From the NCBI RefSeq assembly GCF_016526145.1, contig NZ_JADDUE010000001.1:372001-436000 (forward strand): a stretch of 64,000 bases of DNA, given 5' to 3'. Numbering within the stretch: the stretch's first letter is position 1; the number at the start of each line of letters is the position of its first letter. Positions 1 through 64,000 of this stretch are shown here, piece after piece. The notes beneath the pieces were generated by a model that worked only from the letters and a program-made list of their open reading frames with translations, ran no database searches and was not told the DNA's origin. This DNA comes from Saccharopolyspora galaxeae. GTDB lineage: Bacteria; Actinomycetota; Actinomycetes; Mycobacteriales; Pseudonocardiaceae. Both the position numbers and the translations under genes were made by a program.

Positions 1-1
1 C

Positions 2-418
2 GCGGTTCGGTTGCAGCGACAGGAAATCCTGAACCGGTCCCGGCCACCTCAGCTGACGGTCATCGTCGGTGAGTTCGCGCTGCGCGAGCCGATCGGCGGC
101 GTCGAGGTTCTTCGCGCCCAGCTGGACCAGCTGATCAGTGCCGCGGAGCGCGAACGTATCTCGGTCCGGGTACTCGAGTCCGGCTCCGAGGTCTTGCACG
201 CGGGGCATCTCGGCGAGTTCATGTTGTTCGACTACGACGACAAGGCTCGGCCGTTGGTGCATGTCGAGGGCTACTTCACTGCGTCTTCGACCAGCAACGC
301 GAAGGTCATCGCGACCTACCAGGGCGCTGTTGACGACCTGCTGAACAGGGCTCTGGGCCGTGATGAGTCAGTACAGTTCATCAAGGCACTGCACAACGAA
401 TCGGGGTCGTTGAGATGA
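2..418 (+). CDS. XRE-family regulator, DUF5753 C-terminal part (5' truncated by window edge)
   Basis: The reading frame is open from the first bases and ends with TGA at 416-418, so only the C-terminal ~138 residues are visible. They match the DUF5753 domain that follows an XRE helix-turn-helix in actinomycete regulators. Visible stretches are TVIVGEFALREPIGG, LDQLISAAERERISVRVLE and a C-terminal LLNRALGRDESVQFI. The DNA-binding N-terminus lies outside the window. The stop overlaps the next start as ATGA, so this gene and the DUF397 gene are translationally coupled, which is the usual arrangement for this pair. Such pairs (WhiJ/BldB-like) are associated with developmental or antibiotic regulation in Streptomyces; the role here is unknown. 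Confidence 0.85.
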   Translation, partial: AVRLQRQEILNRSRPPQLTVIVGEFALREPIGGVEVLRAQLDQLISAAERERISVRVLESGSEVLHAGHLGEFMLFDYDDKARPLVHVEGYFTASSTSNAKVIATYQGAVDDLLNRALGRDESVQFIKALHNESGSLR

Positions 419-618
419 CTGCGTTAGATGCACTGACATCCGGCTGGAGGAAGTCCAGCCACTCGGGACCGCACACCGCCTGCGTCGAAGTCGCGCCCAC
501 CGCCACGGGGACCGCGGTCCGCGACTCGAAGTTCCCGGCCTCGGGCCACTTTGCCGTCGACCGTCCACAGTGGTCCGATTTCCTCGGGGCGATCAAGCGC
601 GGCGACTTCGACCGCTGA
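415..618 (+). CDS. DUF397 domain-containing small protein
   Basis: This 67-residue protein is the typical size for DUF397. It has the family layout: an N-terminal W-RKSSHSG (WRKSSHSGPHTACVEVA), a central AVRDSKFP and a C-terminal W-DFLGAIKRGDFDR. DUF397 proteins are nearly always encoded beside an XRE/DUF5753 regulator and probably act as its partner or antagonist, but the molecular function is not established. The ATG at 415 overlaps the upstream stop (ATGA), indicating coupling. A hairpin just downstream separates it from the convergent leuA gene. Confidence 0.88.
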   Translation: MTALDALTSGWRKSSHSGPHTACVEVAPTATGTAVRDSKFPASGHFAVDRPQWSDFLGAIKRGDFDR

Positions 619-638
619 CCGGCCCAGCCGGACCGGCG

Positions 639-676
639 GGAGTCGCGCCCGCGCAGGGGAACGCGGGCGCGAACTC
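639..676. terminator. Bidirectional hairpin between DUF397 gene and leuA
   Basis: GGAGT-c-GCGCCCGCG (639-653) pairs with CGCGGGCGC-ga-ACTCC (662-677 region) around a short loop. It lies between the convergent stop codons at 618 and 687. There is no clear T-tract, as is common in high-GC actinobacteria. Confidence 0.55.
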
Positions 677-686
677 CGCTGGACGG

Positions 687-2549
<1,863 letters not shown>

Positions 2550-2564
<15 letters not shown>

Positions 2565-2642
2565 GCGGCGAAGCAGGAGAACGCGAGCCACGACGGCCAG
2601 GTTAACCGCGAGGTCCGCCCGCGATGCAACCAGGTATCCCAC
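2550..2642 (-). CDS. Putative leuA leader peptide (start uncertain)
   Basis: Read on the minus strand, a short frame ends in ARVLLLRRRDGV followed by TGA at 2552-2550, 75 bases before leuA. The run of three leucine codons (CTC CTG CTT) followed by three CGC codons is what a leucine-sensing leader peptide should look like. The Arg-Asp-Gly codons lie in the 5' arm of a hairpin. Actinobacterial leuA genes are known to be candidates for this kind of attenuation. The start is unclear: GTG at 2642 gives 30 residues, and a nearer in-frame GTG gives 13. No Shine-Dalgarno is obvious for either. Confidence 0.55.
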
Positions 2643-2723
2643 ATGTTGAGCGAACCGCTGCGCAGCGCGGCGCTGCGGCGATCGGGGGATCGGGGGCTGG
2701 CGGCGGCGGGCAGACTGAAGATC

Positions 2724-3005
2724 ATGGCTGCGAAGAAGAAGGGATCCGGGATCGGCACGCTGATCACCGGTGTGGGATTCGTGTTCGCCGTGATCTTGGT
2801 GCTGCACATCATCTCGGTGCTGTTCAAGATCCCCGCCGAGAACGGGTTCATCGACTCGGTGCACCAAGCCGCCGAGCCGCTCGCGCTGTTCTTCCCGGGG
2901 CTGGTGCAAACCGGGAACTCGCAGCTGCAGGTGCTGGTCGACTACGGCCTCGCCGCCGGGTTCTGGGTCCTCGTGACCAGCCTGCTGGCCCGCGCTTTCG
3001 GCTGA
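2724..3005 (+). CDS. Small two-helix membrane protein, paralogue A
   Basis: This 93-residue protein starts MAAKKKGSG. It has a first transmembrane helix at about residues 12-34 (GTLITGVGFVFAVILVLHII), a soluble loop and a second helix at the C-terminus (VLVDYGLAAGFWVLVTSLLARAFG). It shares the pattern LALFFPGL...Q-QVLVDYGLAA-FW-L-TSL-ARAF with the next gene, so the two are tandem paralogues. The ATG at 2724 was chosen because the frame upstream is only antisense to leuA. No function is known to me. Divergent from leuA across the leader region. Confidence 0.75.
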   Translation: MAAKKKGSGIGTLITGVGFVFAVILVLHIISVLFKIPAENGFIDSVHQAAEPLALFFPGLVQTGNSQLQVLVDYGLAAGFWVLVTSLLARAFG

Positions 3006-3179
3006 GCGCCGAATGCGGCCGACGATGCTTCACGAACGATTCGGCCGATGGGGCGCAGAGCTTCCCTGCGCGGGGCAACCTCGAGGCTTCCCGAGCGACT
3101 GGGTCCGGGCCCGCGTGCTGCGGGCCCGGCCGCCTACCGGTTGGTAGCTTTCTGTGTGGCCGCGTGCCACACTTCCGGC

Positions 3180-3566
3180 ATGTCGGAGAACGTCGGTGGA
3201 GTGACCACCGGTGATCAGGACGGCGACCGGCCCAACGGAGGGCGACGACGGCTGCGGCAGTCGTACGACTGGGCGAAGGCTCGGGCGCGCGTCGTCGGTG
3301 TGCTGTCCGCAGTGGCCCGCTGGGTCGGGACGCTGATCGCGCTGCTGCTGGTGCTGCGAGTCGTGTTCACCCTCGGTGGTGCCAACCCGGACAACGGCAT
3401 CACGCGGTTCATCACGGAATGGTCCGATCCGCTCGCGCTCGGATTCTCCGACCTGTTCACGCCGGCCGATCCGCAGCTCGCGGTATTGGTGAACTACGGG
3501 ATCGCCGCGCTGTTCTGGCTGTTCATCACGTCCATCGCGGTGCGGATCATCAACGCCTTCGCTTGA
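3180..3566 (+). CDS. Small two-helix membrane protein, paralogue B
   Basis: This 128-residue protein has a charged N-terminus (GDQDGDRPNGGRRRLRQ) and a helix at about residues 40-64 (VARWVGTLIALLLVLRVVFTL). A loop ITEWSDPLALGFSDLFTPADPQ and a final helix (VLVNYGIAALFWLFITSIAVRIINAF) follow. The second half matches the upstream paralogue. The ATG at 3180 follows a spaced purine stretch. The conserved aspartate/proline loop between the helices suggests a common fold, but no catalytic motif is visible. Confidence 0.72.
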   Translation: MSENVGGVTTGDQDGDRPNGGRRRLRQSYDWAKARARVVGVLSAVARWVGTLIALLLVLRVVFTLGGANPDNGITRFITEWSDPLALGFSDLFTPADPQLAVLVNYGIAALFWLFITSIAVRIINAFA

Positions 3567-3579
3567 CCCCAACCGGTGA

Positions 3580-3604
3580 TGTGACGCACCGCAACGTGTG
3601 ACGC
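3580..3604 (+). promoter_or_regulatory. Direct repeat TGTGACGC, possible regulator site upstream of FUSC gene
   Basis: TGTGACGC occurs at 3580-3587 and again at 3597-3604, 17 bases apart, the second followed by TTGCACA. It lies about 100 bases upstream of the FUSC-type gene. The half-site TGTGA is the core of Crp/GlxR sites, and a Crp gene is present in this window. The second half-site is poor, so this is only a candidate. Confidence 0.25.
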
Positions 3605-3703
3605 TTGCACATCGCAGTTCTGCTTGCCACGCAGCGGCGTGACAATGCACGAACCCAGCCGCTCGGCGTGGAGCGCGCCAGTCCCACCAGGGAAGGGATG
3701 TGC

Positions 3704-5593
3704 GTGACACAGAGCGATGCGATTCCCACCGCGACCCGGAATTCCCGCGCGCCGCTGCCCGCGTGGCTGATCCGGATGCTGCGTCCCGCGCCGCTGCCGC
3801 TGGACTGGACCCGGATCGTCGCGGCCGCCGTCGGCATCGGCGGGCCCGCGGTGGTCGGCATCGCGGTGCAGCGGATGGAGCCGGCCGTGCTGGTGTCGGT
3901 CGGGGCGTTGTGCGTCAGCTTCTCGGACCTCACCGGTTCCTACCGATATCGCACGAAGCGGGTCGGGCTGACCGTGCTCACCGGCGGTTTCGGGTTCGCA
4001 GCGGGGGTGCTCGCGCCGGGGCCGGTGTGGTCGGCGGTCGTGGTGGTCGCGGTGTCGATCCCGTCGGTGCTCTCCAGCCGGGTCAACGACCTGTGCGCGG
4101 CGGCGGGCGCGCAGATGCTGACGTTCTGCGTGGTGGCGACCGGCCACGTCTCGACGGGGATGCCCCCGAACGAGCAGATCGCCTGGTTCGTCACCGGTGA
4201 GTTGCTGCTGCTGGCGATGGTCGCGGCCACCTGGCCGTTCCGGCGCACCGCGCCCGCGCGCGCCGCGGTCGCGCGGGTCTTCGACGCGCTGCTGCGGTTG
4301 TTCGACGCGGCGGGCACCGGCGCCGCGATCGGCGCGCGGCAGAACCTCACGAAAGCGCTCAACGGAGCGCACGACATCCTGCTCGGCGGCGCATCGGTTT
4401 CCCGCAGCCGGGTGCACGACCGGCTGTACGTGATCCTGGCCCGGGCGACGCCGGTGGTCGAGGCGTCGGTCGCGCTGGCGCACTCGGGGAGCAGGCCGTC
4501 CGGCGAGGCGCTCGCGGCGCTGCGCAGCATCGCCTCGTGCGTCCGAAGTGGACAAGCGTTGCCGCGGTACCGCCCGGCGCCGAGTGGTTCGGTGGTGGAA
4601 CACGCGCTGGACCAGGGCATCGCCGACCTCATCGATGCGTGGCTGCGCGTGAAGAGCGCCGACGAGCCGGTGTTCCAGGAACGGCTCGGCCCGCGTGAAC
4701 ACTTCCGGCTCTGGCGCAGCAACATCAGCATCGGGCGCACCGGGTGGCTGCTGGCGGTGCGGATGGTGCTGTGCCTGGCCGTCGCCGAAGGCGTCGGGCT
4801 GGCGCTGAACTTCGAGCAGTCCTACTGGATCGCGATGACCGTCGCGCTGGTGCTCAAACCGAACTCCGGCTCGGTGTTCGCCCGCACCGTGCTGCGCGGA
4901 TTCGGCACCGTGGTGGGAGTTCTGATCGCCAGCGTGCTGCTGGCCGTCATACCCGCCGGGTGGCCGCTGGCGGTGATCACGGTGCTGCTCGCTGCGTTCG
5001 TGCCGGAAGCGCTCAGCAGGCACTACGGGATGTTCACCATGGTCGTGACGATCGTGGTGCTGGTGCAGATGCACCAGAGCGAGCTGTTCATGGACCAGCT
5101 GCCGGTCGTGCGGCTGGTGGACTCGCTGCTCGGCTGCGGGATCGTGCTGCTCATCGGCTATCTCATGTGGCCGCCGGGGCGCAGCCCAGCGCTGGCGGGC
5201 AGGCTCGCGGACGCGGTGGAGACGGTCTCGGAGTACGTGTCGCGGGCACTCGCCGGCCGCGAGCAGGGCCGCTCGACGCTGCGGCGGCGCACCTACCGCG
5301 AACTGTCGGACCTGCGCGCGACGCTGCAGCAACAACTCATGGAACCGGCTTCCATCGGGCGTAACGCCGAAGTGTGGTGGCCGTCGATCATCCTGCTGGA
5401 ACGCCTCGTGGACGCCGCGACCGGGCGTGCGCTGCTGATCGAACGCGGCGATGACGACCTGCGGCTCGAACACACCCAGCGTTTGGTATCCACAATGCGC
5501 ACCGCTGCCCGACAACTCCGGATTCAGCCGGATGCGCCCGCGCACACCCTGCGGAATCGGCTCACGGACGTCTACACCGAGGTAGTTTCCTGA
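3704..5593 (+). CDS. FUSC/aromatic-acid-exporter-like membrane protein
   Basis: About 629 residues with two hydrophobic clusters: four to six helices in residues 35-175, then a soluble region, then a second cluster at about 345-500 (AVRMVLCLAVAEGVGLALNF, SVLLAVIPAGWPLAVITVLL, GCGIVLLIGYLMW). A cytosolic helical tail follows. This duplicated arrangement is that of the FUSC family (fusaric acid resistance/AaeB/YccS-like), which export aromatic acids or are of unknown transport role. GTG at 3704 is preferred over ATG at 3698 because GGAAGGG lies six bases upstream of the GTG but directly abuts the ATG. No membrane-fusion partner gene is adjacent, as usual in monoderms. Confidence 0.82.
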   Translation: MTQSDAIPTATRNSRAPLPAWLIRMLRPAPLPLDWTRIVAAAVGIGGPAVVGIAVQRMEPAVLVSVGALCVSFSDLTGSYRYRTKRVGLTVLTGGFGFAAGVLAPGPVWSAVVVVAVSIPSVLSSRVNDLCAAAGAQMLTFCVVATGHVSTGMPPNEQIAWFVTGELLLLAMVAATWPFRRTAPARAAVARVFDALLRLFDAAGTGAAIGARQNLTKALNGAHDILLGGASVSRSRVHDRLYVILARATPVVEASVALAHSGSRPSGEALAALRSIASCVRSGQALPRYRPAPSGSVVEHALDQGIADLIDAWLRVKSADEPVFQERLGPREHFRLWRSNISIGRTGWLLAVRMVLCLAVAEGVGLALNFEQSYWIAMTVALVLKPNSGSVFARTVLRGFGTVVGVLIASVLLAVIPAGWPLAVITVLLAAFVPEALSRHYGMFTMVVTIVVLVQMHQSELFMDQLPVVRLVDSLLGCGIVLLIGYLMWPPGRSPALAGRLADAVETVSEYVSRALAGREQGRSTLRRRTYRELSDLRATLQQQLMEPASIGRNAEVWWPSIILLERLVDAATGRALLIERGDDDLRLEHTQRLVSTMRTAARQLRIQPDAPAHTLRNRLTDVYTEVVS

Positions 5594-5739
5594 ACCGCGC
5601 CGAATCCCGAAGCGTCCACAGTGGAACGCGAATGCGGGGTTTCCCTACAAGCCGGTTCTGCGCGGGACGGCTTGGCCGGGCCCGCAGTAGGTTGTTGATC
5701 AACGCGGAACGACCGCGAGGAATAGAGCGAGGAGAAATC

Positions 5740-5898
5740 ATGCGGCTCAAGAGTCTTACCCGTAGTGCAGTGGTGCTGGTGGCGGGCGCCGTGCTCGGCC
5801 TCAGCGGTGCCGGGATCGCTACGGCGGACGGGAGCCGTCCAGGCGACTACTACCCCATTGTTGAGGCTCCGCAGCACCCGTCGCAGTCGCAGCAGTAG
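5740..5898 (+). CDS. Small secreted peptide (52 residues)
   Basis: The ATG is preceded by GAGGAGAAATC, a strong ribosome-binding site. The protein has a classic signal peptide: KSLTR, then a hydrophobic core VVLVAGAVLGLSGAG, then ATA-DG as the likely cleavage site at about residue 30. The mature product would be only ~23 residues (starting DGSRPGDYYPIVEAPQHP), rich in Pro, Gln and Ser, without cysteine. It stands alone between the FUSC gene and the convergent kynureninase-like gene. No family recognised. Confidence 0.65.
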   Translation: MRLKSLTRSAVVLVAGAVLGLSGAGIATADGSRPGDYYPIVEAPQHPSQSQQ

Positions 5899-6042
5899 CC
5901 TCTGCTGACGGTGGCTTTCCCGGTGCACAAAGCTCGGACGCATCGTCAAGCGCGAGTCCGACGGTGCAGCCGCACTTTCCGCCGCCTGGCCAGGTGAATG
6001 CCGGTAGGTCTTACGGGGTCGCCCGGTGCCCGGGCCAGTCAG

Positions 6043-7164
6043 CTAAGCAGGCAGTTGCCGGACGATCTCGTGGAAGTGGGCCGCGGCCTCGCTGACATCG
6101 GTGTAGCGCAGCCACAGCGGGGCGAAGCCGAACCGCAGCTTGCACGGTTCGGGGACGTCGACGACCACGCCACGGCCGAGCAGTGCCTGCGCCACCTGGT
6201 GCGCGTGCCGGTGCCGCACGCAGACGTGCGGTCCGCGGCGGAGCCCTTCCGGGATCGGCACCGGATCCGCACCGGGCGCATCGGCCAGGCAGCGCAGGAA
6301 GAACTCGGCCAATCCGGCCGCTTTCGCCTCCAACGCGGCGGGTGCGGCACCGGTGAGCGCGGAAAGACCGGAACGCAGCTCCGAGAGCGCCAGCGTCGAC
6401 GGTGCGCCGGGGAACGCGTCAGCGCCTGCCGCCTCTTCGTGCCTGTCCCGCGCGAGGTACGAGAACCCCGGCGCGCCGGAGCCGCCGCCGAGGTAGCGGT
6501 GGCCGCAGCCGATCGCGAAGTCGGCGCCCCACGAGCCCAGGTCGATCAGCATCGCGCCCGCCGAATGGCTCAGGTCCCACAGCGTCAGCGCGCCGTGCCG
6601 GTGCGCCAGCTCGGTGATCGCGGTCGCGTCCCGGACCGCCCCCGATTCCGGGTCGACGTGCGACAGCGCCAGCACCGCCACCCGTTCGTCGAGCAGCTCC
6701 GGCAGGTCGTGCAGCTCGTCGAACAGCCGCAGCTCGCAGCCGGCGATGTCGGCGGCCGAACGGGCCAAGTAGTGGTCGGTGGCGAAGCAAAACTTGCCGA
6801 CTGCCAGCACCGGTCTGCCCGGCCGCATCCCGGCAGCCCGCAGCAGTGCGCTGAACAGGTTCATCGAGGCGGATTCGGCGACGGCCACCTCCGATGGCAG
6901 CGCGCCGATCAGCGGTGCGATGCTCGCGGCGGCCAGCCGGGCCTGCTTGCGGCGGCCGCCGTCGGTTCCCGCGCGGTGATCCCAGCGGTGCTCGACGAAC
7001 TCGCGCAGCTTCGCCGGAGTGGACCGGGTGCGCGGGCCGCTGCTGCCGTCCAATCGGATCCTCGTGGCGGGCAAGCCGTAGCGGGAGCGCAGCGGGGCCA
7101 GCTCGTCGGCGCGGTCGAGCGCCTCGGCGGCAGCTCTCGTGCTCGTCCACACGAGTGAAGTCAT
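6043..7164 (-). CDS. Kynureninase-like class V aminotransferase-fold protein lacking the PLP lysine
   Basis: This 373-residue protein matches kynureninase in length and motifs: SASMNLFSALLRA, FATDHYLARS, VDPESGAV and DLSHSAGAMLIDLGSWGADFAIGCG. Kynureninases then have a lysine that binds PLP (GCxYKYLNGG). Here the sequence reads GCGHRYLGGGSGAPGF, with arginine 223 encoded by CGC (6498-6496). None of the other lysines lies near the site. Kynureninase normally cleaves kynurenine to anthranilate, but this protein probably cannot form the usual internal aldimine. No tryptophan dioxygenase or kynurenine formamidase is nearby. It is the last gene of a minus-strand run after the nitroreductase (41-base gap). 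ATG at 7164 has a weak ribosome-binding site. Confidence 0.8.
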   Translation of the reverse strand: MTSLVWTSTRAAAEALDRADELAPLRSRYGLPATRIRLDGSSGPRTRSTPAKLREFVEHRWDHRAGTDGGRRKQARLAAASIAPLIGALPSEVAVAESASMNLFSALLRAAGMRPGRPVLAVGKFCFATDHYLARSAADIAGCELRLFDELHDLPELLDERVAVLALSHVDPESGAVRDATAITELAHRHGALTLWDLSHSAGAMLIDLGSWGADFAIGCGHRYLGGGSGAPGFSYLARDRHEEAAGADAFPGAPSTLALSELRSGLSALTGAAPAALEAKAAGLAEFFLRCLADAPGADPVPIPEGLRRGPHVCVRHRHAHQVAQALLGRGVVVDVPEPCKLRFGFAPLWLRYTDVSEAAAHFHEIVRQLPA

Positions 7165-7205
7165 ACCGCATTGATCGACGCTGCGTCACCGCTTCGGCGC
7201 GGATT

Positions 7206-7799
7206 TCAGTACCGGGGGCTTCCCCAACCGTCCGTGAAAACCAGCTCTGCCAAGGGTTTCCGGGTGCGCGGCGCCTGCTCCTTCTGCTGCAGCCGGTCCG
7301 GCAGCTCGTCCGCGTTGCCCGGCGCGCCCACCGCGATCGCGACCATCGGCTCGAAATCGCCGGGTACCGCGAACTCGGCCCGCGCGGCTTCGCGGTCGAA
7401 ACCGGCCATCTGGTGCGCCACCAAGCCTTCCGCGACCGCTTGCAGCACCAGGTTCTCGCTGGCCAGACCCAAGCCGTACGCGGCGTACGGCAGCGGCTCG
7501 CCGTCGTCGGCGACGGTCTGCGCGAGACCGATCGCCAGCGCTGCGGCCGAAGCCGCCCAGCCCCGGTTACCGCGCGAGAGGGTGCCGTGGATCCGGTCGA
7601 ACGTCGGCTCGCCCCGGCGTCCGGCCAGGTAGCGGGCCGGTTGGGTGTTGCCCCAGGACGGCGCCCAGCGCGCGGCTTCGAACAGCGCGGTGAACTGCGC
7701 TTCGGCCAGCTCGAAAGCCGGATCCAGCGCTCGCGGGCTCCACCGGGAGGCCAGCAACGGGTGCAGCGGAACCGAGGTCACCGCGTCCTTCTCGCCCAT
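7206..7799 (-). CDS. Nitroreductase-family flavoprotein
   Basis: About 197 residues. It shows the nitroreductase FMN-binding pattern: an N-terminal RWSPRALDP, AARWAPSWGNTQPARYL (contact with FMN phosphate), YAAYGLGLASENLVLQAVAEGLVAHQM and a C-terminal IAVGAPG. These enzymes use NAD(P)H to reduce nitro groups, quinones or other small electrophiles; the substrate cannot be told. ATG at 7799 is set by GCAGGAGGATTCC immediately upstream, better than the more upstream in-frame start. Only 16 bases separate it from the preceding PIG-V-like gene, so the three minus-strand genes probably form one operon. Confidence 0.88.
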   Translation of the reverse strand: MGEKDAVTSVPLHPLLASRWSPRALDPAFELAEAQFTALFEAARWAPSWGNTQPARYLAGRRGEPTFDRIHGTLSRGNRGWAASAAALAIGLAQTVADDGEPLPYAAYGLGLASENLVLQAVAEGLVAHQMAGFDREAARAEFAVPGDFEPMVAIAVGAPGNADELPDRLQQKEQAPRTRKPLAELVFTDGWGSPRY

Positions 7800-7815
7800 C
7801 GGAATCCTCCTGCGG

Positions 7816-9057
7816 TCAGATCGCGTACGGCCACGCCGTGAGTGAGTAAGCGCCGAACCACGCACCGAAGCACACGATCAGCGCGGCCGAGCACACCGCG
7901 GTCGTGCGGCGGCGGTGCGCCAAGCCCATCGCGACCGGGATCAGCAGCGGGAACGCGGGAAGCATCAACCGGACCTTGGAGTACATCAGGCCGTCCGAGC
8001 CCAAGTCCATCGCCAGCACCGCGAACGCGAACAGCACCAGCGGCCACGGCAACCGGTTCCGCACGCACAGCACCATCAGCACCAGCGCGGCCAGCACGAT
8101 CCAGACGGTGAACGTCTCCAGCACCGACTTGTCCTGCGACAACGCTTCCAGGGCGAACTTGCCGGTCGCCCAGCCGCCGTCGAACGCCGACGACCAGCCG
8201 CGCTGCTGCAGCTTGAAGTAGCCGTCCAGCGAGCCGGTCTGCAACGCCACCCAGCCCACGTAAGCCGCCAGCCCGGCCGGCGCGAGCAGCACCGCCAGCC
8301 ACGGCCGCCACGAGTCCCGGCGCTGGAAGATCGCCACCAGCGCGGCCAGCCCGACCACGCCGATCAGCGCGGCAGCGGTAGGCCGCACCAGCCCGGACGC
8401 CGCGCAGCACAACCCGGCCAGCGTCCAGTTCCGCTCCAGCACGCCGACCAGCGCCCACACCGAAAGCGCGCAGAACAGCGCCTCCGAGTAGGCCATCGAC
8501 AGGGTCACCGCCATCGGCGACGCGGCGAACAGCACCACCAGCAGCAGCCCCACGCCGTGCGAGCCGCTCACCAGGCGCCCGATCCGGACCAGTCCGTAAG
8601 CGGCGGCGATGCCGGTCAACAAGCTCACCGCGATGGCCGCGCCCTGCACGCCCACGCCGGGCAGCAGGTCGAGCAGCTGCACCAGCACCGGGTAGCCGGG
8701 GAAGAACGCCAGCGGCGTCTCGGGGGAGCGGTGCCCGTAACCGTCGACCATGCCCGGGTCGACGCCGCCGTAGCCGTGCGCGGCGATCTCCAGGTACCAC
8801 TCGCCGTCCCAGGACGAGAGGTTGTCCAGCAGCGACTCGCTGTTGGCCGCGGACATCAGCGCGAGCACCAGCAGCCCGAACAGGCGGATTGCGAGGTAAA
8901 CCACACCGGGTGCCAGGAAGGACCAGCGGCCGCCGGGGTGCGACAACTTCTCCAGAGCCTGCGCCCACCGGCCCGATACCCGCTGTTGCCGCTGGGTACG
9001 TGCCGCTTCCCCGGTCGGCGAGGGATCCGGCCCGACCGCTTCGGGAGTGGTGGACAA
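7816..9057 (-). CDS. PIG-V-like polytopic membrane glycosyltransferase
   Basis: 413 residues with about eight to ten hydrophobic helices. Just after the first helix is LSSWDGEWYLEIAAHGYGG, then PLAFFPGYPVLVQLL. This W-D-x-x-WYxxIA--GY...FFPxYP signature is that of GPI-mannosyltransferase II (PIG-V)-like and related GT-C enzymes of actinobacteria, which transfer sugars from lipid-linked donors on the outer membrane face. The bacterial acceptor is unknown. TTG at 9057 is chosen because GGAGG precedes it by a few bases. It is the first gene of a three-gene run and is divergent from lysC. Confidence 0.75.
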   Translation of the reverse strand: MSTTPEAVGPDPSPTGEAARTQRQQRVSGRWAQALEKLSHPGGRWSFLAPGVVYLAIRLFGLLVLALMSAANSESLLDNLSSWDGEWYLEIAAHGYGGVDPGMVDGYGHRSPETPLAFFPGYPVLVQLLDLLPGVGVQGAAIAVSLLTGIAAAYGLVRIGRLVSGSHGVGLLLVVLFAASPMAVTLSMAYSEALFCALSVWALVGVLERNWTLAGLCCAASGLVRPTAAALIGVVGLAALVAIFQRRDSWRPWLAVLLAPAGLAAYVGWVALQTGSLDGYFKLQQRGWSSAFDGGWATGKFALEALSQDKSVLETFTVWIVLAALVLMVLCVRNRLPWPLVLFAFAVLAMDLGSDGLMYSKVRLMLPAFPLLIPVAMGLAHRRRTTAVCSAALIVCFGAWFGAYSLTAWPYAI

Positions 9058-9365
9058 CCCGCTCCTCCGCCCTTGTCGACAAACCGGTTCGCCAGGCTAG
9101 TAGCCGGTCCGGGAGGTGGGGCCGGACGGTGCTGGTTCGGTAGGCTGGTGCAGCAGCGGAGCGACCCGTGAGCGGCCGCCCGACCGGACCGGTCGAAGCT
9201 GCTTCTCGCTGGTCGCGGGGCTCCCCGGTACGTCGCCGTCGGCGGCGGCACCGCGCTGGTGCTCTTCGTCCACCGGCGTCAGTGCGGGGGGCCACCCCGT
9301 GCCCGGGACGACCGCTTCCTGCGGGCACCCACACCCGAGGAACGGCGCGAGGAGGTTTGTTTCAC
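9058..9365 (+). promoter_or_regulatory. Intergenic leader region of lysC-asd
   Basis: About 300 bases between the divergent PIG-V-like gene and lysC. A possible -10 box TAGGCT is at 9141-9146, which would give a leader of about 210 bases; no good -35 is visible. GGAGG at 9351-9355 is the lysC ribosome-binding site. No riboswitch was recognised. Confidence 0.35.
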
Positions 9366-10631
9366 GTGGCGCTCGTCGTCCAGAAGTACGGCGGTTCCTC
9401 GCTGGAAAGTGCCGACCGGATCAAACGGGTCGCCGAACGCATCGTGGAGACCCGCAAAGCGGGCAACGACGTGGTCGTCGTGTGCTCGGCGATGGGCGAC
9501 ACCACCGACGAAATGCTGGACCTGGCTCAGCAGGTCAACCCCGCCCCGCCGGAGCGGGAGCTGGACATGCTGCTCACCGCGGGGGAGCGGATCTCCAACG
9601 CGCTCGTGGCGATGGCCGTCGAGGCGCTCGGCGTCGAGGCGCGCTCGTTCTCCGGCTCGCAGGCCGGGGTGATCACCACCGCGGCGCACCAGAACGCGCG
9701 GATCATCGACGTCACGCCGGGGCGCGTGCAGGAAGCCCTCGCCGAGGGCCAAGTGGTGCTGGTGGCCGGTTTCCAGGGCGTCGCCCAGGACACCAAGGAC
9801 ATCACCACGCTCGGCCGGGGCGGTTCGGACACCACCGCCGTCGCGGTCGCCGCGGCGATGAAGGCCGACGTCTGCGAGATCTACACCGACGTGGACGGCG
9901 TCTACACCGCGGACCCGCGGATCGCTCCCGACGCCAAGCAGCTGGAGCGCGTGACCTACGAGGAGATGCTGGAGCTGGCCGCGACCGGCGCGAAGGTGCT
10001 GCACCTGCGCGCGGTCGAGTACGCCCGCCGCTACGGCGTCCCGCTGCACGTCCGCTCGTCGTACTCACCCAAGCCCGGAACGATCGTTTCCGGCTCAGTG
10101 GAGGACCTTTCCGTGGAACAGGCGATGATCACCGGCGTGGCGCACGACCGGTCGGAGGCCAAGGTCACCGTGCGCGGTGTACCGGACAACCGGGGCGTCG
10201 CGGGCAAGATCTTCCGCGCGGTCGCCGACGCCGAGATCGACATCGACATGGTGCTGCAGAACGTTTCCGGCACCAGCTCCGGGCGCACCGACGTCACGTT
10301 CACCGTGTCCAGGGACAACGGCCCGGAGGCGGTCGCCGAGCTGGAGAAGATCTCCGCCGCGGTGGGCTTCGAGGAGGTCGTCTACGACGACAACGTCGGC
10401 AAGGTCTCGCTGGTGGGAGCCGGGATGCGCTCGCACCCCGGGGTCACCGCGACGTTCTGCGAGGCGCTGTCCGACGCGGGTGTGAACATCGAGATCATCA
10501 ACACCTCGGAGATCCGGATCTCGGTGCTGGTCCGGGACACCCAGCTGGCGGACGCGGTCAGCGCGCTGCACGCCGCGTTCGAGCTCGGTGGCGAGGAAGA
10601 GGCAGTCGTGTACGCGGGGAGTGGTCGCTGA
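9366..10631 (+). CDS. lysC: Aspartate kinase (alpha subunit; beta subunit from internal start)
   Basis: 421 residues, the normal size for actinobacterial LysC. It phosphorylates aspartate in the first step of the lysine, threonine, methionine and diaminopimelate pathway. The kinase domain has QKYGGSS near the N-terminus, [14 protein letters not shown] and [11 protein letters not shown]. Two C-terminal ACT domains (about residues 265-340 and 345-420) bind feedback effectors. GTG at 9366 has GGAGG ten bases upstream, and the longer upstream frame is not needed. An internal GTG at codon 250 has its own strong ribosome-binding site, as in alpha2-beta2 LysC enzymes. The stop overlaps the asd start (TGATG). 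Confidence 0.97.
10100..10115 (+). promoter_or_regulatory. lysC: Internal ribosome-binding site and GTG start for aspartokinase beta subunit
   Basis: GGAGGA at 10100-10105 lies seven bases before an in-frame GTG at 10113, codon 250 of lysC. Translation from it would give [20 protein letters not shown] onward, i.e. the ACT regulatory half only. In corynebacteria the beta subunit of LysC starts at this same codon position. Confidence 0.7.
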
Positions 10632-11683
10632 TGGCCCCCACCGTTGCGATCGTCGGCGCCACCGGCGCCGTCGGCAGCGTCATGATCGACATCATCAACC
10701 AGCGCGAGTCGGTGCCGTGGGACGAGGTCCGGCTGATCGCCTCGGCCCGCTCCGCGGGCAAGAAGATCACCGTGCGCGGGCGGGAGACCACAGTGGTCGA
10801 ACTCGCCCCGGAAGCGTTCGACGGCGTGGACATCGTGCTGTTCGACGTGCCGGACGAGATCTCCGCGCAGTGGGCGCCGATCGCGGCCGAGCGCGGTGCC
10901 ATCGCGGTGGACAACTCCGGCGCGTTCCGGATGGACCCCGAGGTTCCGCTGGTGGTGCCCGAGGTCAACCCGGAGAAGGTGCACGAGCGCCCGCGCGGCA
11001 TCATCGCCAACCCGAACTGCACGACGCTGTCGATGATGGCTGCGCTCGGTGCGCTGCACCGCGAGTTCGGGCTGCGCGAGCTGGTCGTTTCCTCGTACCA
11101 GGCGGCGTCCGGTGCCGGGCAGGAAGGCGTCGACCGGCTCTACGACGAGATCGCGGCCATCGCGGGCAAGCAGCTCGGCGTGCGGGCCGGCGACGTGGCC
11201 GAGGCGCTGATCGCGGCCGGGCTGCCGGAGGAGACGCCGTTCAAGGCTCCGCTGGCGCTGAACGTGGTGCCGTGGGCGGGCTCGGCCAAGGGCGACGGGT
11301 GGACCTCCGAGGAGCTCAAGGTCCGCAACGAGTCCCGCAAGATCCTCGGCATCCCGGAGCTGAAGGTCTCCGCGACCTGCGTGCGGGTGCCGGTGGTGAC
11401 CACGCACGCGCTGGCGGTGCACGCGGTGTTCGAGCGCGAGGTCACCGTGCCGGAGGCGCACCGGGTGTTCGAGTCGCAGCCGTCGATCGTGCTGCAGGAC
11501 GACCCGGACGAGCTGGACTTCCCCACTCCGGCCGGGGTCGTCGGCGCCGATCCGACCTACGTCGGGCGGGTGCGGCAGGCGCTGGACTTCCCGAGCACGC
11601 TGGAGTTCTTCGTCTGCGGTGACAACCTGCGCAAGGGCGCGGCGCTGAACACCTACGAGATCGCGGAGACGCTGGTGCGGTGA
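10631..11683 (+). CDS. asd: Aspartate-semialdehyde dehydrogenase
   Basis: 350 residues. It reduces aspartyl phosphate from LysC to aspartate semialdehyde using NADPH. The N-terminal Rossmann motif [11 protein letters not shown] binds NADPH, and the catalytic cysteine is C130 in [10 protein letters not shown]. Other family motifs are [14 protein letters not shown] and RVPVVTTHA with the acceptor-site arginine and histidine. The ATG overlaps the lysC stop by one base, so the two enzymes of consecutive steps are translationally coupled. A strong hairpin follows the stop. Confidence 0.97.
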
Positions 11684-11702
11684 TCCCGGCGCGGGTCCGG
11701 TG

Positions 11703-11743
11703 GGGCGCCTTCCTCCTGGTGCGGAGGGAGGCGCCCTTCTATT
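11703..11743 (+). terminator. Rho-independent terminator of lysC-asd
   Basis: GGGCGCCTTCCTCC (11703-11716) pairs with GGAGGGAGGCGCCC (11723-11736) with one G-T pair and a six-base loop, followed by TTCTATT. Confidence 0.8.
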
Positions 11744-11833
11744 GTCTGCGGCAGGGATCGCGCGAGTCACCTGACCGAGTGTTGATCATAAGAGTCGATC
11801 AAGAGCTCGCCTGGTAGCGCCGATGATGGAGGT

Positions 11834-12406
11834 ATGACCGCGATGAGTTGGCCCGATCATCTGCTGACGCTGGAGGAGTTCGACCGCCTCCCCGAGGACA
11901 ACTCGCGGCGCTACGAGCTCCAGGAAGGTCTTCTCCAGGTGTCCCCCAAGGCAGCAGCCGTTCACCAGCGCGTCGTCAAGCGGATCACCTCGAGCTTGGA
12001 CGAACAACTTCCGTCGAAGTGGGAAGCGCTGCAGGACGTCGAAGTCGCGCTCGACGCGCGATTCCCGCCGACGCTGCGCATCCCCGACGTCGTCCTCGCC
12101 CCCACCATGGCGTTCGACGCGAACCCGAACCGCTTGTACGCCAACGACGTCGCAGTCGCGGTCGAGGTCGTCTCGCCCGGCTCGGGCCGGATCGACCGGT
12201 TGATGAAGGTGCACGAGTACGCGCAAGCCGGTATCCAGCACTACTGGATCCTGGACATCGACAGCTCTGTGACGATCAGTGCGCTCAGACTGCACGACGG
12301 TGCGTACGCGAGCTGCTTCGAAGGTGGCGGAATGTTCAAAACGACCGACCCGTTCGAGCTGGCAGTCGACCTTTCCGCGCTGGCCGTACGCTCGCCGGAA
12401 CGCTGA
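11834..12406 (+). CDS. Uma2-family (DUF820) restriction-endonuclease-fold protein
   Basis: 190 residues with the Uma2 pattern: LLTLEEFDRLPED, RYELQEGLLQVSP, an IPDVVLAP strand, then VAVEVVSPGSGRIDRLMKVHEYAQAG and HYWILD. The conserved D...E-V...K arrangement (PDVV, VEVVSP, MKVHEYA) is the PD-(D/E)xK nuclease core. Uma2 proteins are widespread in actinobacteria and cyanobacteria and sometimes abundant in genomes, but their biological role is unknown. It stands alone, with its own promoter region after the asd terminator. Confidence 0.88.
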   Translation: MTAMSWPDHLLTLEEFDRLPEDNSRRYELQEGLLQVSPKAAAVHQRVVKRITSSLDEQLPSKWEALQDVEVALDARFPPTLRIPDVVLAPTMAFDANPNRLYANDVAVAVEVVSPGSGRIDRLMKVHEYAQAGIQHYWILDIDSSVTISALRLHDGAYASCFEGGGMFKTTDPFELAVDLSALAVRSPER

Positions 12407-12484
12407 ACGTCCCAGGCGCTTCCGAAGTCGCGAGTAGCTCCTCCGTGCGGAGGTGGCGGTCGGCGGCCCGGATAGGTTGGGGTC

Positions 12485-13984
12485 ATGAGCTCCGCAGCGG
12501 TCGTTCTCGGCATTGATCTCGGCACCACGTCGACCAAGGTCGTCGCCGCCACTCGCGAAGCGAAGGTGCTGCACCAGACCGAGCGCGGCTACCCGTTGCG
12601 CACCGAGCAGCCGGGGGAGGCGACGCAGGACCCGGCCACGGTGCGCGATGCGGCGATCGAGGCGTTGATCGAGTGCGTCGAGTGGACCCGCAGCCACGGC
12701 CACGAGGTGCGGGCGCTGTCGTTCAGCACCGCGATGCACACGATCCTCGGCTTGGACTCCGCCGGGACACCGGTGACGCCGTCGTTCAACTGGGCCGACA
12801 CGCAGGCGTCCGAGATGGCGCGGCGGCTGCGGACCTCCGGGACCGCGGACTCGACCGGGCATTCCGAGACCGCTGCCGAGCTGCACCGGGCCACCGGCAC
12901 ACCGGTGCACACCCAGTCGGTGATGGTGAAGCTGGCCTGGCTGACCGGGAAGTACCCGGACTTGGCGCGCACGGCCGACCGGTGGTGCGCGCTGAAGGAC
13001 TTCGTCTTCGAGGAGTTCGCAGGCGAGTTCGTCACCGACTACTCGCTCGCGTCCGGCAGCGGCTTGCAGGACATGCAGAGCCTGCAATGGCATCCGGACG
13101 CGCTGGAGGTCGCCGGGGTGCGGGCGGAGCAGCTGCCCGAGATCAAGTCGCCGGTGGACACCGTGGCGCTCGGGGCCGAGATGGCGCGCAGGACGGGGCT
13201 GCCGGAAGGGCTGCCGGTCGCGCTGGGCGGTGGTGACGGACCGCTGGCCAATCTGGGCGTGGGCGCGATCCGGCCGGGTGTGGCGGCATTGTCCCTGGGC
13301 ACGAGCGGGGCACTGCGGGTGGTCCGGGAGAAGCCGGGCATCGATGACCGGTGCCGGACGTTCAGCTACGCGCTCGCCGAAGGCTTGTGGGTCGTCGGCG
13401 GAGCGGTGAGCAACGGAGCCGTCGTCGGGCAGTGGGCGGCCGACGCCTTCGGCGTCGACGTGGCCGAGCTGCTCGACGAAGCGCGGGAGGTGGCTCCCGG
13501 CGCGGACGGGCTCATGGCCCTGCCGTACCTGCTGGGAGAACGCGCGCCCTGGTGGGAAGCGGACCTGACCGGCGCGTTCGTGGGCCTGCGCAAGTCGCAC
13601 GGGCGGGCCGAGATGACCCGGGCCGTCGTCGAGGGCGTCGCGCAGCAGCTCGCGCTGGTGCGGGACGCGGTGCTCGACGCGGGTGCGCAGGTGCGGGCCG
13701 TGCGCGCGACCGGGGGCGGTTTCCGCAGTCCGGTGTGGGCGGAGGCGATCTCCGCAGCGCTGGACCTCGATCTGCAGCTCGCCGAGAGCAGCGGCGGCTC
13801 CGGGCTCGGCGCGGTGCTGCTGGGCTGGCGGGCGTTGGGCGAGTTCGACTCGCTGGAGGAAGCGGGCGGGTTCGTGCACCCGGAGCGGGTGGTCTCGCCG
13901 GACCCGGCGGCCGCCGAGCTGATGACCCGCCGCAGGCCGCTGGTGGATCAGCTGCACCGGGCCCTGCGAGCGCTCGAACTCTGA
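12485..13984 (+). CDS. gntK: Gluconokinase (FGGY carbohydrate kinase)
   Basis: 499 residues, FGGY-family length. The ATP-binding phosphate loop is LGIDLGTTSTKVV at the N-terminus. Substrate-domain motifs include SFSTAMHTILGLD and NWADTQA, and the C-terminal domain has LSLGTSGALRVV, PYLLGERAPWW and ATGGGFRSPVW, all as in gluconokinases and xylulokinase relatives. It phosphorylates gluconate to 6-phosphogluconate. The gluconate permease gene lies directly downstream (193-base gap), which supports gluconate as substrate. ATG at 12485 follows GATAGGTTGGGGTC, a weak ribosome-binding site. Confidence 0.92.
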   Translation: MSSAAVVLGIDLGTTSTKVVAATREAKVLHQTERGYPLRTEQPGEATQDPATVRDAAIEALIECVEWTRSHGHEVRALSFSTAMHTILGLDSAGTPVTPSFNWADTQASEMARRLRTSGTADSTGHSETAAELHRATGTPVHTQSVMVKLAWLTGKYPDLARTADRWCALKDFVFEEFAGEFVTDYSLASGSGLQDMQSLQWHPDALEVAGVRAEQLPEIKSPVDTVALGAEMARRTGLPEGLPVALGGGDGPLANLGVGAIRPGVAALSLGTSGALRVVREKPGIDDRCRTFSYALAEGLWVVGGAVSNGAVVGQWAADAFGVDVAELLDEAREVAPGADGLMALPYLLGERAPWWEADLTGAFVGLRKSHGRAEMTRAVVEGVAQQLALVRDAVLDAGAQVRAVRATGGGFRSPVWAEAISAALDLDLQLAESSGGSGLGAVLLGWRALGEFDSLEEAGGFVHPERVVSPDPAAAELMTRRRPLVDQLHRALRALEL

Positions 13985-14177
13985 CCGCGGTACCGCTGTT
14001 CGGGGCGGGCGGCTGCGCCGAACGGCGGGGCGTGCTCGGGCACCCGGGTTGCGGTTGCGTGACGCTTGCGCGGCCGGGGCTGCGCGGGGCTGGCCCGCGA
14101 CGGGATCGAGTTGTCACGATCTCGAACCTCGGTTCTGCCGATCGTGCACAACGTCGTGACCGCGAGGGGATTCCGCC

Positions 14178-15593
14178 GTGCCGAACCTGCTGGCGCAAGG
14201 CGCCGAACCAGTAGTCCCGGCCCTCAGCGCCGGGTCCGCGCTGGCCATCGCGGCCGCGTCGATCGCCGTGCTGCTCGTGCTGATCATGGCCCTGAAGATG
14301 CAGCCGCTCATCGCGCTGCTGCTGGTCAGCCTGGGCTCCGCGCTCGCGTTGCAGGTGCCGGTGGGCGAGGTGATGGACACCTTGCTCGGCGGGCTCGGCG
14401 AAACGCTCGCCGAAGTGGCGTTGCTGGTGGCGCTCGGCGCGATGCTCGGCCGGATGCTGGAGATCTCCGGCGGTGCCGCGGTGCTGGCGCGTGCGCTGGT
14501 CCGGCGGTTCGGCGAGCGGCGGGCGCCGTTCGCGCTGGGGGTGGCGGGGATGCTGTTCGGCTTCCCGATCTTCCTGGACGCCGGTGTGATCATCTTCTTG
14601 CCGATCGTGTTCTCGGTGGCGCGCAGGCTCGGCGGCTCGGTGCTGCGCTACGGGTTGCCGGTCGCGGGCGGGTTCGCCGTGATGCACGTGTTCCTGCCGC
14701 CGCACCCGGGGCCGGTGGCCGCGGCGGGACTGCTCGGTGCGGACATCGGGCTGCTGGTGCTGCTGGGCCTGGTCGTCGCGGTGCCCACCTGGTTGATCGC
14801 CGGTTACGGGTTCGGCCGGTGGGCGGGGGAACGCATCTACCTGCCGGTGCCCGAGATGTCCGTGACCGCCGAGGGCGAGCAGGACGAAGACGATCCGGCG
14901 GGCGGGCCGTCCGCGTTCACGGTGATCGCCATGCTGCTGCTGCCGCTGTTGCTGATCCTGCTCAACACCGGCCTGAGCACGCTGGCCGAAGCCGGCGTCG
15001 TCGACGACTCGGCGCAGTGGGTGCAGATCGCCACGTTGATCGGGGAGAGCCCGGTCGCGCTGGTGATCTCGGTGCTGGTCGCCTGCGTGCTGCTCGGCTT
15101 GCGCCGCGGGATGCGCGCGGCCGAGATCGAGCACCAGCTCACCGATTGCCTCGGGCCGATCGCAGCGGTGATCCTGGTGACCGGCGCGGGCGGCATGTTC
15201 GGTGCGGTGCTGGAAGCCGGGGGTGTGGGCCAGGCACTCGCTGGCGCGCTCAACGCGCTGGGCATTCCGCTGATCCTGGCCGCGTTCGTGATCGCGATGG
15301 TGATGCGGGTGGCGCAGGGTTCGGCGACGGTCGCGCTGACCACGGCGGCCGGGTTCATCGCGCCCGCGGTGCACGCCGCCCAAGGGCTCTCGCCCGCCGA
15401 CGTGTGCCTGATCGTGCTCGCCATCGCGGCCGGGGCGACCGTGCTCTCGCACGTCAACGACTCCGGGTTCTGGCTGATCGGGCGGCTGCTGGGGATGGAC
15501 GTGCCGACGACGCTGCGGACCTGGACGGTGCTGGAGACGCTGATCGGCCTGATCGGGTTCGCCATCACCTGGGGGCTGTCGCTGGTGCTGTGA
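14178..15593 (+). CDS. gntP: Gluconate:H+ symporter, GntP family
   Basis: 471 residues with about twelve hydrophobic helices. Family motifs are MLFGFPIFLDAGVIIFLPI, MHVFLPPHPGPVAAAGLLGAD and VAQGSATVALTTAAGF, typical of GntP permeases that import gluconate or related aldonates. GTG at 14178 follows GAGGGGATT. It pairs with the gluconokinase upstream for uptake and phosphorylation; no GntR regulator is visible next to them. Confidence 0.93.
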   Translation: MPNLLAQGAEPVVPALSAGSALAIAAASIAVLLVLIMALKMQPLIALLLVSLGSALALQVPVGEVMDTLLGGLGETLAEVALLVALGAMLGRMLEISGGAAVLARALVRRFGERRAPFALGVAGMLFGFPIFLDAGVIIFLPIVFSVARRLGGSVLRYGLPVAGGFAVMHVFLPPHPGPVAAAGLLGADIGLLVLLGLVVAVPTWLIAGYGFGRWAGERIYLPVPEMSVTAEGEQDEDDPAGGPSAFTVIAMLLLPLLLILLNTGLSTLAEAGVVDDSAQWVQIATLIGESPVALVISVLVACVLLGLRRGMRAAEIEHQLTDCLGPIAAVILVTGAGGMFGAVLEAGGVGQALAGALNALGIPLILAAFVIAMVMRVAQGSATVALTTAAGFIAPAVHAAQGLSPADVCLIVLAIAAGATVLSHVNDSGFWLIGRLLGMDVPTTLRTWTVLETLIGLIGFAITWGLSLVL

Positions 15594-15741
15594 CCGGCTC
15601 GCCCGGCGGGGCCGAGATCACCGGGCGAACGTGCCGGGAGATGCCATGCTGCCCGGAGCCGCCGCTGCGGAGCCGTCCGCGCGCAACCGGGGCCGGCAGG
15701 CGAATTCCCCCGGATGAGATGCGCGACAGCGGCGTTTTTTC

Positions 15742-15772
15742 TTGACTCGTTCCAATCTGGCCGTGGCATACT
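15742..15772 (+). promoter_or_regulatory. furA-katA promoter, probably leaderless
   Basis: TTGACT (15742-15747) and CATACT (15767-15772) are spaced 19 bases. The downstream position puts transcription start close to the furA ATG at 15782, so the mRNA may be leaderless. It sits in a less GC-rich stretch (GTTTTTTC just upstream), a likely place for autoregulatory Fur binding, as is known for furA-kat pairs in mycobacteria and Streptomyces. Confidence 0.5.
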
Positions 15773-15781
15773 CGAAGTGCC

Positions 15782-16294
15782 ATGGAACCCAGCGCGACCC
15801 CGGACGACAGGCTGATCCCGGACGACGGCGAGCACGCGGCCGGTCACGAGGTGACCCGGATCCGCGAGCTGCTGCGCGAGGCCGGACTGCGGGCCACCAA
15901 ACCGCGCGTGGCGGTGCTGCGGTGGTTGACCGGGAATCCGCACTCGACCGCCGAGCAGGCGGCGAGCGCGGTGCGCCGCGAACTCGGTGCGGTGTCCACG
16001 CAGGCCGTCTACGACGTGCTGCACGCGTGCAACCAAGCCGGGCTGCTGCGGCGCATCGAACCGGCCGGGCACCCCGCCCGGTTCGAGACCCGCACCGCCG
16101 ACAACCACCACCACCTGGTCTGCCGGGGCTGCGGCCGGACCACGGACGTCGACTGCGTCCGCGGCGCCGCGCCGTGCCTGGCCCCGTCCACCACGGCCGG
16201 GTACGAGGTGGACGAGGCCGAGATCGTGTTCTGGGGCCGGTGCCCGGACTGCCGCCGCACGGCAACCGAACCGCTGCCCGGCGGGCAGCACTGA
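15782..16294 (+). CDS. furA: Fur-family peroxide/iron-responsive repressor (FurA)
   Basis: 170 residues. The winged helix lies at about residues 25-95 ([40 protein letters not shown]). Metal ligands follow in [21 protein letters not shown], and a C-terminal CPDC could hold a structural zinc. FurA proteins encoded upstream of catalases repress the catalase until oxidised by peroxide. The catalase gene follows after 29 bases, with its own strong ribosome-binding site, so they are co-transcribed. Confidence 0.93.
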
Positions 16295-16323
16295 CGAAGC
16301 CACCACCACTAGGAGGGACGCTC

Positions 16324-17775
16324 GTGACGCCAAGGCCCACGACGACCAACGCCGGCATCCCGGTCGGCAGCGACGACCACTCGCTCACCGCCGGCCCGAA
16401 CGGCCCGGTCCTGCTGCAGGACCACTACTTGATCGAGAAGAACGCGCAGTTCAACCGGGAGCGCGTGCCGGAGCGCGTGGTGCACGCCAAGGGCGGCGGC
16501 GCGTTCGGCTTCTTCGAGGTCACCGAGGACGTCAGCCAGTTCACCAAGGCCGCGGTGTTCCAGCCCGGCGCCAAGACCGAAACGCTGATCCGGTTCTCCT
16601 CGGTCGCAGGCGAGCTCGGTTCCCCCGACACCTGGCGCGACCCGCGCGGCACCGCGATCAAGTTCTACACCAGCGAGGGCAACTACGACCTCGTCGGCAA
16701 CAACACCCCGGTGTTCTTCATCCGGGACGCGATCAAGTTCCCGGACTTCATCCACTCGCAGAAGCGCCGCGCCGACAACCACCTGCGCGACAACGACATG
16801 CAGTGGGACTTCTGGACCCAGTGCCCGGAGTCGGCGCACCAGGTGACCTGGCTGATGGGTGACCGCGGGCTGCCCAAGACCTGGCGGCACATGAACCTCT
16901 ACGGTTCGCACACCTACCTGTGGCAGAACGCGGGCGGCGAGAAGTTCTGGGTCAAGTACCACTTCAAGACCGACCAGGGCCACGACTTCCTGCCGCAGGC
17001 CGAGGCCGACCGGCTCGCCGGTGCCGACGGGGACCACCACATCCGCGACCTGTGGACCTCGATCAAGGGCGGCGAGTACCCGAGCTGGACGCTGTACGTG
17101 CAGGTCATGCCCTACACCGACGCGGCGGACTACCGGTTCAACCCGTTCGACCTGACCAAGATCTGGCCGCACGGCGACTACCCGCTGATCAAGGTCGGCC
17201 GGTTCGTGCTGAACAGGAACCCGGAGAACTACTTCGCCCAGATCGAGCAGGCCGCGTTCGAGCCGTCGAACCTGGTTCCGGGCATCGGCACCTCGCCGGA
17301 CAAGATGCTGCAGGGCCGGTTGTTCGCCTACCCGGACGCGCACCGGTACCGGATCGGCGCCAACTACATGGACCTGCCGGTCAACCGCCCGGTCTCGGAG
17401 GTCAACAGCTACTCCAAGGACGGCCAGATGCGCTACAGCTTCGGCCACGGCGACCCGGTGTACGCGCCGAACTCCTACGGCGGTCCGCACGCCGACAGCG
17501 CGCGCTCCGGTGAGGACGAGGCTCCGGCGAACCTGGAGCAGGAGGTCCTGCGGTCGGCCTACGCGCTGCACTCCGAGGACGACGACTTCGGGCAGCCGGG
17601 CGCGATGGTGCGCAACGTGTTCAGCGACGAGGAGCGGGCGCGGTTCATCGACAACGTCGCCGGGCACATCAACGGCGGCGTGACCAAGCCGATCCAGGAC
17701 AAGGCGCTGAACTACTGGCGCAGCGTCGACAAGGCGACCGGCGACAAGATCGCCGAGAAGGTGCAGGGCGCCTGA
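16324..17775 (+). CDS. katA: Monofunctional heme catalase
   Basis: 483 residues, small-subunit clade length. The catalytic histidine is H54 in [12 protein letters not shown]. The active-site asparagine lies in [13 protein letters not shown], and the proximal heme tyrosine is Y336 in [14 protein letters not shown]. It decomposes hydrogen peroxide to water and oxygen. GTG at 16324 has AGGAGGG six bases upstream. It forms an operon with furA, which likely represses it. Two GC-rich hairpins lie downstream. Confidence 0.97.
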
Positions 17776-17789
17776 TCGGTTCGCGGCAA

Positions 17790-17811
17790 CGGCGCCGGCC
17801 CCCCGGCGCCG
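17790..17811 (+). terminator. Hairpin just after katA
   Basis: CGGCGCCGG pairs with CCGGCGCCG around CCCC, starting 15 bases after the stop. No T-tract. Confidence 0.45.
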
Positions 17812-17880
17812 GTTGACGCACCGGCGCGGGCTCCGGCGGAGCCGCCGCGCCGTCCGCTGACTGCGGAATCCCACCACGGA

Positions 17881-17923
17881 CGCCAGGTCCGGGACGAGTT
17901 CCCGGGCCTGGCGTCTTTCTTTC
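17881..17923 (+). terminator. Rho-independent terminator, furA-katA and convergent iniC-like gene
   Basis: CGCCAGGtCCgGGA (17881-17894) pairs with TTCCCgGGcCTGGCG (17899-17913) and is followed by TCTTTCTTTC, a good T-rich tail on the plus strand. It also separates the convergent minus-strand dynamin-like gene. Confidence 0.75.
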
Positions 17924-17963
17924 GCGGATCGGGTCGAGGAATCGATGCGCGGGCGGTGCCGCG

Positions 17964-19433
17964 CTACCGCATCCGCGCGGCGATGATGCGTTCGCAGCTG
18001 CGCAGCACGACCCGGACGGCTTCCCGGTGCGCGCGGTCGTGCATCGGGTTCACCAGCTGGTCCCGCCACCGCGCCAGCGCCGAACTCGCCTCCTCCGCGA
18101 GGATCGACTCCAGCGTGTCGGATTCCTGGCCCAGGCGGGACGGGGCGTCCTGGCCCTGCCCGCCGAGCAGCCGCCGCGCCTCGTTCTGCAGCGGGCGGGG
18201 GAAGCTGAGCTGGCCCGACTGCAGCGCCGAGAGCAGCCGCAGCTCCTCCCACTCCGGCGCGTTCGCCAGCAGGCGCTCGAACTCGCCGAGCAGCTGCTGC
18301 ACGCCCGGGCGCGGGTTGGCCCGCAGCGCCATGTCCACCGCCAGCAGCGCCGACCGCGCCCGCAGCGCCTCCTGGCGCTCGATGAACTGCTGGTACACCG
18401 CTTCCTGCAGATCGTTGAGCCTGCTGGCCTCCAGCAGCTGCGCGGAGAGCTTCTTCGGTTCGGAAACCCCTTCGCCGAGGGCGGTGAGCGCTTGCGCGAC
18501 GCCGTACCGGCCGAACTTCTCCAGCAGTCCTTGCCGCACGCTGGTGGGCACCGACTCCGGGGTGCTGTTGTTGGCGAACCGGTCGGCCGACAGCAGCAGT
18601 GCTTCCAGCGAGCTCTCCGGAAGCTGCCGCAGCGCCACCAACGAGGCGAAGTCCTCGTCGGTGAGCGTCGCCGCCGCCTGCCCGAGCAGCCCGACCACGG
18701 GGATCACGTACTGCGCGAACGCGCGCACCGTCGGATCGTCGCGATAGCGCAGCGAGATCCGCTCCGCGGCCTGCAAGGCGCCGCTGCCGCCGTTGCCGGT
18801 CTCGTCCGCGCGGGAGAACGCGACGATCGTGTTGATCGGAGCCCGCCGCGCCAGCTGCAGCTCGTGCACCGACTGCAGGAACTGCACGTCGGTCTGCTGC
18901 GGATAGCGCGTCAGGTACAGCACCGCGTCGGCCTCGGACAGGATCTGCGCCAGCGCCGAGCGCCCGGTCTCCTGCACCGCCGACGACGAGACCCCGGGGG
19001 TCTCGATCAGCGAGATCGCCTGCAGGCCGGGCACCGGTGCCTCGATCACCAGCCGCGCCACCTCGTCCGGCCGCCACCGCTGCAGGTCCCGGATCGTGCT
19101 CGGATCCAGCGTCGTGACGGGCACGTTCTGCACCGTGCCGTGCGGGGTGTGCACGGTGATCTTCGGTTCCGGCCCGTACCGGTACAGCGTGCTGACCTGG
19201 GTGCTCTCCTCTGCGTCGGAGGGCGCGAGCCGCTGCCCGACCAGTGCGTTGATCAGCGTGGACTTGCCGGACTTGACCCTGCCGCTGACCGCGATCCGCA
19301 GCGGCTGGTCGAGCCGCTCCAACCTGCCGCGCAGCCAGCTCGCGGTGCGCGGGTCGTCCCGGTAGAACGTCATCGCCCGGATCAGCAGCGACCGCGAACG
19401 CTCCAGCAGCGGGTCTTCGGGGGGAGCGGTCAT
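17964..19433 (-). CDS. iniC: Dynamin-like GTPase, IniC-type
   Basis: 489 residues, close to mycobacterial IniC. The GTPase domain begins at about residue 45: Walker A GRVKSGKS at 51-58, a switch threonine in EESTQVST, and G3 as ETPGVSSS in place of DTPG. The rest is helical with no clear membrane segment. It overlaps the upstream IniA-like gene by four bases (ATGA), so the two GTPases are made together, as expected for a hetero-assembly like bacterial dynamin pairs. In mycobacteria iniA and iniC belong to the iniBAC operon induced by cell-wall inhibitors such as isoniazid and ethambutol. That role here is inference. Confidence 0.88.
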   Translation of the reverse strand: MTAPPEDPLLERSRSLLIRAMTFYRDDPRTASWLRGRLERLDQPLRIAVSGRVKSGKSTLINALVGQRLAPSDAEESTQVSTLYRYGPEPKITVHTPHGTVQNVPVTTLDPSTIRDLQRWRPDEVARLVIEAPVPGLQAISLIETPGVSSSAVQETGRSALAQILSEADAVLYLTRYPQQTDVQFLQSVHELQLARRAPINTIVAFSRADETGNGGSGALQAAERISLRYRDDPTVRAFAQYVIPVVGLLGQAAATLTDEDFASLVALRQLPESSLEALLLSADRFANNSTPESVPTSVRQGLLEKFGRYGVAQALTALGEGVSEPKKLSAQLLEASRLNDLQEAVYQQFIERQEALRARSALLAVDMALRANPRPGVQQLLGEFERLLANAPEWEELRLLSALQSGQLSFPRPLQNEARRLLGGQGQDAPSRLGQESDTLESILAEEASSALARWRDQLVNPMHDRAHREAVRVVLRSCERIIAARMR

Positions 19434-21241
19434 GCCGCGGTGATGCGGTTCGTGGTCAGCATCCCGGCCCGCCTGCGCAGCTGCGCCAGCTCCTCCAGCT
19501 TGCGGCGGATCTCGCGGGCGCGGTCCTCGCGGTCCACCGCGCTGCGCTCCGCGCTGCGCTTGATGTCCTGGATGGCGGTGCTGATCTCCAACTGCGCTTC
19601 CTCGGTGAGCTGCGTGAAATGCGTGTGCAACGTGCGGTGGGTGCGCCGGATCGCGTCCTTGGCCTCCTTGTTGACCTGGAAGGCCACCTGCTCGACGTAG
19701 CGCTGCGCCGAGGTCTTCGCCTCGGCCTGGCGGCGCCGCTTGCGCACGTCCTTCTCCTCGCTGAGGCTGCGGGTGCCCAGCAGCATGCCCGCCGTGATGG
19801 TCACGACGTTCAGCAGTCCCAGCCCCAACATGTTGGTGACCAGGCCGAACATCAGCACGCCCCCGTAGGACCCGCGCAACCCGGTCAGCACCTGGTCCAG
19901 CCGCCGGTACTCCCCGTTCTTCGGGTACTTCAGCTCGGCCACCTCGGCGAACGGCTCGGGCTTGGGCAGTTTCTCGATGCGGGGCCGGGCACCCGGGTGT
20001 TCCCGCAGGAACTGGTCGGCGACCTCGTCGCTGAGCCGTTCGAGGCGGCTGTCGAGCCAGCCGAAGGTTTCCTCGATGGCCTCGGCGAGCGCGTTTTCGA
20101 GCCATTCCACGAAGTCGTCCCAGACCAGCACCGGGTCGGCCTCGTCCATGGTCTCGTTGAGCTGGGTGGTGATCGCCCAGGCGCGTTCGCGGAAGTCGAA
20201 CTCGATGTCGGCGAACAGTTCACCGATGCCGTCGTTGAGCGTCTTCTGCCAGTGCCCGGTGGACCGCCGCAGGTCCTCGGAACGGCGCTGCGCGGTCTCC
20301 AGCTCGACCAGCGTCTCGGCGGCGGTTCGCGGGCTCTGCGCGGACAGTTCGGCCTTGAGCGTCTCGGTGAGCTCGTCCACGGCGTCGGCGACGTTCTGCG
20401 CGACCAGTCGCCGGGTCAGCTGGTCGTGCTTGCCCAGCGCTTCGGAGCGCAGGTGCTCGACCAGCTGCGGGAAGCCGGACTCGTTGTTCAGGTTGCCGTC
20501 GCGGGCGTGCATGGCCTGCAGCCGGATCGTGGACGAGACCGGGAAGACCTTGGCGCTGATCCCGGCCCCGGCGAGGTGGCGCTGGTTGACCTCGACGACC
20601 TTCCGCCAGTGCGGGCTCAGGTCGGTCTTGGGCTGCACCACCGCGACGTTCGGGCACAGCTTGGTGACCTTCTTCAGGAAGCTGATCTCGTTGTGCGTGA
20701 GTTCCTGGGTGGCGTCGGAGACCATCAGCAGCGCGTCCGCCTCGGCCACCACGGCCAGCGTGCGCGCGGTGAGCGTGGTCGAGGTGGTGCCGACGCCGGG
20801 GGTGTCCATCAGCGTCAGCCCGTCCTTGAGCACCGCGCGCGGGAGGCCGACCTCACCGCGGGAGACCGGTCGGCCGTCGCCGATGGCCTGCTCGATGCGT
20901 TCCCGGACCTGTTCGACCGGGACCGGAACGCGATCCAGCGCCGCGGGGCCCTGCGCCGGTTCTTGTTCGATGACCAGCGCGTTGGGTTGTTCGGAATGCC
21001 GCACCAGGGTGGGCACGACGGTGGTGGCGTCCTCGCCCGCGTCGCAGACGGCGGCGTTGACCAGAGCGTTGACGAGTTCGCTTTTGCCCTGTTTCGGCTC
21101 GCCGACGATCAGCACCAGCTGCGCCGGATCGAGCGCGCGCGTGCGGATTTGCCGCAGCCGGCTGTGCAGGTCGGGGCGCTGCTGCTCGGCGCATTCGGCA
21201 GTCGCGCGATCGATCAGTTCCACCATTGCCGTCTCGATCAC
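19430..21241 (-). CDS. iniA: Dynamin-like membrane GTPase, IniA-type
   Basis: 603 residues. GTPase motifs: Walker A GEPKQGKS (47-54), TTVVPT switch, G3 MDTPGVGTTS, and PKTD at the G4 position. After a helical middle region there is a hydrophobic hairpin at about 457-490 (GGVLMFGLVTNMLGLGLLNVV, ITAGMLLG), the membrane-binding paddle of bacterial dynamins. A charged helical bundle closes the protein. IniA of mycobacteria has this layout and remodels membranes. The GTG start at 21241 or the ATG at 21226 are both possible; neither has a clear ribosome-binding site. Downstream it overlaps the IniC-like gene. Upstream a 20-bp hairpin separates it from the IniB-like gene. Confidence 0.9.
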   Translation of the reverse strand: MIETAMVELIDRATAECAEQQRPDLHSRLRQIRTRALDPAQLVLIVGEPKQGKSELVNALVNAAVCDAGEDATTVVPTLVRHSEQPNALVIEQEPAQGPAALDRVPVPVEQVRERIEQAIGDGRPVSRGEVGLPRAVLKDGLTLMDTPGVGTTSTTLTARTLAVVAEADALLMVSDATQELTHNEISFLKKVTKLCPNVAVVQPKTDLSPHWRKVVEVNQRHLAGAGISAKVFPVSSTIRLQAMHARDGNLNNESGFPQLVEHLRSEALGKHDQLTRRLVAQNVADAVDELTETLKAELSAQSPRTAAETLVELETAQRRSEDLRRSTGHWQKTLNDGIGELFADIEFDFRERAWAITTQLNETMDEADPVLVWDDFVEWLENALAEAIEETFGWLDSRLERLSDEVADQFLREHPGARPRIEKLPKPEPFAEVAELKYPKNGEYRRLDQVLTGLRGSYGGVLMFGLVTNMLGLGLLNVVTITAGMLLGTRSLSEEKDVRKRRRQAEAKTSAQRYVEQVAFQVNKEAKDAIRRTHRTLHTHFTQLTEEAQLEISTAIQDIKRSAERSAVDREDRAREIRRKLEELAQLRRRAGMLTTNRITAA

Positions 21242-21317
21242 GGCGTTGATTGTGAACCGTTCTCACTCGGAAGAGAAACCCGAGCGGGTGACTCGTAGCT
21301 CGAATGTGGTGTGGTAG

Positions 21318-21362
21318 CACGAAGGCCGGATTCGTGCAAAGCGCACGAATCCGGCCTTCGTG
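21318..21362 (-). terminator. Perfect 20-bp hairpin between iniB-like and iniA-like genes
   Basis: CACGAAGGCCGGATTCGTGC (21318-21337) and its exact complement at 21343-21362 flank a five-base loop. It lies 42 bases after the iniB-like stop and 77 bases before the iniA-like start. There is no T-run, so it could be a terminator, a processing site or an mRNA stabiliser that sets unequal expression of IniB and the GTPases. Confidence 0.65.
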
Positions 21363-21403
21363 ATCAGAATGCTGACGCCTCGATCAGCCCTTGCCGGGCT
21401 GGA

Positions 21404-22519
21404 TCAGAGCAGGCCGTCCAGCGGCAGCGAGTCGGTCGCGCCGCCCGCGACGTCGCCCACGGCGTCTCCGGCGCCGCCCACGACGCCCTCGGCGGTGCCG
21501 CCGACGGCGCCCACGGCGCCGCCCGCAACGCCCTCGGCGGTGCCCACGGCGCCACCGGCCACGCCACTGACGGTGTCGACGGCCGGGCCGGCCACGTCAC
21601 CGGCGACCGGGACGTTGCCCGCCACGTCGCCCGCGGTGTCCAGCGCGCCACCGGCGACGCCCTCGGCGGTGCCCACGGCGCCGCCCGCAACGCCCTCGAC
21701 GGTGCCCACGGCGCCACCGGCGACACCGCCGACGGTGTCGACGGCCGGGCCGGCCACGTCACCGGCGACCGGCACGTCGCCGGCCACGTCGCCCACGGTG
21801 CCCAGCGCGCCGTCGACGGTGCCCGAGATCGGGCCACCGGCGGAGCCGGCGTCGGCGTTCGGCAGCGCGGCGGGCAGGGCGCCGGTCAGGTCGTCCAGCG
21901 GCAGGTCGCCGCCGGTCGCGCCACCGGCGACGCCGCCGACGGTGCTCACGGTGTTGTCGACGGTGTTGGTCACGTTGCCGACCGCGTCGGTCACGTCGCC
22001 GACGGCGTTCCCGTTGGCAACGTCGTTGCCGCTCAGGACGTCGTGCACGTTGATCAGGTTGTGCGAGTCGGTCTGTTCAACGTTGACGTTGGTCTCCGAC
22101 TCCGGGTCCTCGTGCGGGGCGGGGGCGGGCGGGTTTTCCGAGTGCAGCATGCTCAGTTCCGTAACTTCCTGCTCGGGTGGATGTGCGGGATGCAGTTCCG
22201 TGATCGCGACGTGCTGGGTGTTCGCGGCGAACTTCTCGACGCTGCTCTGGAGTGAGCGGCCGTATTCGTCCGCGACTTCGACTGGCGCGTAGTCGAGCAC
22301 CAGCGACGTGGCTTGCAGCACGTCCGTCGCGCTCATGTCCCCGAGTCCGGCCTGATCCAGCGTGGCGCGCGGATCAGCGTCGAAGGCCGACCGGGCGTCC
22401 GGACTGGTGACGATCCTGGTCAGGAACTCGTACAGCGTGGGTCCGTCCGGTGCGGCCGCCTCGGGGTGGGAGTCGGGGGTTTCGGCGCGACCTGGGGCAT
22501 CTTCCGGCTGAGAGTGCAT
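21404..22519 (-). CDS. iniB: IniB-like protein with N-terminal IniB domain and Gly/Ala/Val repeats
   Basis: 371 residues. The N-terminal domain at about 30-80 (TLYEFLTRIVTSPDARSAFD, ADPRATLDQAGLGDMSATDV) matches the IniB N-terminal domain. A Pro/Glu-rich linker and an Asn/Val/Asp stretch follow. From about residue 170 the protein is a long run of VAGGAVGT-EGVAGG and VAGDVPVAGDVAGPAVDTV units, low in charge. Mycobacterial IniB is likewise Gly/Ala-rich and of unknown biochemical function. No signal peptide or membrane helix is evident. It heads the minus-strand iniB-iniA-iniC order and is divergent from the Hsp70-like gene. Confidence 0.85.
   Translation of the reverse strand: MHSQPEDAPGRAETPDSHPEAAAPDGPTLYEFLTRIVTSPDARSAFDADPRATLDQAGLGDMSATDVLQATSLVLDYAPVEVADEYGRSLQSSVEKFAANTQHVAITELHPAHPPEQEVTELSMLHSENPPAPAPHEDPESETNVNVEQTDSHNLINVHDVLSGNDVANGNAVGDVTDAVGNVTNTVDNTVSTVGGVAGGATGGDLPLDDLTGALPAALPNADAGSAGGPISGTVDGALGTVGDVAGDVPVAGDVAGPAVDTVGGVAGGAVGTVEGVAGGAVGTAEGVAGGALDTAGDVAGNVPVAGDVAGPAVDTVSGVAGGAVGTAEGVAGGAVGAVGGTAEGVVGGAGDAVGDVAGGATDSLPLDGLL
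21561..21812 (-). repeat. 162-bp duplicated block within iniB-like gene
   Basis: The segment around CGGTGTCGACGGCCGGGCC at 21571 recurs at 21733, a shift of 162 bases (54 codons), with about 80 bases nearly identical. Smaller repeats of ~24-36 bases encode the VAGGAVGT units. In-frame duplication of this kind lets the repeat region expand or shrink. Confidence 0.7.
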
Positions 22520-22848
22520 GGCGCTATCTCCTCGCTCAGCGGAACTCGGTTACGTGTGACCGGGTGAGGCCGTGCTGACTCCCTCACTCCCAGCGAGCAC
22601 GCTACTGCGAGGCGTGCCGATCGCCATCGGGTACGACTCCTAGTGAGTGGGGGCACTGTTAGGGGATGGGATTGATACCTGATTAGGGGGTTGGTGGGGG
22701 ATCCGTCAGCGTTGCGTGATCGGCGACGCGCTAAGTTGTCACCGCCTTGAGCGCGTGAGGCGGTCGTGCTGGTCCGATGACCTGCTCCGCACCCAACGTG
22801 TCCAGGTACCGTCAGCGACCCGAAAAGGTGATCACGGGAAGGGGTTCG
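22520..22848. promoter_or_regulatory. Divergent ini control region with repeated TTAGGGG motifs
   Basis: About 330 bases between the IniB-like gene and the Hsp70-like gene, less GC-rich than the genes. GTTAGGGGAT (TTAGGGG at 22659-22665) and ATTAGGGGG (TTAGGGGG at 22683-22690) are 24 bases apart. They are flanked by further G-rich words (AGTGGGGGCA, TTGGTGGGGG). Evenly spaced direct repeats here are plausible sites for the IniR-like regulator encoded nearby. The Hsp70-like ATG has GGGAAGGGG upstream. No gene is seen. Confidence 0.45.
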
Positions 22849-24297
22849 ATGCCTTACGTCCTGGGGATCCACGTGGGGGCCACGGCCACCTCGGCGGCCG
22901 TCGCGCGGCGCGAGGGCGGCCGGTGGGGCGCGGCTCAGCCGCTGCCGTTGAGCTCGACCGCGCAAACCGTCCCCACGGTGCTCTGCCGGGTCCAGGACGG
23001 CTCGTTCGTCGCCGGTGAACCGGCGAGCAGGCAGGAACTGACCCATCACGAGTGGGTCGTGCGGGGCTTCACCCGCCAGGTCGGCGACGACGCCCCGATG
23101 CTGGTCGGCAGCGAGTTCGTCAGCGCGCAGGCGCTGGTGGCCTCGATGGTCGAGTGGGTCGCCGACGTGGTCGCCCAGCAGCTCGGGCACCCCGCGGAGC
23201 ACATCACCCTCGCGCACAGCGCGTTGTGGGGACCGTTCCGCACGCACCTGGTGCGCCAAGCCCTGGCCGGGCTGGGGCTGCGCGACGTGACGATGGTGCC
23301 GGAGCCGGTCGCGGTGGCCATGGACTACGCGAGCAAGCAGCAGGTCACCGAGCAGGGCAAGGTCGCGGTCGCCAACGTCGGCGGCAGCGGTTTCGACGCC
23401 ACCGTGCTGCAGCACCGCGCGCCCGGGTTCGACGTGCTCGGCTCGCCGCTGGACGCGGGTTACCCCAGCGGGCAGGACCTCGACGACGAGGTGTTCGGGC
23501 ACGTGCGGGAAGCCTTCGGCGAGCACATCGACGAGCTGGACCCGACCGACCGCACGCACCGGGCCGCGCTGGCCGGGCTGCGCGCCGAGTGCGCCAGGGC
23601 GAAGGAGGCGCTGTCGTACCACCCGGGCGCGACGGTCCGGGTGGATCTGCCGCAGGTGCGCACCGACTTCGCGCTGTCCCGTTCGCGGTTCGAGCAGCTC
23701 AGCCGCGGGCACCTGGAACGCATTCCGGAACTGCTGCTGCAGTCGATCCAGTCCGCGGGGCTGGGCAAGTCCAGCGAGTCGGACAGGGCGGCCCGGACGG
23801 GCAAGACCGGGTCGGTCAGCTCCGGCGGAACCGGCGCCGACGACCTCGACGCCGTGGTGCTCGCGGGCGGCTCGGTGCGCACCCCGCTGGCCAAGCAGAT
23901 CGTGGCCGAACGCCTGGAGACGACGCCGCAGGTGGACGCCGCCCCCGAACTCGTCGCCGCCCGCGGCGCCGCGGTCTCCGCGGTCGGCGTGCTGTCGAAG
24001 GGCAGCGACCAGCAGGCATCGGCGGCCGAGACGAGCGTGCTGATGCGCGTGGAAGGCGGCCCGGATTCGGACCGGGTCGACATCATCGAAGCCCAGCGCC
24101 AGCGGGAAGCCGAACCGCGGCCACCGGTGCAGGTGAAAGCGATGTACGTGGAACCACCCGACGAAGACCGGGAACGCCGGCTCAAGATCTTGAAGTTGAG
24201 CCTGGCCGCCCTGCTGATCCTCGCCGGGCTGGCGCTCACCTTCGTGCAGACCGTCGAAGGCCACCCGCTCAGCCCGACGACCAGTACCCAGCGCTGA
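22849..24297 (+). CDS. Membrane-anchored Hsp70-like (actin-fold) ATPase without substrate-binding domain
   Basis: 482 residues. The N-terminal ~390 residues follow the Hsp70 nucleotide-binding domain: GIHVGATATSAAV (phosphate 1), VPEPVAVAMDYAS, VANVGGSGFDATVL (phosphate 2) and VVLAGGSVRTPLAKQIV (adenosine). Two acidic residues that position the catalytic magnesium in DnaK are replaced: H8 at the DnaK D8 position and N176 in the second loop. There is no substrate-binding domain. Instead a charged linker leads to one helix at about 445-467 (SLAALLILAGLALTFVQTV) and a short tail. ATG at 22849 has GAAGGGG upstream. It is followed after 41 bases by the IniR-like gene, so the two are likely co-transcribed and divergent from iniB. 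Role inferred only: sensing or scaffolding. Confidence 0.85.
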   Translation: MPYVLGIHVGATATSAAVARREGGRWGAAQPLPLSSTAQTVPTVLCRVQDGSFVAGEPASRQELTHHEWVVRGFTRQVGDDAPMLVGSEFVSAQALVASMVEWVADVVAQQLGHPAEHITLAHSALWGPFRTHLVRQALAGLGLRDVTMVPEPVAVAMDYASKQQVTEQGKVAVANVGGSGFDATVLQHRAPGFDVLGSPLDAGYPSGQDLDDEVFGHVREAFGEHIDELDPTDRTHRAALAGLRAECARAKEALSYHPGATVRVDLPQVRTDFALSRSRFEQLSRGHLERIPELLLQSIQSAGLGKSSESDRAARTGKTGSVSSGGTGADDLDAVVLAGGSVRTPLAKQIVAERLETTPQVDAAPELVAARGAAVSAVGVLSKGSDQQASAAETSVLMRVEGGPDSDRVDIIEAQRQREAEPRPPVQVKAMYVEPPDEDRERRLKILKLSLAALLILAGLALTFVQTVEGHPLSPTTSTQR

Positions 24298-24338
24298 TCC
24301 GCCGCAGCTATGAGGTGTTCCGTGAACCGAGGACTCCT

Positions 24339-26825
24339 GTGAACCATCGGACCGTCCCCGCCCCCGACCCGACCACCGAGCTGCGTGCCGCCCGCCTCCG
24401 CGAAACGATCACCGCGGATCCCGCGGCACCGATCCGCACCGCCGTGCAAGGAGCCGGTGGGCACGGCAAGACGACGCTGCTGCGCGAGCTGACCGGCGCT
24501 TACCGCGCCGCGGGCGTGCCGGTAGCCGACCGCCCGGAAGAGGTGGCCGACGCGGCCTCGACCGCGGTGCTCGTCGACGACGCCCACCTGCTCGACCCCG
24601 AGCGGCTGCCCGCGCTGCGCGAACTGGCCGAGAACCCGGGCGCGCGGCTGGTCGTGGCCTACCGGCCGTGGCCACGCGGTGCCGAGCTGACCGAGCTGCT
24701 GAACTCCCTCGGCCCGCCGGTGCTGCTGGGCGCCTTCAGCGCGCAAGACGTGGCGCACCTCGCGGAACGGGCGTACGGCGCGGCGCCGCCGCACGCGTGG
24801 CTGGAGCGGGTGCTCGCGCAGACCGGCGGGGTGCCGCGCTACGTGGCCGCGATGCTCGCCGGGCTCGGGCCGCACGACCGGCCCGAGGCGCTGCCGCAGC
24901 GCGTCGTGGAGCAGTTCCAGCACGACTTCGAACGGCTCGACCGGCCTGCCAGGGACTGCGTGAGCGCGGTCGCGGTGGGTGCCGCCGCCCATCCGGACGT
25001 GCTGGCGTGGCTGCTCGAGCTGGAACCGGACGCGGTGCTGCGCGCGCTCTCGGCGGTGCGGGCGAGCGGGCTGGTCGACGGCTCGGACGTGCTGCTGCCG
25101 GTGGTGCGCCACGCCGCACTGCTGCTCACGCCGATCGAATGGCGGCTGCGGGCGGTGCGCAGGCTGGTGCGGGTGCAGCTGGACCGCGGCAAACCGGTGC
25201 TGGGCCTGCTTCGGCCGTTCCTGGACGCCCACGACGCGCTGGCCGCCGACCCGACGATGGCCGCCGCGTTCGAGCAGGCCGCGGAGGAAGCGGTCCGGCA
25301 GGCACCGGCGCTGGCCTCCCGGTTCTTCGACGCTGCCGTGTCCGCGGGTACGCCCGCGCCCACGCTGGCCGCGCGGCGCGCCCGCGCCGCGGCCGTCGCC
25401 GGTGATTTCGACGAGGCGCTGCGGCTGGCCGACGAGGTCATCGTGGACTCGGCCGCCCCGGAGCGGGCGCTGGGCGTGCAGGTCGCGGCAGGCGTCCTCG
25501 CGCACCGCGGGCTGCCCGCCCGCTCGGCGCAGTTGTGCCGCTGGTCGGCCGAGCACCTGCGCTGGCCGGGAGACCGGGCGTACGCGGCGGTTTCGCTGAT
25601 CGGGATCGGGCGGTTCGGCGACGCGGAGCAGCTGCTCGACGGGAGCACCGACGCGGCGGCACCGCCGACCTCGCTGTCGGGTTCCTCGGACCAGCTGGTC
25701 GACGGCCTGCGGGAGTCGATCACCGGCAGCCCGGCCACGGCGCTGTCCATGCTGGCGCGGTCGGCCTCGCTGGCCGAGCCCGTCGGCCCGGGAGTGCTGG
25801 TGCCGGACACCCCGGCCGCGATCGCCACGCTCGCCGCGCTGCACTGCGGTGAGCTGGACGTCGCGGCCTCGGTCGTGAACCGCGCGATCGAAGCGGGCAG
25901 CGGCGGTTCGATGCTGGCCGTGCGGCACCGGCTGCTCGCCGCGTGGATCCCCATGACCAGGGGGGACACCGTCGGCGCAAGATCAGCGCTGGAGCAGGCC
26001 GCGCCCGCGCCGGAGTCGCTGCAGGCCCGCGACCGGCTGCTGGCGACCGCGGTCGAAGCCGGCATCGCCGACCGGGACAACGACACCGCCGCGCTGCACG
26101 CGGTGCGCGGCCGGGCGCGGCAGGCCATCGCCGAACACCCGGCGGACCTGTTCGGGCTGCTGCCGCTCGGCGAGCTGGTCGTGTCCTGCGCCCGGCTGCA
26201 CGACCAGGAATGGGTCGACCCGCACCTGGACGCCGCGTTCGCGCTGCTGCGCCAGCTCGGCGACCCGCCGCTGTGGGCGGGCCTGCTGCGCTGGAAGTGC
26301 TTGCAGGCCGCGATCGTCGCCGAGGACCCGACGGCCGCGCGCAAGCACGCCGCCGAACTCGACGCCATGGCCGCCAGCAGCCCGATGGCCTCGGCGATGG
26401 CCGCGGCGGCCCGCGCGTGGCTGGGTGTGCTGGCCGGTGAGGTGGATCGAGAAGCCACCGAACAAGCAGCTCGCGGGCTGCACGCGGCCGGTCTGACCTG
26501 GGACGGCGCCCGGCTGGCCGGGCAGGCGGCGCTGCACACGCCGGACCGCCCCGCGATGCTGGCGCTGCTGGAGTGCGCCCGTTCGCTGCAGGGCAAGCCC
26601 GGACGGCCGCGCGCGGTCGGCGGCCCGGACGGCGGAGCGCTCAGCGGCCGCGAACGCGAGGTCGCCGAGCTGGTGCTGTCCGGGCTCACCTACAAGCAGG
26701 TCGGCAAGAAGCTGTTCATCTCCGCCAAGACCGTGGAGCACCACATCGGGCGGATGAAGCAACGGCTCGGCGCGAGCACCCGCGAAGATCTGCTGATCCG
26801 CCTGCGCGGCCTGCTGGACGAGTGA
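24339..26825 (+). CDS. iniR: IniR-like P-loop ATPase/LuxR-type transcription regulator
   Basis: 828 residues, matching mycobacterial IniR (Rv0339c, about 830). The N-terminal AAA/STAND ATPase has Walker A GAGGHGKTT (38-46) and Walker B TAVLVDDAHLL. A long helical, TPR-like middle follows, and a LuxR helix-turn-helix closes the protein (LSGREREVAELVLSGLTYKQVGKKLF, then ISAKTVEHHIGRMKQRLG). IniR is known to activate iniBAC, reportedly in response to trehalose; that activity is assumed, not shown, here. GTG at 24339 is chosen because GAGGA precedes it by five bases. Located just downstream of the Hsp70-like gene and divergent from the ini genes it probably controls. Confidence 0.88.
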   Translation: MNHRTVPAPDPTTELRAARLRETITADPAAPIRTAVQGAGGHGKTTLLRELTGAYRAAGVPVADRPEEVADAASTAVLVDDAHLLDPERLPALRELAENPGARLVVAYRPWPRGAELTELLNSLGPPVLLGAFSAQDVAHLAERAYGAAPPHAWLERVLAQTGGVPRYVAAMLAGLGPHDRPEALPQRVVEQFQHDFERLDRPARDCVSAVAVGAAAHPDVLAWLLELEPDAVLRALSAVRASGLVDGSDVLLPVVRHAALLLTPIEWRLRAVRRLVRVQLDRGKPVLGLLRPFLDAHDALAADPTMAAAFEQAAEEAVRQAPALASRFFDAAVSAGTPAPTLAARRARAAAVAGDFDEALRLADEVIVDSAAPERALGVQVAAGVLAHRGLPARSAQLCRWSAEHLRWPGDRAYAAVSLIGIGRFGDAEQLLDGSTDAAAPPTSLSGSSDQLVDGLRESITGSPATALSMLARSASLAEPVGPGVLVPDTPAAIATLAALHCGELDVAASVVNRAIEAGSGGSMLAVRHRLLAAWIPMTRGDTVGARSALEQAAPAPESLQARDRLLATAVEAGIADRDNDTAALHAVRGRARQAIAEHPADLFGLLPLGELVVSCARLHDQEWVDPHLDAAFALLRQLGDPPLWAGLLRWKCLQAAIVAEDPTAARKHAAELDAMAASSPMASAMAAAARAWLGVLAGEVDREATEQAARGLHAAGLTWDGARLAGQAALHTPDRPAMLALLECARSLQGKPGRPRAVGGPDGGALSGREREVAELVLSGLTYKQVGKKLFISAKTVEHHIGRMKQRLGASTREDLLIRLRGLLDE

Positions 26826-26872
26826 TGCGCGGGAGTCGGCGGCGGCTCAGGTGCCGCTCGACCGCCGCGGAC

Positions 26873-27970
26873 TCAGGGAACGGAGTCGACCGGCTCGCCC
26901 AGCGCGAGTCCGGCTCGCAGCGTCCCGGCGATCTCGCTGCACGCCTCGTTGAACCGCGTCCCGGCTTGGCGCAGGTTCGCGAATCCGTGCACGAGGTCGT
27001 CGAACCGGCGCGCGACGACCGGGACGCCGGCTTCGGTGAGCCGCCGCGCGTACTCCTCGCCTTCGTCCCGCAGCGGGTCGAACCCGGCGGTGACCACGTG
27101 CGCGGGCGGCAGCCCGGCGAGGTCTTCGGCCAGCAGCACCGACAGCCGCACGTCGCTGCGCCGATCCATCTCCGGCACGTACTGGTCCAGGAACCAGGTC
27201 ATGTCGGCGTCGCTGAGGATCAGGTTCAGATCGCCGAACACCTCCCGCGAGCGCCTGCGGACCGTCGCGTCCACCGCCGGGTACAGCAGCAGCTGGAAAG
27301 CCGGTTTCGTCCCGCCTTCGCGGGTGGCCTGGTAGGCCACGGACGCGGCGAGGTTCCCGCCCGCGCTGTCCCCGCCGACGGCGATCCACTCCGGCCGGGT
27401 GCCGAGTTCGGTCGCCTTGTCCACCGCGTACCGCCAGGACGCCATCGCGTCGTCGAACGCGGCGGGGAACGGGTGCTCGGGCGCGAGCCGGTAGTCCACC
27501 GACAGCACCCGCGTTCCGGCGTTCTTGGCGAGGTATCGGCACAGGTCGTCGTGGGTGTCCAGATCGCCGACGACCCAGCCGCCGCCGTGGAAGAACACCA
27601 GCAGCCCGCTCGGATCGTGCACGTGCTGCGGCCGGTACAGCCGGGCTGCGAGTTCGCCGGAAGGCGTGGGGATGCGCCGGTCGCCCACCGAGACACCGCT
27701 GATCTCGGTGCGTTCCACGATCCCGTGCGACTTGGTCATCATCGCGCGTGCGAGCTGCGCGGTCGGCGCGGACAGCTGGGTGCTTCCGGTGAGCTTCTGC
27801 AGCTTCAGCAGCAGTTGCGCGTCCAGCGCCAGCTCTTGCCCGTCCATCCGCAGCGGCGTGCCCGCGATGGCCCGGCGGATCGGGCGCGGCAGCGCGAACA
27901 CGGTGTGCAACCCGGCTCCCAGCACGCGGGTGGCCGGGGCGGAGCTGAGCGCGGCGGTGGCTATCGACAT
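26873..27970 (-). CDS. Alpha/beta-hydrolase esterase, hormone-sensitive-lipase family
   Basis: 365 residues. The oxyanion motif HGGGW (FFHGGGWVVGDL), the DYRLAPEHPFPA signature and the nucleophile GDSAGGN are those of bacterial HSL-type esterases. The acid and histidine lie near AGFDPLRDEG and DDLVHGFANL. It hydrolyses carboxyl esters of small acyl chains; the natural substrate is unknown. An N-terminal extension of ~95 residues precedes the hydrolase core. It is convergent with the IniR-like gene and divergent from the FMN reductase. Confidence 0.92.
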   Translation of the reverse strand: MSIATAALSSAPATRVLGAGLHTVFALPRPIRRAIAGTPLRMDGQELALDAQLLLKLQKLTGSTQLSAPTAQLARAMMTKSHGIVERTEISGVSVGDRRIPTPSGELAARLYRPQHVHDPSGLLVFFHGGGWVVGDLDTHDDLCRYLAKNAGTRVLSVDYRLAPEHPFPAAFDDAMASWRYAVDKATELGTRPEWIAVGGDSAGGNLAASVAYQATREGGTKPAFQLLLYPAVDATVRRRSREVFGDLNLILSDADMTWFLDQYVPEMDRRSDVRLSVLLAEDLAGLPPAHVVTAGFDPLRDEGEEYARRLTEAGVPVVARRFDDLVHGFANLRQAGTRFNEACSEIAGTLRAGLALGEPVDSVP

Positions 27971-28128
27971 GGCGGAACCTTCCGGACGGTGAACACGCGA
28001 ACCCGAGGCTACTCACAAGTAGGCGTGTTCGGGGACACCGCTTCGCACCTTGACCTTGAGCTGGCTGCAAGTCGTAGCGTGAATCGCGAGCCGCCAGCGG
28101 TACGCCGCTGCGAGGGAAGGATCGACGT

Positions 28129-28686
28129 ATGACGGTGACCGTGGTGGGCCTCGGCGGCTCGATGCGACCGGGTTCGCAGTCCGAGCGGGCGATGCACGTC
28201 GTGCTCGCAGGCGCCCAGGCGGCCGGCGCGAAGGTGCAGGCGATCGGCGGCGACGACCTGGTGCTGCCGTTCTACGACCCGGAGGACCCGCAGCGCGTTC
28301 CCGCGGCCGGACAGCTGGTGCGGGCGTTGCGCACCGCGGACGGCGTCGTGCTGGCCTCGCCCGGTTACCACGGCACGATCTCCGGGCTGATGAAGAACGC
28401 GCTGGACTACGTCGAGGACCTGCGCGGCGACGATCCGCCCTACCTGGACGGACGGGCCGTCGGCTGCGTCGGAACCGCCTACGGCTGGCAGGCAACCGTG
28501 AGCACCTTGCACGCGTTGCGGTCGGTGGTGCACGCGTTGCGCGGGTGGCCTACGCCGCTGGGCGCCGCGGTGAACTCCACCGAGACCCGCTTCGGCCCGG
28601 ACGGCGAGTGCTCCGACGCGAAGGTCGCCGAAACCCTGCGCACCATCGGTGAACAGGTCGTCGAGTTCGCGCAGCGGCACCGCTGA
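28129..28686 (+). CDS. NADPH-dependent FMN reductase family protein
   Basis: 185 residues with the flavodoxin-like FMN reductase fold: GLGGSMRPGSQSERAM at the FMN phosphate site, LPFYDPEDP, and the family motif ASPGYHGTISGLMKNALDY. Such enzymes supply reduced flavin or reduce quinones/azo compounds; the partner is unknown. ATG at 28129 follows GGAAGGATCGACGT, a good ribosome-binding site. The Dps gene follows after about 100 bases on the same strand, suggesting a redox-stress context. Confidence 0.9.
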   Translation: MTVTVVGLGGSMRPGSQSERAMHVVLAGAQAAGAKVQAIGGDDLVLPFYDPEDPQRVPAAGQLVRALRTADGVVLASPGYHGTISGLMKNALDYVEDLRGDDPPYLDGRAVGCVGTAYGWQATVSTLHALRSVVHALRGWPTPLGAAVNSTETRFGPDGECSDAKVAETLRTIGEQVVEFAQRHR

Positions 28687-28789
28687 TTCGATTCCGTCCG
28701 CGCCGGCGAGTGATTTTCCGGCCCCGCTCGGGTACCCCACGGGTGCGTTTCCTGAACCGACTGCGCACCCGAGCACGAGGAGGTACCTC

Positions 28790-29281
28790 ATGGGCGACAA
28801 GTCGAAGGCTCCGGTCACGAGCCCGCTGGGCGATGCGGAGCAGGACATCACCGGCAAGGCGCTGCAAGGCACCCTGCTCGACATGATCGACCTGCACCTG
28901 GTCGCCAAGCAGGCGCACTGGAACGTCGTCGGCCGGTCGTTCCGCACCGTGCACCTCCAGCTGGACGAGCTGGTCAGCGCCGCGCGCGGATTCGCCGACG
29001 ACGTCGCGGAACGGGCCGCTTCGCTCGGCGTCCCACCGGACGGGCGCGCCTCCACGGTCGCCGAGGGTTCCGGCGTGCCCACCTTCGAGAAGGGCTGGCG
29101 CCAGGACCGCGACGTGATCGAGGCGGTCGTCGAGTCGCTGGAGAAGATCATCCGGCGGATGCGCGGCCGGATCGACGAGACCGACAAGACGGACCTGGTC
29201 ACCCAGGACATGCTGATCAGCATCGCGCAGGAGCTGGAGAAGACGCACTGGATGTGGCAGGCCCAGCTCGCCGAAGCCTGA
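28790..29281 (+). CDS. dps: Dps family ferritin-like DNA-protection protein
   Basis: 163 residues. The Dps ferroxidase signature is present: LHLVAKQAHWNVVGRSFRTVHLQLDEL carries the inter-subunit histidine and aspartates, and a second helix ADDVAERAASLGVPPDGR follows. Dps dodecamers oxidise ferrous iron with peroxide and protect DNA in stress. ATG at 28790 has GAGGAGG seven bases upstream. A perfect 18-bp hairpin follows the stop. Confidence 0.95.
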   Translation: MGDKSKAPVTSPLGDAEQDITGKALQGTLLDMIDLHLVAKQAHWNVVGRSFRTVHLQLDELVSAARGFADDVAERAASLGVPPDGRASTVAEGSGVPTFEKGWRQDRDVIEAVVESLEKIIRRMRGRIDETDKTDLVTQDMLISIAQELEKTHWMWQAQLAEA

Positions 29282-29289
29282 CTCGCGCG

Positions 29290-29333
29290 CACGAACGTCC
29301 CGCCGGCGCACCACTGCCGGCGGGACGTTCGTG
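29290..29333. terminator. Bidirectional terminator between dps and OYE gene
   Basis: CACGAACGTCCCGCCGGC (29290-29307) is fully complementary to GCCGGCGGGACGTTCGTG (29316-29333), loop of eight. It lies between convergent genes. Confidence 0.8.
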
Positions 29334-29394
29334 TTCGCGGTCGGGGGACGTTCACCCCGTCCATCGGGGTAGAGGGGTCCGGCGCCCCGGTTCG

Positions 29395-30459
29395 TCAGGC
29401 GCGGCGGGCGCGCCCGTACTGGCGGGGCCAGATGTTGTCCGCGTGCAGCCGGTCCGCGGCGTGCAACGGCCAGTGCGGGTCGCGCAGCAGTTCCCGCGCC
29501 AGCAGCACCGCGTCCGCCGAGCCGGAGGAGACGACCTCCTCGGCCTGCTCCGGCGAGGTGATCAGGCCGACCGCGCCGGTCGGCACTCCGGCCTCCGCGC
29601 GGACCTGGCGGGCGAACCGGACCTGGTAACCCGCACCGACGGGAATCCGGGCGTCCGGCACCGCGCCGCCGGTCGAGGCGTCGACGAGGTCCACACCCCG
29701 CTCGGCCAGCAGTTTCGCCAGCCGCACCGAATCCTCGCCGGTCCAGCCGCCGTCCACCCAGTCGGTCGCGGAGATCCGCACCAGCAGCGGCCGCTCCTGC
29801 GGCCACACCGCGCGCACCGCGTCCACGATCTCCAGCGGCGCCCGCACCCGGCCGGCGAAGTCGCCGCCGTAGCGGTCGGTGCGGTCGTTGATCAGCGGTG
29901 AGTAGAACTGATGCGCCAGGTAGCCGTGCGCGAAGTGCAGCTCCACCGCGTCGAACCCGGCGGCTTCGGCGCGGCGGGCGGAGGCGGCGAACTGCTCGGG
30001 CAGCGCCGCGACCTCCGCCTCGGTCAACGCCCGCGGAGCGGCCAGCTCGCCGAAGGCGGCGTCGGTGGAGCTGATCGTGCGCCAGCCGCCCGCTGATTCG
30101 GGAACGCTCGCGCCGCCGTCCCACGGAGCCTCCGTGGAAGCTTTGCGTCCCGCGTGCGCGAGCTGGACGGCGGCCGTCGAGCCCTGCTGGTGCAGGAAGT
30201 CGGTGATCCGCCGCCACGCGGTGGCCTGCTCGTCGTTCCACAACCCGGCGTCGGCGGGGCTGATCCGGCCTTCCGGGGCGACCGCGCTGGCCTCGGCCAT
30301 GACCAGGCCCGCACCGCCGGTGGCGAACTGGCCGAGGTGGACGAAGTGCCAATCGCCGGGCACGCCGTCGATCGCGGAGTACTGGCACATGGGCGAGACC
30401 CACACCCGGTTGGGGATGGCGACATCGCGCAGCTTCAGCGGCTCGAACAGGTGACTCAT
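29395..30459 (-). CDS. Old-yellow-enzyme family NADH:flavin oxidoreductase (YqjM-like)
   Basis: 354 residues. N-terminal LFEPLKLRDVAIPNRVWVSPMCQYSA contains the YqjM-type active-site cysteine. QLAHAGRKAS, ELHFAHGYLAHQFYSPLINDRTDRYGG and VRISATDW are FMN and substrate sites with the paired histidines. The C-terminal LLARELLRDPHWP closes the barrel. Enzymes of this class reduce activated C=C bonds with NAD(P)H. The ATG at 30459 begins at the conserved N-terminus. It points away from the proline-rich peptide gene. Confidence 0.94.
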   Translation of the reverse strand: MSHLFEPLKLRDVAIPNRVWVSPMCQYSAIDGVPGDWHFVHLGQFATGGAGLVMAEASAVAPEGRISPADAGLWNDEQATAWRRITDFLHQQGSTAAVQLAHAGRKASTEAPWDGGASVPESAGGWRTISSTDAAFGELAAPRALTEAEVAALPEQFAASARRAEAAGFDAVELHFAHGYLAHQFYSPLINDRTDRYGGDFAGRVRAPLEIVDAVRAVWPQERPLLVRISATDWVDGGWTGEDSVRLAKLLAERGVDLVDASTGGAVPDARIPVGAGYQVRFARQVRAEAGVPTGAVGLITSPEQAEEVVSSGSADAVLLARELLRDPHWPLHAADRLHADNIWPRQYGRARRA

Positions 30460-30717
30460 ATTTCGCAACAACCCGGCTGCGCAGGGGTTTATTCCTGTTG
30501 TACGGCAGCTCACAGCGGCTGGGAACTTCCTCGTAGAACGGTGTGCGCCCGCTGGGAAATCGGCAGCCCGGCCGGACGCGGGAATTCGTCCAGGAGCTTC
30601 CCAGTGGATTTCCGGATATTTTCCGTCGAATCCGTTCCGAAATGCTCGGTAGGTTGATTCCAGTCGGCGCCGAAACGGCCCGGCCAAATGTGATTCGATT
30701 CGACCAGGAGGTCGCAA

Positions 30718-30810
30718 ATGGGTTTCCCCGTTCCGGTCCCAGGCAAGCCGCGCCCGCCCAAGCCGCCGAAGCCCCCGAAGCCGGAGCCGGGCCGGCCGCC
30801 GCACAAGTGA
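30718..30810 (+). CDS. 30-residue proline-rich cationic peptide (candidate exported peptide precursor)
   Basis: This is a small ORF, ATG GGT TTC CCC ... CAC AAG TGA, with AGGAGG seven bases upstream of the ATG. The product has 30 residues: 14 prolines, five lysines, two arginines and one glutamate. It begins MGFPVPVPGKPRPP and carries a KPPKPPKPEP core. It has no Cys, Ser or Thr and no signal peptide. The next gene, 62 bases downstream on the same strand, is a fused ABC transporter of the peptide/multidrug exporter type, so export by it is a natural inference. Composition resembles proline-rich antimicrobial peptides of animals, which act inside bacteria; that is only an analogy. It could also be a short leader ORF that tunes the transporter. 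Confidence 0.6.
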   Translation: MGFPVPVPGKPRPPKPPKPPKPEPGRPPHK

Positions 30811-30872
30811 GTTGATCCTCGGCGGGCCGGTCGGTTCAGCACCGGCCCGCCGGGGCAGCGGGAAGGACCGAG

Positions 30873-32681
30873 ATGAGCGCTGCGCCGGGAATTCGCGAGG
30901 TTTTCGCCCGCTTCCGGCCGTTCCTGCGCCCGGAGCGCGGTGGCCTGCTGGTCGCTGCGGTGCTGCTGGTGATCTCCGCGCTGGCCGACACCGCGGGCAT
31001 CTGGATGTTCATGCTGATCACCGACGACGCGCTGGCGACCGGCAGGTTGGCGGAGTTCTGGGCGCCGGGCCTGTCCTGGCTGGCGATCGCGGCGGTCGGC
31101 GCAGCGGCCTCCTTCGGCGGCTCCTACTTTTCCGCGCGGGCGGCCGAACGTTTCCTGGTGCGGTTGCGCGCGCACGTCTTCGCGCATTTGCAGCGGCTTT
31201 CCCCGGATTTCTTCGCGCGCAGCAAACTGGGCGATCTGGTCTCGCGGCTCTCCGGGGACGTGGAGGCGGTGGAACGGCTCGTCGCATCCGGCATGGTCGA
31301 GACCGTCACCGCGATGTTCAGCGTGGTCCTCTACGCGGGCGCCGCGCTGTACCTGCGCTGGGACCTGGCGCTGCTTTCGTTCGCGCTCGCGCCGGTTTTC
31401 TGGCTGGTGGCGCGTAGCTTCGCGAACCGGATCAGGTCGGCGTCGCGGGACGAGCGGGCGGGCAATGGCGAGCTGAGCACGGTCGTCGAAGAAGGACTCG
31501 GGCACATCGAGCTGGTGCAGGCCGCGAACCAGCAGCCGCGCAAATCCGCCGAGCTGCACGCCGCCTCGATGCGCTGGTTCCGCGCGAAGATTACCGAGGC
31601 GCGGCTGTCCGCGCTGTACCCGCCGCTGGTCACGATTGTCGAGACGGGGTGCGTGCTGCTGGTGATCGGCGTCGGCGTGTGGGAGATCTCGGCGCAGCGC
31701 ATCAGCATCGGCGGCCTGATGGCGTTCGCCGCCTACATCGGCTACCTGTACCCGCCGCTGCAGGACCTCGGCCGGATCACCATGGCGGTGACCGCCGCGC
31801 GCGCCGGTTCGGAGCGGTTGATCGAGCTCATGGACGCGCAACCGGCGGTGGCCGACGCGCCCAGCGGCGTGTCGTTGCCGCCGCGGCGCCCCGCGGGGCG
31901 GGCGATCGAGTTCGACCGGGTCGGTTTCGGCTACCCGGGCGCGGGCCGGGCTGCGCTTCGCGACTTCCGGCTGCACGTCCGGCCGGGAGAGTTCGTGCTG
32001 GTCACCGGCCCCAGCGGAGCCGGGAAATCGACGCTGGCGAGGCTGCTGCTGCGGTTCTACGACCCGGGCGCGGGCCGGGTGCTGCTGGACGGCGTGGAAT
32101 TGCCCCGGCTCCCGCTGCACGAGGTTCGCGACCAGATCGCCTACGTGCCGCAGGAAGCCGACGTGCTGCACGGAACGGTCGCGGACAACATCGCGTTCGC
32201 CGCGCCAGGGGCGTCTCGGGCCGACGTCGTCGCAGCGGCTCAGGAAGCCGACGCCGACGAGTTCGTCCGGGCCTTGCCGGACGGCTACGACACGGTGCTC
32301 GGCGAGCGCGGAGCGCTGCTTTCCGGCGGCCAGCGCAGACGGATCGCCATCGCCCGCGCCGTGCTGCGCCGTGCTCCAGTGCTGGTGCTGGACGAACCGA
32401 CCAACGGACTGGACCAGGAGTCCAAGCGCAACGTCCTCGCCCCGCTGCGGCGGCTCGCCCGCACCCGCACGACCTTGCTGATCAGCCACGATCCTGATCT
32501 CGCCGAACTGGCCGACCGGATCGTGCGGCTGCGCGGGCAAGGCACGAACGCTGCCGGGAACGCGCCGGTTCAGCAGGAGCCGACGGCATCGGATGCCGGT
32601 CCCGACGAGACCCCCACGGTCCGGCTCCGCCCGCCGTGGCCTGCGGGGCTCACCGATCCGCTGCACGCGCGGCACCGATGA
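30873..32681 (+). CDS. ABC exporter with fused transmembrane and ATPase domains
   Basis: 602 residues. Six membrane helices fill about residues 20-310 (LLVAAVLLVISALADTAGIW, LSWLAIAAVGAAASFGGSYF and others). The ATPase domain at about 345-555 has Walker A GPSGAGKST, the Q-loop region AYVPQEADVLHGT, signature LLSGGQRRRIAIAR, Walker B VLVLDEPTNGLD and ISHDP. No C39 peptidase domain is present, so a leader would not be cut by this protein. The ~45-residue C-terminal tail is Pro/Ala-rich and ends in arginines. ATG at 30873 has GGAAGGA upstream. It follows the proline-rich mini-gene in the same direction and ends at a terminator facing the prolyl-oligopeptidase gene. Confidence 0.93.
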   Translation: MSAAPGIREVFARFRPFLRPERGGLLVAAVLLVISALADTAGIWMFMLITDDALATGRLAEFWAPGLSWLAIAAVGAAASFGGSYFSARAAERFLVRLRAHVFAHLQRLSPDFFARSKLGDLVSRLSGDVEAVERLVASGMVETVTAMFSVVLYAGAALYLRWDLALLSFALAPVFWLVARSFANRIRSASRDERAGNGELSTVVEEGLGHIELVQAANQQPRKSAELHAASMRWFRAKITEARLSALYPPLVTIVETGCVLLVIGVGVWEISAQRISIGGLMAFAAYIGYLYPPLQDLGRITMAVTAARAGSERLIELMDAQPAVADAPSGVSLPPRRPAGRAIEFDRVGFGYPGAGRAALRDFRLHVRPGEFVLVTGPSGAGKSTLARLLLRFYDPGAGRVLLDGVELPRLPLHEVRDQIAYVPQEADVLHGTVADNIAFAAPGASRADVVAAAQEADADEFVRALPDGYDTVLGERGALLSGGQRRRIAIARAVLRRAPVLVLDEPTNGLDQESKRNVLAPLRRLARTRTTLLISHDPDLAELADRIVRLRGQGTNAAGNAPVQQEPTASDAGPDETPTVRLRPPWPAGLTDPLHARHR

Positions 32682-32686
32682 AGGTG

Positions 32687-32717
32687 CCGGGGCCGCCGGG
32701 CTGACCGGCGGCCCCGG
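32687..32717. terminator. Bidirectional terminator, ABC exporter / S9 peptidase
   Basis: CCGGGGCCGCCGG (32687-32699) pairs exactly with CCGGCGGCCCCGG (32705-32717), loop GCTGA, between the convergent stops at 32681 and 32723. Confidence 0.75.
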
Positions 32718-32722
32718 TGCGA

Positions 32723-34567
32723 TCAAGCCAGCCCGACGGCCCGCTGCGCGAAGTGGATCTCCGCGGAAACCTGGCGCAGCGTCTCGGCCACCACCAGCGA
32801 ACCGTGTCCGGCGTCGTAGCGGTAGAACTCGAACGGCACCTGCCGCGCGGACAGCCGGTCCAGGTAGTTCAGGATCTGCCGGAGCGGACAGCGCGGATCG
32901 TTGTCCCCGGCCAGCACCAGCACCGGCGCGCGGACCTCGTCGACGTAGGTCAGCGGCGAGCAGTCCCGGTACACCGCGGGGACGTCCTCCGGCGAGCCGC
33001 CGAACAACGCGCGGTCGTAGGCGCGCAACGGCTCCATCTCATCGGCGTAGGCCGAGACGTAGTCCGCCACCGGCACCCCGGCCACGCCGCCCGCCCACCG
33101 CTGCGGTTGCGTGCCCAGCGCCAGCAACGTCAGGTAGCCGCCCCACGAAGCTCCGGCGACCACGCTCAACGCTGGCGTGGTGAGCCCTTCCGCGACGGCC
33201 CAGTCGTGCACCCTGGCGACGTCGGCCAGCTCGGTCAGCCCCGGACGTCCCTCGATGGCGTCCCGCCAAGCCGAGCCGTAACCGGTCGAACCCCGGTAGT
33301 TGATCTCCACCACGGCGAAGCCCGCGTCCAGCCACGCCGCCCGGTACGACGAGAACCGGTCCTCGTCGGCCGCGTGCGGCCCACCGTGCAGGTTGAACAC
33401 CGTGGGCAACGGCTCGTCCCCGGAGTTTTCCGGGCGGGATACCAGCGCGTGCACGGTCTCGTTCGGCCCGTACGGCACTTCCACGAACACGTCGCCGACC
33501 GGCTGCGAACCGGGCGCCCGCTCCCCGGGAGGCGTCAGCAGCACGCGGTCCTCGCCGTCCGCGGTCAGCGTGCGCACCAGCCCCGGCGTCGCGGCCGACG
33601 ACCACGAGTACTCCACCGACCGGTCCGGTCGCACCGAGGCGTTGCCGACCGTCCCGGCCGGGGTCGACAGGTCGGTCAGCTCGCCAGAAGCCAGGTCGTA
33701 GCGGTGCATCGTGGTGCGCGCCCGATGGGTGTGCGCGATCAGCAGCGCCGAACCGTCCGGGTACCAGTCCGCGGAGACCTCACCGGGCAGTCCGAGGTCG
33801 AGCTCCTGCTCGGTGTCCGCGAGCACGTCCCAGATCAGCAGCTCTTCGCGGCCGTGCCGCTCGTGCAGCACCAGCAGCCGGGGATCCCCGCTCACCGGCG
33901 CGAAGTCCAGCGCGTCCAGGCCCTTGCCCGGCCCGTCGTACTTCTCGGCGACGGTCGCCGCGTCGGACACCCGCAGCACCCGCAGCGCCGGGTGCCTGCT
34001 GTCGCCGTGCTCCGAGTGCGACAGCACCAGCAGCGACTCGTCCCAGGACAGCGCGGAAAGACCGCCGTCCTGCTCGTGCTCGTAGACGACTTCCGGGCTC
34101 GCGCCGTGCTTCGACACCCAGATCGTGACGCCGTCGTCGGTGGACATCCCGATCCCGGTCACGGTCGGCCCGAGCGCCAGCCCGGCCGGGTAGCCGGCGT
34201 GCGTGCCCGGCACCGCCTCGGCCGGCTTCTCGCCGCCGTAGGTGAAGTCCTCGCTGACCCACTTGCCGAACTCGTCGCCGTCGGTGTCGTCGAACCACCA
34301 CACCCGCGTCCCGTCCGCGGACAAGGTGCCGTGGAAGGTGCCGTTCGGCCGGTCGGTGACCTGCCGGTGTTCGCCGGAGTCCCGGTCCCAGGCGTAGAGC
34401 TCCCAGGTTCCGCTGCTGTTGGAGACGTACAGGCTGCGCGCCGGGGCGTCGCGCGCCCAGTCCGGCAGGGACACGCGCGGCGCGCTGAACCGCGCCCGCC
34501 AGCGCCGCTCCAGCTCGGCGTCGTCGAACAGCTCTTCCGGGATCTTCGCGTCAGGGTAGGTGCTCAC
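32723..34567 (-). CDS. S9-family serine peptidase (prolyl oligopeptidase type)
   Basis: 614 residues. The N-terminal ~350 residues are a beta-propeller (repeated YVSNSSGTWELYAWDRDSG, LSADGTRVWWFDD, RLLVLHERHGREELLIWD). The C-terminal hydrolase domain has FNLHGGPHA, the nucleophile S474 in GASWGGYL, the acid in AGDNDPRCP and the histidine in DAGHGS. S9 peptidases cleave short peptides, often after proline. No signal peptide is visible, so it should be cytoplasmic. It is convergent with the proline-rich peptide/ABC transporter genes. A role in degrading that peptide is possible but unproven. Confidence 0.92.
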   Translation of the reverse strand: MSTYPDAKIPEELFDDAELERRWRARFSAPRVSLPDWARDAPARSLYVSNSSGTWELYAWDRDSGEHRQVTDRPNGTFHGTLSADGTRVWWFDDTDGDEFGKWVSEDFTYGGEKPAEAVPGTHAGYPAGLALGPTVTGIGMSTDDGVTIWVSKHGASPEVVYEHEQDGGLSALSWDESLLVLSHSEHGDSRHPALRVLRVSDAATVAEKYDGPGKGLDALDFAPVSGDPRLLVLHERHGREELLIWDVLADTEQELDLGLPGEVSADWYPDGSALLIAHTHRARTTMHRYDLASGELTDLSTPAGTVGNASVRPDRSVEYSWSSAATPGLVRTLTADGEDRVLLTPPGERAPGSQPVGDVFVEVPYGPNETVHALVSRPENSGDEPLPTVFNLHGGPHAADEDRFSSYRAAWLDAGFAVVEINYRGSTGYGSAWRDAIEGRPGLTELADVARVHDWAVAEGLTTPALSVVAGASWGGYLTLLALGTQPQRWAGGVAGVPVADYVSAYADEMEPLRAYDRALFGGSPEDVPAVYRDCSPLTYVDEVRAPVLVLAGDNDPRCPLRQILNYLDRLSARQVPFEFYRYDAGHGSLVVAETLRQVSAEIHFAQRAVGLA

Positions 34568-34755
34568 CCCACCGATCCTGCCCGATCCGTCCGACAGGTC
34601 GCCGCCCCCAGGGGCGCGGATCGCCCTCGGCGGAATCCGCGGCGTACCCGGTGAAGGGTTTCCCGACGCAGCTCGCCCGCGCCGCGGCAGCGGGCGACTT
34701 CGGCTCGGCGCTCATCGTCCACTTCAGGTCCGCGCAACAACACGAGGGAGCTGCA

Positions 34756-35775
34756 TTGGTCTCCAAAGCAACGACTCTGCCCAGGCTGGTCGCGTTGGGC
34801 GGCGTGCTCGCCGGGTCGGTCGCGCTGGCACCGGTGCCCGCGGTCGCCGAGCCGCAGGCCGCCGCGCCCGCCGAGTGCCGGATCCACGAATTGCCGATGC
34901 CGCCCGACGCGACCAAGGGGAACGTCAGCGGCGGCAGCCCGGACGGCCGCACACTGGTCGGCACCGTCGAGGGCGCCACGCCGACCGACCTGATCCACGT
35001 CGTGTGGCGGGACGGCGAGATCCTGGAAACGCCCGGGAACCTGCCGGACCGGCTGGAAGACGTGAACTCCGACGGCGTCGCCGTGGGCGGGATCTTCGAC
35101 GAGTACGGCGAACGCCGTCCGTACGTCTACCGCGACGGCGAGGTCCGCGTGCTGCCCGGCCACGTGACGCCGCGCGGCATCAACGACGCCGGGCAGATCG
35201 TCGGGTTCCGCAGCGACGCAGCGGGCGAGATCCCGGTCAGCTGGGAACCCGGCGCCGACCAGCCGGTCGACCTGCCCGGACCACCCGGCGTCGCCGAGGA
35301 CGTCGCCGCGGACGGCACGGCGGTCGGCACGGTCGCGGGCGAGACTCCGGGCGCCCCGACCAACGGCTTCGTCTGGCGGCCGGACGGCACCTCCGCGGCG
35401 CTGCCGCGGCCGGAAGGCATCCCCGCGAACGAGCACTTGGAGGCCCACCAGATCAACGGCCCGTGGGTGATCGGTTCCGGCAGCAGCGGCGAGATCCGCT
35501 GGAACCTGGACACCGGCACGGCCGAGGTCATCCCGAACACGATCTTCGACTCGGGGGCGATCAACGAACAGGGCTGGGTCGCCGCGGCCAGGCGGGACAG
35601 CGAGGGCAGGGCGGCAACGGCAACCCTGTTCGCCGATGGACAGCAGGTTCCGCTGCCGGGGATCAACAACTGGGATCTCTCCGCGAGCTCGATCAGTCCG
35701 GACGGCAGCGTGATCGGCGGCACCGCGTTGCTCTCGCGCGGGCCGTCCAAGCCGGTGTCCTGGACCTGCTCCTGA
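34756..35775 (+). CDS. Secreted HAF-repeat beta-propeller-like protein
   Basis: About 339 residues from a TTG at 34756 with GAGGGAG five bases upstream. A signal peptide (residues 1-30, LVALGGVLAGSVALAPVPAVA-EP) is followed by about six repeats of the HAF type: VNSDGVAVGGIFDE, GINDAGQIVGFRSD, VAADGTAVGTVAGE, INEQGWVAAARRD, ISPDGSVIGGTA. One cysteine lies near the N-terminus of the mature protein and one at the C-terminus (WTCS), a possible disulfide closing the propeller. HAF-repeat proteins are extracellular and of unknown function. Divergent from the S9 peptidase. Confidence 0.8.
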   Translation: MVSKATTLPRLVALGGVLAGSVALAPVPAVAEPQAAAPAECRIHELPMPPDATKGNVSGGSPDGRTLVGTVEGATPTDLIHVVWRDGEILETPGNLPDRLEDVNSDGVAVGGIFDEYGERRPYVYRDGEVRVLPGHVTPRGINDAGQIVGFRSDAAGEIPVSWEPGADQPVDLPGPPGVAEDVAADGTAVGTVAGETPGAPTNGFVWRPDGTSAALPRPEGIPANEHLEAHQINGPWVIGSGSSGEIRWNLDTGTAEVIPNTIFDSGAINEQGWVAAARRDSEGRAATATLFADGQQVPLPGINNWDLSASSISPDGSVIGGTALLSRGPSKPVSWTCS

Positions 35776-35829
35776 CGGCTGTCCGAGCAGGGGCCGTTAC
35801 CGGACCACCGCGTTCCACCGTGGTCTCCG

Positions 35830-35866
35830 AGGCGGGGAGCCGATCATCGAGAACGGCTCCCCGCCT
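35830..35866 (+). terminator. Terminator after HAF-repeat gene
   Basis: AGGCGGGGAGCCG (35830-35842) pairs with CGGCTCCCCGCCT (35854-35866), followed by TCTCCCT. Confidence 0.75.
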
Positions 35867-36369
35867 TCTCCCTGCGGAATCCTGGAACAGGAGACGGCCT
35901 GGTCAGAACTTCTCGCGGAATTTGCTAGCCGTGCGCTGATGTTGATCTCGGAGCGTTGTCTCAACGCTCCCAAGGTCGAACCTGCATGACCGCAAGCGCA
36001 CCGGGCGCCCGCAACCACTCGACCATCGCCGCCCTCCGGCTCGCGAGCCGGACATCCCCAGCCCAGTCCAGGCCACCCACCAAACCCCTGACGCAACGTT
36101 GACGCCGAACCTCCAACCCTGAGCGCGCCGTTGACGCGCGTTCGTCGGCACGGAGCAGCGCACCGGAACTCACGTCCCCCGTTCGGCAGCGGGCATCGGC
36201 ACACCGGGTCAGCGCCTACCACCGTCCGAACGCATCGGACGACCCGCACGGACAAGCGCAAGACCAGCATCGCGACGCAGCGAGTTTCGCTGGACCAGCG
36301 GTAGATCAAGACCACGCTGCCGGGAAGCATGCGTTTTCAGCGGCTCTTCTTCCGCGCCCTGGAGGAAAA
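35867..36369. other. Unassigned ~500-bp region before the orphan gene
   Basis: No convincing gene. Base composition is less GC-rich than neighbours and codon bias is lost in all frames. A small perfect hairpin, GGAGCGTTG-TCT-CAACGCTCC, is at 35950-35970. Several overlapping minus-strand frames (e.g. 35797-36330) have atypical composition and no motif. The patch could be decayed coding DNA next to the tRNA-Pro gene. Confidence 0.5.
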
Positions 36370-37305
36370 TTGACGCATCCGTCCAACTGTCAACGTGCCG
36401 GTGGCGATACCTGCGAGTGCCAGTGCGGAGGCTCCCAGCACGGCTGGCCCGGCGCCATCTCGCTAATCCGTGACCGATCTCCCGATGCTCTCGACGAATT
36501 TCGGCAACGAGCCGACTGTCGCTGGGACGCTGCTGAAGACCACGCCGCTGCAGGGAAGAACCGGTCCCGATCGACGATGAACCACAAGCGTGCTGCGGTG
36601 AATACCGCACGCGATCACGTGCTCCGGGCACTCCGCGATGAACTGCACGCCACCACGAATTCCGTTGGAGAGCAGGAGGAACCTCCGCACGCCCCCGCAG
36701 AGCCTCCATCGAGTTCGGCTCCGCATGATGCAACGGTCGATGCCACGACTCGGGAACGAGAGGACAACACCAACCGGAAGCTCGCGACCGCCCGCACCGA
36801 TGTGGATCGGGTAGAAGCAGTGGGCGAGCTGCTCGGCCAGGTCCTTGCCCAGGTTGAGCGGGAGATCGGACCGCTGGGCGTCGACACTCGCACGGCGATG
36901 GCGGATCACTTCTGGTGTGAACTGCTCGTGCAGCTCGTCGTGGTGATCGAGGAGGCGAAGCGCGCCTGGGACGCGGTTCCGCAGGTGGTGGGAAAGCGGC
37001 TCGACAAGGTGGTCAATGCGAGCGGGCGCAAAATTCCCACCAAGGTCGTCGCCGCGTGCACGAAGCAGCTCTGGAAACGCCTCACCGAAGCACTCGGCCT
37101 CGGCGGGATCGAGCAAGCCGCCACGCTGCTGCCCGCGCTGCGGACGCTCGCGGTCCTGTTGTGCAAATCCCCGGCCCGCCATCCGGCGGTCGTGCAGCAC
37201 TGCCTGGACCCGCTCAAGGCACTGCTGCTCGACAAGGCGAAGCAGCGGTTGAAGCAGGCGTTCAGCGAGAACCTGCTCCCCGAGATCCGCGCCCAACTCG
37301 GCTAG
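36370..37305 (+). CDS. Orphan protein with CxCxCGGxxHG motif
   Basis: 311 residues from TTG at 36370 with GGAGG four bases upstream. The N-terminus holds a compact cysteine motif, GGDTCECQCGGSQHGWPG (about residues 12-29), which looks like a small metal-binding or redox knuckle. The middle (about 100-140) is Pro/Ser/Thr-rich and disordered. The C-terminal half is helical and charged (VEAVGELLGQVLAQVEREIG, KVVAACTKQLWKRLTEALGL). I do not recognise the family. It lies against the 3' end of tRNA-Pro in DNA less GC-rich than its surroundings, so acquisition by tRNA-site integration is conceivable, though no integrase is present. Confidence 0.7.
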   Translation: MTHPSNCQRAGGDTCECQCGGSQHGWPGAISLIRDRSPDALDEFRQRADCRWDAAEDHAAAGKNRSRSTMNHKRAAVNTARDHVLRALRDELHATTNSVGEQEEPPHAPAEPPSSSAPHDATVDATTREREDNTNRKLATARTDVDRVEAVGELLGQVLAQVEREIGPLGVDTRTAMADHFWCELLVQLVVVIEEAKRAWDAVPQVVGKRLDKVVNASGRKIPTKVVAACTKQLWKRLTEALGLGGIEQAATLLPALRTLAVLLCKSPARHPAVVQHCLDPLKALLLDKAKQRLKQAFSENLLPEIRAQLG

Positions 37306-37376
37306 CGCCAGAACGAGCAGGGCCACGTGCTGTAGGAGTCTCCGTGCCCGGTGCAAGACGCGGTCCGGACATGAGA

Positions 37377-37420
37377 AAGGGCCTGGCCGGAACTCCTTGT
37401 GGAGTCCTGACCAGGCCCTT
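37377..37420 (-). terminator. Terminator downstream of tRNA-Pro
   Basis: AAGGGCCTGG (37377-37386) pairs with CCAGGCCCTT (37411-37420), with a further inner AACTCC/GGAGT stem. On the minus strand it follows the tRNA 3' end by seven bases and ends in TTTCTC. Confidence 0.75.
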
Positions 37421-37426
37421 TACTTG

Positions 37427-37500
37427 TCGGGGTGGCGGGATTTGAACCCACGACCTCTTCGACCCGAACGAAGCGCGCTCCCAACCTGCGCCACACCCCG
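37427..37500 (-). tRNA. tRNA-Pro, anticodon CGG
   Basis: Read on the minus strand: acceptor CGGGGTG pairs with CACCCCG. The anticodon arm is CTTCG-TTCGGGT-CGAAG, giving anticodon CGG, and the T-arm GTGGG-TTCAAAT-CCCGC is canonical. The discriminator is A and CCA is not encoded. It reads CCG proline codons, which are common in this GC-rich genome. Confidence 0.95.
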
Positions 37501-37551
37501 ATCTTCCGGCGGTGGACTTATCGGGTCCCTGTCCGACCGCCGCGAAAAAGT

Positions 37552-38514
37552 CTAGCGGATGTTCGTGCGCGCTCCGGAAGGGGGGCTGCCGACCGCGGCC
37601 GCCGACTCGGCCGACCCGGCGCGCGAACGCGGGACCAGCGTCAACAGCGTCGCCTCCGGCGGGCAGGCGAAGCGCACCGGCGCGTACGGCGAGGTGCCCA
37701 GACCGGCCGAGACGTGCAGGTGCATCCGCTCGCCCCACGTCGATGCGCCGCGCGCCCGCGCGCGGTCCAGCTCGCAGTTGGTGACCAGCGCGCCGTAGCC
37801 CGGCAGCCGCAGCTGGCCGCCGTGGGTGTGCCCGGCCAGCACGAGGTCGTAGTCGTCGTCGGCGAACGCGTCCAGCACCCGCGGCTCGGGCGAGTGCGTC
37901 AGGCCCAGCCGCAGGTGGGCGTCGTGCGCGGGCGCGCCCGCGATCTTCGAGTACTTGTCCCGCTTGAGGTGCGGGTCGTCGAGCCCGGCGACGTGGATGC
38001 GCACTCCGTTGACTTCCAGGTCGCTCCAACGGTGCGTCACGTCGAGCCAGCCGCGCTCGGTCATCGCCGCGCGCAGATCCCGCCACGGCAGCGGGTCGCC
38101 GTGGATGCGCTTGGTCTTCGCCGACGGCAGCAGGTAGCGCGCGGGGTTCTTCGGCTTCGGCCCGTAGTAGTCGTTGCTGCCGAACACGAACAGGCCCGGC
38201 CGGTCCAGCAGCGAGCCCAGTGCGCGCAGCGCGGCGGGCACCGCCTGCGGGTGCGCCAGGTTGTCGCCGGTGTTGACGACCAGGTCTGGGGCGAGTTCGT
38301 CCAGCGCGGCCACCCAGCGCTGCTTGGAGCGCTGGTTCGGCAGCATGTGCAGGTCGGAGATGTGCAGCACGCGTAGTTCGGGGGCGCCTTCGGCCAGCAC
38401 GGGAATCTCCGCGCGCCGTAGCGTCCAGTGGCTGCGTTCCACACCGGCGGCGTATCCGAAGGTGGCGGCACCGACCGCGCCACCGGCGAGCATGATCCGA
38501 CCCAACTTGTTCAC
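37552..38514 (-). CDS. Metallophosphoesterase (YkuE/YaeI-like)
   Basis: 320 residues. One N-terminal hydrophobic segment (IMLAGGAVGAATFGYAAGV) anchors it to the membrane. The calcineurin-like metal site follows: ISDLHM, NTGDNL, FGSNDYYG (GNHD-type) and the terminal LAGHTHGGQLRLPG. Such proteins hydrolyse phosphodiesters or lipid pyrophosphates at the membrane. GTG at 38514 is chosen; upstream frame sequence is low complexity. It is directly upstream of tRNA-Pro on the same strand and lies next to ponA-linked genes, consistent with mycobacterial synteny around ponA2. Confidence 0.9.
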   Translation of the reverse strand: MNKLGRIMLAGGAVGAATFGYAAGVERSHWTLRRAEIPVLAEGAPELRVLHISDLHMLPNQRSKQRWVAALDELAPDLVVNTGDNLAHPQAVPAALRALGSLLDRPGLFVFGSNDYYGPKPKNPARYLLPSAKTKRIHGDPLPWRDLRAAMTERGWLDVTHRWSDLEVNGVRIHVAGLDDPHLKRDKYSKIAGAPAHDAHLRLGLTHSPEPRVLDAFADDDYDLVLAGHTHGGQLRLPGYGALVTNCELDRARARGASTWGERMHLHVSAGLGTSPYAPVRFACPPEATLLTLVPRSRAGSAESAAAVGSPPSGARTNIR

Positions 38515-38621
38515 GCCATCCAGCCTACGGCCGGTGGCAGGCCCGCGACGCCCGGGATGGGCCGCGCCGCCAACCGCCCTTTCCGGCGCTGTGACCAGGT
38601 AAATCGACGTCCCGTCGAGGG

Positions 38622-39407
38622 TCAGGGCCCGGCGGCGTCCAGCCGCCAGTACGCCAGCGCGTAAACCCGGCGCCGGTCCAGCCCGAGCACGTCCTGGCAG
38701 TGCTCGCGGATGCGCTGCACGGCCGTGGATTCGGCACCGGCCCACACGTCCGGGCGCGGCCCCAGGTCCGCCGCGCGAACCGCGTCTTCGAGCAGCGTGC
38801 TCCGCCCGGCCGCGACGCCTTCGCGGTGCAGCCAGGTCCACGAGACGTCCGCTTCGGTCCGCACTTGCTGTTCTTCGGCGGCGTCGGCGACTTCGGCGAA
38901 CACCTGAACGCGGGCCTGCGGGGGCAGCTCGCCGACCATCGCCAGCATGGCGGGCAACGCGGTCTCGTCCCCGGCGAGCACGAGCCGATCGGCCGCGGGG
39001 TCCGGCGCGTAGGACGGGCTCGGCCCGACCGCCACCACCTGGTCGCCCGGGGCCGCGGTGGAGATCCAGGACGCGCCCGGCGCCTCGTGCTCGTGCACCA
39101 CGAAGTCGATCGCGAGCTCGTGGGCGGCCGGGTCGAACCAGCGCACCGTGTAGGTCCGCTGCTTAGGTTGCTGCTCGCGGGGCAGCGCGAACACCTCGGC
39201 GCGGTCGCGGCCCAGCGGAGTCGGTCGCCCCGGCCGCGGCAGGCACAGCTTGATCCGCTGGTCGCTGCCGGTGCTGTCGAAATCCGCCAGCTCCGGGCCG
39301 CCGAGCACCATCCGCAGCATCCGCGGCGTCAGCCACCGCACCGACCGGACCTGGACCAACCGGTACCGGGAACGCACTCGCCGGATGCTCGCCCGCGTGT
39401 CCACCAC
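38622..39407 (-). CDS. Siderophore-interacting protein (FAD-binding ferric-siderophore reductase, ViuB type)
   Basis: 261 residues. The FAD-binding domain has RTYTVRWFDP, then FVVHEHEAPGASWISTAAPGDQVVAVGPSPSY. The C-terminal NAD(P)H domain has LVLAGDETALPAML and ends VWAGAESTAVQRIREHC...YALAYWR. This is the SIP family that reduces ferric siderophores in the cytoplasm to release iron. GTG at 39407. It is downstream of and in the same direction as ponA with a 31-base gap. No siderophore biosynthesis genes are in the window. Confidence 0.92.
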   Translation of the reverse strand: MVDTRASIRRVRSRYRLVQVRSVRWLTPRMLRMVLGGPELADFDSTGSDQRIKLCLPRPGRPTPLGRDRAEVFALPREQQPKQRTYTVRWFDPAAHELAIDFVVHEHEAPGASWISTAAPGDQVVAVGPSPSYAPDPAADRLVLAGDETALPAMLAMVGELPPQARVQVFAEVADAAEEQQVRTEADVSWTWLHREGVAAGRSTLLEDAVRAADLGPRPDVWAGAESTAVQRIREHCQDVLGLDRRRVYALAYWRLDAAGP

Positions 39408-39438
39408 GAACGCCGAGTCTAGGCAGCGACCGAGTCGG

Positions 39439-41907
39439 CTACGGAGGGGAGTTCCCCGGCGGCGGCGCGGCGGGAGGATTCGGCGCGGGACCGCCCGGCG
39501 CGGGCTCTTCCGGCTGTTCCGGCGGGCGAGCAGGCTCCTCCGGTGGCCGAGCAGGGGGAGGCGGGGCCGGTGCGGTCGACGGCGGCGGCACGTAGCCGGT
39601 GCTCACCGACAGCGTCACCGTCTCGCCGGGCAGCGCGAAACCGCGCGGCGTCTGACTGGTCACCGAGCCCTTGCGCCGCTCGCTGTTGATCGAGCGCTTC
39701 TGCACCTTGTAGCCGGCCTTCTCCAGCGACGTCGTGGCCCGGTCCGCGCCGAGCCCGACGACGTTCGGCACCTGGAACTCGTCGCCGCCGTTCTTGTAGC
39801 GCTCGTTGACCGGCGGCAGCGGGATCTCCGGAAGCCCCTCGTGGATCGGTTTCATCGCGTCGAACCAGGTGCGCGCAGGCACCTTGCCGCCGTAGATGTT
39901 GCCGCCGTTGGCCCCGCACAGCGTCGGCGGTGTGCTGTCGCAGATGCCCTGCGGCCGGTTGCCGTCGGAGAACGTCAGCACCGCACCGGCGAATTGCGGC
40001 GAGGCGCCGAGGAAACCGGCCGACTGGTGCGCCTCGGTGGTGCCGGTCTTGCCCGCGATCGGCCTGCTCCAGCCCGCACCCTGCGCGGCGGCGTTCGCGG
40101 TGCCGCCCGCCTGGTCGTCCTGGCTCATGCCGACGACCATGGCGTTCGCCAGTTCCTTGTCCACGGCCTGCTCGCACGGATCTTCGGTGATCTTGACCTG
40201 GTTGCCCTGCCGGTCGGTGATCTCGGCGATGGGTGTCGGCGGGCACCAGGTGCCGCCGCTCATCAACGTGGCGGAGACGTTGGCCAGCTCCAGCGGGCTG
40301 GTCGGGCCGAAGCCGAGGGTGAACGCGCCGATCTTCTTCTGTTTGACCACTTCGGCCATCGACGGCCCGTTCGAGCCGTTCGGCGTCAGCGGATCACCGC
40401 TGAGGTTCGACTGCTGCAGCGTTTGGCGCATTCCCAGCCGGGTCGCCATGTCCACCGTCGGATTCAGCCCCACTCGCTCCTCCAGCGCCACGAACGCAGT
40501 GTTCGGCGAAGTCGCCAGCGCCCTCTGCAAGGTGCGCGGGCCGGGCGAGACACCTTCGGCGTTGCCCACGGTGTAAGGGGCGCTGCCGTTCCGGAAGACC
40601 TTGGAGGTGTAGGTGCCGGGGGCTTGGATGGTGTTCTGGATTCCCATCCCCTTCTCCAGCGCCGCGGCCGCGGTGAACACCTTGTAGACCGACCCGGCGC
40701 CGAACTTCGCCACGCCGCTGGGCAGCGCGTACGAGGTCTGGCCCTTGTCCGCGTCGTTGCCGAAATCGCGATTGGCGACCAGCGCGCGCACCCGGTGCTT
40801 GTCGCTGCCCGGTTCCACCACGGCCATCACGTTCGCGATGCCTTCGGTGTCCTTCGGCACGTGCTTCTCCGCGGCGGCCTTGGCGGCGCCGGTCGCTTTG
40901 TGATCGAGCGTGGTGCGGATCGTGTAGCCGCCGGACCGCAGTTCCTCTTCGGAGAATCCGGCGTTCTGCAAATAGTCGATGACGTATTTGCAGAAGAAGC
41001 CGTCCGCGGGGCCCGCTCCGACGCAGTTGTTCGGCAGCGAGTTCAACGGCTGCACCAGGCCCAGCGGCGCCCTGCGCGCTTGCTCGGCGGTCGGTGCGTC
41101 GATGCGCTGCTGCGCCTCCATCGCATCGATCACGAGGTTGCGGCGAGCCAGCGCCTCGTCCGGGTTGGTCTCCGGGTTCAGGGCGCTGGGGCTGTTGACC
41201 ATCCCGGCCAGCAGCGCGGACTGCGGGATCGTGAGCTTGTCCGGGGTGCTGTTGAAATAGGTGCGCGCCGCGGCGGCGACCCCGTAGCTCTGGTGCCCGA
41301 ACGGCACGACGTTCAGGTACCGCGCCAGGATCTCCTCCTTCGGCAGCCGCTTTTCCAGCTGCAGCGCGATCCGGATCTCCCGCAGCTTGCGCGCCGGGGT
41401 CTGCTCGACGGCCTTGGCCTGCTTGACCGGATCGTCGGCCGCGGTCACGTGCACCTGGTAGTTCTTCACGTACTGCTGGGTCAGCGTCGAGCCGCCCTGG
41501 GCGATCTCACCGGACATCTGGTTGGTGACCGCCGCGCGCACCGTGCCCGGCCAGTCCACGCCCTGGTGCTCGTAGAACCGGCGGTCCTCGATGGAGATGA
41601 TCGCGGCCTTCATCGGATCCGAGATTTCATCCGGCGCGACCGGGGTCCGATTCTGCTCGTACAGGTAAGCGAGCGGAGTGCCCGCGCGATCGGTGATGGT
41701 CGTGGCCAGCGGCGGTTGCTGGGTCATCAATTCCGCGGAGATGTTGTTCACCGCGTCGCCTGCGCGGTTGGAGACCACGCCGAGCGCGCCGGCCATCGGG
41801 AAGAGCATCCCCGCGACCAGGACTCCCGCCAGCACGCACAGACCGAACAGCTTCAGCAACCCGTCCCGGACACGCACGCGGGCAAGCCTAAGCCGGGTGC
41901 CGGACAT
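39439..41907 (-). CDS. ponA: Bifunctional class A penicillin-binding protein with PASTA domain
   Basis: About 820 residues. A single N-terminal membrane helix is followed by the glycosyltransferase-51 domain (IEDRRFYEHQGVD with the catalytic Glu, GGSTLTQQYVKN, KRLPKEEILARYLN). The transpeptidase domain has SVYK, a SPNTAF block and KTGTTE. One PASTA domain (VPNVVGLGADRATTSLEKAG) precedes a Pro-rich tail. It polymerises and crosslinks peptidoglycan. By synteny it corresponds to mycobacterial PonA2. The start is uncertain: ATG at 41907 has no good ribosome-binding site, and GTG at 41877 is an alternative. Divergent from wblA. Confidence 0.95.
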   Translation of the reverse strand: MSGTRLRLARVRVRDGLLKLFGLCVLAGVLVAGMLFPMAGALGVVSNRAGDAVNNISAELMTQQPPLATTITDRAGTPLAYLYEQNRTPVAPDEISDPMKAAIISIEDRRFYEHQGVDWPGTVRAAVTNQMSGEIAQGGSTLTQQYVKNYQVHVTAADDPVKQAKAVEQTPARKLREIRIALQLEKRLPKEEILARYLNVVPFGHQSYGVAAAARTYFNSTPDKLTIPQSALLAGMVNSPSALNPETNPDEALARRNLVIDAMEAQQRIDAPTAEQARRAPLGLVQPLNSLPNNCVGAGPADGFFCKYVIDYLQNAGFSEEELRSGGYTIRTTLDHKATGAAKAAAEKHVPKDTEGIANVMAVVEPGSDKHRVRALVANRDFGNDADKGQTSYALPSGVAKFGAGSVYKVFTAAAALEKGMGIQNTIQAPGTYTSKVFRNGSAPYTVGNAEGVSPGPRTLQRALATSPNTAFVALEERVGLNPTVDMATRLGMRQTLQQSNLSGDPLTPNGSNGPSMAEVVKQKKIGAFTLGFGPTSPLELANVSATLMSGGTWCPPTPIAEITDRQGNQVKITEDPCEQAVDKELANAMVVGMSQDDQAGGTANAAAQGAGWSRPIAGKTGTTEAHQSAGFLGASPQFAGAVLTFSDGNRPQGICDSTPPTLCGANGGNIYGGKVPARTWFDAMKPIHEGLPEIPLPPVNERYKNGGDEFQVPNVVGLGADRATTSLEKAGYKVQKRSINSERRKGSVTSQTPRGFALPGETVTLSVSTGYVPPPSTAPAPPPPARPPEEPARPPEQPEEPAPGGPAPNPPAAPPPGNSPP

Positions 41908-41984
41908 CAACACGGCGTCGCCGGGCACACCCCCCGATGTGATGAGGGTCAAACATAACGGAGCGACAACCCTTGTTTGGCCGT

Positions 41985-42010
41985 GGAACCGAAAGGATCT
42001 AGAGTTCGTC
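41985..42010 (+). promoter_or_regulatory. Candidate ECF-sigma promoter upstream of wblA
   Basis: GGAACC (41985-41990) and CGTC (42007-42010) are separated by 16 bases, the form of SigE/SigH-type actinobacterial promoters (GGAAC-N15-17-CGTC/GTT). It would give a leader of about 95 bases. Confidence 0.3.
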
Positions 42011-42121
42011 CACGTCCAGCGACAGCATCGTTGCGGCGCGCCATGCGCCGCAGCATCCGGTGCCGGGGGGCTCCGGACGAAACAAGTCGCCGACGATCCA
42101 GTGAGGAGCTGGGGGAACCTT

Positions 42122-42421
42122 ATGTTGGAGCAGGGGGATTGGCGGGTTAACGCCGCTTGCCGGGACGAGAATCCCGACCAGTTGTTCGTACGTGGGGCTG
42201 AGCAGCGCAAAGCACGGATGATCTGCTTCGGCTGCCCGGTGCGCACGGAGTGCCTCGGTGAGGCGCTCGACAACAAGATCGAATTCGGGGTCTGGGGCGG
42301 AATGACCGAGCGGGAACGGCGCGCGTTACTGCGTCGCCGCCCGGACGTCCGCAACTGGCGCGAGCTGCTGGAAGCCGCGCGTCAGGACTACACGGATATC
42401 GACGAGTACCAGGTGGGCTGA
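42122..42421 (+). CDS. wblA: WhiB-family iron-sulfur regulator, WblA/WhiB4 type
   Basis: 99 residues. Four cluster-binding cysteines are C13 (AACRDENPDQLF), C35 and C38 (MICFGCPVRTEC) and C44. The family signature GVWGGMTERERRALLRRRP follows, with a basic DNA-contacting tail. Sequence (DQLFVRGAEQ, ALDNKIEFGVWGGM) and position between ponA and the ArsA-like pair match WhiB4 of mycobacteria and WblA of Streptomyces. These respond to O2/NO and control antioxidant or developmental genes. ATG at 42122 with GGGGG seven bases upstream. Confidence 0.95.
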   Translation: MLEQGDWRVNAACRDENPDQLFVRGAEQRKARMICFGCPVRTECLGEALDNKIEFGVWGGMTERERRALLRRRPDVRNWRELLEAARQDYTDIDEYQVG

Positions 42422-42489
42422 AACTCACTCGGATGCCGGATCGGGCGGCCCGCTTTCCGGGTCGCCCGCACCGGAAATTGCGGAAATGA

Positions 42490-43635
42490 TCATTCCGCGG
42501 CGAGTCGCCGCCCGATCTCGCGCAGCCCGCCCAGGTCGTGCACGTCCGCGGGCAGTGCCGGTACGCCCACCAGCGACACCTCCGGGTGCGCGCGGGTGAA
42601 CCGGGCGAGCATCCGGCGTTCCCGGTCGCCGATCGCGACGCGGTCGGCGTGCACCCGCAGGACCGCCGCGGCCAGCTCGGCGTTCCCGGTGGCTTCGAGC
42701 TCCTCTGCCGCCGTGGTCGCGCGCGTCCCGGTCAGCTCGGCGAACACGGGGTGCGTGCGGTTCGCGATCAGCCCGGCCAGCGGCATGTTCTCGGTGCTGA
42801 GCCGTTCGACGAAGAACGACGCCTCGCGCAGCGCGTCCGGTTCGGGCGCGGCGACCACCAGGAACGCCGTGCCGGGCGAGCGCAGCAGCTGGTAGGTGTT
42901 CTCGGCGCGTTCCCGGAAACCGCCGAAGGTCGAGTCGAAGGCTTGCACGAACGCGGACGCGTCCGCGAGCAGCTGACCCCCGATCACGGTGGAAACGGCC
43001 TTGGAGAACATGCCGAACCCGGCACCGACGATCTTGCGCAGGCCCTTGCCGCTCGCCTTGGCCGGGCTGGACAGCAGCCGGATCAGCTTGCCGTCCAGCA
43101 CCGTGGACAGCCGCTGCGGCGCGTCCAGGAAGTCCAGCGCGGATCGGCTCGGCGGGGTGTCCACGATGATCAGGTCCCAGCTTCCGGTAGCGGCGAGCTG
43201 GCCCAGCTTCTCCATCGCCATGTACTCCTGCGTTCCGGAGAACGAGGTGGAAATGGTCTGGTAGAAGGGGTTCTCCAGGATCTGCTGCGCCCGGTCCCGC
43301 CCGGCGTGCGCGAGCACCATGTCGTCGAAGGTGCGGCGCATGTCCAGCATCATCGCGTTGAGGTCGCCGTCGGGCTCGAACCCGTCCAGCACCACCTGCC
43401 GCGGCTGGTTGCCCAGTTCCCGCATCCCGAGCGCCTGCGCCAACCGGCGCGCCGGGTCGATCGTGAGCACCACGGTCTTGCGGCCGCGCTCGGCGGCGCG
43501 CACCGCCAGCGCCGCGGCGGTGGTCGTCTTGCCGACACCGCCCGAGCCGCAGCACACCACGGTCTTGGTCGCCGGATCGTCGAGCAGCGCGTCGACGTCC
43601 AGTCGCGCGGGGTCGTCGCGCGCGGGTTCGGTCAT
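42490..43635 (-). CDS. ArsA/Get3-like ATPase (Rv3680-type)
   Basis: 381 residues. Walker A is the deviant [22 protein letters not shown], with [13 protein letters not shown] and [18 protein letters not shown] at switch II. ArsA/Get3 relatives transport anions or guide membrane proteins. The mycobacterial pair Rv3679/Rv3680 forms one complex and affects envelope and redox stress. It overlaps the upstream partner by four bases (ATGA), so the two are co-translated. It is convergent with wblA. The partner choice and genomic place are conserved; the substrate is unknown. Confidence 0.92.
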
Positions 43636-44633
43636 CGCGGCCTCCCGACGCCGTTCTCGGTCAAGATCTCGGCGAGTTCGTAGAGCTCGGCGACGTCGAT
43701 CCCGGCGGTCAGCTCGGGCAGCGACACTGTCGGCAGGCCGGCGGCCGCGAGCCGCTCGCCCGCGTCCTGCTCGGAGCGGGCGCGCACCGCGTGCTCGGCG
43801 GCTTCGTCCGCGAGACCGCGCAGCATCGCCTCGTCCGGATGCAGCCCCGCGGTGTCCAAGCCGGTGCGCAACCGGTCGACGTCGAGCTGCCCGGTGGCCG
43901 CGACCGGTACGGACGAAGCGGGCAGCCTGCTCGGGCGGACCCGGTTGAGCAGCACCGCACCGGGCCGCAGCTCGGCCGAGTCGAGTTCCGCGACGGCCTC
44001 CAAGGTCTCCCGCACCGGCAGGTCTTCGAGCAGGCTCACCAGGTGCACCACCGTGTCGCCGGAGTGCAGCAGCTTGACCACGCCTTCGCTGTGCCCCCGG
44101 ATCGGCCCGACCTTCGCGAGGTCGGCCATCGCGCGGGTCACGTCCAGGAACTTCACCACCCGCCCGGTCGGCGGCGCGTCCACCACGACCGCGTCGTAGA
44201 AGTGCCGCCCGTGCTCGTCGGTGCGCCCGACGCATTCCTTGATCTTGCCGGTGAACAGCACGTCGCGGAGGCCGGGCGCGAGCGTGGTGGCGAACTCGAT
44301 GGCGCCCATCCGCTTGAGCGTCCGGCCCGCGAACCCGAGGTTGTAGAACATCGACAGGTACTCCAGCAGCGCCGGTTCGGCGTCGATGGCCAGCGCCCGC
44401 ACCTCGCCGCCGCCCGGCGCGGCCGCGATGGACTCCTCGGAGTAGGGCAGCGGGGCGGTGTCGAAGAGCTGCGCGATGCCCTGCCTGCCCTCCACCTCGA
44501 TCAGCAGCACCCGGCGTCCGCCGGTCGCCAGCGCCAGCGCGAGCGCGGCTGCGACCGTGGTCTTGCCGGTGCCTCCCTTGCCGCTGACCACGTGCAGCCG
44601 GGCGTCGTTGAGTTCGGCGTCCCACTCGGTCAC
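43632..44633 (-). CDS. ArsA/Get3-like ATPase (Rv3679-type)
   Basis: 333 residues. Walker [21 protein letters not shown], followed by [15 protein letters not shown], and [17 protein letters not shown] at switch II. It is the first gene of the two-gene ATPase operon. GTG at 44633 (reading V-T-E-W-D) is the family start. The two proteins are different in sequence and likely form a heterodimer or heterotetramer, in contrast to homodimeric Get3. Confidence 0.92.
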
Positions 44634-44721
44634 ACGATCAGCGTAGGTGGGCGGCCCGTGCTGTGTCTCCCGCAGGAGGCGGCCGTCTCCCGTACGGGTC
44701 GCACGAGCCGTGTCCAGCGGT

Positions 44722-44973
44722 TCAGTCGATCACGAACCGGATCGAGATGATCAGCGCGGTGGCCGCGAGCAACGCCCACACGAGCGTCGCGGGCAGCACA
44801 GTCGCGACCAGCCCGGTGCTCACCACCAGCAGCAACCCGCCTTGCACCGCGGCGCGCGCCCGCTTCGGGCGGCGTTGTGCGCGGGTGCCGCGGATCCCGA
44901 CCACGGCATCCAGGATCAACAAAGCGCCGAAGGCGATCGTCAGCGCGGTCGCCACAATCCGCCAAACCTCCAC
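44722..44973 (-). CDS. Small membrane protein with three helices
   Basis: About 83 residues: helices at IVATALTIAFGALLILDAVVGI, GGLLLVVSTGLVATVLPA and LVWALLAATALIISIRFVI, separated by a basic loop (TRAQRRPKRARA). A TAGCTT -10-like box lies seven bases before the GTG at 44973, so it may be leaderless; TTG at 44982 is an alternative. No motif or function recognised. Confidence 0.6.
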   Translation of the reverse strand: MEVWRIVATALTIAFGALLILDAVVGIRGTRAQRRPKRARAAVQGGLLLVVSTGLVATVLPATLVWALLAATALIISIRFVID

Positions 44974-45120
44974 TTCGCGCAAGCTAGTCCGATGCGGTGA
45001 TCAATGAGGCGCGAACGAATGAAGGCGAGGTCGCGTTCCGATATCGACCTGTGCCTGCGGGACCCGCGCCGGACCGGGGCAGCGGTGCCGCGGCGACACC
45101 CGCTCTTTACGCTGGTGACC

Positions 45121-45276
45121 ATGACCAAGTGGGAGTACTCCACCGTGCCGCTGTTGAGCCACGCGACCAAGCAGATCCTCGACCAGTGGGGCGAGGACGG
45201 CTGGGAACTCGTCGCCGTCCTGCCCGGCCCGACCGGCGAGCAGATGGTCGCCTACATGAAGCGGCCGAAGGAGTAG
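45121..45276 (+). CDS. DUF4177-like small protein (Rv3678A-type)
   Basis: 51 residues, MTKWEYSTVPLLSHATKQILDQWGEDGWELVAV..., with the W-E-Y...GWELV core of DUF4177. A TACGCT box at 45109-45114 places transcription start at or near the ATG, suggesting a leaderless mRNA. The RidA gene begins two bases after its stop, so they are one operon, as in mycobacteria. Confidence 0.85.
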   Translation: MTKWEYSTVPLLSHATKQILDQWGEDGWELVAVLPGPTGEQMVAYMKRPKE

Positions 45277-45278
45277 TC

Positions 45279-45737
45279 ATGGCTTCCTGGAAGCAACGGC
45301 TCACCGAGCTCGGCATCGAACTGCCGGAGGTCGCCGCGCCGGTCGCCGCCTACGTGCCCGCGGTGCGCAGCGGTTCGCAGGTCTTCACATCGGGGCAGGT
45401 CCCCTTCGTGGAGGGCAAGCTGGCCGCGGCGGGCAAGGTCGGCGCGGAGATCGACCCCGAGGAGGCCAAGCGGCACGCGCGCACCTGCGTGCTCAACGCG
45501 CTGGCCGCCGTCGACGCGCTGGTCGGGCTGGACTCGATCGTGCGGGTGGTGAAGGTGGTCGGTTTCGTGGCTTCCGCGGAGGGCTTCTCCGGGCAGCCCG
45601 CCGTGGTCAACGGCGCTTCCGAGCTGCTCGGGGAGATCTTCGGCGACGCCGGGCAGCACGCGCGTTCCGCGGTCGGCGTCGCCGAGCTGCCGGTGGGCGC
45701 GCCCGTCGAAGTCGAGATGATCGTCGAGGTCGGCTGA
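45279..45737 (+). CDS. RidA/YjgF-family deaminase (Rv3678c-type)
   Basis: 152 residues. Family features are the N-terminal PAVRSGSQVFTSGQVPF, the central ARTCVLNALAAVDALVG and the end VGVAELPVGAPVEVEMIVEV. RidA proteins hydrolyse reactive enamine/imine intermediates. This is the longer subgroup, in which the active-site arginine of classical RidA (CIRA-type) is not obvious, so activity is uncertain. In an operon with the DUF4177-like gene. Confidence 0.9.
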   Translation: MASWKQRLTELGIELPEVAAPVAAYVPAVRSGSQVFTSGQVPFVEGKLAAAGKVGAEIDPEEAKRHARTCVLNALAAVDALVGLDSIVRVVKVVGFVASAEGFSGQPAVVNGASELLGEIFGDAGQHARSAVGVAELPVGAPVEVEMIVEVG

Positions 45738-45757
45738 GCCCGATCCAGCACGAACAC

Positions 45758-45790
45758 GGCCCGGTCCGGGAGCTGCTCCCGGGCCGGGCC
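45758..45790 (+). terminator. Terminator after RidA gene
   Basis: GGCCCGGtCCGGGAG (45758-45772) pairs with CTCCCGGgCCGGGCC (45776-45790), loop CTG. Confidence 0.7.
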
Positions 45791-46080
45791 GAGCTGTGTC
45801 GCGCCCGCTTCCCGGCGCTGTGACGTATTCCGCGGTGCGGACCGCCGTTTTCTCGCCAGCCGGACCCCACACGGCTCGTACTACCCAGTACGCTACGGCC
45901 GCCGCTACTTGGGGTGACTACATCGGGTTCGCCCGAACGGCGGTATTGATGCCTGCGTGTGTCCGATCTGGTTTGCCCGTGCGTCGGTTGACGGGGCAGA
46001 GTTCACCCGATCGGGCGCTCGCGTGTGGGGTGCGGGTGGCCGCCCGCACGTGATGAGCGAACGAAGCTGAGAGGGGCGAC
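45791..46080 (+). promoter_or_regulatory. Promoter region of the 46-48 kb gene pair with palindrome
   Basis: About 290 bases without a gene. A perfect inverted repeat CGTACT-ACCC-AGTACG lies at 45877-45892. This is the point where the mycobacterial gene order (RidA followed by the MBL-fold gene) is broken by inserted genes. GAGGGGCGAC precedes the next GTG. Confidence 0.4.
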
Positions 46081-46689
46081 GTGGCGGTGCGCGAATCGGA
46101 CCTGCTGTGCCACGAGTTGCTGCTTCGACTTGCCGGTCGGCTGCCGGACCGGCATCTGTGGCGCTACCGCGATTGGCTGGCGGGGGGAGCAGGCGACGTC
46201 CTCGCGCGTTCGCTGCCCGCCACCCTGGTCCGCGAACGGGTCGCGCTGTCCGACGCCGACCACCGCAGGCTCGCCGAAGCACTGCTGCCCCTCGGCGCCG
46301 ACCCGTCCGCGGTGCACGCGGTGCTGCCCGGCGCGGAGCCCGACCGCTACACGTTCCGCGCGGAGTCGCACAGCGACGACAAGGGCGACCCCGCGGTGCT
46401 GGTGCTCGGCGCGACGCTGCGCGGGAGGCAGGGCGTGCGCGAGGCGCGCAGCTCGTGGCGCCACCTGCCGGGGCAGCGCTCGAAGCGGATCTTCCTGGTG
46501 ACCGCATCGACCGACCCGGTCGAGCTCACCAGTGAACTGCAGCGCATCCTGCGGGCGCTCGGTGACCCCGAGCCGTGCGTCGAGGTGCTGCCGCCCGAAC
46601 TCGAACCGACCGCCTACCAGCGCGCCGCGCTCGCGGAATCGATGCTGGTGTGCCTGGGCGGCGACGAACTGGTGGGACACCGTGGCTGA
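46081..46689 (+). CDS. Conserved-looking hypothetical protein (first of a two-gene unit)
   Basis: 202 residues from GTG at 46081 with GAGGGGCG upstream. The protein is soluble, mixed alpha/beta: LLCHELLLRLAGRLPDRHLW, LPATLVRERVALSDADHRR, and a beta-rich RKRIFLVTASTDPVELTSELQRIL-like block (SKRIFLVTASTDPVEL). No cysteine motif or membrane segment. Codon use is typical of the genome, so it is a real gene. The stop overlaps a possible ATG of the next gene (TGATG), which indicates coupling. Function unknown. Confidence 0.8.
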   Translation: MAVRESDLLCHELLLRLAGRLPDRHLWRYRDWLAGGAGDVLARSLPATLVRERVALSDADHRRLAEALLPLGADPSAVHAVLPGAEPDRYTFRAESHSDDKGDPAVLVLGATLRGRQGVREARSSWRHLPGQRSKRIFLVTASTDPVELTSELQRILRALGDPEPCVEVLPPELEPTAYQRAALAESMLVCLGGDELVGHRG

Positions 46690-46733
46690 TGGTGTCCCGA
46701 GGTCTGGGCAAGACCGCGCAGAAGGAGGCTTTC

Positions 46734-48152
46734 GTGGTGGACGTCGCTGAGGGTGCGGGGCCGGTGGAACGCCTGCACAACCTCGTGCTGGCCTTGACGG
46801 GCCGGGTGGACGACGACGCCGTCAATTCGGTCCGCGAGATGCTCGGCATCGGCCAGCTCGACGCCGCGGCGGAGTTCCTGGCCGGCTGCCTGCTGGCCGG
46901 CCGCATCCCGGTGACCTCGACCGAGCAGTACCACCTGCGCCGGGCGCTGGAGGAGGCTCGTTCGCAGCAGGCGCTGGCGGATCGGTTGCACGTGGTGGAG
47001 GCGGTGCCGGACGAGGGGCACCGGTTCAGCGACGAGCACGACCAGGACCGCTCGGACCGCGAGCTGGTGGACGCGCTGGCCCCGATCGCGGGCCGGTTGC
47101 ACGGGGTTCGCGCGCTGTGGTGCGCCTGGCGCACGACTCCGGCCGGGGTGACTTACGGGGCGGTGCCGCGGCGGGTGCTGCTCGCCGAGGTCGGTTCGGA
47201 CGGTTCGGTAGCCGCGGCCGGCTACCAGCTGCTGGAGGCGGTGCGCCGGGCCGGTCTGGGCTGCTCGGTGGACGTCTTCAACAGCGGGATGGATCTGCCG
47301 CCGTACCACCGCAACGCGCTGGCCAACGCGCGCCGGGTGCACCTGGACCTGGGTTCGCAGATCGCGGTGCCGAACGGTTCCAACCACGCGCGCGCACCAC
47401 GGGCCACGGCGGGAAGCAAGGCCGGGGGCGCTGACGCGCCGAGTGAGCCAGCGACGGGGTCGGGAAAACGGGCCGAGGCCCCGGCTCCGGAGCCCGCAGC
47501 CTTCGACTCGGCACGTCCGGATTACGCCGAACCGGCGCACCTCGATCCGGGCGAGGCGAACCTGGCGCCGGTGGGGCGCGAACGCGCGGGTGAGCGCGCT
47601 GGTCGGGAACGTGGCGACTGGGAGCGCACCGAGCGGGAGCACGCCGAGCGGGAACGCCCTGATCGGGAGCACGCTGATCGGGAACGCCCTGATCGGGAGC
47701 ACGCTGATCGGGAACGCGCCGAACCCGACCCCGTCGCGGCCGAGCGCGCCGAACCGGCCCTGTCGGCTCAACCGGAATCTCAGGCGCACCCGGAATCGGC
47801 GCACGCCGAGCCGGAACCGGCTCCGGCACCGGAGCCCGACGCGCCCGAGCAGGGCGAGCAGACGGTGCAGACCGGCGGCAAGAACACCCGCGTTCCGGCA
47901 GCGGTCGACGCGAAGCTGACCGACCGGGAACGCAACCTGCTGCGCAAGCTGCACGAGGAACTGGCGCAGCGCGAGCAGGACAAGGAAACCGCGGGCGAGC
48001 AAGTGGCGGGCGAGCAGGTGGCGGCGGGCGGGAAGTCCGCCGGTTCCGGCCAGGACGCTTGGACGGCGACGATGCCGGGCACTCCGACCGGCGGTTTCCC
48101 GTCGATCGGTGCGCCCACGTCGAGCGGTCGGGAGCGTCCCGGTTCCGAGTGA
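46734..48152 (+). CDS. Hypothetical protein with structured N-terminus and charged repeat tail
   Basis: About 472 residues. AAGGAGG at 46722-46728 supports the GTG at 46734 or 46737; an ATG at 46689 overlapping the previous stop is the alternative (487 residues). Residues 1-225 form a folded domain (VERLHNLVLALTGRVDDDAVN, ALWCAWRTTPAGVTYGAVP, AGLGCSVDVFNSGMDLPPYHRNAL). Then a disordered region follows, rich in Ala, Pro, Glu and Arg, with RERPDREHAD repeats. A short predicted helix LTDRERNLLRKLHEELAQRE precedes a Gly/Ser tail. The layout suggests a scaffold or binding protein paired with the upstream gene. Family not recognised. Confidence 0.78.
   Translation: MVDVAEGAGPVERLHNLVLALTGRVDDDAVNSVREMLGIGQLDAAAEFLAGCLLAGRIPVTSTEQYHLRRALEEARSQQALADRLHVVEAVPDEGHRFSDEHDQDRSDRELVDALAPIAGRLHGVRALWCAWRTTPAGVTYGAVPRRVLLAEVGSDGSVAAAGYQLLEAVRRAGLGCSVDVFNSGMDLPPYHRNALANARRVHLDLGSQIAVPNGSNHARAPRATAGSKAGGADAPSEPATGSGKRAEAPAPEPAAFDSARPDYAEPAHLDPGEANLAPVGRERAGERAGRERGDWERTEREHAERERPDREHADRERPDREHADRERAEPDPVAAERAEPALSAQPESQAHPESAHAEPEPAPAPEPDAPEQGEQTVQTGGKNTRVPAAVDAKLTDRERNLLRKLHEELAQREQDKETAGEQVAGEQVAAGGKSAGSGQDAWTATMPGTPTGGFPSIGAPTSSGRERPGSE
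47651..47710 (+). repeat. Tandem 30-bp repeat encoding RERPDREHAD
   Basis: Two perfect 30-base copies in frame (47651-47680, 47681-47710), with degenerate copies before and after (GGAACGTGGCGACTGGGAGC, GGAGCACGCCGAGCGGGAAC). They encode alternating Arg/Glu/Asp decapeptides. Confidence 0.85.
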
Positions 48153-48193
48153 CCGCGCGGATCAGCTGACGGGTCGGTAAGTCGGCGGGCCGC

Positions 48194-49084
48194 TCAGCCG
48201 ACGGCCCGCTGCACGGCGTCGAGCACCCGCTGCAGGTGCAGCCCGCGGCGCACGTCGCACGGGTGCCCGGTGCGGCCCGAGCAGATCATCCCGAACCATT
48301 CCTCCAGCAGTTTCGCGTAGCACTCGCGGGCGGCGGTCCGGCCGCCGGTGAGCTGCGATTTGCCCTGCGAGCCGTAGATCGTGAACTCGACCAGCGCGGG
48401 CTGTACCGGCACTCGCAGCGACAGCGCCAGCGTGCTGTTCGCCCCGCTGGCGTGCCCGAGCACCAGATGCCACAGATCGCCCGCGTCCCGTTGTGCGTAG
48501 TGCACCAGGTTGATGCTGCCGAGCGCGGCGTCCAGCAGGTCGAGCGCGTGCGGTCCGGCGTCCAGCAGCGATCCCGCGCGTTCTTGCCGCCACGGTGAAC
48601 CGGCGTAGTCACCGCCGAGCAGCCCACCGGCCAGCCATTGCGCGGTGCCGCCCTTCCAGCCGCCGAGCTTGCCGAGCCCGGTCAGCCAGTCCCGCACCTC
48701 GGGGGCGTAGCGGCGGGTCAGCATCAAAAGCGCCGCCACGCCGTTGCGCTCCACTGCGCGGACCGTTGCTTCGGCAGCCGCCACGTCCGCGGCCAGCGGC
48801 TTCTCCAGCACCAGGTGTTTGCCCGCGTCAGCGGCGTGCACGGCCAGTTCGGCCTGCACCGCGGGCGGCACTGCGAATGCCACGGCGTCGACCGCGTCCA
48901 GCAGCGCGTCGAACCCGTCGACGACGTCCGCGTCGTAGGGGCGGGCGAGTTCTTTCGCCGCGTCCGGGCGGCGCGCCCACACCGCGGTCAGCCGCATCCG
49001 GGGGTGCGCGTGCAGCCCGGGCGCGTGGACGCGTTTCGCCCACGGTCCCGCTCCGACGATGCCGACCCGCAGTGCTTCGTTCAT
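48194..49084 (-). CDS. Gfo/Idh/MocA-family oxidoreductase
   Basis: 296 residues. The Rossmann motif VGIVGAGPWAKRVHAPGL binds NAD(P). The family lysine lies in KHLVLEKPLAAD, and the C-terminal alpha/beta domain has LLDAGPHALDLLDAALG and VEFTIYGSQGKSQL. Enzymes of this type oxidise or reduce sugars, inositols or biliverdin; substrate unknown. Shorter than typical (330-380), with the C-terminal domain compact. Convergent with the repeat-tail gene. Confidence 0.9.
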   Translation of the reverse strand: MNEALRVGIVGAGPWAKRVHAPGLHAHPRMRLTAVWARRPDAAKELARPYDADVVDGFDALLDAVDAVAFAVPPAVQAELAVHAADAGKHLVLEKPLAADVAAAEATVRAVERNGVAALLMLTRRYAPEVRDWLTGLGKLGGWKGGTAQWLAGGLLGGDYAGSPWRQERAGSLLDAGPHALDLLDAALGSINLVHYAQRDAGDLWHLVLGHASGANSTLALSLRVPVQPALVEFTIYGSQGKSQLTGGRTAARECYAKLLEEWFGMICSGRTGHPCDVRRGLHLQRVLDAVQRAVG

Positions 49085-49496
49085 CCGTCCATGGTCCCCG
49101 CGCCCCGATCAACACGCAGACCGTGGGGCGGGCCGGTAGGCGCCGGCAGCGCTGTCCCGCGCCTTAGTGGCCGCCGGGTTGCTCGCTTGTTTCGAGACTT
49201 TTCGGGTCCCTATTTCGGTGCGGGTATAGGTCCATACCGCCGAACTTGAAGCGTTTTCGCGCATTGCTCCAAATGAGGATTATTCCACCTTACGGGTGGG
49301 GCATAGGGCTACTGGCAGTCGCTGAAGATGGTTCTCGTGCCTGGATCCAAGGTCGGCCAGCCAGATTGCCACTCTGTCGGAGTCCCCTGTTAAGGTTCGA
49401 CATCAACGCTTCGCGTTCGACTTCGAGAGAGATTGACGCCGAGAACTTCCTCGCTTTGTGGAAATTTCCAACACGCAGGGAGAGAAGGAGAGCGTG
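49085..49496. other. Intergenic region with palindrome, reduced GC
   Basis: About 410 bases with no clear gene. A near-palindrome GGTATAGGTCCATACC lies at 49223-49238 and could be an operator for the oxidoreductase gene or the small ORF that follows. The less GC-rich composition contrasts with both sides. Confidence 0.4.
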
Positions 49497-49694
49497 ATGC
49501 CGAAGAGAATGAGGTGGTGGCCCGATGGTCGTCGATGGCCGGGCATCTTGGATGCGCTTGCGTTCGTGGCTGATGGCACGGCGCTGCTGATCGAGTTGCG
49601 CTGCCAAGACGACCTGGTCGCCAAGGTGGCGGCCAGGCCGCTGGCTTTCATGTTGCGGGTGATCGCCCGCTGGTTGCGCTCGCGCAACTGTTGA
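49497..49694 (+). CDS. Possible small basic protein (65 residues)
   Basis: ATG at 49497 has AAGGAG six bases upstream. The product is PKRMRWWPDGRRWPGILDAL..., Trp/Arg-rich at both ends with a hydrophobic middle (FVADGTALLIELRC) and ending IARWLRSRNC. A hairpin terminator-like structure follows the stop within ~10 bases, which supports expression. No family recognised; the surrounding DNA is atypical. Confidence 0.45.
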   Translation: MPKRMRWWPDGRRWPGILDALAFVADGTALLIELRCQDDLVAKVAARPLAFMLRVIARWLRSRNC

Positions 49695-49703
49695 ACAAGG
49701 ACG

Positions 49704-49755
49704 CGGTCGGGGTGCGCAAACACGCGAAGCGCCAACTTCGCGCGTGCCCCGACCG
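49704..49755 (+). terminator. Long hairpin after small ORF; rest of 49.7-50.08 kb empty
   Basis: CGGTCGGGG(t)GCGC (49704 on) pairs with GCGCG(t)GCCCCGACCG-type sequence ending at 49755, with CGCGAAG/CTTCGCG in the inner stem. From 49756 to 50080 no gene or clear signal is seen. Confidence 0.6.
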
Positions 49756-50080
49756 TTGTCCGAATTTGCAGCCGACCGCGAGGTGGACCCGCGCAGCCTG
49801 CTGGCTTGTCCAGCCTAGTGGGCGTGCCCGCCACTTGGCCATACCGGCCGGTATCACAAGCTGATCACCAGAGGCTGCTTTCCGCTGGTGCGCGAAACGC
49901 TTCGAGGGCATGTCTCGCCAGGCGTCGTCCGAACCGGACTCCGGACTGCCGGTGCTCGGTGTTTCCGTCCTGGGAATGCGCTGCTGCCCGTTCGGAAGGC
50001 CGGTCATGTCCCGAACTCCGGTCGAGGTGATCCCGGCCGGGAGGGTGGGACATGAGAGTTCCTCGGCTTAAGGTGTCCGC

Positions 50081-50917
50081 ATGGTGCGACTGCCGGAGGA
50101 GATGACGTTGCCGGACGGATTCGTGCCCGCGCCGGCGCCGGATCCGCCCGCGACGCCGAAGGACGCCGCGACGGTCGTGCTGCTGCGCGAAGGCGACCAG
50201 GGCACCGAGGTCTTCCTGCAGCGCCGGGTGCGGAACATGCCGTTCGCGGGCGGGATGACGGTCTTCCCCGGCGGCGGCGTCGACCCGCGGGACGCCGATG
50301 CTTCGATCGCGTGGAGCGGCCCGCCGCCGCAGTGGTGGGCCGAACGCTTCGAGTGCACCGAGGAGGTCGCGCGCGCCCTGGTGTGCGCGGCGGTGCGGGA
50401 GACCTTCGAGGAATCCGGCGTGCTGCTGGCGGGTCCGGACCCGGACACCGTCGTCGCGGACACCCGCCCCTACGCCGAAGCCCGTCCGCGCCTGGAGTCC
50501 CGCGAGCTGTCCCTGGCCGGTTTCCTCGCCGAGTCCGGCCTCGTGCTGCGCGCGGACCTGCTGCGCCCGTGGGCGAACTGGGTCACCCCGGTCGACGAGC
50601 CGAAGCGCTACGACACGCGGTTCTTCCTCGCCGCCATGCCGGACGGGCAACGTGCGGACGGGGTGACCACGGAAGCCGCGCACGCCTACTGGAGCACTCC
50701 GGAAGACGCTCTGGAGCAGTGGCGGCGAGGTCGCTGCGGGCTCATGCCGCCGACCTGGGTGACGTTGTCCGAGATCGGTGCTTGTGACGGCGTCGAGGCC
50801 GCGCTCGCGGTGCAACGACCGCTCGGGAAGGTCCTGCCGCGGCTGGTGCACCGCGACGGCGCTTGGCGCGTGGTGCTGCCCGGCGAACCCGGCTACGACG
50901 AGGAGAGCGACCGGTGA
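50081..50917 (+). CDS. NUDIX hydrolase, long form
   Basis: 278 residues. N-terminal PKDAATVVLLREG and the strand MTVFPGGGVDPRDAD are followed by the Nudix helix CAAVRETFEESGVLLAG (R-E-T-x-E-E-S-G). There is a 40-residue insertion between the FPGG strand and the Nudix helix, as in the NUDT19/CoA-diphosphatase-like branch. Substrate likely a nucleotide or CoA derivative. Its stop overlaps the next GTG start (GTGA), so it is coupled to the metallo-beta-lactamase-fold gene. Confidence 0.9.
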   Translation: MVRLPEEMTLPDGFVPAPAPDPPATPKDAATVVLLREGDQGTEVFLQRRVRNMPFAGGMTVFPGGGVDPRDADASIAWSGPPPQWWAERFECTEEVARALVCAAVRETFEESGVLLAGPDPDTVVADTRPYAEARPRLESRELSLAGFLAESGLVLRADLLRPWANWVTPVDEPKRYDTRFFLAAMPDGQRADGVTTEAAHAYWSTPEDALEQWRRGRCGLMPPTWVTLSEIGACDGVEAALAVQRPLGKVLPRLVHRDGAWRVVLPGEPGYDEESDR

Positions 50918-51702
50918 ACCATCCCGCTTACGGCGAATTCCGGCCGGTGACACCGTTCGCTTCGGTGCTGCTGGCGGACAACCCCGGCCCGATGACGCTG
51001 GACGGCACCAACACCTGGCTGGTCGGCACCGGCGCCAACCGGGTGGTCATCGACCCGGGGCCGGCCGATGCCGGGCACCTGCGGCGGGTCGCCGAGCACG
51101 CCCCGGTCTCGCTGATCCTGCTCAGCCACCACCACCCGGACCACACCGAAGGCGTCGCGGAATTGGCCGAGCTGACCGGGGCGCCGGTGCGCGCGCTGGA
51201 CCCGGAGCTGTGCGCGGGCGCGGAGGCGCTCACCGACGGCGCGGTCATCGAGGAGTCCGGAGTGCGCCTCGAAGTGCTCGCGACCCCGGGGCACACCAAG
51301 GACTCGGTGTGCTTCGCCGCGGAGCACGCCGGAGCCACCGCGGTGTTCACCGGCGACACCATCCTCGGGCGCGGCACCACAGTGGTGGCGCAGCCGGACG
51401 GGCACCTCGGCTCGTACCTGGAATCGCTGGGCAAGCTGGCGCGGTCGCCGGAAGGGACGCCCGCGCTGCCCGGCCACGGCCCGGACCTGCCGGACGTCGC
51501 CGAGGCAGCACGGGGCTACCTGGCGCATCGCGCGCAGCGGCTCGACCAGGTGCGGCGGGTCGTGGATGAGCGCGGACCCCGGGTCACCGCCCGCGAGGTC
51601 GTGGAGGTCGTCTACGCGGACGTGGACCCGTCGGTCTGGCCTGCCGCGGAGTGGACCGTGGACGCGCAGCTGACCTACCTGTCCGAGCAGGGCGAACGCT
51701 GA
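50914..51702 (+). CDS. Metallo-beta-lactamase-fold hydrolase (Rv3677c-type, LACTB2-like)
   Basis: 262 residues. The zinc site is LLSHHHPDHTEGV (HxHxDH), with TPGHTKDSVCF and FTGDTILGRG supplying further ligands. N-terminal NPGPMTLDGTNTWLVG and the C-terminal helix-turn region (LVVDERGPRVTAREVVEVVYAD-like) match LACTB2-type hydrolases, which act as endoribonucleases or thioester hydrolases. GTG at 50914 overlaps the NUDIX stop. By synteny it equals mycobacterial Rv3677c, normally next to crp. Confidence 0.93.
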   Translation: MNHPAYGEFRPVTPFASVLLADNPGPMTLDGTNTWLVGTGANRVVIDPGPADAGHLRRVAEHAPVSLILLSHHHPDHTEGVAELAELTGAPVRALDPELCAGAEALTDGAVIEESGVRLEVLATPGHTKDSVCFAAEHAGATAVFTGDTILGRGTTVVAQPDGHLGSYLESLGKLARSPEGTPALPGHGPDLPDVAEAARGYLAHRAQRLDQVRRVVDERGPRVTAREVVEVVYADVDPSVWPAAEWTVDAQLTYLSEQGER

Positions 51703-51703
51703 C

Positions 51704-52936
51704 TCACACCAGAGCGGGCGCGGTGGCGCTCGCCGGCAGCAGCGTGCGCCGCCGCAGCCACAGCGCCCCCGCCAGCACGGCGCCCGCGATGCCTGCCGTC
51801 GCGAACGCCGACGGCGGTCCGAACAGCTCGACGAGTTGTCCGCTGGTCGACTGGCCCACCGCGGCTCCGAGCGTCACCGACGTGACCACCCAGCCGAAGG
51901 CTTCGGTCTCGGTGCCCGCGGGTGCGGCCAGTTCCAGCGCGACCGAGTGCGCGGTGGACTGCGGAGTGATCAAACTGCCCGCCACCAGCAGCGCCACGCA
52001 CAGCCCCAACAGCGACCCCGGCAGCGACAGCAGGGCGACCAGCACCGCGAAACCGAACAGCAGCGCGGGCAGCCGCAGGTGCATCGGCCGCGGCCACGGC
52101 CGCATCCCGTAGAGCACGCCCACCACGACCGAGCTCACCGACAGCACGCTCAGCAGCAGTCCGCCCGCCGAGGGGTGACCGGCGCGTTCGGCCGATGCGG
52201 GTACCGCGACCTCGATGAACCCGACCAGCACGCCGAACCCGAGCGCGGCCAGCGCCACCGTGCGCATCCCCGGCGTGGCGATGGCTCCCAGCAGGCTGCC
52301 CTGCGCTGCGCCTTCCGGACGCAGCGCGCGGGCCGCGGGGGTCGCGGCGAACCCGAGACTGCCGATGATCATGCACGCGGCGCCCGCGACCAGCCCGGTG
52401 CCCGGCCACGGCAGCGCGACCAGCACTCCGGCCAGCCCCGGGCCGAGGATGAAGAACACCTCCATGCTGATCGCCTCGTACGAGTAGGCGGCGTCCCGCA
52501 CCGCGCCCGCGGGCAGCAACCGCGTCCACAGCGCCCGCGAAGCCGGCGCCACCGTCGGCTGGCTGAGCCCGAGCGCGAACCCCAGCGTCGTCAGCACGGC
52601 CACCGGAGCGCCCAGCTCGATCGCCGCGATCTCCGCGCTGACCAGCAACGCCAGCACCAGCGACATCACCGCCATCGGGCGGCTCGGGCCGATCCGGTCG
52701 ATGATCCGGCTCTGCACCACCGAACCGCAGGCGACGCCGATCAGCTCGCCCGCCGAAACGAGTCCTGCGGCCGCGAAGCTGCCGGTCTCGCGCTGCACGT
52801 ACAGCATCAGCGCCAGCCCGATCATCGCGATGGGCAGCCGCCCCAGCAGGGACGTCAACACGGGAGCGGTGGCGCGCGGCGTGCTCAGCGCGACGCGGTA
52901 GTCGGCCAGGGACACCGAGTGGGACATGCGTACCAT
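51704..52936 (-). CDS. MFS transporter
   Basis: 410 residues with twelve predicted helices in two sets of six. Typical pieces are SLLGRLPIAMIGLALMLYVQ, QSRIIDRIGPSRPMAVMSLV (the loop 2-3 motif A) and ISMEVFFILGPGLAGVLVAL. Likely a drug- or metabolite-efflux pump of the MFS; substrate unknown. The start is ATG at 52936 or 52927. Its promoter carries a repeated GTACCA operator. It stops one base after the convergent MBL-fold gene, so these two were brought together here, unlike in mycobacteria. Confidence 0.9.
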   Translation of the reverse strand: MVRMSHSVSLADYRVALSTPRATAPVLTSLLGRLPIAMIGLALMLYVQRETGSFAAAGLVSAGELIGVACGSVVQSRIIDRIGPSRPMAVMSLVLALLVSAEIAAIELGAPVAVLTTLGFALGLSQPTVAPASRALWTRLLPAGAVRDAAYSYEAISMEVFFILGPGLAGVLVALPWPGTGLVAGAACMIIGSLGFAATPAARALRPEGAAQGSLLGAIATPGMRTVALAALGFGVLVGFIEVAVPASAERAGHPSAGGLLLSVLSVSSVVVGVLYGMRPWPRPMHLRLPALLFGFAVLVALLSLPGSLLGLCVALLVAGSLITPQSTAHSVALELAAPAGTETEAFGWVVTSVTLGAAVGQSTSGQLVELFGPPSAFATAGIAGAVLAGALWLRRRTLLPASATAPALV

Positions 52937-52965
52937 TATTGGTCATGCTGGTACGTGAGTACCAG
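52930..52965 (-). promoter_or_regulatory. Operator-like inverted repeats at MFS start
   Basis: Three half-sites are present: GTACCA (52930-52935), CTGGTAC (52948-52954) and GTACCAG (52959-52965). The last two form a perfect palindrome CTGGTAC-GTGA-GTACCAG. They overlap or precede the MFS start codon, where a repressor would block expression. No regulator gene is adjacent. Confidence 0.55.
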
Positions 52966-53461
52966 TCATTTTCGCCGTGCTCCCGCACACCCTCCGAGGT
53001 CAGGACGTTGTGCCCGGTGCTCGCCCGTAATCCCGGGGCACACTCGTGCAAGCAGGACAGCGGGAAAAGCCGAAAAATCTGCTGGGACCGTGCAACGTCT
53101 CGCGCCGCTGCAACGTCCTAGAGAGTGAAGGGCCTTGAAACCGGCGCTGGGCGACGCCCATCGTTGAGCCCGGGCAGGCGCCCGGTGCACGAGCCCGCAC
53201 GGCGGGTAACTGCCACAAGAGCACAGACCACCTCCGATGCCGGGTTCGGGGCCGACACTTCGGAGGTTCGGGGAAAGCGTGGTTGGTCGGGGGACGAGCC
53301 GCGCAGCGAAGAGGCCGGAGCGTCGCGTCGGGGGCGACGCCCGGTCTCTTCGCATGTTCGGCCCCAACACCGCGTCTGCGAGCCGGTGTCAGGCAACCTG
53401 CCCCGTACAGTCGGCGACCGTACTCCGGTACGAAGATGTCGTCGGCACACCAGCGCACACG
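52966..53461. other. ~500-bp intergenic region with stable hairpins, possible structured RNA
   Basis: No credible ORF. Hairpins: GGGCG-AC-GCCC-type near 53149, CGGGC-AGGC-GCCCG near 53171, CCTCCGA...TCGGAGG (53231-53266) and a 19-bp stem with one bulged A (53307-53326 with 53334-53352). A possible long-range pairing is GGGGCCGA (53248-53255) with TCGGCCCC (53359-53366). The number and nesting of stems exceed what one terminator needs. RNase P, tmRNA and 6S RNA were considered and not supported. Confidence 0.4.
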
Positions 53462-53519
53462 AAAACGCGCGCCGACTGAGGGGTCCGAATACCAGCGAAC
53501 CCGTCAGGCGGCGCGCGTT
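53462..53519 (-). terminator. Terminator of crp
   Basis: AACGCGCGCCG (53464-53474) pairs with CGGCGCGCGTT (53509-53519), extended by ACTGA/TCAG, 14 bases after the crp stop. On the minus strand it continues as TTTTC. Confidence 0.75.
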
Positions 53520-53533
53520 GTGTGCCGCGGAGG

Positions 53534-54208
53534 TCAGCGGGCGCGGCGCGCCAGCCGTTCCGGATCGAGGATGAGCACGCTCTTGCCCTCCAGCCGCAGC
53601 CAGCCGCGGTGCGCGAAGTCCGCCAGCGCCTTGTTCACGGTCTCCCGCGAAGCCCCGACGTACTGCGCGATCTCCTCCTGCGTGAGGTCGTGCGTGACCC
53701 GCAGCAGCCCGGCTTCCTGGCTGCCGAAGCGCTGCGCGAGCTGCAGCAGCGCCTTGGCGACCCGGCCCGGCACGTCGGTGAAGATCAGGTCGGCCAGCAT
53801 GCCGTTGGTCCGGCGCAGTCTGCGCGCGATGACGCGCAGCAGCTGCTCGGCGATCTCGGGCCGGGTGCCGATCCACTGGCGCAGCGCGCCGCGGTCCATC
53901 GTCAGCGCGCGGACCTCGGTCACCGTCGTGGCGGTGGAAGTCCGCGGACCCGGGTCGAAGATGGACAGCTCGCCGAACATGTCCGACGGCCCCATGATCG
54001 CCAGCAGGTTCTCCCGCCCGTCCGGCGACTTGCGGCCGAGCTTCACCTTGCCGGATTGAATGATGTAGAGCCGATCACCCGGCTCGCCCTCGGCGAAGAT
54101 CACGTGTCCGCGCGGGAACTCCGACGGTTCCAGCGACTGGGTCAATGCCTCCGCAGCGGCCGGTTCCACTCCCTGGAAAATGCCGGCCCTGGATAGGGTC
54201 TCGTCCAC
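53534..54208 (-). CDS. crp: cAMP-receptor-type transcription regulator (Crp/GlxR)
   Basis: 224 residues. The cyclic-nucleotide domain has the phosphate-binding cassette [21 protein letters not shown], and the C-terminal winged helix has [25 protein letters not shown]. This is the mycobacterial Rv3676/corynebacterial GlxR type, a global regulator of carbon and stress genes. GTG at 54208 has GGAGGGACGAG directly upstream. Position next to nth is conserved. It may act on sites in this window such as the acs and FUSC upstream regions. Confidence 0.96.
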
Positions 54209-54303
54209 CTCGTCCCTCCATGCTGAGACGCGGCGGCTTGTTCGTCGCGGCCCCGCGTCCCGTTGCGGTCACCGGCCTTGCCGCCGATCACTACCCGTCA
54301 AGT

Positions 54304-54558
54304 CTAAGACCGGTCACGGGAACGGCGAGTCCGCAGTCTGCCTGCGCGTCCCACCCTGCGTAGCTGGAACAGCTCCAGCGCACGTCCAATTCCCTGCCGG
54401 AACAGCGCCCGCACCTCGTCCGGCCGGGCGTTCTCCAGCAGCTCTTCGACCTCGTTCTCCTGCACCGCGACGTGCCGCAGTCTCGCCTCCACGCGCTCCA
54501 TGAACAGCGTGAAGAACATGATCACTAGCGGTACGACGACAACGAACCAGGCAGTCAT
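54304..54558 (-). CDS. Small single-helix membrane protein (Rv3675-position)
   Basis: 84 residues: a membrane helix [20 protein letters not shown], then a charged cytoplasmic part ([22 protein letters not shown]) and a basic tail. ATG at 54558 has GGAG five bases upstream. A small membrane protein gene also sits between crp and nth in mycobacteria. Function unknown. Confidence 0.75.
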
Positions 54559-54664
54559 GATGCTCCGAATCCTCGCTCATGCCTTCGAGCCAGGTGCAAC
54601 CGGGGGTGGGTCACCGCCGCTCGGGGCCGGACCGGGGTGTCGACCGGGTCCGTACCCTGGTGGG

Positions 54665-55597
54665 GTGCCGGAGCCAGCTCAAGACCGCTCGAACGCGTCG
54701 GCCACCGCAGCGCGGGGCCGGGGTCGATCTTCCTCAGCGCAGCCGACCGGGTCCGGTGCCACTTCGCCGAATGGCCGGGACGGCACCCGCAAGGCACCGG
54801 CCCGGCGCAGGTCACGGGCCGCGGAGACGCGGACCGGCCTGGTCCGGCGCGCCCGCAGGATGCTGCGCGCGCTGGCCGAGGCCTATCCGGAGGCGCACTG
54901 CGAGCTGGACTTCGAGACGCCGCTGGAACTGGCGGTGGCGACCGTGCTGTCCGCCCAGTGCACCGACAAGCGGGTCAACGAGGTCACGCCCGCGCTGTTC
55001 GCGCGCTACCGCACGGCCGCCGACTACGCGGGAGCCGAGCGCGCCGAGCTGGAGGAGATGATCCGCTCCACCGGCTTCTACCGGAACAAGGCGAATTCGC
55101 TGATGGGCATGGGCGCCGCGCTCGTCGAGCGGCACGACGGGCAGCTGCCCGCGCGGCTGGAGGACCTGGTCAAGCTGCCGGGCATCGGCCGCAAGACCGC
55201 CAACGTCATCCTCGGCAACGCCTTCGACGTCCCCGGCATCACGGTGGACACGCACTTCGGCCGGCTGGTGCGGCGCTGGCAGTGGACCGCGGAGGAGGAC
55301 CCGGTCAAGGTCGAGCACGCGGTCGGCGAGCTCATTCCGCGCAAGGAATGGACGATGCTCTCGCACTACGTGATCTTCCACGGCCGCCGCGTGTGCCACT
55401 CGCGGAAACCGGCGTGCGGGGCGTGCCTGCTGGCCAAGGACTGCCCGGCGTTCGGCGCGGGACCGGAGGAACCGCAGGCAGCGGCGAAGCTGGTGCGCGG
55501 CCCGGAGGCGCCGCGGCTGCTGGAACTGGCCGGGGTGGCCGGGGAGCTGGGCGCGGCGACGATCGAGCGCGCCGCGGCCGAGGAGCCGGACAGGTGA
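54665..55597 (+). CDS. nth: Endonuclease III (base-excision repair)
   Basis: 310 residues from GTG at 54665, with a TACCCT box just upstream that may give a near-leaderless mRNA. The first ~60 residues are a disordered Arg/Ser/Ala-rich extension. The catalytic domain has [18 protein letters not shown], the helix-hairpin-helix [17 protein letters not shown] with the catalytic lysine, and [12 protein letters not shown] with the catalytic aspartate. The iron-sulfur loop is C-x6-C-x2-C-x5-C ([18 protein letters not shown]). It removes oxidised pyrimidines. Overlaps the next gene (GTGA). Confidence 0.96.
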
Positions 55598-56253
55598 GCC
55601 GCTGGCGGCAGCTGCGCGAGTTCCGCACCGAGATCCAGTGGACGATCGTGGTGCTCGTGCTGGCCGGGCTCGCCGTGGTCGCGCTGTTGCCGGGCGCCCA
55701 GCTCGCCGGCCGGGACTCCGGTGGAACCGTGAGCCCGCAGCCGGCTCCGGGCGCCCCGGCCCCGCCCCCGGTCGATCCGGCGCTGCGCACCGGCATGCAG
55801 CCGTGCCCGCAGCCGCGACCGGGCGGTCCGGCGCAGCTCGCGGGCATCACCGGGACGTGCATGGCCGACGGGGCTCCGATCGATGTCGGCGCGGCGGTCG
55901 CGGGCAGGCCGGTGCTGATCAACGTGTGGGCGACGTGGTGCGGTCCGTGCCGCACCGAGCTGCCCGCGCTGCAGGAGTATTCGCAGCGGCCCGGTTCGGT
56001 GCCGGTGCTCGGCGTGCAGGTGCTCAGCGACGAGGCAGGCGGGTTGCAGCTGCTGCGGGACCTCGGGGTCCGGTTCCCCGCCGTGCACGACGCCGGCGGC
56101 GGGCTCCGCTCGGCGCTGCGGGTGCCGAACGTGCTGCCCGCCAGCTTCGTGCTCACCGCTTCCGGCGAAGTGCGCCGCGTCGATCCGGGGGTGTTCGGCT
56201 CGGCCGACGAGGTCCGAGCCGCGGTCAGCCGCACCTTGGGAGGGCAGTCGTGA
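55594..56253 (+). CDS. Membrane-anchored TlpA-like thioredoxin (Rv3673c-type)
   Basis: 219 residues. An N-terminal helix ([19 protein letters not shown]) anchors it. A Pro-rich spacer follows, and the extracytoplasmic thioredoxin domain has the WCGPC active site in [18 protein letters not shown], with the cis-proline region NVLPASFVL. It probably reduces or forms disulfides outside the cytoplasm. Two extra cysteines lie in the spacer (MQPCPQP, GTCMADG). Overlaps nth upstream and the NUDIX gene downstream, so it is a coupled operon. Confidence 0.93.
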
Positions 56254-56945
56254 CGGAGCAGGTCGCCCTCGACGGCGCGCCGGATTGGCTGCGCCCGCTG
56301 GTCCGGCGCACCGCCGAAGTCGACCAGGGCCATTTCGGCTGGCCGCACGGGCGCCCGCCGCGCAGCGCCCGCCCGGCGGCGGTGCTGATCCTGTTCGGCG
56401 AGCAGGCGGGCACCGGCCCGGACGTGCTGCTGATCCGCCGCGCCGACGGGTTGAACTCGCACCCGGGGCAGGTCGCCTTCCCCGGAGGTTCGATCGATCC
56501 GGACGACGACGGCCCGACCGGTGCGGCACTGCGGGAAGCGCAGGAAGAAGTGGGCGTGCTCCCGGGGGGTGTGCGGACGCTGGGCACGCTGCCGGAGCTG
56601 CACGTCGCGCACAGCGGTTTCCGGGTGACGCCGGTGCTGGCGCACTGGCGCGAACCGTCGCCGGTGGCCCCGGTCGACCCGGGCGAGACCCGGGCGGTGG
56701 CGCGGGTGCCGATCTCGTGGCTGGTCGACCCGGCGAACCGGATCAACGTGCGGTTGAGCAGCCGCCACCCGAGCCCGGCCTTCCTGGTGCCCGGGATGCT
56801 GGTGTGGGGCTTCACCGGTGCGCTGCTGTCCGGCGTGCTGGACTTGGCCGGCTGGTCGCGCCGGTGGAACGGCGACGACGTGCTGGGCCTGGACGAGGCG
56901 TGGCGGGCCGCTGAGGAGGCCGATGACGCCGGGTTCGGTTCGTGA
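56250..56945 (+). CDS. NUDIX hydrolase, CoA-diphosphatase type (Rv3672c-type)
   Basis: 231 residues. The CoA-type signature is present: LNSHPGQVAFPGGSIDPDDD (UPF0035-like) leading to the Nudix box GAALREAQEEVGVLPGG. Likely hydrolyses CoA or related diphosphates to 4'-phosphopantetheine. GTG at 56250 overlaps the thioredoxin stop (GTGA). The marP gene follows after 78 bases. Confidence 0.93.
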   Translation: MTEQVALDGAPDWLRPLVRRTAEVDQGHFGWPHGRPPRSARPAAVLILFGEQAGTGPDVLLIRRADGLNSHPGQVAFPGGSIDPDDDGPTGAALREAQEEVGVLPGGVRTLGTLPELHVAHSGFRVTPVLAHWREPSPVAPVDPGETRAVARVPISWLVDPANRINVRLSSRHPSPAFLVPGMLVWGFTGALLSGVLDLAGWSRRWNGDDVLGLDEAWRAAEEADDAGFGS

Positions 56946-57023
56946 CGGCTTGCTGATGCCGGTTCCGGTCGGGTTGAGTGATCGCTCGGATCGCCGCGGG
57001 CGGCGGCCGTCGAAGGGAGCTCG

Positions 57024-58211
57024 GTGAACTGGGTCGATCTGCTGGTGGTGGCGCTGGCGTTGCTGGCCGCCGTGTCCGGCGCGCGCAACGGCCTGGTCAC
57101 GGCCCTGTTCTCGTTCCTCGGCGTGTTCGTCGGGGCGATCGTGGGGTTGCGGGTGGCGCCGCTGCTGCTGGAGCGGCTGGACAGCCAACCGGCCCGGGTC
57201 GGGTTCGGCGTGGGCATCGTGGTGCTGCTGGTGGCCTTCGGCGAGACGTTCGGCATGTGGGCCGGGCGGGAGCTGCGCGACCGGATCACCTCGGCGAAGC
57301 TGACCGGCGTGGACAACGTGCTCGGCGCGGTGCTGCAGTGCGCGGCCGTGTTCGTGGTGGCGTGGCTGGTGGCGCTGCCGTTCACGTCCGCTTCGGCGAT
57401 GCCGGGGCTGGCTTCGTCGATCACCCGGTCCTCGGTGCTGCGCACGGTGGATTCGGTGATGCCGGCGGCGGTGAAGTCGTTGCCGGACGAGCTGCGCCGG
57501 ATGCTCGGGGTCAGCGGCTTCCCGGACGCGCTGGAACCGTTCTCGCAGACCCCGGTGGCCGCGATCGATCCGCCGGACCCGGCGCTGGCCTCCAGCGACG
57601 TGGTGCGCAACGCGCAGACCAGCGTGGTGAAGGTCCGCGGCCGCGCGTCCTCGTGCGCGCGGGCGCTGGAGGGCACCGGTTTCGTGGTCGCGCCGCACCG
57701 GGTGATGACCAACGCGCACGTCGTCGCGGGCACCGACCGGGTGTCGATCGAGGTCGGCCGCGGCCAGTTCGACGCGGAAGTGGTGCTGTTCGACCCGTCC
57801 ACGGACGTTGCGGTGCTGTCGGTGCCGGACCTGGACGCGGACGCGATGCCGTTGGACCGCTCCGAGGTGCCGCCCGGCGGCAACGCGATCGCGCTCGGCT
57901 ACCCGCTGGACGGGCCGTACACGGCCGCCGCAGGCCGGGTGCGCGAGCGGATCAACCTGCGCGGCCCGGACATCTACGACGGCAACACCGTGGTCCGCGA
58001 CGTGTACACGGTGCGCGGGAAGGTGCAGAGCGGGAACTCGGGCGGTCCGCTGATCGACGCGGAGGGCGACGTCGTCGGCGTCGTGTTCGGCGCGGCCGTG
58101 GACGACCCGGACACCGGGTTCGCGCTGACCGCCGACGAGGTGTCCGACGAGGTCGCGCAAGCCTCCGCGCTGAACACCCCGGTGTCCACGGGGGAGTGCA
58201 CCGCGGGCTGA
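57024..58211 (+). CDS. marP: Periplasmic serine protease MarP, four-helix membrane anchor
   Basis: 395 residues. Four N-terminal helices are of the CvpA type (LLVVALALLAAVSGARNGL, FLGVFVGAIVGLRV and two more). The extracytoplasmic chymotrypsin-like domain has the triad His in VMTNAHVVAG, Asp in STDVAVLSV and Ser in SGNSGGPLID. Two cysteines (SSCARAL and GECTAG at the end) can form the disulfide known in MarP. Mycobacterial MarP is needed for acid resistance and activates a peptidoglycan hydrolase. GTG at 57024 with GAAGGGAG upstream. Confidence 0.95.
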   Translation: MNWVDLLVVALALLAAVSGARNGLVTALFSFLGVFVGAIVGLRVAPLLLERLDSQPARVGFGVGIVVLLVAFGETFGMWAGRELRDRITSAKLTGVDNVLGAVLQCAAVFVVAWLVALPFTSASAMPGLASSITRSSVLRTVDSVMPAAVKSLPDELRRMLGVSGFPDALEPFSQTPVAAIDPPDPALASSDVVRNAQTSVVKVRGRASSCARALEGTGFVVAPHRVMTNAHVVAGTDRVSIEVGRGQFDAEVVLFDPSTDVAVLSVPDLDADAMPLDRSEVPPGGNAIALGYPLDGPYTAAAGRVRERINLRGPDIYDGNTVVRDVYTVRGKVQSGNSGGPLIDAEGDVVGVVFGAAVDDPDTGFALTADEVSDEVAQASALNTPVSTGECTAG

Positions 58212-58224
58212 GCCCGGGCGCGAA

Positions 58225-58259
58225 AAACCGCCCGGTCCACGTGCGGGACCGGGCGGTTT
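58225..58259 (+). terminator. Terminator of nth-marP operon
   Basis: AAACCGCCCGGTCC (58225-58238) pairs exactly with GGACCGGGCGGTTT (58246-58259); the T-rich end makes a standard terminator on the plus strand. Confidence 0.85.
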
Positions 58260-58342
58260 CGTCGGCTGCGGCCGGGTTCAGTTCAGCGAGCGGAGTCACG
58301 GCTTGCGGTGCCCGCGGACCCGGACCACTTCCCGAACAGCGG

Positions 58343-58849
58343 CTAGCTTTCGATGGCTTGTTCCTCGGATTGGCCGCGTCGCTGCGCCAGCTGCTTGGTG
58401 TCCTTGAGCGTGGCGATGGTGCGCTTCGGTGCCCGGATCTTGCGCACCCGCCGGTAGCCGAGCAGCCCGAACACGCCGGCCACCAGCAGCATCAGCAGGA
58501 AGGTGATCCCGAACGACGCCCACCGCCAGATCCCGAGCGCGTGCAGCCCTTCGGCGAGCGTGAAGAACAGGAAGAACATGCTGAACGCGAGCACGGCCAG
58601 CGCGAGGATGAAGAAGACGCTGCCCTTGACGCCCTTCTTGACCTCACCGGTGATTTCGGTCTTGGCGAGTTCGATCTCGCCGCGCACCAGGGTCGACAAG
58701 TGCGTCGTCGCGTCCCGCACGAGCGTGCCGACGGACTGCTCGCCGCCCGCGCCGGTGCCCTCCTCGGACAGCGGGAGGGACGTGACGGCCGACGCCGCGG
58801 CGCTGTCGCTGCTGCCTTGCTGGTTCTTCTGGGCGTTCACGCCCGCCAT
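58343..58849 (-). CDS. Phage-holin-like (DUF1469) membrane protein (Rv3669-type)
   Basis: 168 residues. After a disordered start, the DUF1469 core SVGTLVRDATTHLSTLVRGEIELAKTEITGEVKKG leads to two helices (VFFILALAVLAFSMFFLFFTLAEGLHAL, ASFGITFLLMLLVAGVFGLLGY) and a basic tail. ATG at 58849 (MAGVNAQ) is more likely than one eight codons upstream. Function unknown; conserved near marP in actinobacteria. Confidence 0.88.
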   Translation of the reverse strand: MAGVNAQKNQQGSSDSAAASAVTSLPLSEEGTGAGGEQSVGTLVRDATTHLSTLVRGEIELAKTEITGEVKKGVKGSVFFILALAVLAFSMFFLFFTLAEGLHALGIWRWASFGITFLLMLLVAGVFGLLGYRRVRKIRAPKRTIATLKDTKQLAQRRGQSEEQAIES

Positions 58850-58961
58850 CGTGCCACGTGGCCCGACCGGCAACCGAGCGAGACTCGCTCGGTGTTACCG
58901 GCGGGTGATCTCGGCTCGTCGGTGAGCTCGATTTGCCGAGGTGATCGCTCGGCGCGACCTC

Positions 58962-60179
58962 TTAGGCGCCGTCTCGCCGCGTGCCGCGGCGGCGCAGCAG
59001 CATCGCCGATGCGGCGAGGGAGGCGAGGGCGGAGGCGAGCAGCACGGCGGCCTTGGCGCGTTCGGCGGCGTCACCGGCCAGCGAGAGTTCGGCGATCAGC
59101 AGGCTCACCGTGAAGCCGACCCCGCCGAGCATCGCCAGCGCCGCCATGTCCCGCCAGGTCACGCCGGTCGGGGAGGCGGCAAGGCCCAGTTTCACCGCGG
59201 CGAACGAGGTGCCGAGGATGCCGATGAACTTCCCGACGAACAGTCCGGCCATCACCGCGACCGCGACCCGGTCCTGGAACATCTCGCCGAGCGCTGCGGC
59301 GTCCACCGGAACCCCGGCGGCGAAGAACGCGAACACCGGCACCACCAGCCCGGCCGACCAGGGCTGCAGCCGGTGCTCCAGCCGCATCGACGGCGAGGCG
59401 TCCTCGTCCGGGTCGCGCTTGACGCGGGTCAGCAGGCCGAGCGCGACACCGGCGATCGTGGCGTGGATGCCGCTGCTGTGCACCGCGATCCACGTGGCCA
59501 GCGCCAGCGGGACGTAGAGGTAGGCGGTACTGATCCGCTTGTGCTGGGCGAACCAGTAGGCCGCGCACAGCACGACGGCCGCCAGCAGCGCCAGCAGGTT
59601 CAATCCCTGCGTGAACAGCACCGCGATCACGACGATCGCCCCGAGGTCGTCCACCACGGCGAGGCTGAGCAGGAACACCCGCGCGGCCGTCGGCATCCCC
59701 GACCCGGTCAGCGACAGCACCCCGAGCGCGAACGCGATGTCGGTGGCCACCGGGATCGCCCACGCCTGTCCGGCGCCGGGGGCGCCGTGCCCGATCGCGA
59801 AGGCGAGCACCGCGGGCACGATCATGCCGCCCAGCGCGGCCAGCACCGGCAGCAGCGCCCGCTTGCGGTCGGCGAGTTCGCCGACGACCAGTTCGCGTTT
59901 GAGCTCCAGGCCCGCGACGAAGAAGAAGATCGCCAGCAGGCCGTCCTTGGCCCACTCGCCGATGCTCAGGTCCAGGTGCAGCGCCTGCGGCCCGAGCTGG
60001 AAGTCGCGCACCGCCTGGTAGAGCCCGCCGGCAGGCGAGTTCGCCGCGATCAGCGCGATGGCGGTCGCCGCCAGCAGCACCATGCCGCCGACCGTCTCGG
60101 TCCGCAGGTACTCCCCGAAGTCGAACGCCCTGGCCCGGACGCGTCCGCGGGGCGACTGGTCGTTGTCGGGTTCGGTCAT
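58962..60179 (-). CDS. nhaA: Na+/H+ antiporter NhaA
   Basis: 405 residues with about twelve helices. The paired transport aspartates lie in LAVVDDLGAIVVIA, and other NhaA motifs are FFFVAGLELKRELVVGEL, PVATDIAFALGVL and GGVGFTVSLLIAEL. It exports sodium in exchange for protons and helps pH and salt balance. ATG at 60179 has CAGGAGG upstream. It lies between the DUF1469 gene and acs, all on the minus strand, with a terminator after acs making it a separate transcript. Confidence 0.95.
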   Translation of the reverse strand: MTEPDNDQSPRGRVRARAFDFGEYLRTETVGGMVLLAATAIALIAANSPAGGLYQAVRDFQLGPQALHLDLSIGEWAKDGLLAIFFFVAGLELKRELVVGELADRKRALLPVLAALGGMIVPAVLAFAIGHGAPGAGQAWAIPVATDIAFALGVLSLTGSGMPTAARVFLLSLAVVDDLGAIVVIAVLFTQGLNLLALLAAVVLCAAYWFAQHKRISTAYLYVPLALATWIAVHSSGIHATIAGVALGLLTRVKRDPDEDASPSMRLEHRLQPWSAGLVVPVFAFFAAGVPVDAAALGEMFQDRVAVAVMAGLFVGKFIGILGTSFAAVKLGLAASPTGVTWRDMAALAMLGGVGFTVSLLIAELSLAGDAAERAKAAVLLASALASLAASAMLLRRRGTRRDGA

Positions 60180-60284
60180 CGGCCGGGCCTCCTGGACGTA
60201 CGCGGTCACACCACGCCGACCAGACTTCCCGGCACACCCTGGCAAGACCCTAACAGCAGCACTTCAGCTCGCGGCCGACCGCAG

Positions 60285-60320
60285 AGTGCAGGCCCCCTCG
60301 GTCGCGAAGGGGCCTGCACT
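60285..60320 (-). terminator. Terminator of acs
   Basis: AGTGCAGGCCCC (60285-60296) pairs exactly with GGGGCCTGCACT (60309-60320), 13 bases after the acs stop. Confidence 0.8.
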
Positions 60321-60332
60321 CGGGTCAGCGGA

Positions 60333-62315
60333 TCACTCCTCCGCGGACTTGCTGATGCCCTTCGAGATCTGGTCCATCACCGAGGAGTCGGCCAGCGTGG
60401 ACACGTCGCCGACCTCCCGGTTCTCCGCGACGTCCCGCAGCAGCCTGCGCATGATCTTGCCGGAGCGGGTCTTCGGCAGCTCCTGCACGACCATGATCTG
60501 CCGGGGCTTGGCGATCGGCCCGATCTCGCGGGTGACGTGGTCGCGCAGCGCCTGCATCGCGGCCTCGCCACCGGCTTCGTCCGCGGCGTTGCCGCGCAGG
60601 ATCACGAACGCGACGATGCCCTCGCCGGTCGTGGCGTCCTTGGCGCCGACCACCGCGGCCTCGGCCACCGTCGGGTGCGACACCAGCGCGGACTCCACCT
60701 CGGTCGTGGAGATGCGGTGCCCGGAGACGTTCATGACGTCGTCCACCCGGCCCAGCAGCCAGAGGTCGCCGTCCTCGTCGTACTTCGCCCCGTCACCCGC
60801 GAAGTAGTAGCCGAGGTCGGCGAACTTCGACCAGTAGGTGTCCTTGAACCGCTGGTCATCGCCCCAGATGCCGCGCAGCATCGACGGCCACGGCTGGTCC
60901 AGCACCAGCAGCCCACCGCCGCCGGGGCCGACGTCCGCGCCGGACTCGTCGACCACCTTCGCCGAGATGCCGGGCAGCGGTACCTGCGCCGAACCGGGCT
61001 TGGTGGCGGTCACCCCGGGCAGCGGCGAGATCATGATCGCGCCGGTCTCGGTCTGCCACCAGGTGTCCACGATCGGCGCGGTGCCGCCGCCGATGTGCTC
61101 GCGGTACCACATCCACGCCTCCGGGTTGATCGGCTCGCCGACCGAGCCCAGCACCCGCAGCGTCGAGAGGTCGTACTTGGCGGGGAACTCCGAGCCCCAC
61201 TTCATGAAGGTGCGGATCGTGGTCGGCGCCGTGTAGTACAGCGAAACGCCGTACTTCTGCACGATCTCCCAGTGCCTGCCCTCGTGCGGCGTGTTCGGGG
61301 TGCCCTCGTAGATCACCTGCGAAGCGCCGTTGGCCAGCGGGCCGTACACGATGTAGGTGTGCCCGGTGACCCAGCCGATGTCGGCGGTGCACCAGTACAC
61401 GTCCGACTCCGGCTTCAGGTCGAACACGTTGCGGTGCGTGTAGGCGGCCTGCGTGAGGTAGCCGCCGGAGGTGTGCAGGATGCCCTTCGGGTTCCCGGTG
61501 GTGCCCGAGGTGTAGAGGATGAACAGCGGGTGCTCGGAGTCGAACGCCTGCGGGCTGTGGTTGTCGGACTGCCGGGGGACCACGTCGTGCCACCACTTGT
61601 CCCGGCTGTCGTCCCACTGCACCTCGGACTCAGTGCGCTGGACCACGAGCACGTGCTCGATGCTCGGCGTGCCCTCCACGGCCTCGTCCACGTTGGCCTT
61701 CAGCGGGGCGGCCTTGCCGCGGCGGTACTGGCCGTCGCAGGTGATGACGACCTTCGCCTGCGCGTCGTTGATCCGGGAGCGCAGCGCCTCGGCGGAGAAG
61801 CCGCCGAACACGACGCTGTGCAGGGCGCCGAGCCGCGCGCAGGCCAGCATCGAGAACACGGCCTCGGGCAGCATCGGCAGGTAGATCGCGACCCGGTCAC
61901 CGGTGCCGACGCCGAGCTCGGACAGCGCGTTTGCGGTGCGGGAGACCTCGCGCTGCAGCTCCGCGTAGGTGATCCGGCGGCTGTCGCCGGGTTCACCTTC
62001 CCAATGGATCGCGACCCGGTCGCCGTTGCCCTCGTCGACGTGCCGGTCCACGCAGTTGTAGGCGACGTTGAGCTTGCCGCCGACGAACCACTTCGCGAAC
62101 GGTGCGTCGGACCAATCCAGCACCTGCGACCACTCGGTGTCCCAGTGCAGGTGCTCGGCCTGTTTCGCCCAGAAGCCTTCGCGGTCGGCCGCGGCCTGGT
62201 CGTACATCTCCGACGTGGCGTTGGCCGCGGCGGCGAACTCCTGCGGCGGGGGGAAGGTCCTGCTCTCGGTGAGCAGGTTGTCCAGGGTGTTGCTTTGCCC
62301 GTCGGGCTGACTCAT
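60333..62315 (-). CDS. acs: Acetyl-CoA synthetase (AMP-forming)
   Basis: 660 residues, full length for Acs. Motifs are the P-loop LYTSGTTGNPKGILHTSGGY, DTWWQTETGAIMISP for acetate/AMP, and the C-terminal lysine in LPKTRSGKIMRRLLRDVA that catalyses adenylation and is the usual acetylation-control site. It activates acetate to acetyl-CoA. ATG at 62315 with GGAGG ten bases upstream. In mycobacteria the orthologue (Rv3667) is Crp- and acetylation-controlled. A weak Crp-like half-site is upstream. Confidence 0.97.
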   Translation of the reverse strand: MSQPDGQSNTLDNLLTESRTFPPPQEFAAAANATSEMYDQAAADREGFWAKQAEHLHWDTEWSQVLDWSDAPFAKWFVGGKLNVAYNCVDRHVDEGNGDRVAIHWEGEPGDSRRITYAELQREVSRTANALSELGVGTGDRVAIYLPMLPEAVFSMLACARLGALHSVVFGGFSAEALRSRINDAQAKVVITCDGQYRRGKAAPLKANVDEAVEGTPSIEHVLVVQRTESEVQWDDSRDKWWHDVVPRQSDNHSPQAFDSEHPLFILYTSGTTGNPKGILHTSGGYLTQAAYTHRNVFDLKPESDVYWCTADIGWVTGHTYIVYGPLANGASQVIYEGTPNTPHEGRHWEIVQKYGVSLYYTAPTTIRTFMKWGSEFPAKYDLSTLRVLGSVGEPINPEAWMWYREHIGGGTAPIVDTWWQTETGAIMISPLPGVTATKPGSAQVPLPGISAKVVDESGADVGPGGGGLLVLDQPWPSMLRGIWGDDQRFKDTYWSKFADLGYYFAGDGAKYDEDGDLWLLGRVDDVMNVSGHRISTTEVESALVSHPTVAEAAVVGAKDATTGEGIVAFVILRGNAADEAGGEAAMQALRDHVTREIGPIAKPRQIMVVQELPKTRSGKIMRRLLRDVAENREVGDVSTLADSSVMDQISKGISKSAEE

Positions 62316-62810
62316 CGCGGGGAACCTCCCAGCTCAAGGGGCGCCTTTCGTGTCGGGTAGACCGTAGTGCGATCCGGCTCACGCCGACAGGGGTTCGCGG
62401 GCGGGTCCGGCCGATCTGGTGGCGGACGCGATGAGATCAGCAGCTTACCGTCCGTGCATCGCAGTGCGCTGTGACGAAAGTTGCATCCACTTGTCCGTTG
62501 CGTTCCGGGTGCGATGGGCCTATCGAGACCGGATCGTGCAGGAAACCGGAAGGCACCAGCCGGGAGGGTGCCTTCCGGTATCGGTTCGCCTGCCGACGGT
62601 TTCCGGTCCACGGCGACTCGCTCGCCCGTTCGCCGCGCGTCAGCGGCGCGGACCCGTCCCGCGCGCATCCCGCTGCTGTTGGTCGCGGGCAATTCCCGGA
62701 AACACCGCGGGCGGGTTCGGAATCGGCCGCGCGCGGTGAACGTGTTCCCGCTGCCGGGGTGTCCCGGGGCGGGGTTCTCGGAACCCGTCCGGACGGATCG
62801 GGGCTGCGGG
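62316..62810. promoter_or_regulatory. acs upstream region with Crp-like half-site and a terminator
   Basis: About 495 bases without a gene. TGTGACGAAAGTTGCA (62470-62485) has a good TGTGA half and a poor second half (TTGCA for TCACA), about 155 bases before acs. ACCGGAAGGCACC (62545-62557) pairs exactly with GGTGCCTTCCGGT (62567-62579), a terminator for the minus-strand lipoprotein transcript. The stretch 62580-62810 shows nothing. Confidence 0.45.
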
Positions 62811-63248
62811 TCAGCCCGCCTGCGTCGTGGCGATGATCGAGATGTTCTGGTCGTCGAAGCAGTCGACGGCCTGGGCGCCGGTTTCCTGCACGGTGCTCAG
62901 GTGGCAGTCGAAGCCCTGGTAGACGTCCTTGGCGTACTTGTCGGCGCCCACCAACTCCGCCGGGTCGGTGTTGAAGTAGGCGTTGATGGTGTTCATGGAT
63001 TCCTCGGCGCCCGCGAATCCCTCGTCGCTCTGGCGGGCGTAGACCTCCCAGAAGCCGCCGTCGGGGCCTTGGGTCCCGCCCTGGTCGATGTCGTTCTTCG
63101 TCGGTCCGGGGATCTGGTTCGCTTCGCCCTGGTGCGAGCCGGACGCCGAAGCAGCCATGCTCGTACTTCCGGAGTCCACCATTCCGGTGCAGGCGGACAG
63201 GGAAATGCCGGCGGCGAGAATGGAACCGGCGATGGCGAGGCCGCGCAT
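62811..63248 (-). CDS. Small secreted lipoprotein, unknown function
   Basis: 145 residues. Signal peptide MRGLAIAGSILAAGISLSAC with lipobox LSAC, so the cysteine at residue 20 is lipidated. After a Ser/Ala linker the mature part has one folded segment (GGFWEVYARQSDEGFAGAEESM, DKYAKDVYQGFDCHLSTVQ) and two further cysteines (FDCHL and VDCFDD) that may pair. ATG at 63248 has AAGGAG seven bases upstream. No family recognised. Confidence 0.8.
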   Translation of the reverse strand: MRGLAIAGSILAAGISLSACTGMVDSGSTSMAASASGSHQGEANQIPGPTKNDIDQGGTQGPDGGFWEVYARQSDEGFAGAEESMNTINAYFNTDPAELVGADKYAKDVYQGFDCHLSTVQETGAQAVDCFDDQNISIIATTQAG

Positions 63249-63464
63249 TGTTGTCTCCTTGGATGGGATGCGCATTTCGTTTTCCGTCCGGTGGACGCCC
63301 GGCTGCGTCGGAGGTTCATCGTCGGGCCCAAATTCGTTGCCGCGGATTTGCTGCTGAGGGATTTCCCGCACGCGCCGTTTTCGATCCCGAGCGGTGCTTG
63401 TGGTGCCCTTGCCCGGTCCGGGTTGTGCGCTCCGGCCGCGGCCGACCGGGTAGCGTCCGGCGGC

Positions 63465-64000
63465 GTGAACGCGCAAGAGTCGTTGCTCCCCCTGCTGGAG
63501 CTGCCCGGCGTGCAGGACGCCGTGACCGCCGCGCGGGCGGCCATCGACGAGATCCACGAGCACCCGGCGAACCGCCGCGGCTGGCCCGCCACCAGCGCGG
63601 AGGCCTCGGTGCGCGCGGCCCGCGCTTCGGCGGCGGTCGCGGGCGGGGCGGCCGAGATCCCGGACAGCGGCGAGGTCACCGATCCGCTGCTGGCCGGTTC
63701 GCTGCGGGTCGCCGAAGCGCTCGGGCCGCTGCTGCCGACCTGGCAGCGCGCCCCGATGCAAGCCCTCGCACGGCTGCACGTGCTGGCCGCCGCGGACCTG
63801 GCGGACGATCAGGAACGGCTGGGCCGCCCGCGGGAGGACCCGGCGGTCTCCGCGCGGCTGGACCTGCTCGCGCAGATCGTCGCGGACGCGGGCGGCAAGT
63901 CGCAGGGGCTCGTGCCCGGTCCGGTGCAGGCCGCCGTGGTGCACGGCGAGCTGCTCGCGCTGTCCGCGTTCGGCGAGGTCGACGGCATCGTGGCGCGCGC
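63465..64000 (+). CDS. Rv3662c-like conserved protein (3' end outside window)
   Basis: The frame is open from GTG at 63465 to the window end (178 residues visible). It starts VNAQESLLPLLELPGVQDAV and contains EHPANRRGWPATSAEASVRAARASAAVAGG and PTWQRAPMQALARLHVLAA. The pattern RGWPATSAEASVRAARASA matches actinobacterial proteins annotated vaguely as oxidoreductase or Fic-like. A TAGCGT box nine bases upstream of the GTG suggests a leaderless mRNA. It continues the mycobacterial gene order toward ssd. Function unknown. Confidence 0.8.
   Translation, partial: MNAQESLLPLLELPGVQDAVTAARAAIDEIHEHPANRRGWPATSAEASVRAARASAAVAGGAAEIPDSGEVTDPLLAGSLRVAEALGPLLPTWQRAPMQALARLHVLAAADLADDQERLGRPREDPAVSARLDLLAQIVADAGGKSQGLVPGPVQAAVVHGELLALSAFGEVDGIVAR

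Follow-up and report, generated by a model that had tools for sequence, protein, structure and literature searches.

Low-complexity peptide genes paired with a subfamily of ABCB-type exporters in Saccharopolyspora galaxeae and other Actinomycetota

The window analysed here is a stretch of 64,000 nucleotides of the Saccharopolyspora galaxeae genome (contig NZ_JADDUE010000001.1, positions 372,001 to 436,000), an assembly of 6.4 Mb in 34 contigs. It holds a gene for a short proline-rich peptide, a hairpin and a gene for a fused ABC exporter, in that order and on the same strand (Table 1). A preliminary description of this DNA had reported a 30-codon ORF with a perfect ribosome-binding site, whose product has 14 Pro and 7 Lys/Arg among its 30 residues, and a spacing of 62 nt (30811–30872) between the peptide stop codon and the exporter ATG. 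Reading of the sequence and counting on the translated product bore out all of these points. The further remark that the peptide has no Cys, Ser or Thr is correct for the 30-residue product of the window but does not extend to the family described below, in which a His/Cys type occurs (L055, L056 and L060). The hairpin between the two genes and the occurrence of the family outside the genus were both absent from that description.

Table 1. Positions of the features at the locus, numbered from the first nucleotide of the window
Feature	Position	Strand	Basis and remarks
Shine-Dalgarno site AGGAGG	30706..30711	+	6 nt 5′ of the ATG; read directly and found by script
Peptide gene, product MGFPVPVPGKPRPPKPPKPPKPEPGRPPHK (30 aa)	30718..30810	+	Translation; start motif conserved
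GC-rich hairpin, about 15 bp, no U-run	roughly 30817..30855	+	Folding; between peptide gene and exporter
Fused half-size ABC exporter (TMD and NBD), 602 aa, without peptidase domain	30873..32681	+	Pfam PF00664 and PF00005
Codon for Glu257, in the stretch taken as TM5	31641..31643	+	Subfamily signature
ABC signature LSGGQ, residues 483–487	32319..32333	+	Translation and invariant alignment columns

The hairpin of the window had a z score of −6.5 relative to 20 shuffles, and its best 50-nt stretch folds with −39 kcal/mol. An Rfam match at 30815–30917 was below threshold (E = 0.35; 23.7 bits, the gathering score being 60) and was set aside as chance. In the exporter, ABC_membrane and ABC_tran were the only distinct Pfam domains, in agreement with the earlier account of a fused exporter without a peptidase domain; the other four matches to the 602-residue ORF are overlapping ATPase models, two of which barely exceed the cut-off. 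The fusion of TMD and NBD, together with the invariant GxSGxGKST (Walker A) and LSGGQ columns, places the protein among ABCB-type (type IV) exporters. The Pfam scan of the window exporter found no C39 peptidase domain, which sets it apart from PCATs. By sequence, its closest solved structures are of the ABCB1 type, MsbA and TmrA, and ABCB4 is also among its relatives.

Pfam assigns the neighbouring genes in the window to a ferritin-like protein, an FMN reductase, an old-yellow-enzyme protein and an S9 peptidase. No processing, modification or immunity gene was seen among these neighbours or in the flanks of four loci from other taxa, where the neighbours differ. By its surroundings the pair does not look like a lanthipeptide or other modified-peptide locus, as no modifying enzyme adjoins it and none of eight representative peptides matched an NCBIfam precursor model. 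More generally, no Pfam or NCBIfam model fits these eight peptides (two weak Pfam names, E ≥ 0.2). The S9 (prolyl oligopeptidase) gene (32723–34567, minus strand) is convergent to the exporter and is kept at loci L039–L044, one of which belongs to another genus; it was not found in the 1.5–5 kb flanks of L045, L046, L064, L047, L067, L088 or L002. The old-yellow-enzyme gene (29395–30462, minus strand) is divergent from the peptide gene and is kept at L039–L044 and L268–L270. The adjacency of both genes within the window's own clade may be plain synteny. A tRNA-Pro (CGG) gene (37426–37500, minus strand) lies 4.7 kb 3′ of the exporter, probably by coincidence.

All six genomes of the genus, the window's own included, carry an orthologous exporter, and at loci L001 and L039–L043 it is preceded by a short ORF that starts MGFP[IV]PVPGK and has a strong Shine-Dalgarno site. 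We also searched 390 genomes of the family, independently of the exporter, with the DNA pattern for MGFP[IV]P[FV]PG. Nine genomes gave one match each; six of them belong to the genus and three to genus g26. The reversed pattern, run as a control, gave no match in the 390. All nine matches lie directly 5′ of the exporter. Thus, a short Pro/Lys ORF upstream of orthologous transporters, for which the preliminary description had suggested a search and whose absence it had named as a refutation, does exist and always adjoins the exporter. A strong hairpin follows immediately 3′ of the Pro-type ORF at eight of these nine loci; at L270, the remaining one, another Pro-rich ORF comes next and the hairpin only thereafter. 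Covariation within the Pro-type hairpin was weak: across eight loci, both partners had changed in 2 of 11 pairs. In the next genus (L044) the upstream peptide is MGFPIPFPGNGHPRPHFPERPQQPQPAPAPRR, and at L045, where the exporter is 52% identical, it is MAHFPIPAKPHCKPLPKPGPKPGPLPRR. An E-value-based search with the peptide in 60 relatives was uninformative except for one member of the genus, because low-complexity matches swamped the list.

Less closely related members of the exporter subfamily, preceded by ORFs for other low-complexity peptides, were present in 26 of the 150 family genomes examined, in 19 of 396 from the phylum and in 38 of 159 from genus g72, which is probably Streptomyces since the locus from Streptomyces minutiscleroticus (L088) sits in the g72 branch. 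Other named carriers are Nonomuraea terrae, Pseudonocardia kujensis and Nocardioides halotolerans, and one Nonomuraea record without annotation was found in a plasmid collection. A scan of a genome collection with the exporter alignment gave 80 loci, of which only L087, L088, L089 and L137 belong to the subfamily, because generic ABC motifs were used; the remaining 76 exporters (with L003–L006) served as controls.

After curation, 116 of 120 subfamily loci had a low-complexity peptide encoded 5′ of the exporter, a figure for which the N-terminal pattern was drawn from sequences already seen, unrelated ORFs were removed by their first letters and five loci (L058, L059, L063, L089 and L204) were added by hand. 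Among the 120 loci are near-duplicates (L001/L039 and L002/L065), and single genomes may contribute several loci. No peptide ORF was found upstream of L080, L083, L203 and L232. The loci of L080 and L232 are truncated or disrupted; L203 and L083 encode full-length subfamily exporters, and the closest relatives of L203 have the ORF. The unbiased figure comes from a motif-free rule (24–75 codons, ATG or GTG start, a Shine-Dalgarno match of at least 5 nt, and the top three residues making up at least 55%), passed at 76/120 subfamily loci and at 5/76 control exporters (3/33 of the GC-rich controls), although its thresholds were set after the list had been viewed. Its background was 11 of 118 for reversed upstream stretches and 6 of 80 for stretches 600 nt further upstream.

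The peptides at the 116 loci are 28–74 residues long (median 44). Sorted by composition, with thresholds of our own, 21 are of the Pro type, 21 of the His type, 21 of the Lys type, 20 of the Arg type, 16 of the Gly/Trp type and 6 of the Tyr type, and 11 fall outside these types. Their net charge has a median of +9 and is at least +5 in 85 of the 116, but cationic charge is not a rule, as 14 peptides are negative and four have zero charge. In 79 of the 116 the start agrees with M-x-F-x-x-[ILV]-x-P-[AVG]. A second cassette lies in the genome that carries the window (L002, G000:C1:115815-117458), with a Gly/Trp-rich peptide, MSNVKSVFVYINNRRRHGNGWGWGNGWGWGNGWGHGWGWGGHGWGGWGWK, beside a paralogous exporter that is 44% identical. 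With this Gly/Trp-rich peptide, and with Lys/Ala/Pro, poly-Arg, His-rich and Tyr-rich peptides beside related exporters, the Pro-richness stressed in the preliminary description turned out not to be the essence of the system. The likeness to proline-rich antimicrobial peptides of animals is therefore probably one of composition only.

We compared 45 pairs of loci, picked by exporter identity (70–99%), for the way in which the ORF changes. Gap lengths were divisible by three in 111 of 172 cases within the ORF versus 29 of 182 cases 3′ of it, and in the 30 pairs with at least 85% identity frame-keeping gaps made up 56 of 79 in the ORF versus 13 of 101 in the flank. Across the 45 pairs, the first, second and third codon positions had 283, 245 and 379 substitutions, and across the 30 closer ones 143, 130 and 220. 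Both indels and substitutions, with their third-position excess, thus respect the reading frame that the preliminary description had proposed. For 50 of 52 pairs the ratio pN/pS was less than 1 (0.41 when pooled), a result given little weight because these pairs were chosen by peptide identity and because at least one of them (L227_0/L230_0) represents the end of an upstream gene and not a peptide gene. Mean identity was 82% over residues 2–10 and 63% over the tail, with the start better conserved than the tail in 39 of the 45 pairs, and one peptide type also keeps a C-terminal RRPV motif. The repeat length can change fast, as the Gly/Trp repeats of L167 and L170, whose exporters are 96% identical, differ by a block of 60 nt (20 codons).

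GC-rich DNA readily yields Pro- and Arg-rich frames, and the passing of the motif-free rule by 5/76 controls and 11/118 reversed stretches is what one would see if such ORFs were by-products of GC-rich repeats or hairpin signals, with no useful peptide. The frame-keeping indels and the third-position excess argue against this, as do the nine matches to the start motif versus none to its reversal and the rate of 76/120 versus 5/76. We regard a by-product as highly improbable.

The type of the peptide follows the exporter. On the exporter tree, peptide type requires 22 changes, compared with a mean of 75 and a minimum of 68 in 200 shuffles. A model of 13 Lys-rich peptides (A2) gave at least 35 matches in 21 of 159 genomes, and among the matches listed 35 of 35 adjoin the exporter by comparison of coordinates. 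The one A2-positive genome outside the exporter list is G697, in which an apparent frame shift, genuine or due to sequencing, splits the exporter gene (L264) while three intact tandem peptide genes stand 5′ of it. An association this strict with one exporter subfamily bears on a second explanation, in which the peptide stays within the cell, for example as a counter-ion, a nucleic-acid binder or a small regulator of the exporter, whose cargo would be some other compound, for instance a drug or lipid. The basic low-complexity tails would fit nucleic-acid binding, and relatives of the ABCB type (ABCB1, ABCB4 and MsbA) often transport drugs or lipids. Gly/Trp-rich and acidic types, however, would not bind nucleic acids, and neither the strict tie to one subfamily nor the tracking of the exporter tree by peptide type is in keeping with such a role, which we judge quite unlikely.

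The layout of the loci was compared in the same way. At 11 of 116 loci tandem peptide ORFs occur within 620 nt. G629 carries five copies, G697 three and L270, of the Pro type, two. The final peptide ORF is followed at 106 of the 116 loci by a hairpin that scores below −2 in z (median z −4.4); this hairpin has a median of 18 bp, begins a median of 12 nt past the stop codon and has a U-rich end in 8 of the 106. Such a hairpin is present in one of the 13 gaps between tandem copies (L208) and before 3 of 33 GC-rich control exporters. At L078 a good fold was also seen by eye behind the first copy. This gene order is the one that would be expected of structural genes parted from their exporter by a transcription brake, and not of a sensor adjacent to a terminator. 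A brake between structural genes and exporter is expected from bacteriocin operons.

A short ORF, a terminator-like hairpin a median of about 12 nt past its stop codon and then an ABC exporter could also form a leader-peptide attenuator, in which a drug, an amino acid or an effect of the nascent chain is sensed as the short ORF is translated and the outcome decides if transcription ends at the hairpin, the peptide being otherwise without a role. Pro- and Arg-rich nascent chains slow ribosomes, which counts for this possibility. A precedent is the 53-codon ORF bmrB of Bacillus subtilis, which stands before the ABC exporter bmrCD with a terminator, both terminator and antiterminator being reported to lie within the leader ORF (PMC4191407). 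We therefore compared pairing of the ORFs with the hairpin arms against synonymous shuffles by duplex energies only, a test that would miss pseudoknots and other designs. Pairing with the 5′ arm was worse than in the shuffles (mean z +0.41, s.e. 0.09, 105 loci) and pairing with the 3′ arm was no better (mean z −0.02, s.e. 0.11, 103 loci). With no better pairing to the hairpin arms than in the shuffles, the usual antiterminator was not seen, and an attenuator is disfavoured. It also does not account for up to five tandem copies with their own start sites and no hairpin in 12 of 13 gaps, for tail composition that is conserved over the whole length, with a C-terminal motif in one type, or for the scarcity of U-runs past the hairpin. 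Taken together, these findings make an attenuator unlikely. Were it nevertheless the correct explanation, the leader peptides of these loci would be more varied than those of any other single transporter family.

The exporters of the subfamily share residues that are rare in the controls. Position 257 is Glu at 105 and Gln at 11 of the 116 loci, while the control exporters (n = 75) have mostly V, G, A, I or T there. An acidic residue at position 39 is found in 111/116 subfamily exporters versus 20/75 controls, and Pro509 within LDEPT in 116/116 versus 4/75. By analogy with MsbA, we take residues 39 and 257 to lie in helices, the latter in TM5. Acidic groups along the path through the exporter would suit cationic peptides. 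A link between the change from Glu257 to Gln and a loss of peptide charge (means +8.3 versus +0.7) was considered and dropped, since only five independent pairs were available and a tree-aware sign test gave p near 1. The His/Cys-rich peptides of L055, L056 and L060, which resemble metal binders, adjoin Gln257 exporters.

In what we consider the best reading, to which we give a probability of roughly 0.6, one or more structural genes encode an exported low-complexity peptide that is left unmodified and is usually cationic, and a hairpin separates them from the gene of a dedicated homodimeric exporter of the ABCB type. This reading rests on an ORF that is conserved, kept in frame and linked to the exporter, and it agrees with the preliminary description in that the adjoining exporter is probably the peptide's own export pump. 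One or more short unmodified peptides would be made from the structural gene or genes, and the half-transporter, acting as a homodimer, would export them. The hairpin past the last peptide gene may limit transcription or set RNA processing; as a brake, it would cause much more peptide than exporter to be made. The exporter may recognise the peptide by its conserved start of about ten residues, and the fast-changing tail would act outside the cell. A first guess at its role there is antagonism to other microbes, suggested by the scattered distribution of the cassettes, their tandem copies and the variability of the tails.

A broader proposal, to which we give slightly less than even odds, is that these loci form an undescribed class of cassettes in Actinomycetota and perhaps other bacteria. 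Their peptides would be unmodified and would join a conserved recognition segment to a near-homopolymeric, hypervariable tail (for example poly-Arg, Pro/Lys, Lys/Ala/Pro, Gly/Trp or His/Gly) that acts outside the cell, most probably on rivals or on the producer's own surface. Bulk chemistry and not a fold may be the active principle, because tails are swapped between branches while the exporter remains recognisable. If the peptides are exported, the cassettes would be a large reservoir of gene-encoded, unmodified, cationic or aromatic low-complexity peptides with matched exporters. They would also provide natural pairs for the study of how ABCB-type exporters recognise disordered peptides, and would explain exporters annotated as MsbA-like or multidrug.

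Animal proline-rich antimicrobial peptides are likewise short and rich in Pro, Lys and Arg, but only one branch of the present family is Pro-rich and that branch has a conserved MGFP start; at such a length a test of homology by sequence is meaningless. Leaderless and other unmodified bacteriocins share with the cassettes one or more short genes for cationic peptides, sometimes in tandem, that adjoin an exporter. Bacteriocin structural genes commonly have a hairpin behind them; the available passages of a review on nisin do not discuss one. Unlike bacteriocin loci, the cassettes have tails that are nearly homopolymeric, and no C39 peptidase, double-glycine leader or immunity gene was seen in them. 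Compared with bmrB–bmrCD, the hairpin of the cassettes lies past the stop codon, the ORFs can be tandem and antiterminator pairing was not found.

The closest parallels in transport are TAPL/ABCB9 and TmrAB, which like the cassette exporter are of the ABCB type and which move unstructured peptides uncut; TmrA, as noted above, is among the structures nearest to the cassette exporter. TAP-like transporters serve many peptides and are not known to have an adjoining peptide gene, unlike the cassettes. TAPL is reported to be a homodimeric half-transporter that moves peptides of 6–59 residues and favours positive ends, with Y405 and E456 as peptide-anchoring residues of the cavity (PMC9532399). To the extent of that account, half-transporters of this sort are able to move peptides of 6–59 residues with positive ends. 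Searches of the open-access literature turned up no description of such a gene pair. A dedicated exporter beside a small peptide gene is an already known kind of arrangement; the combination of near-homopolymer peptides with this subfamily of ABCB-type exporters is, as far as our searches show, new.
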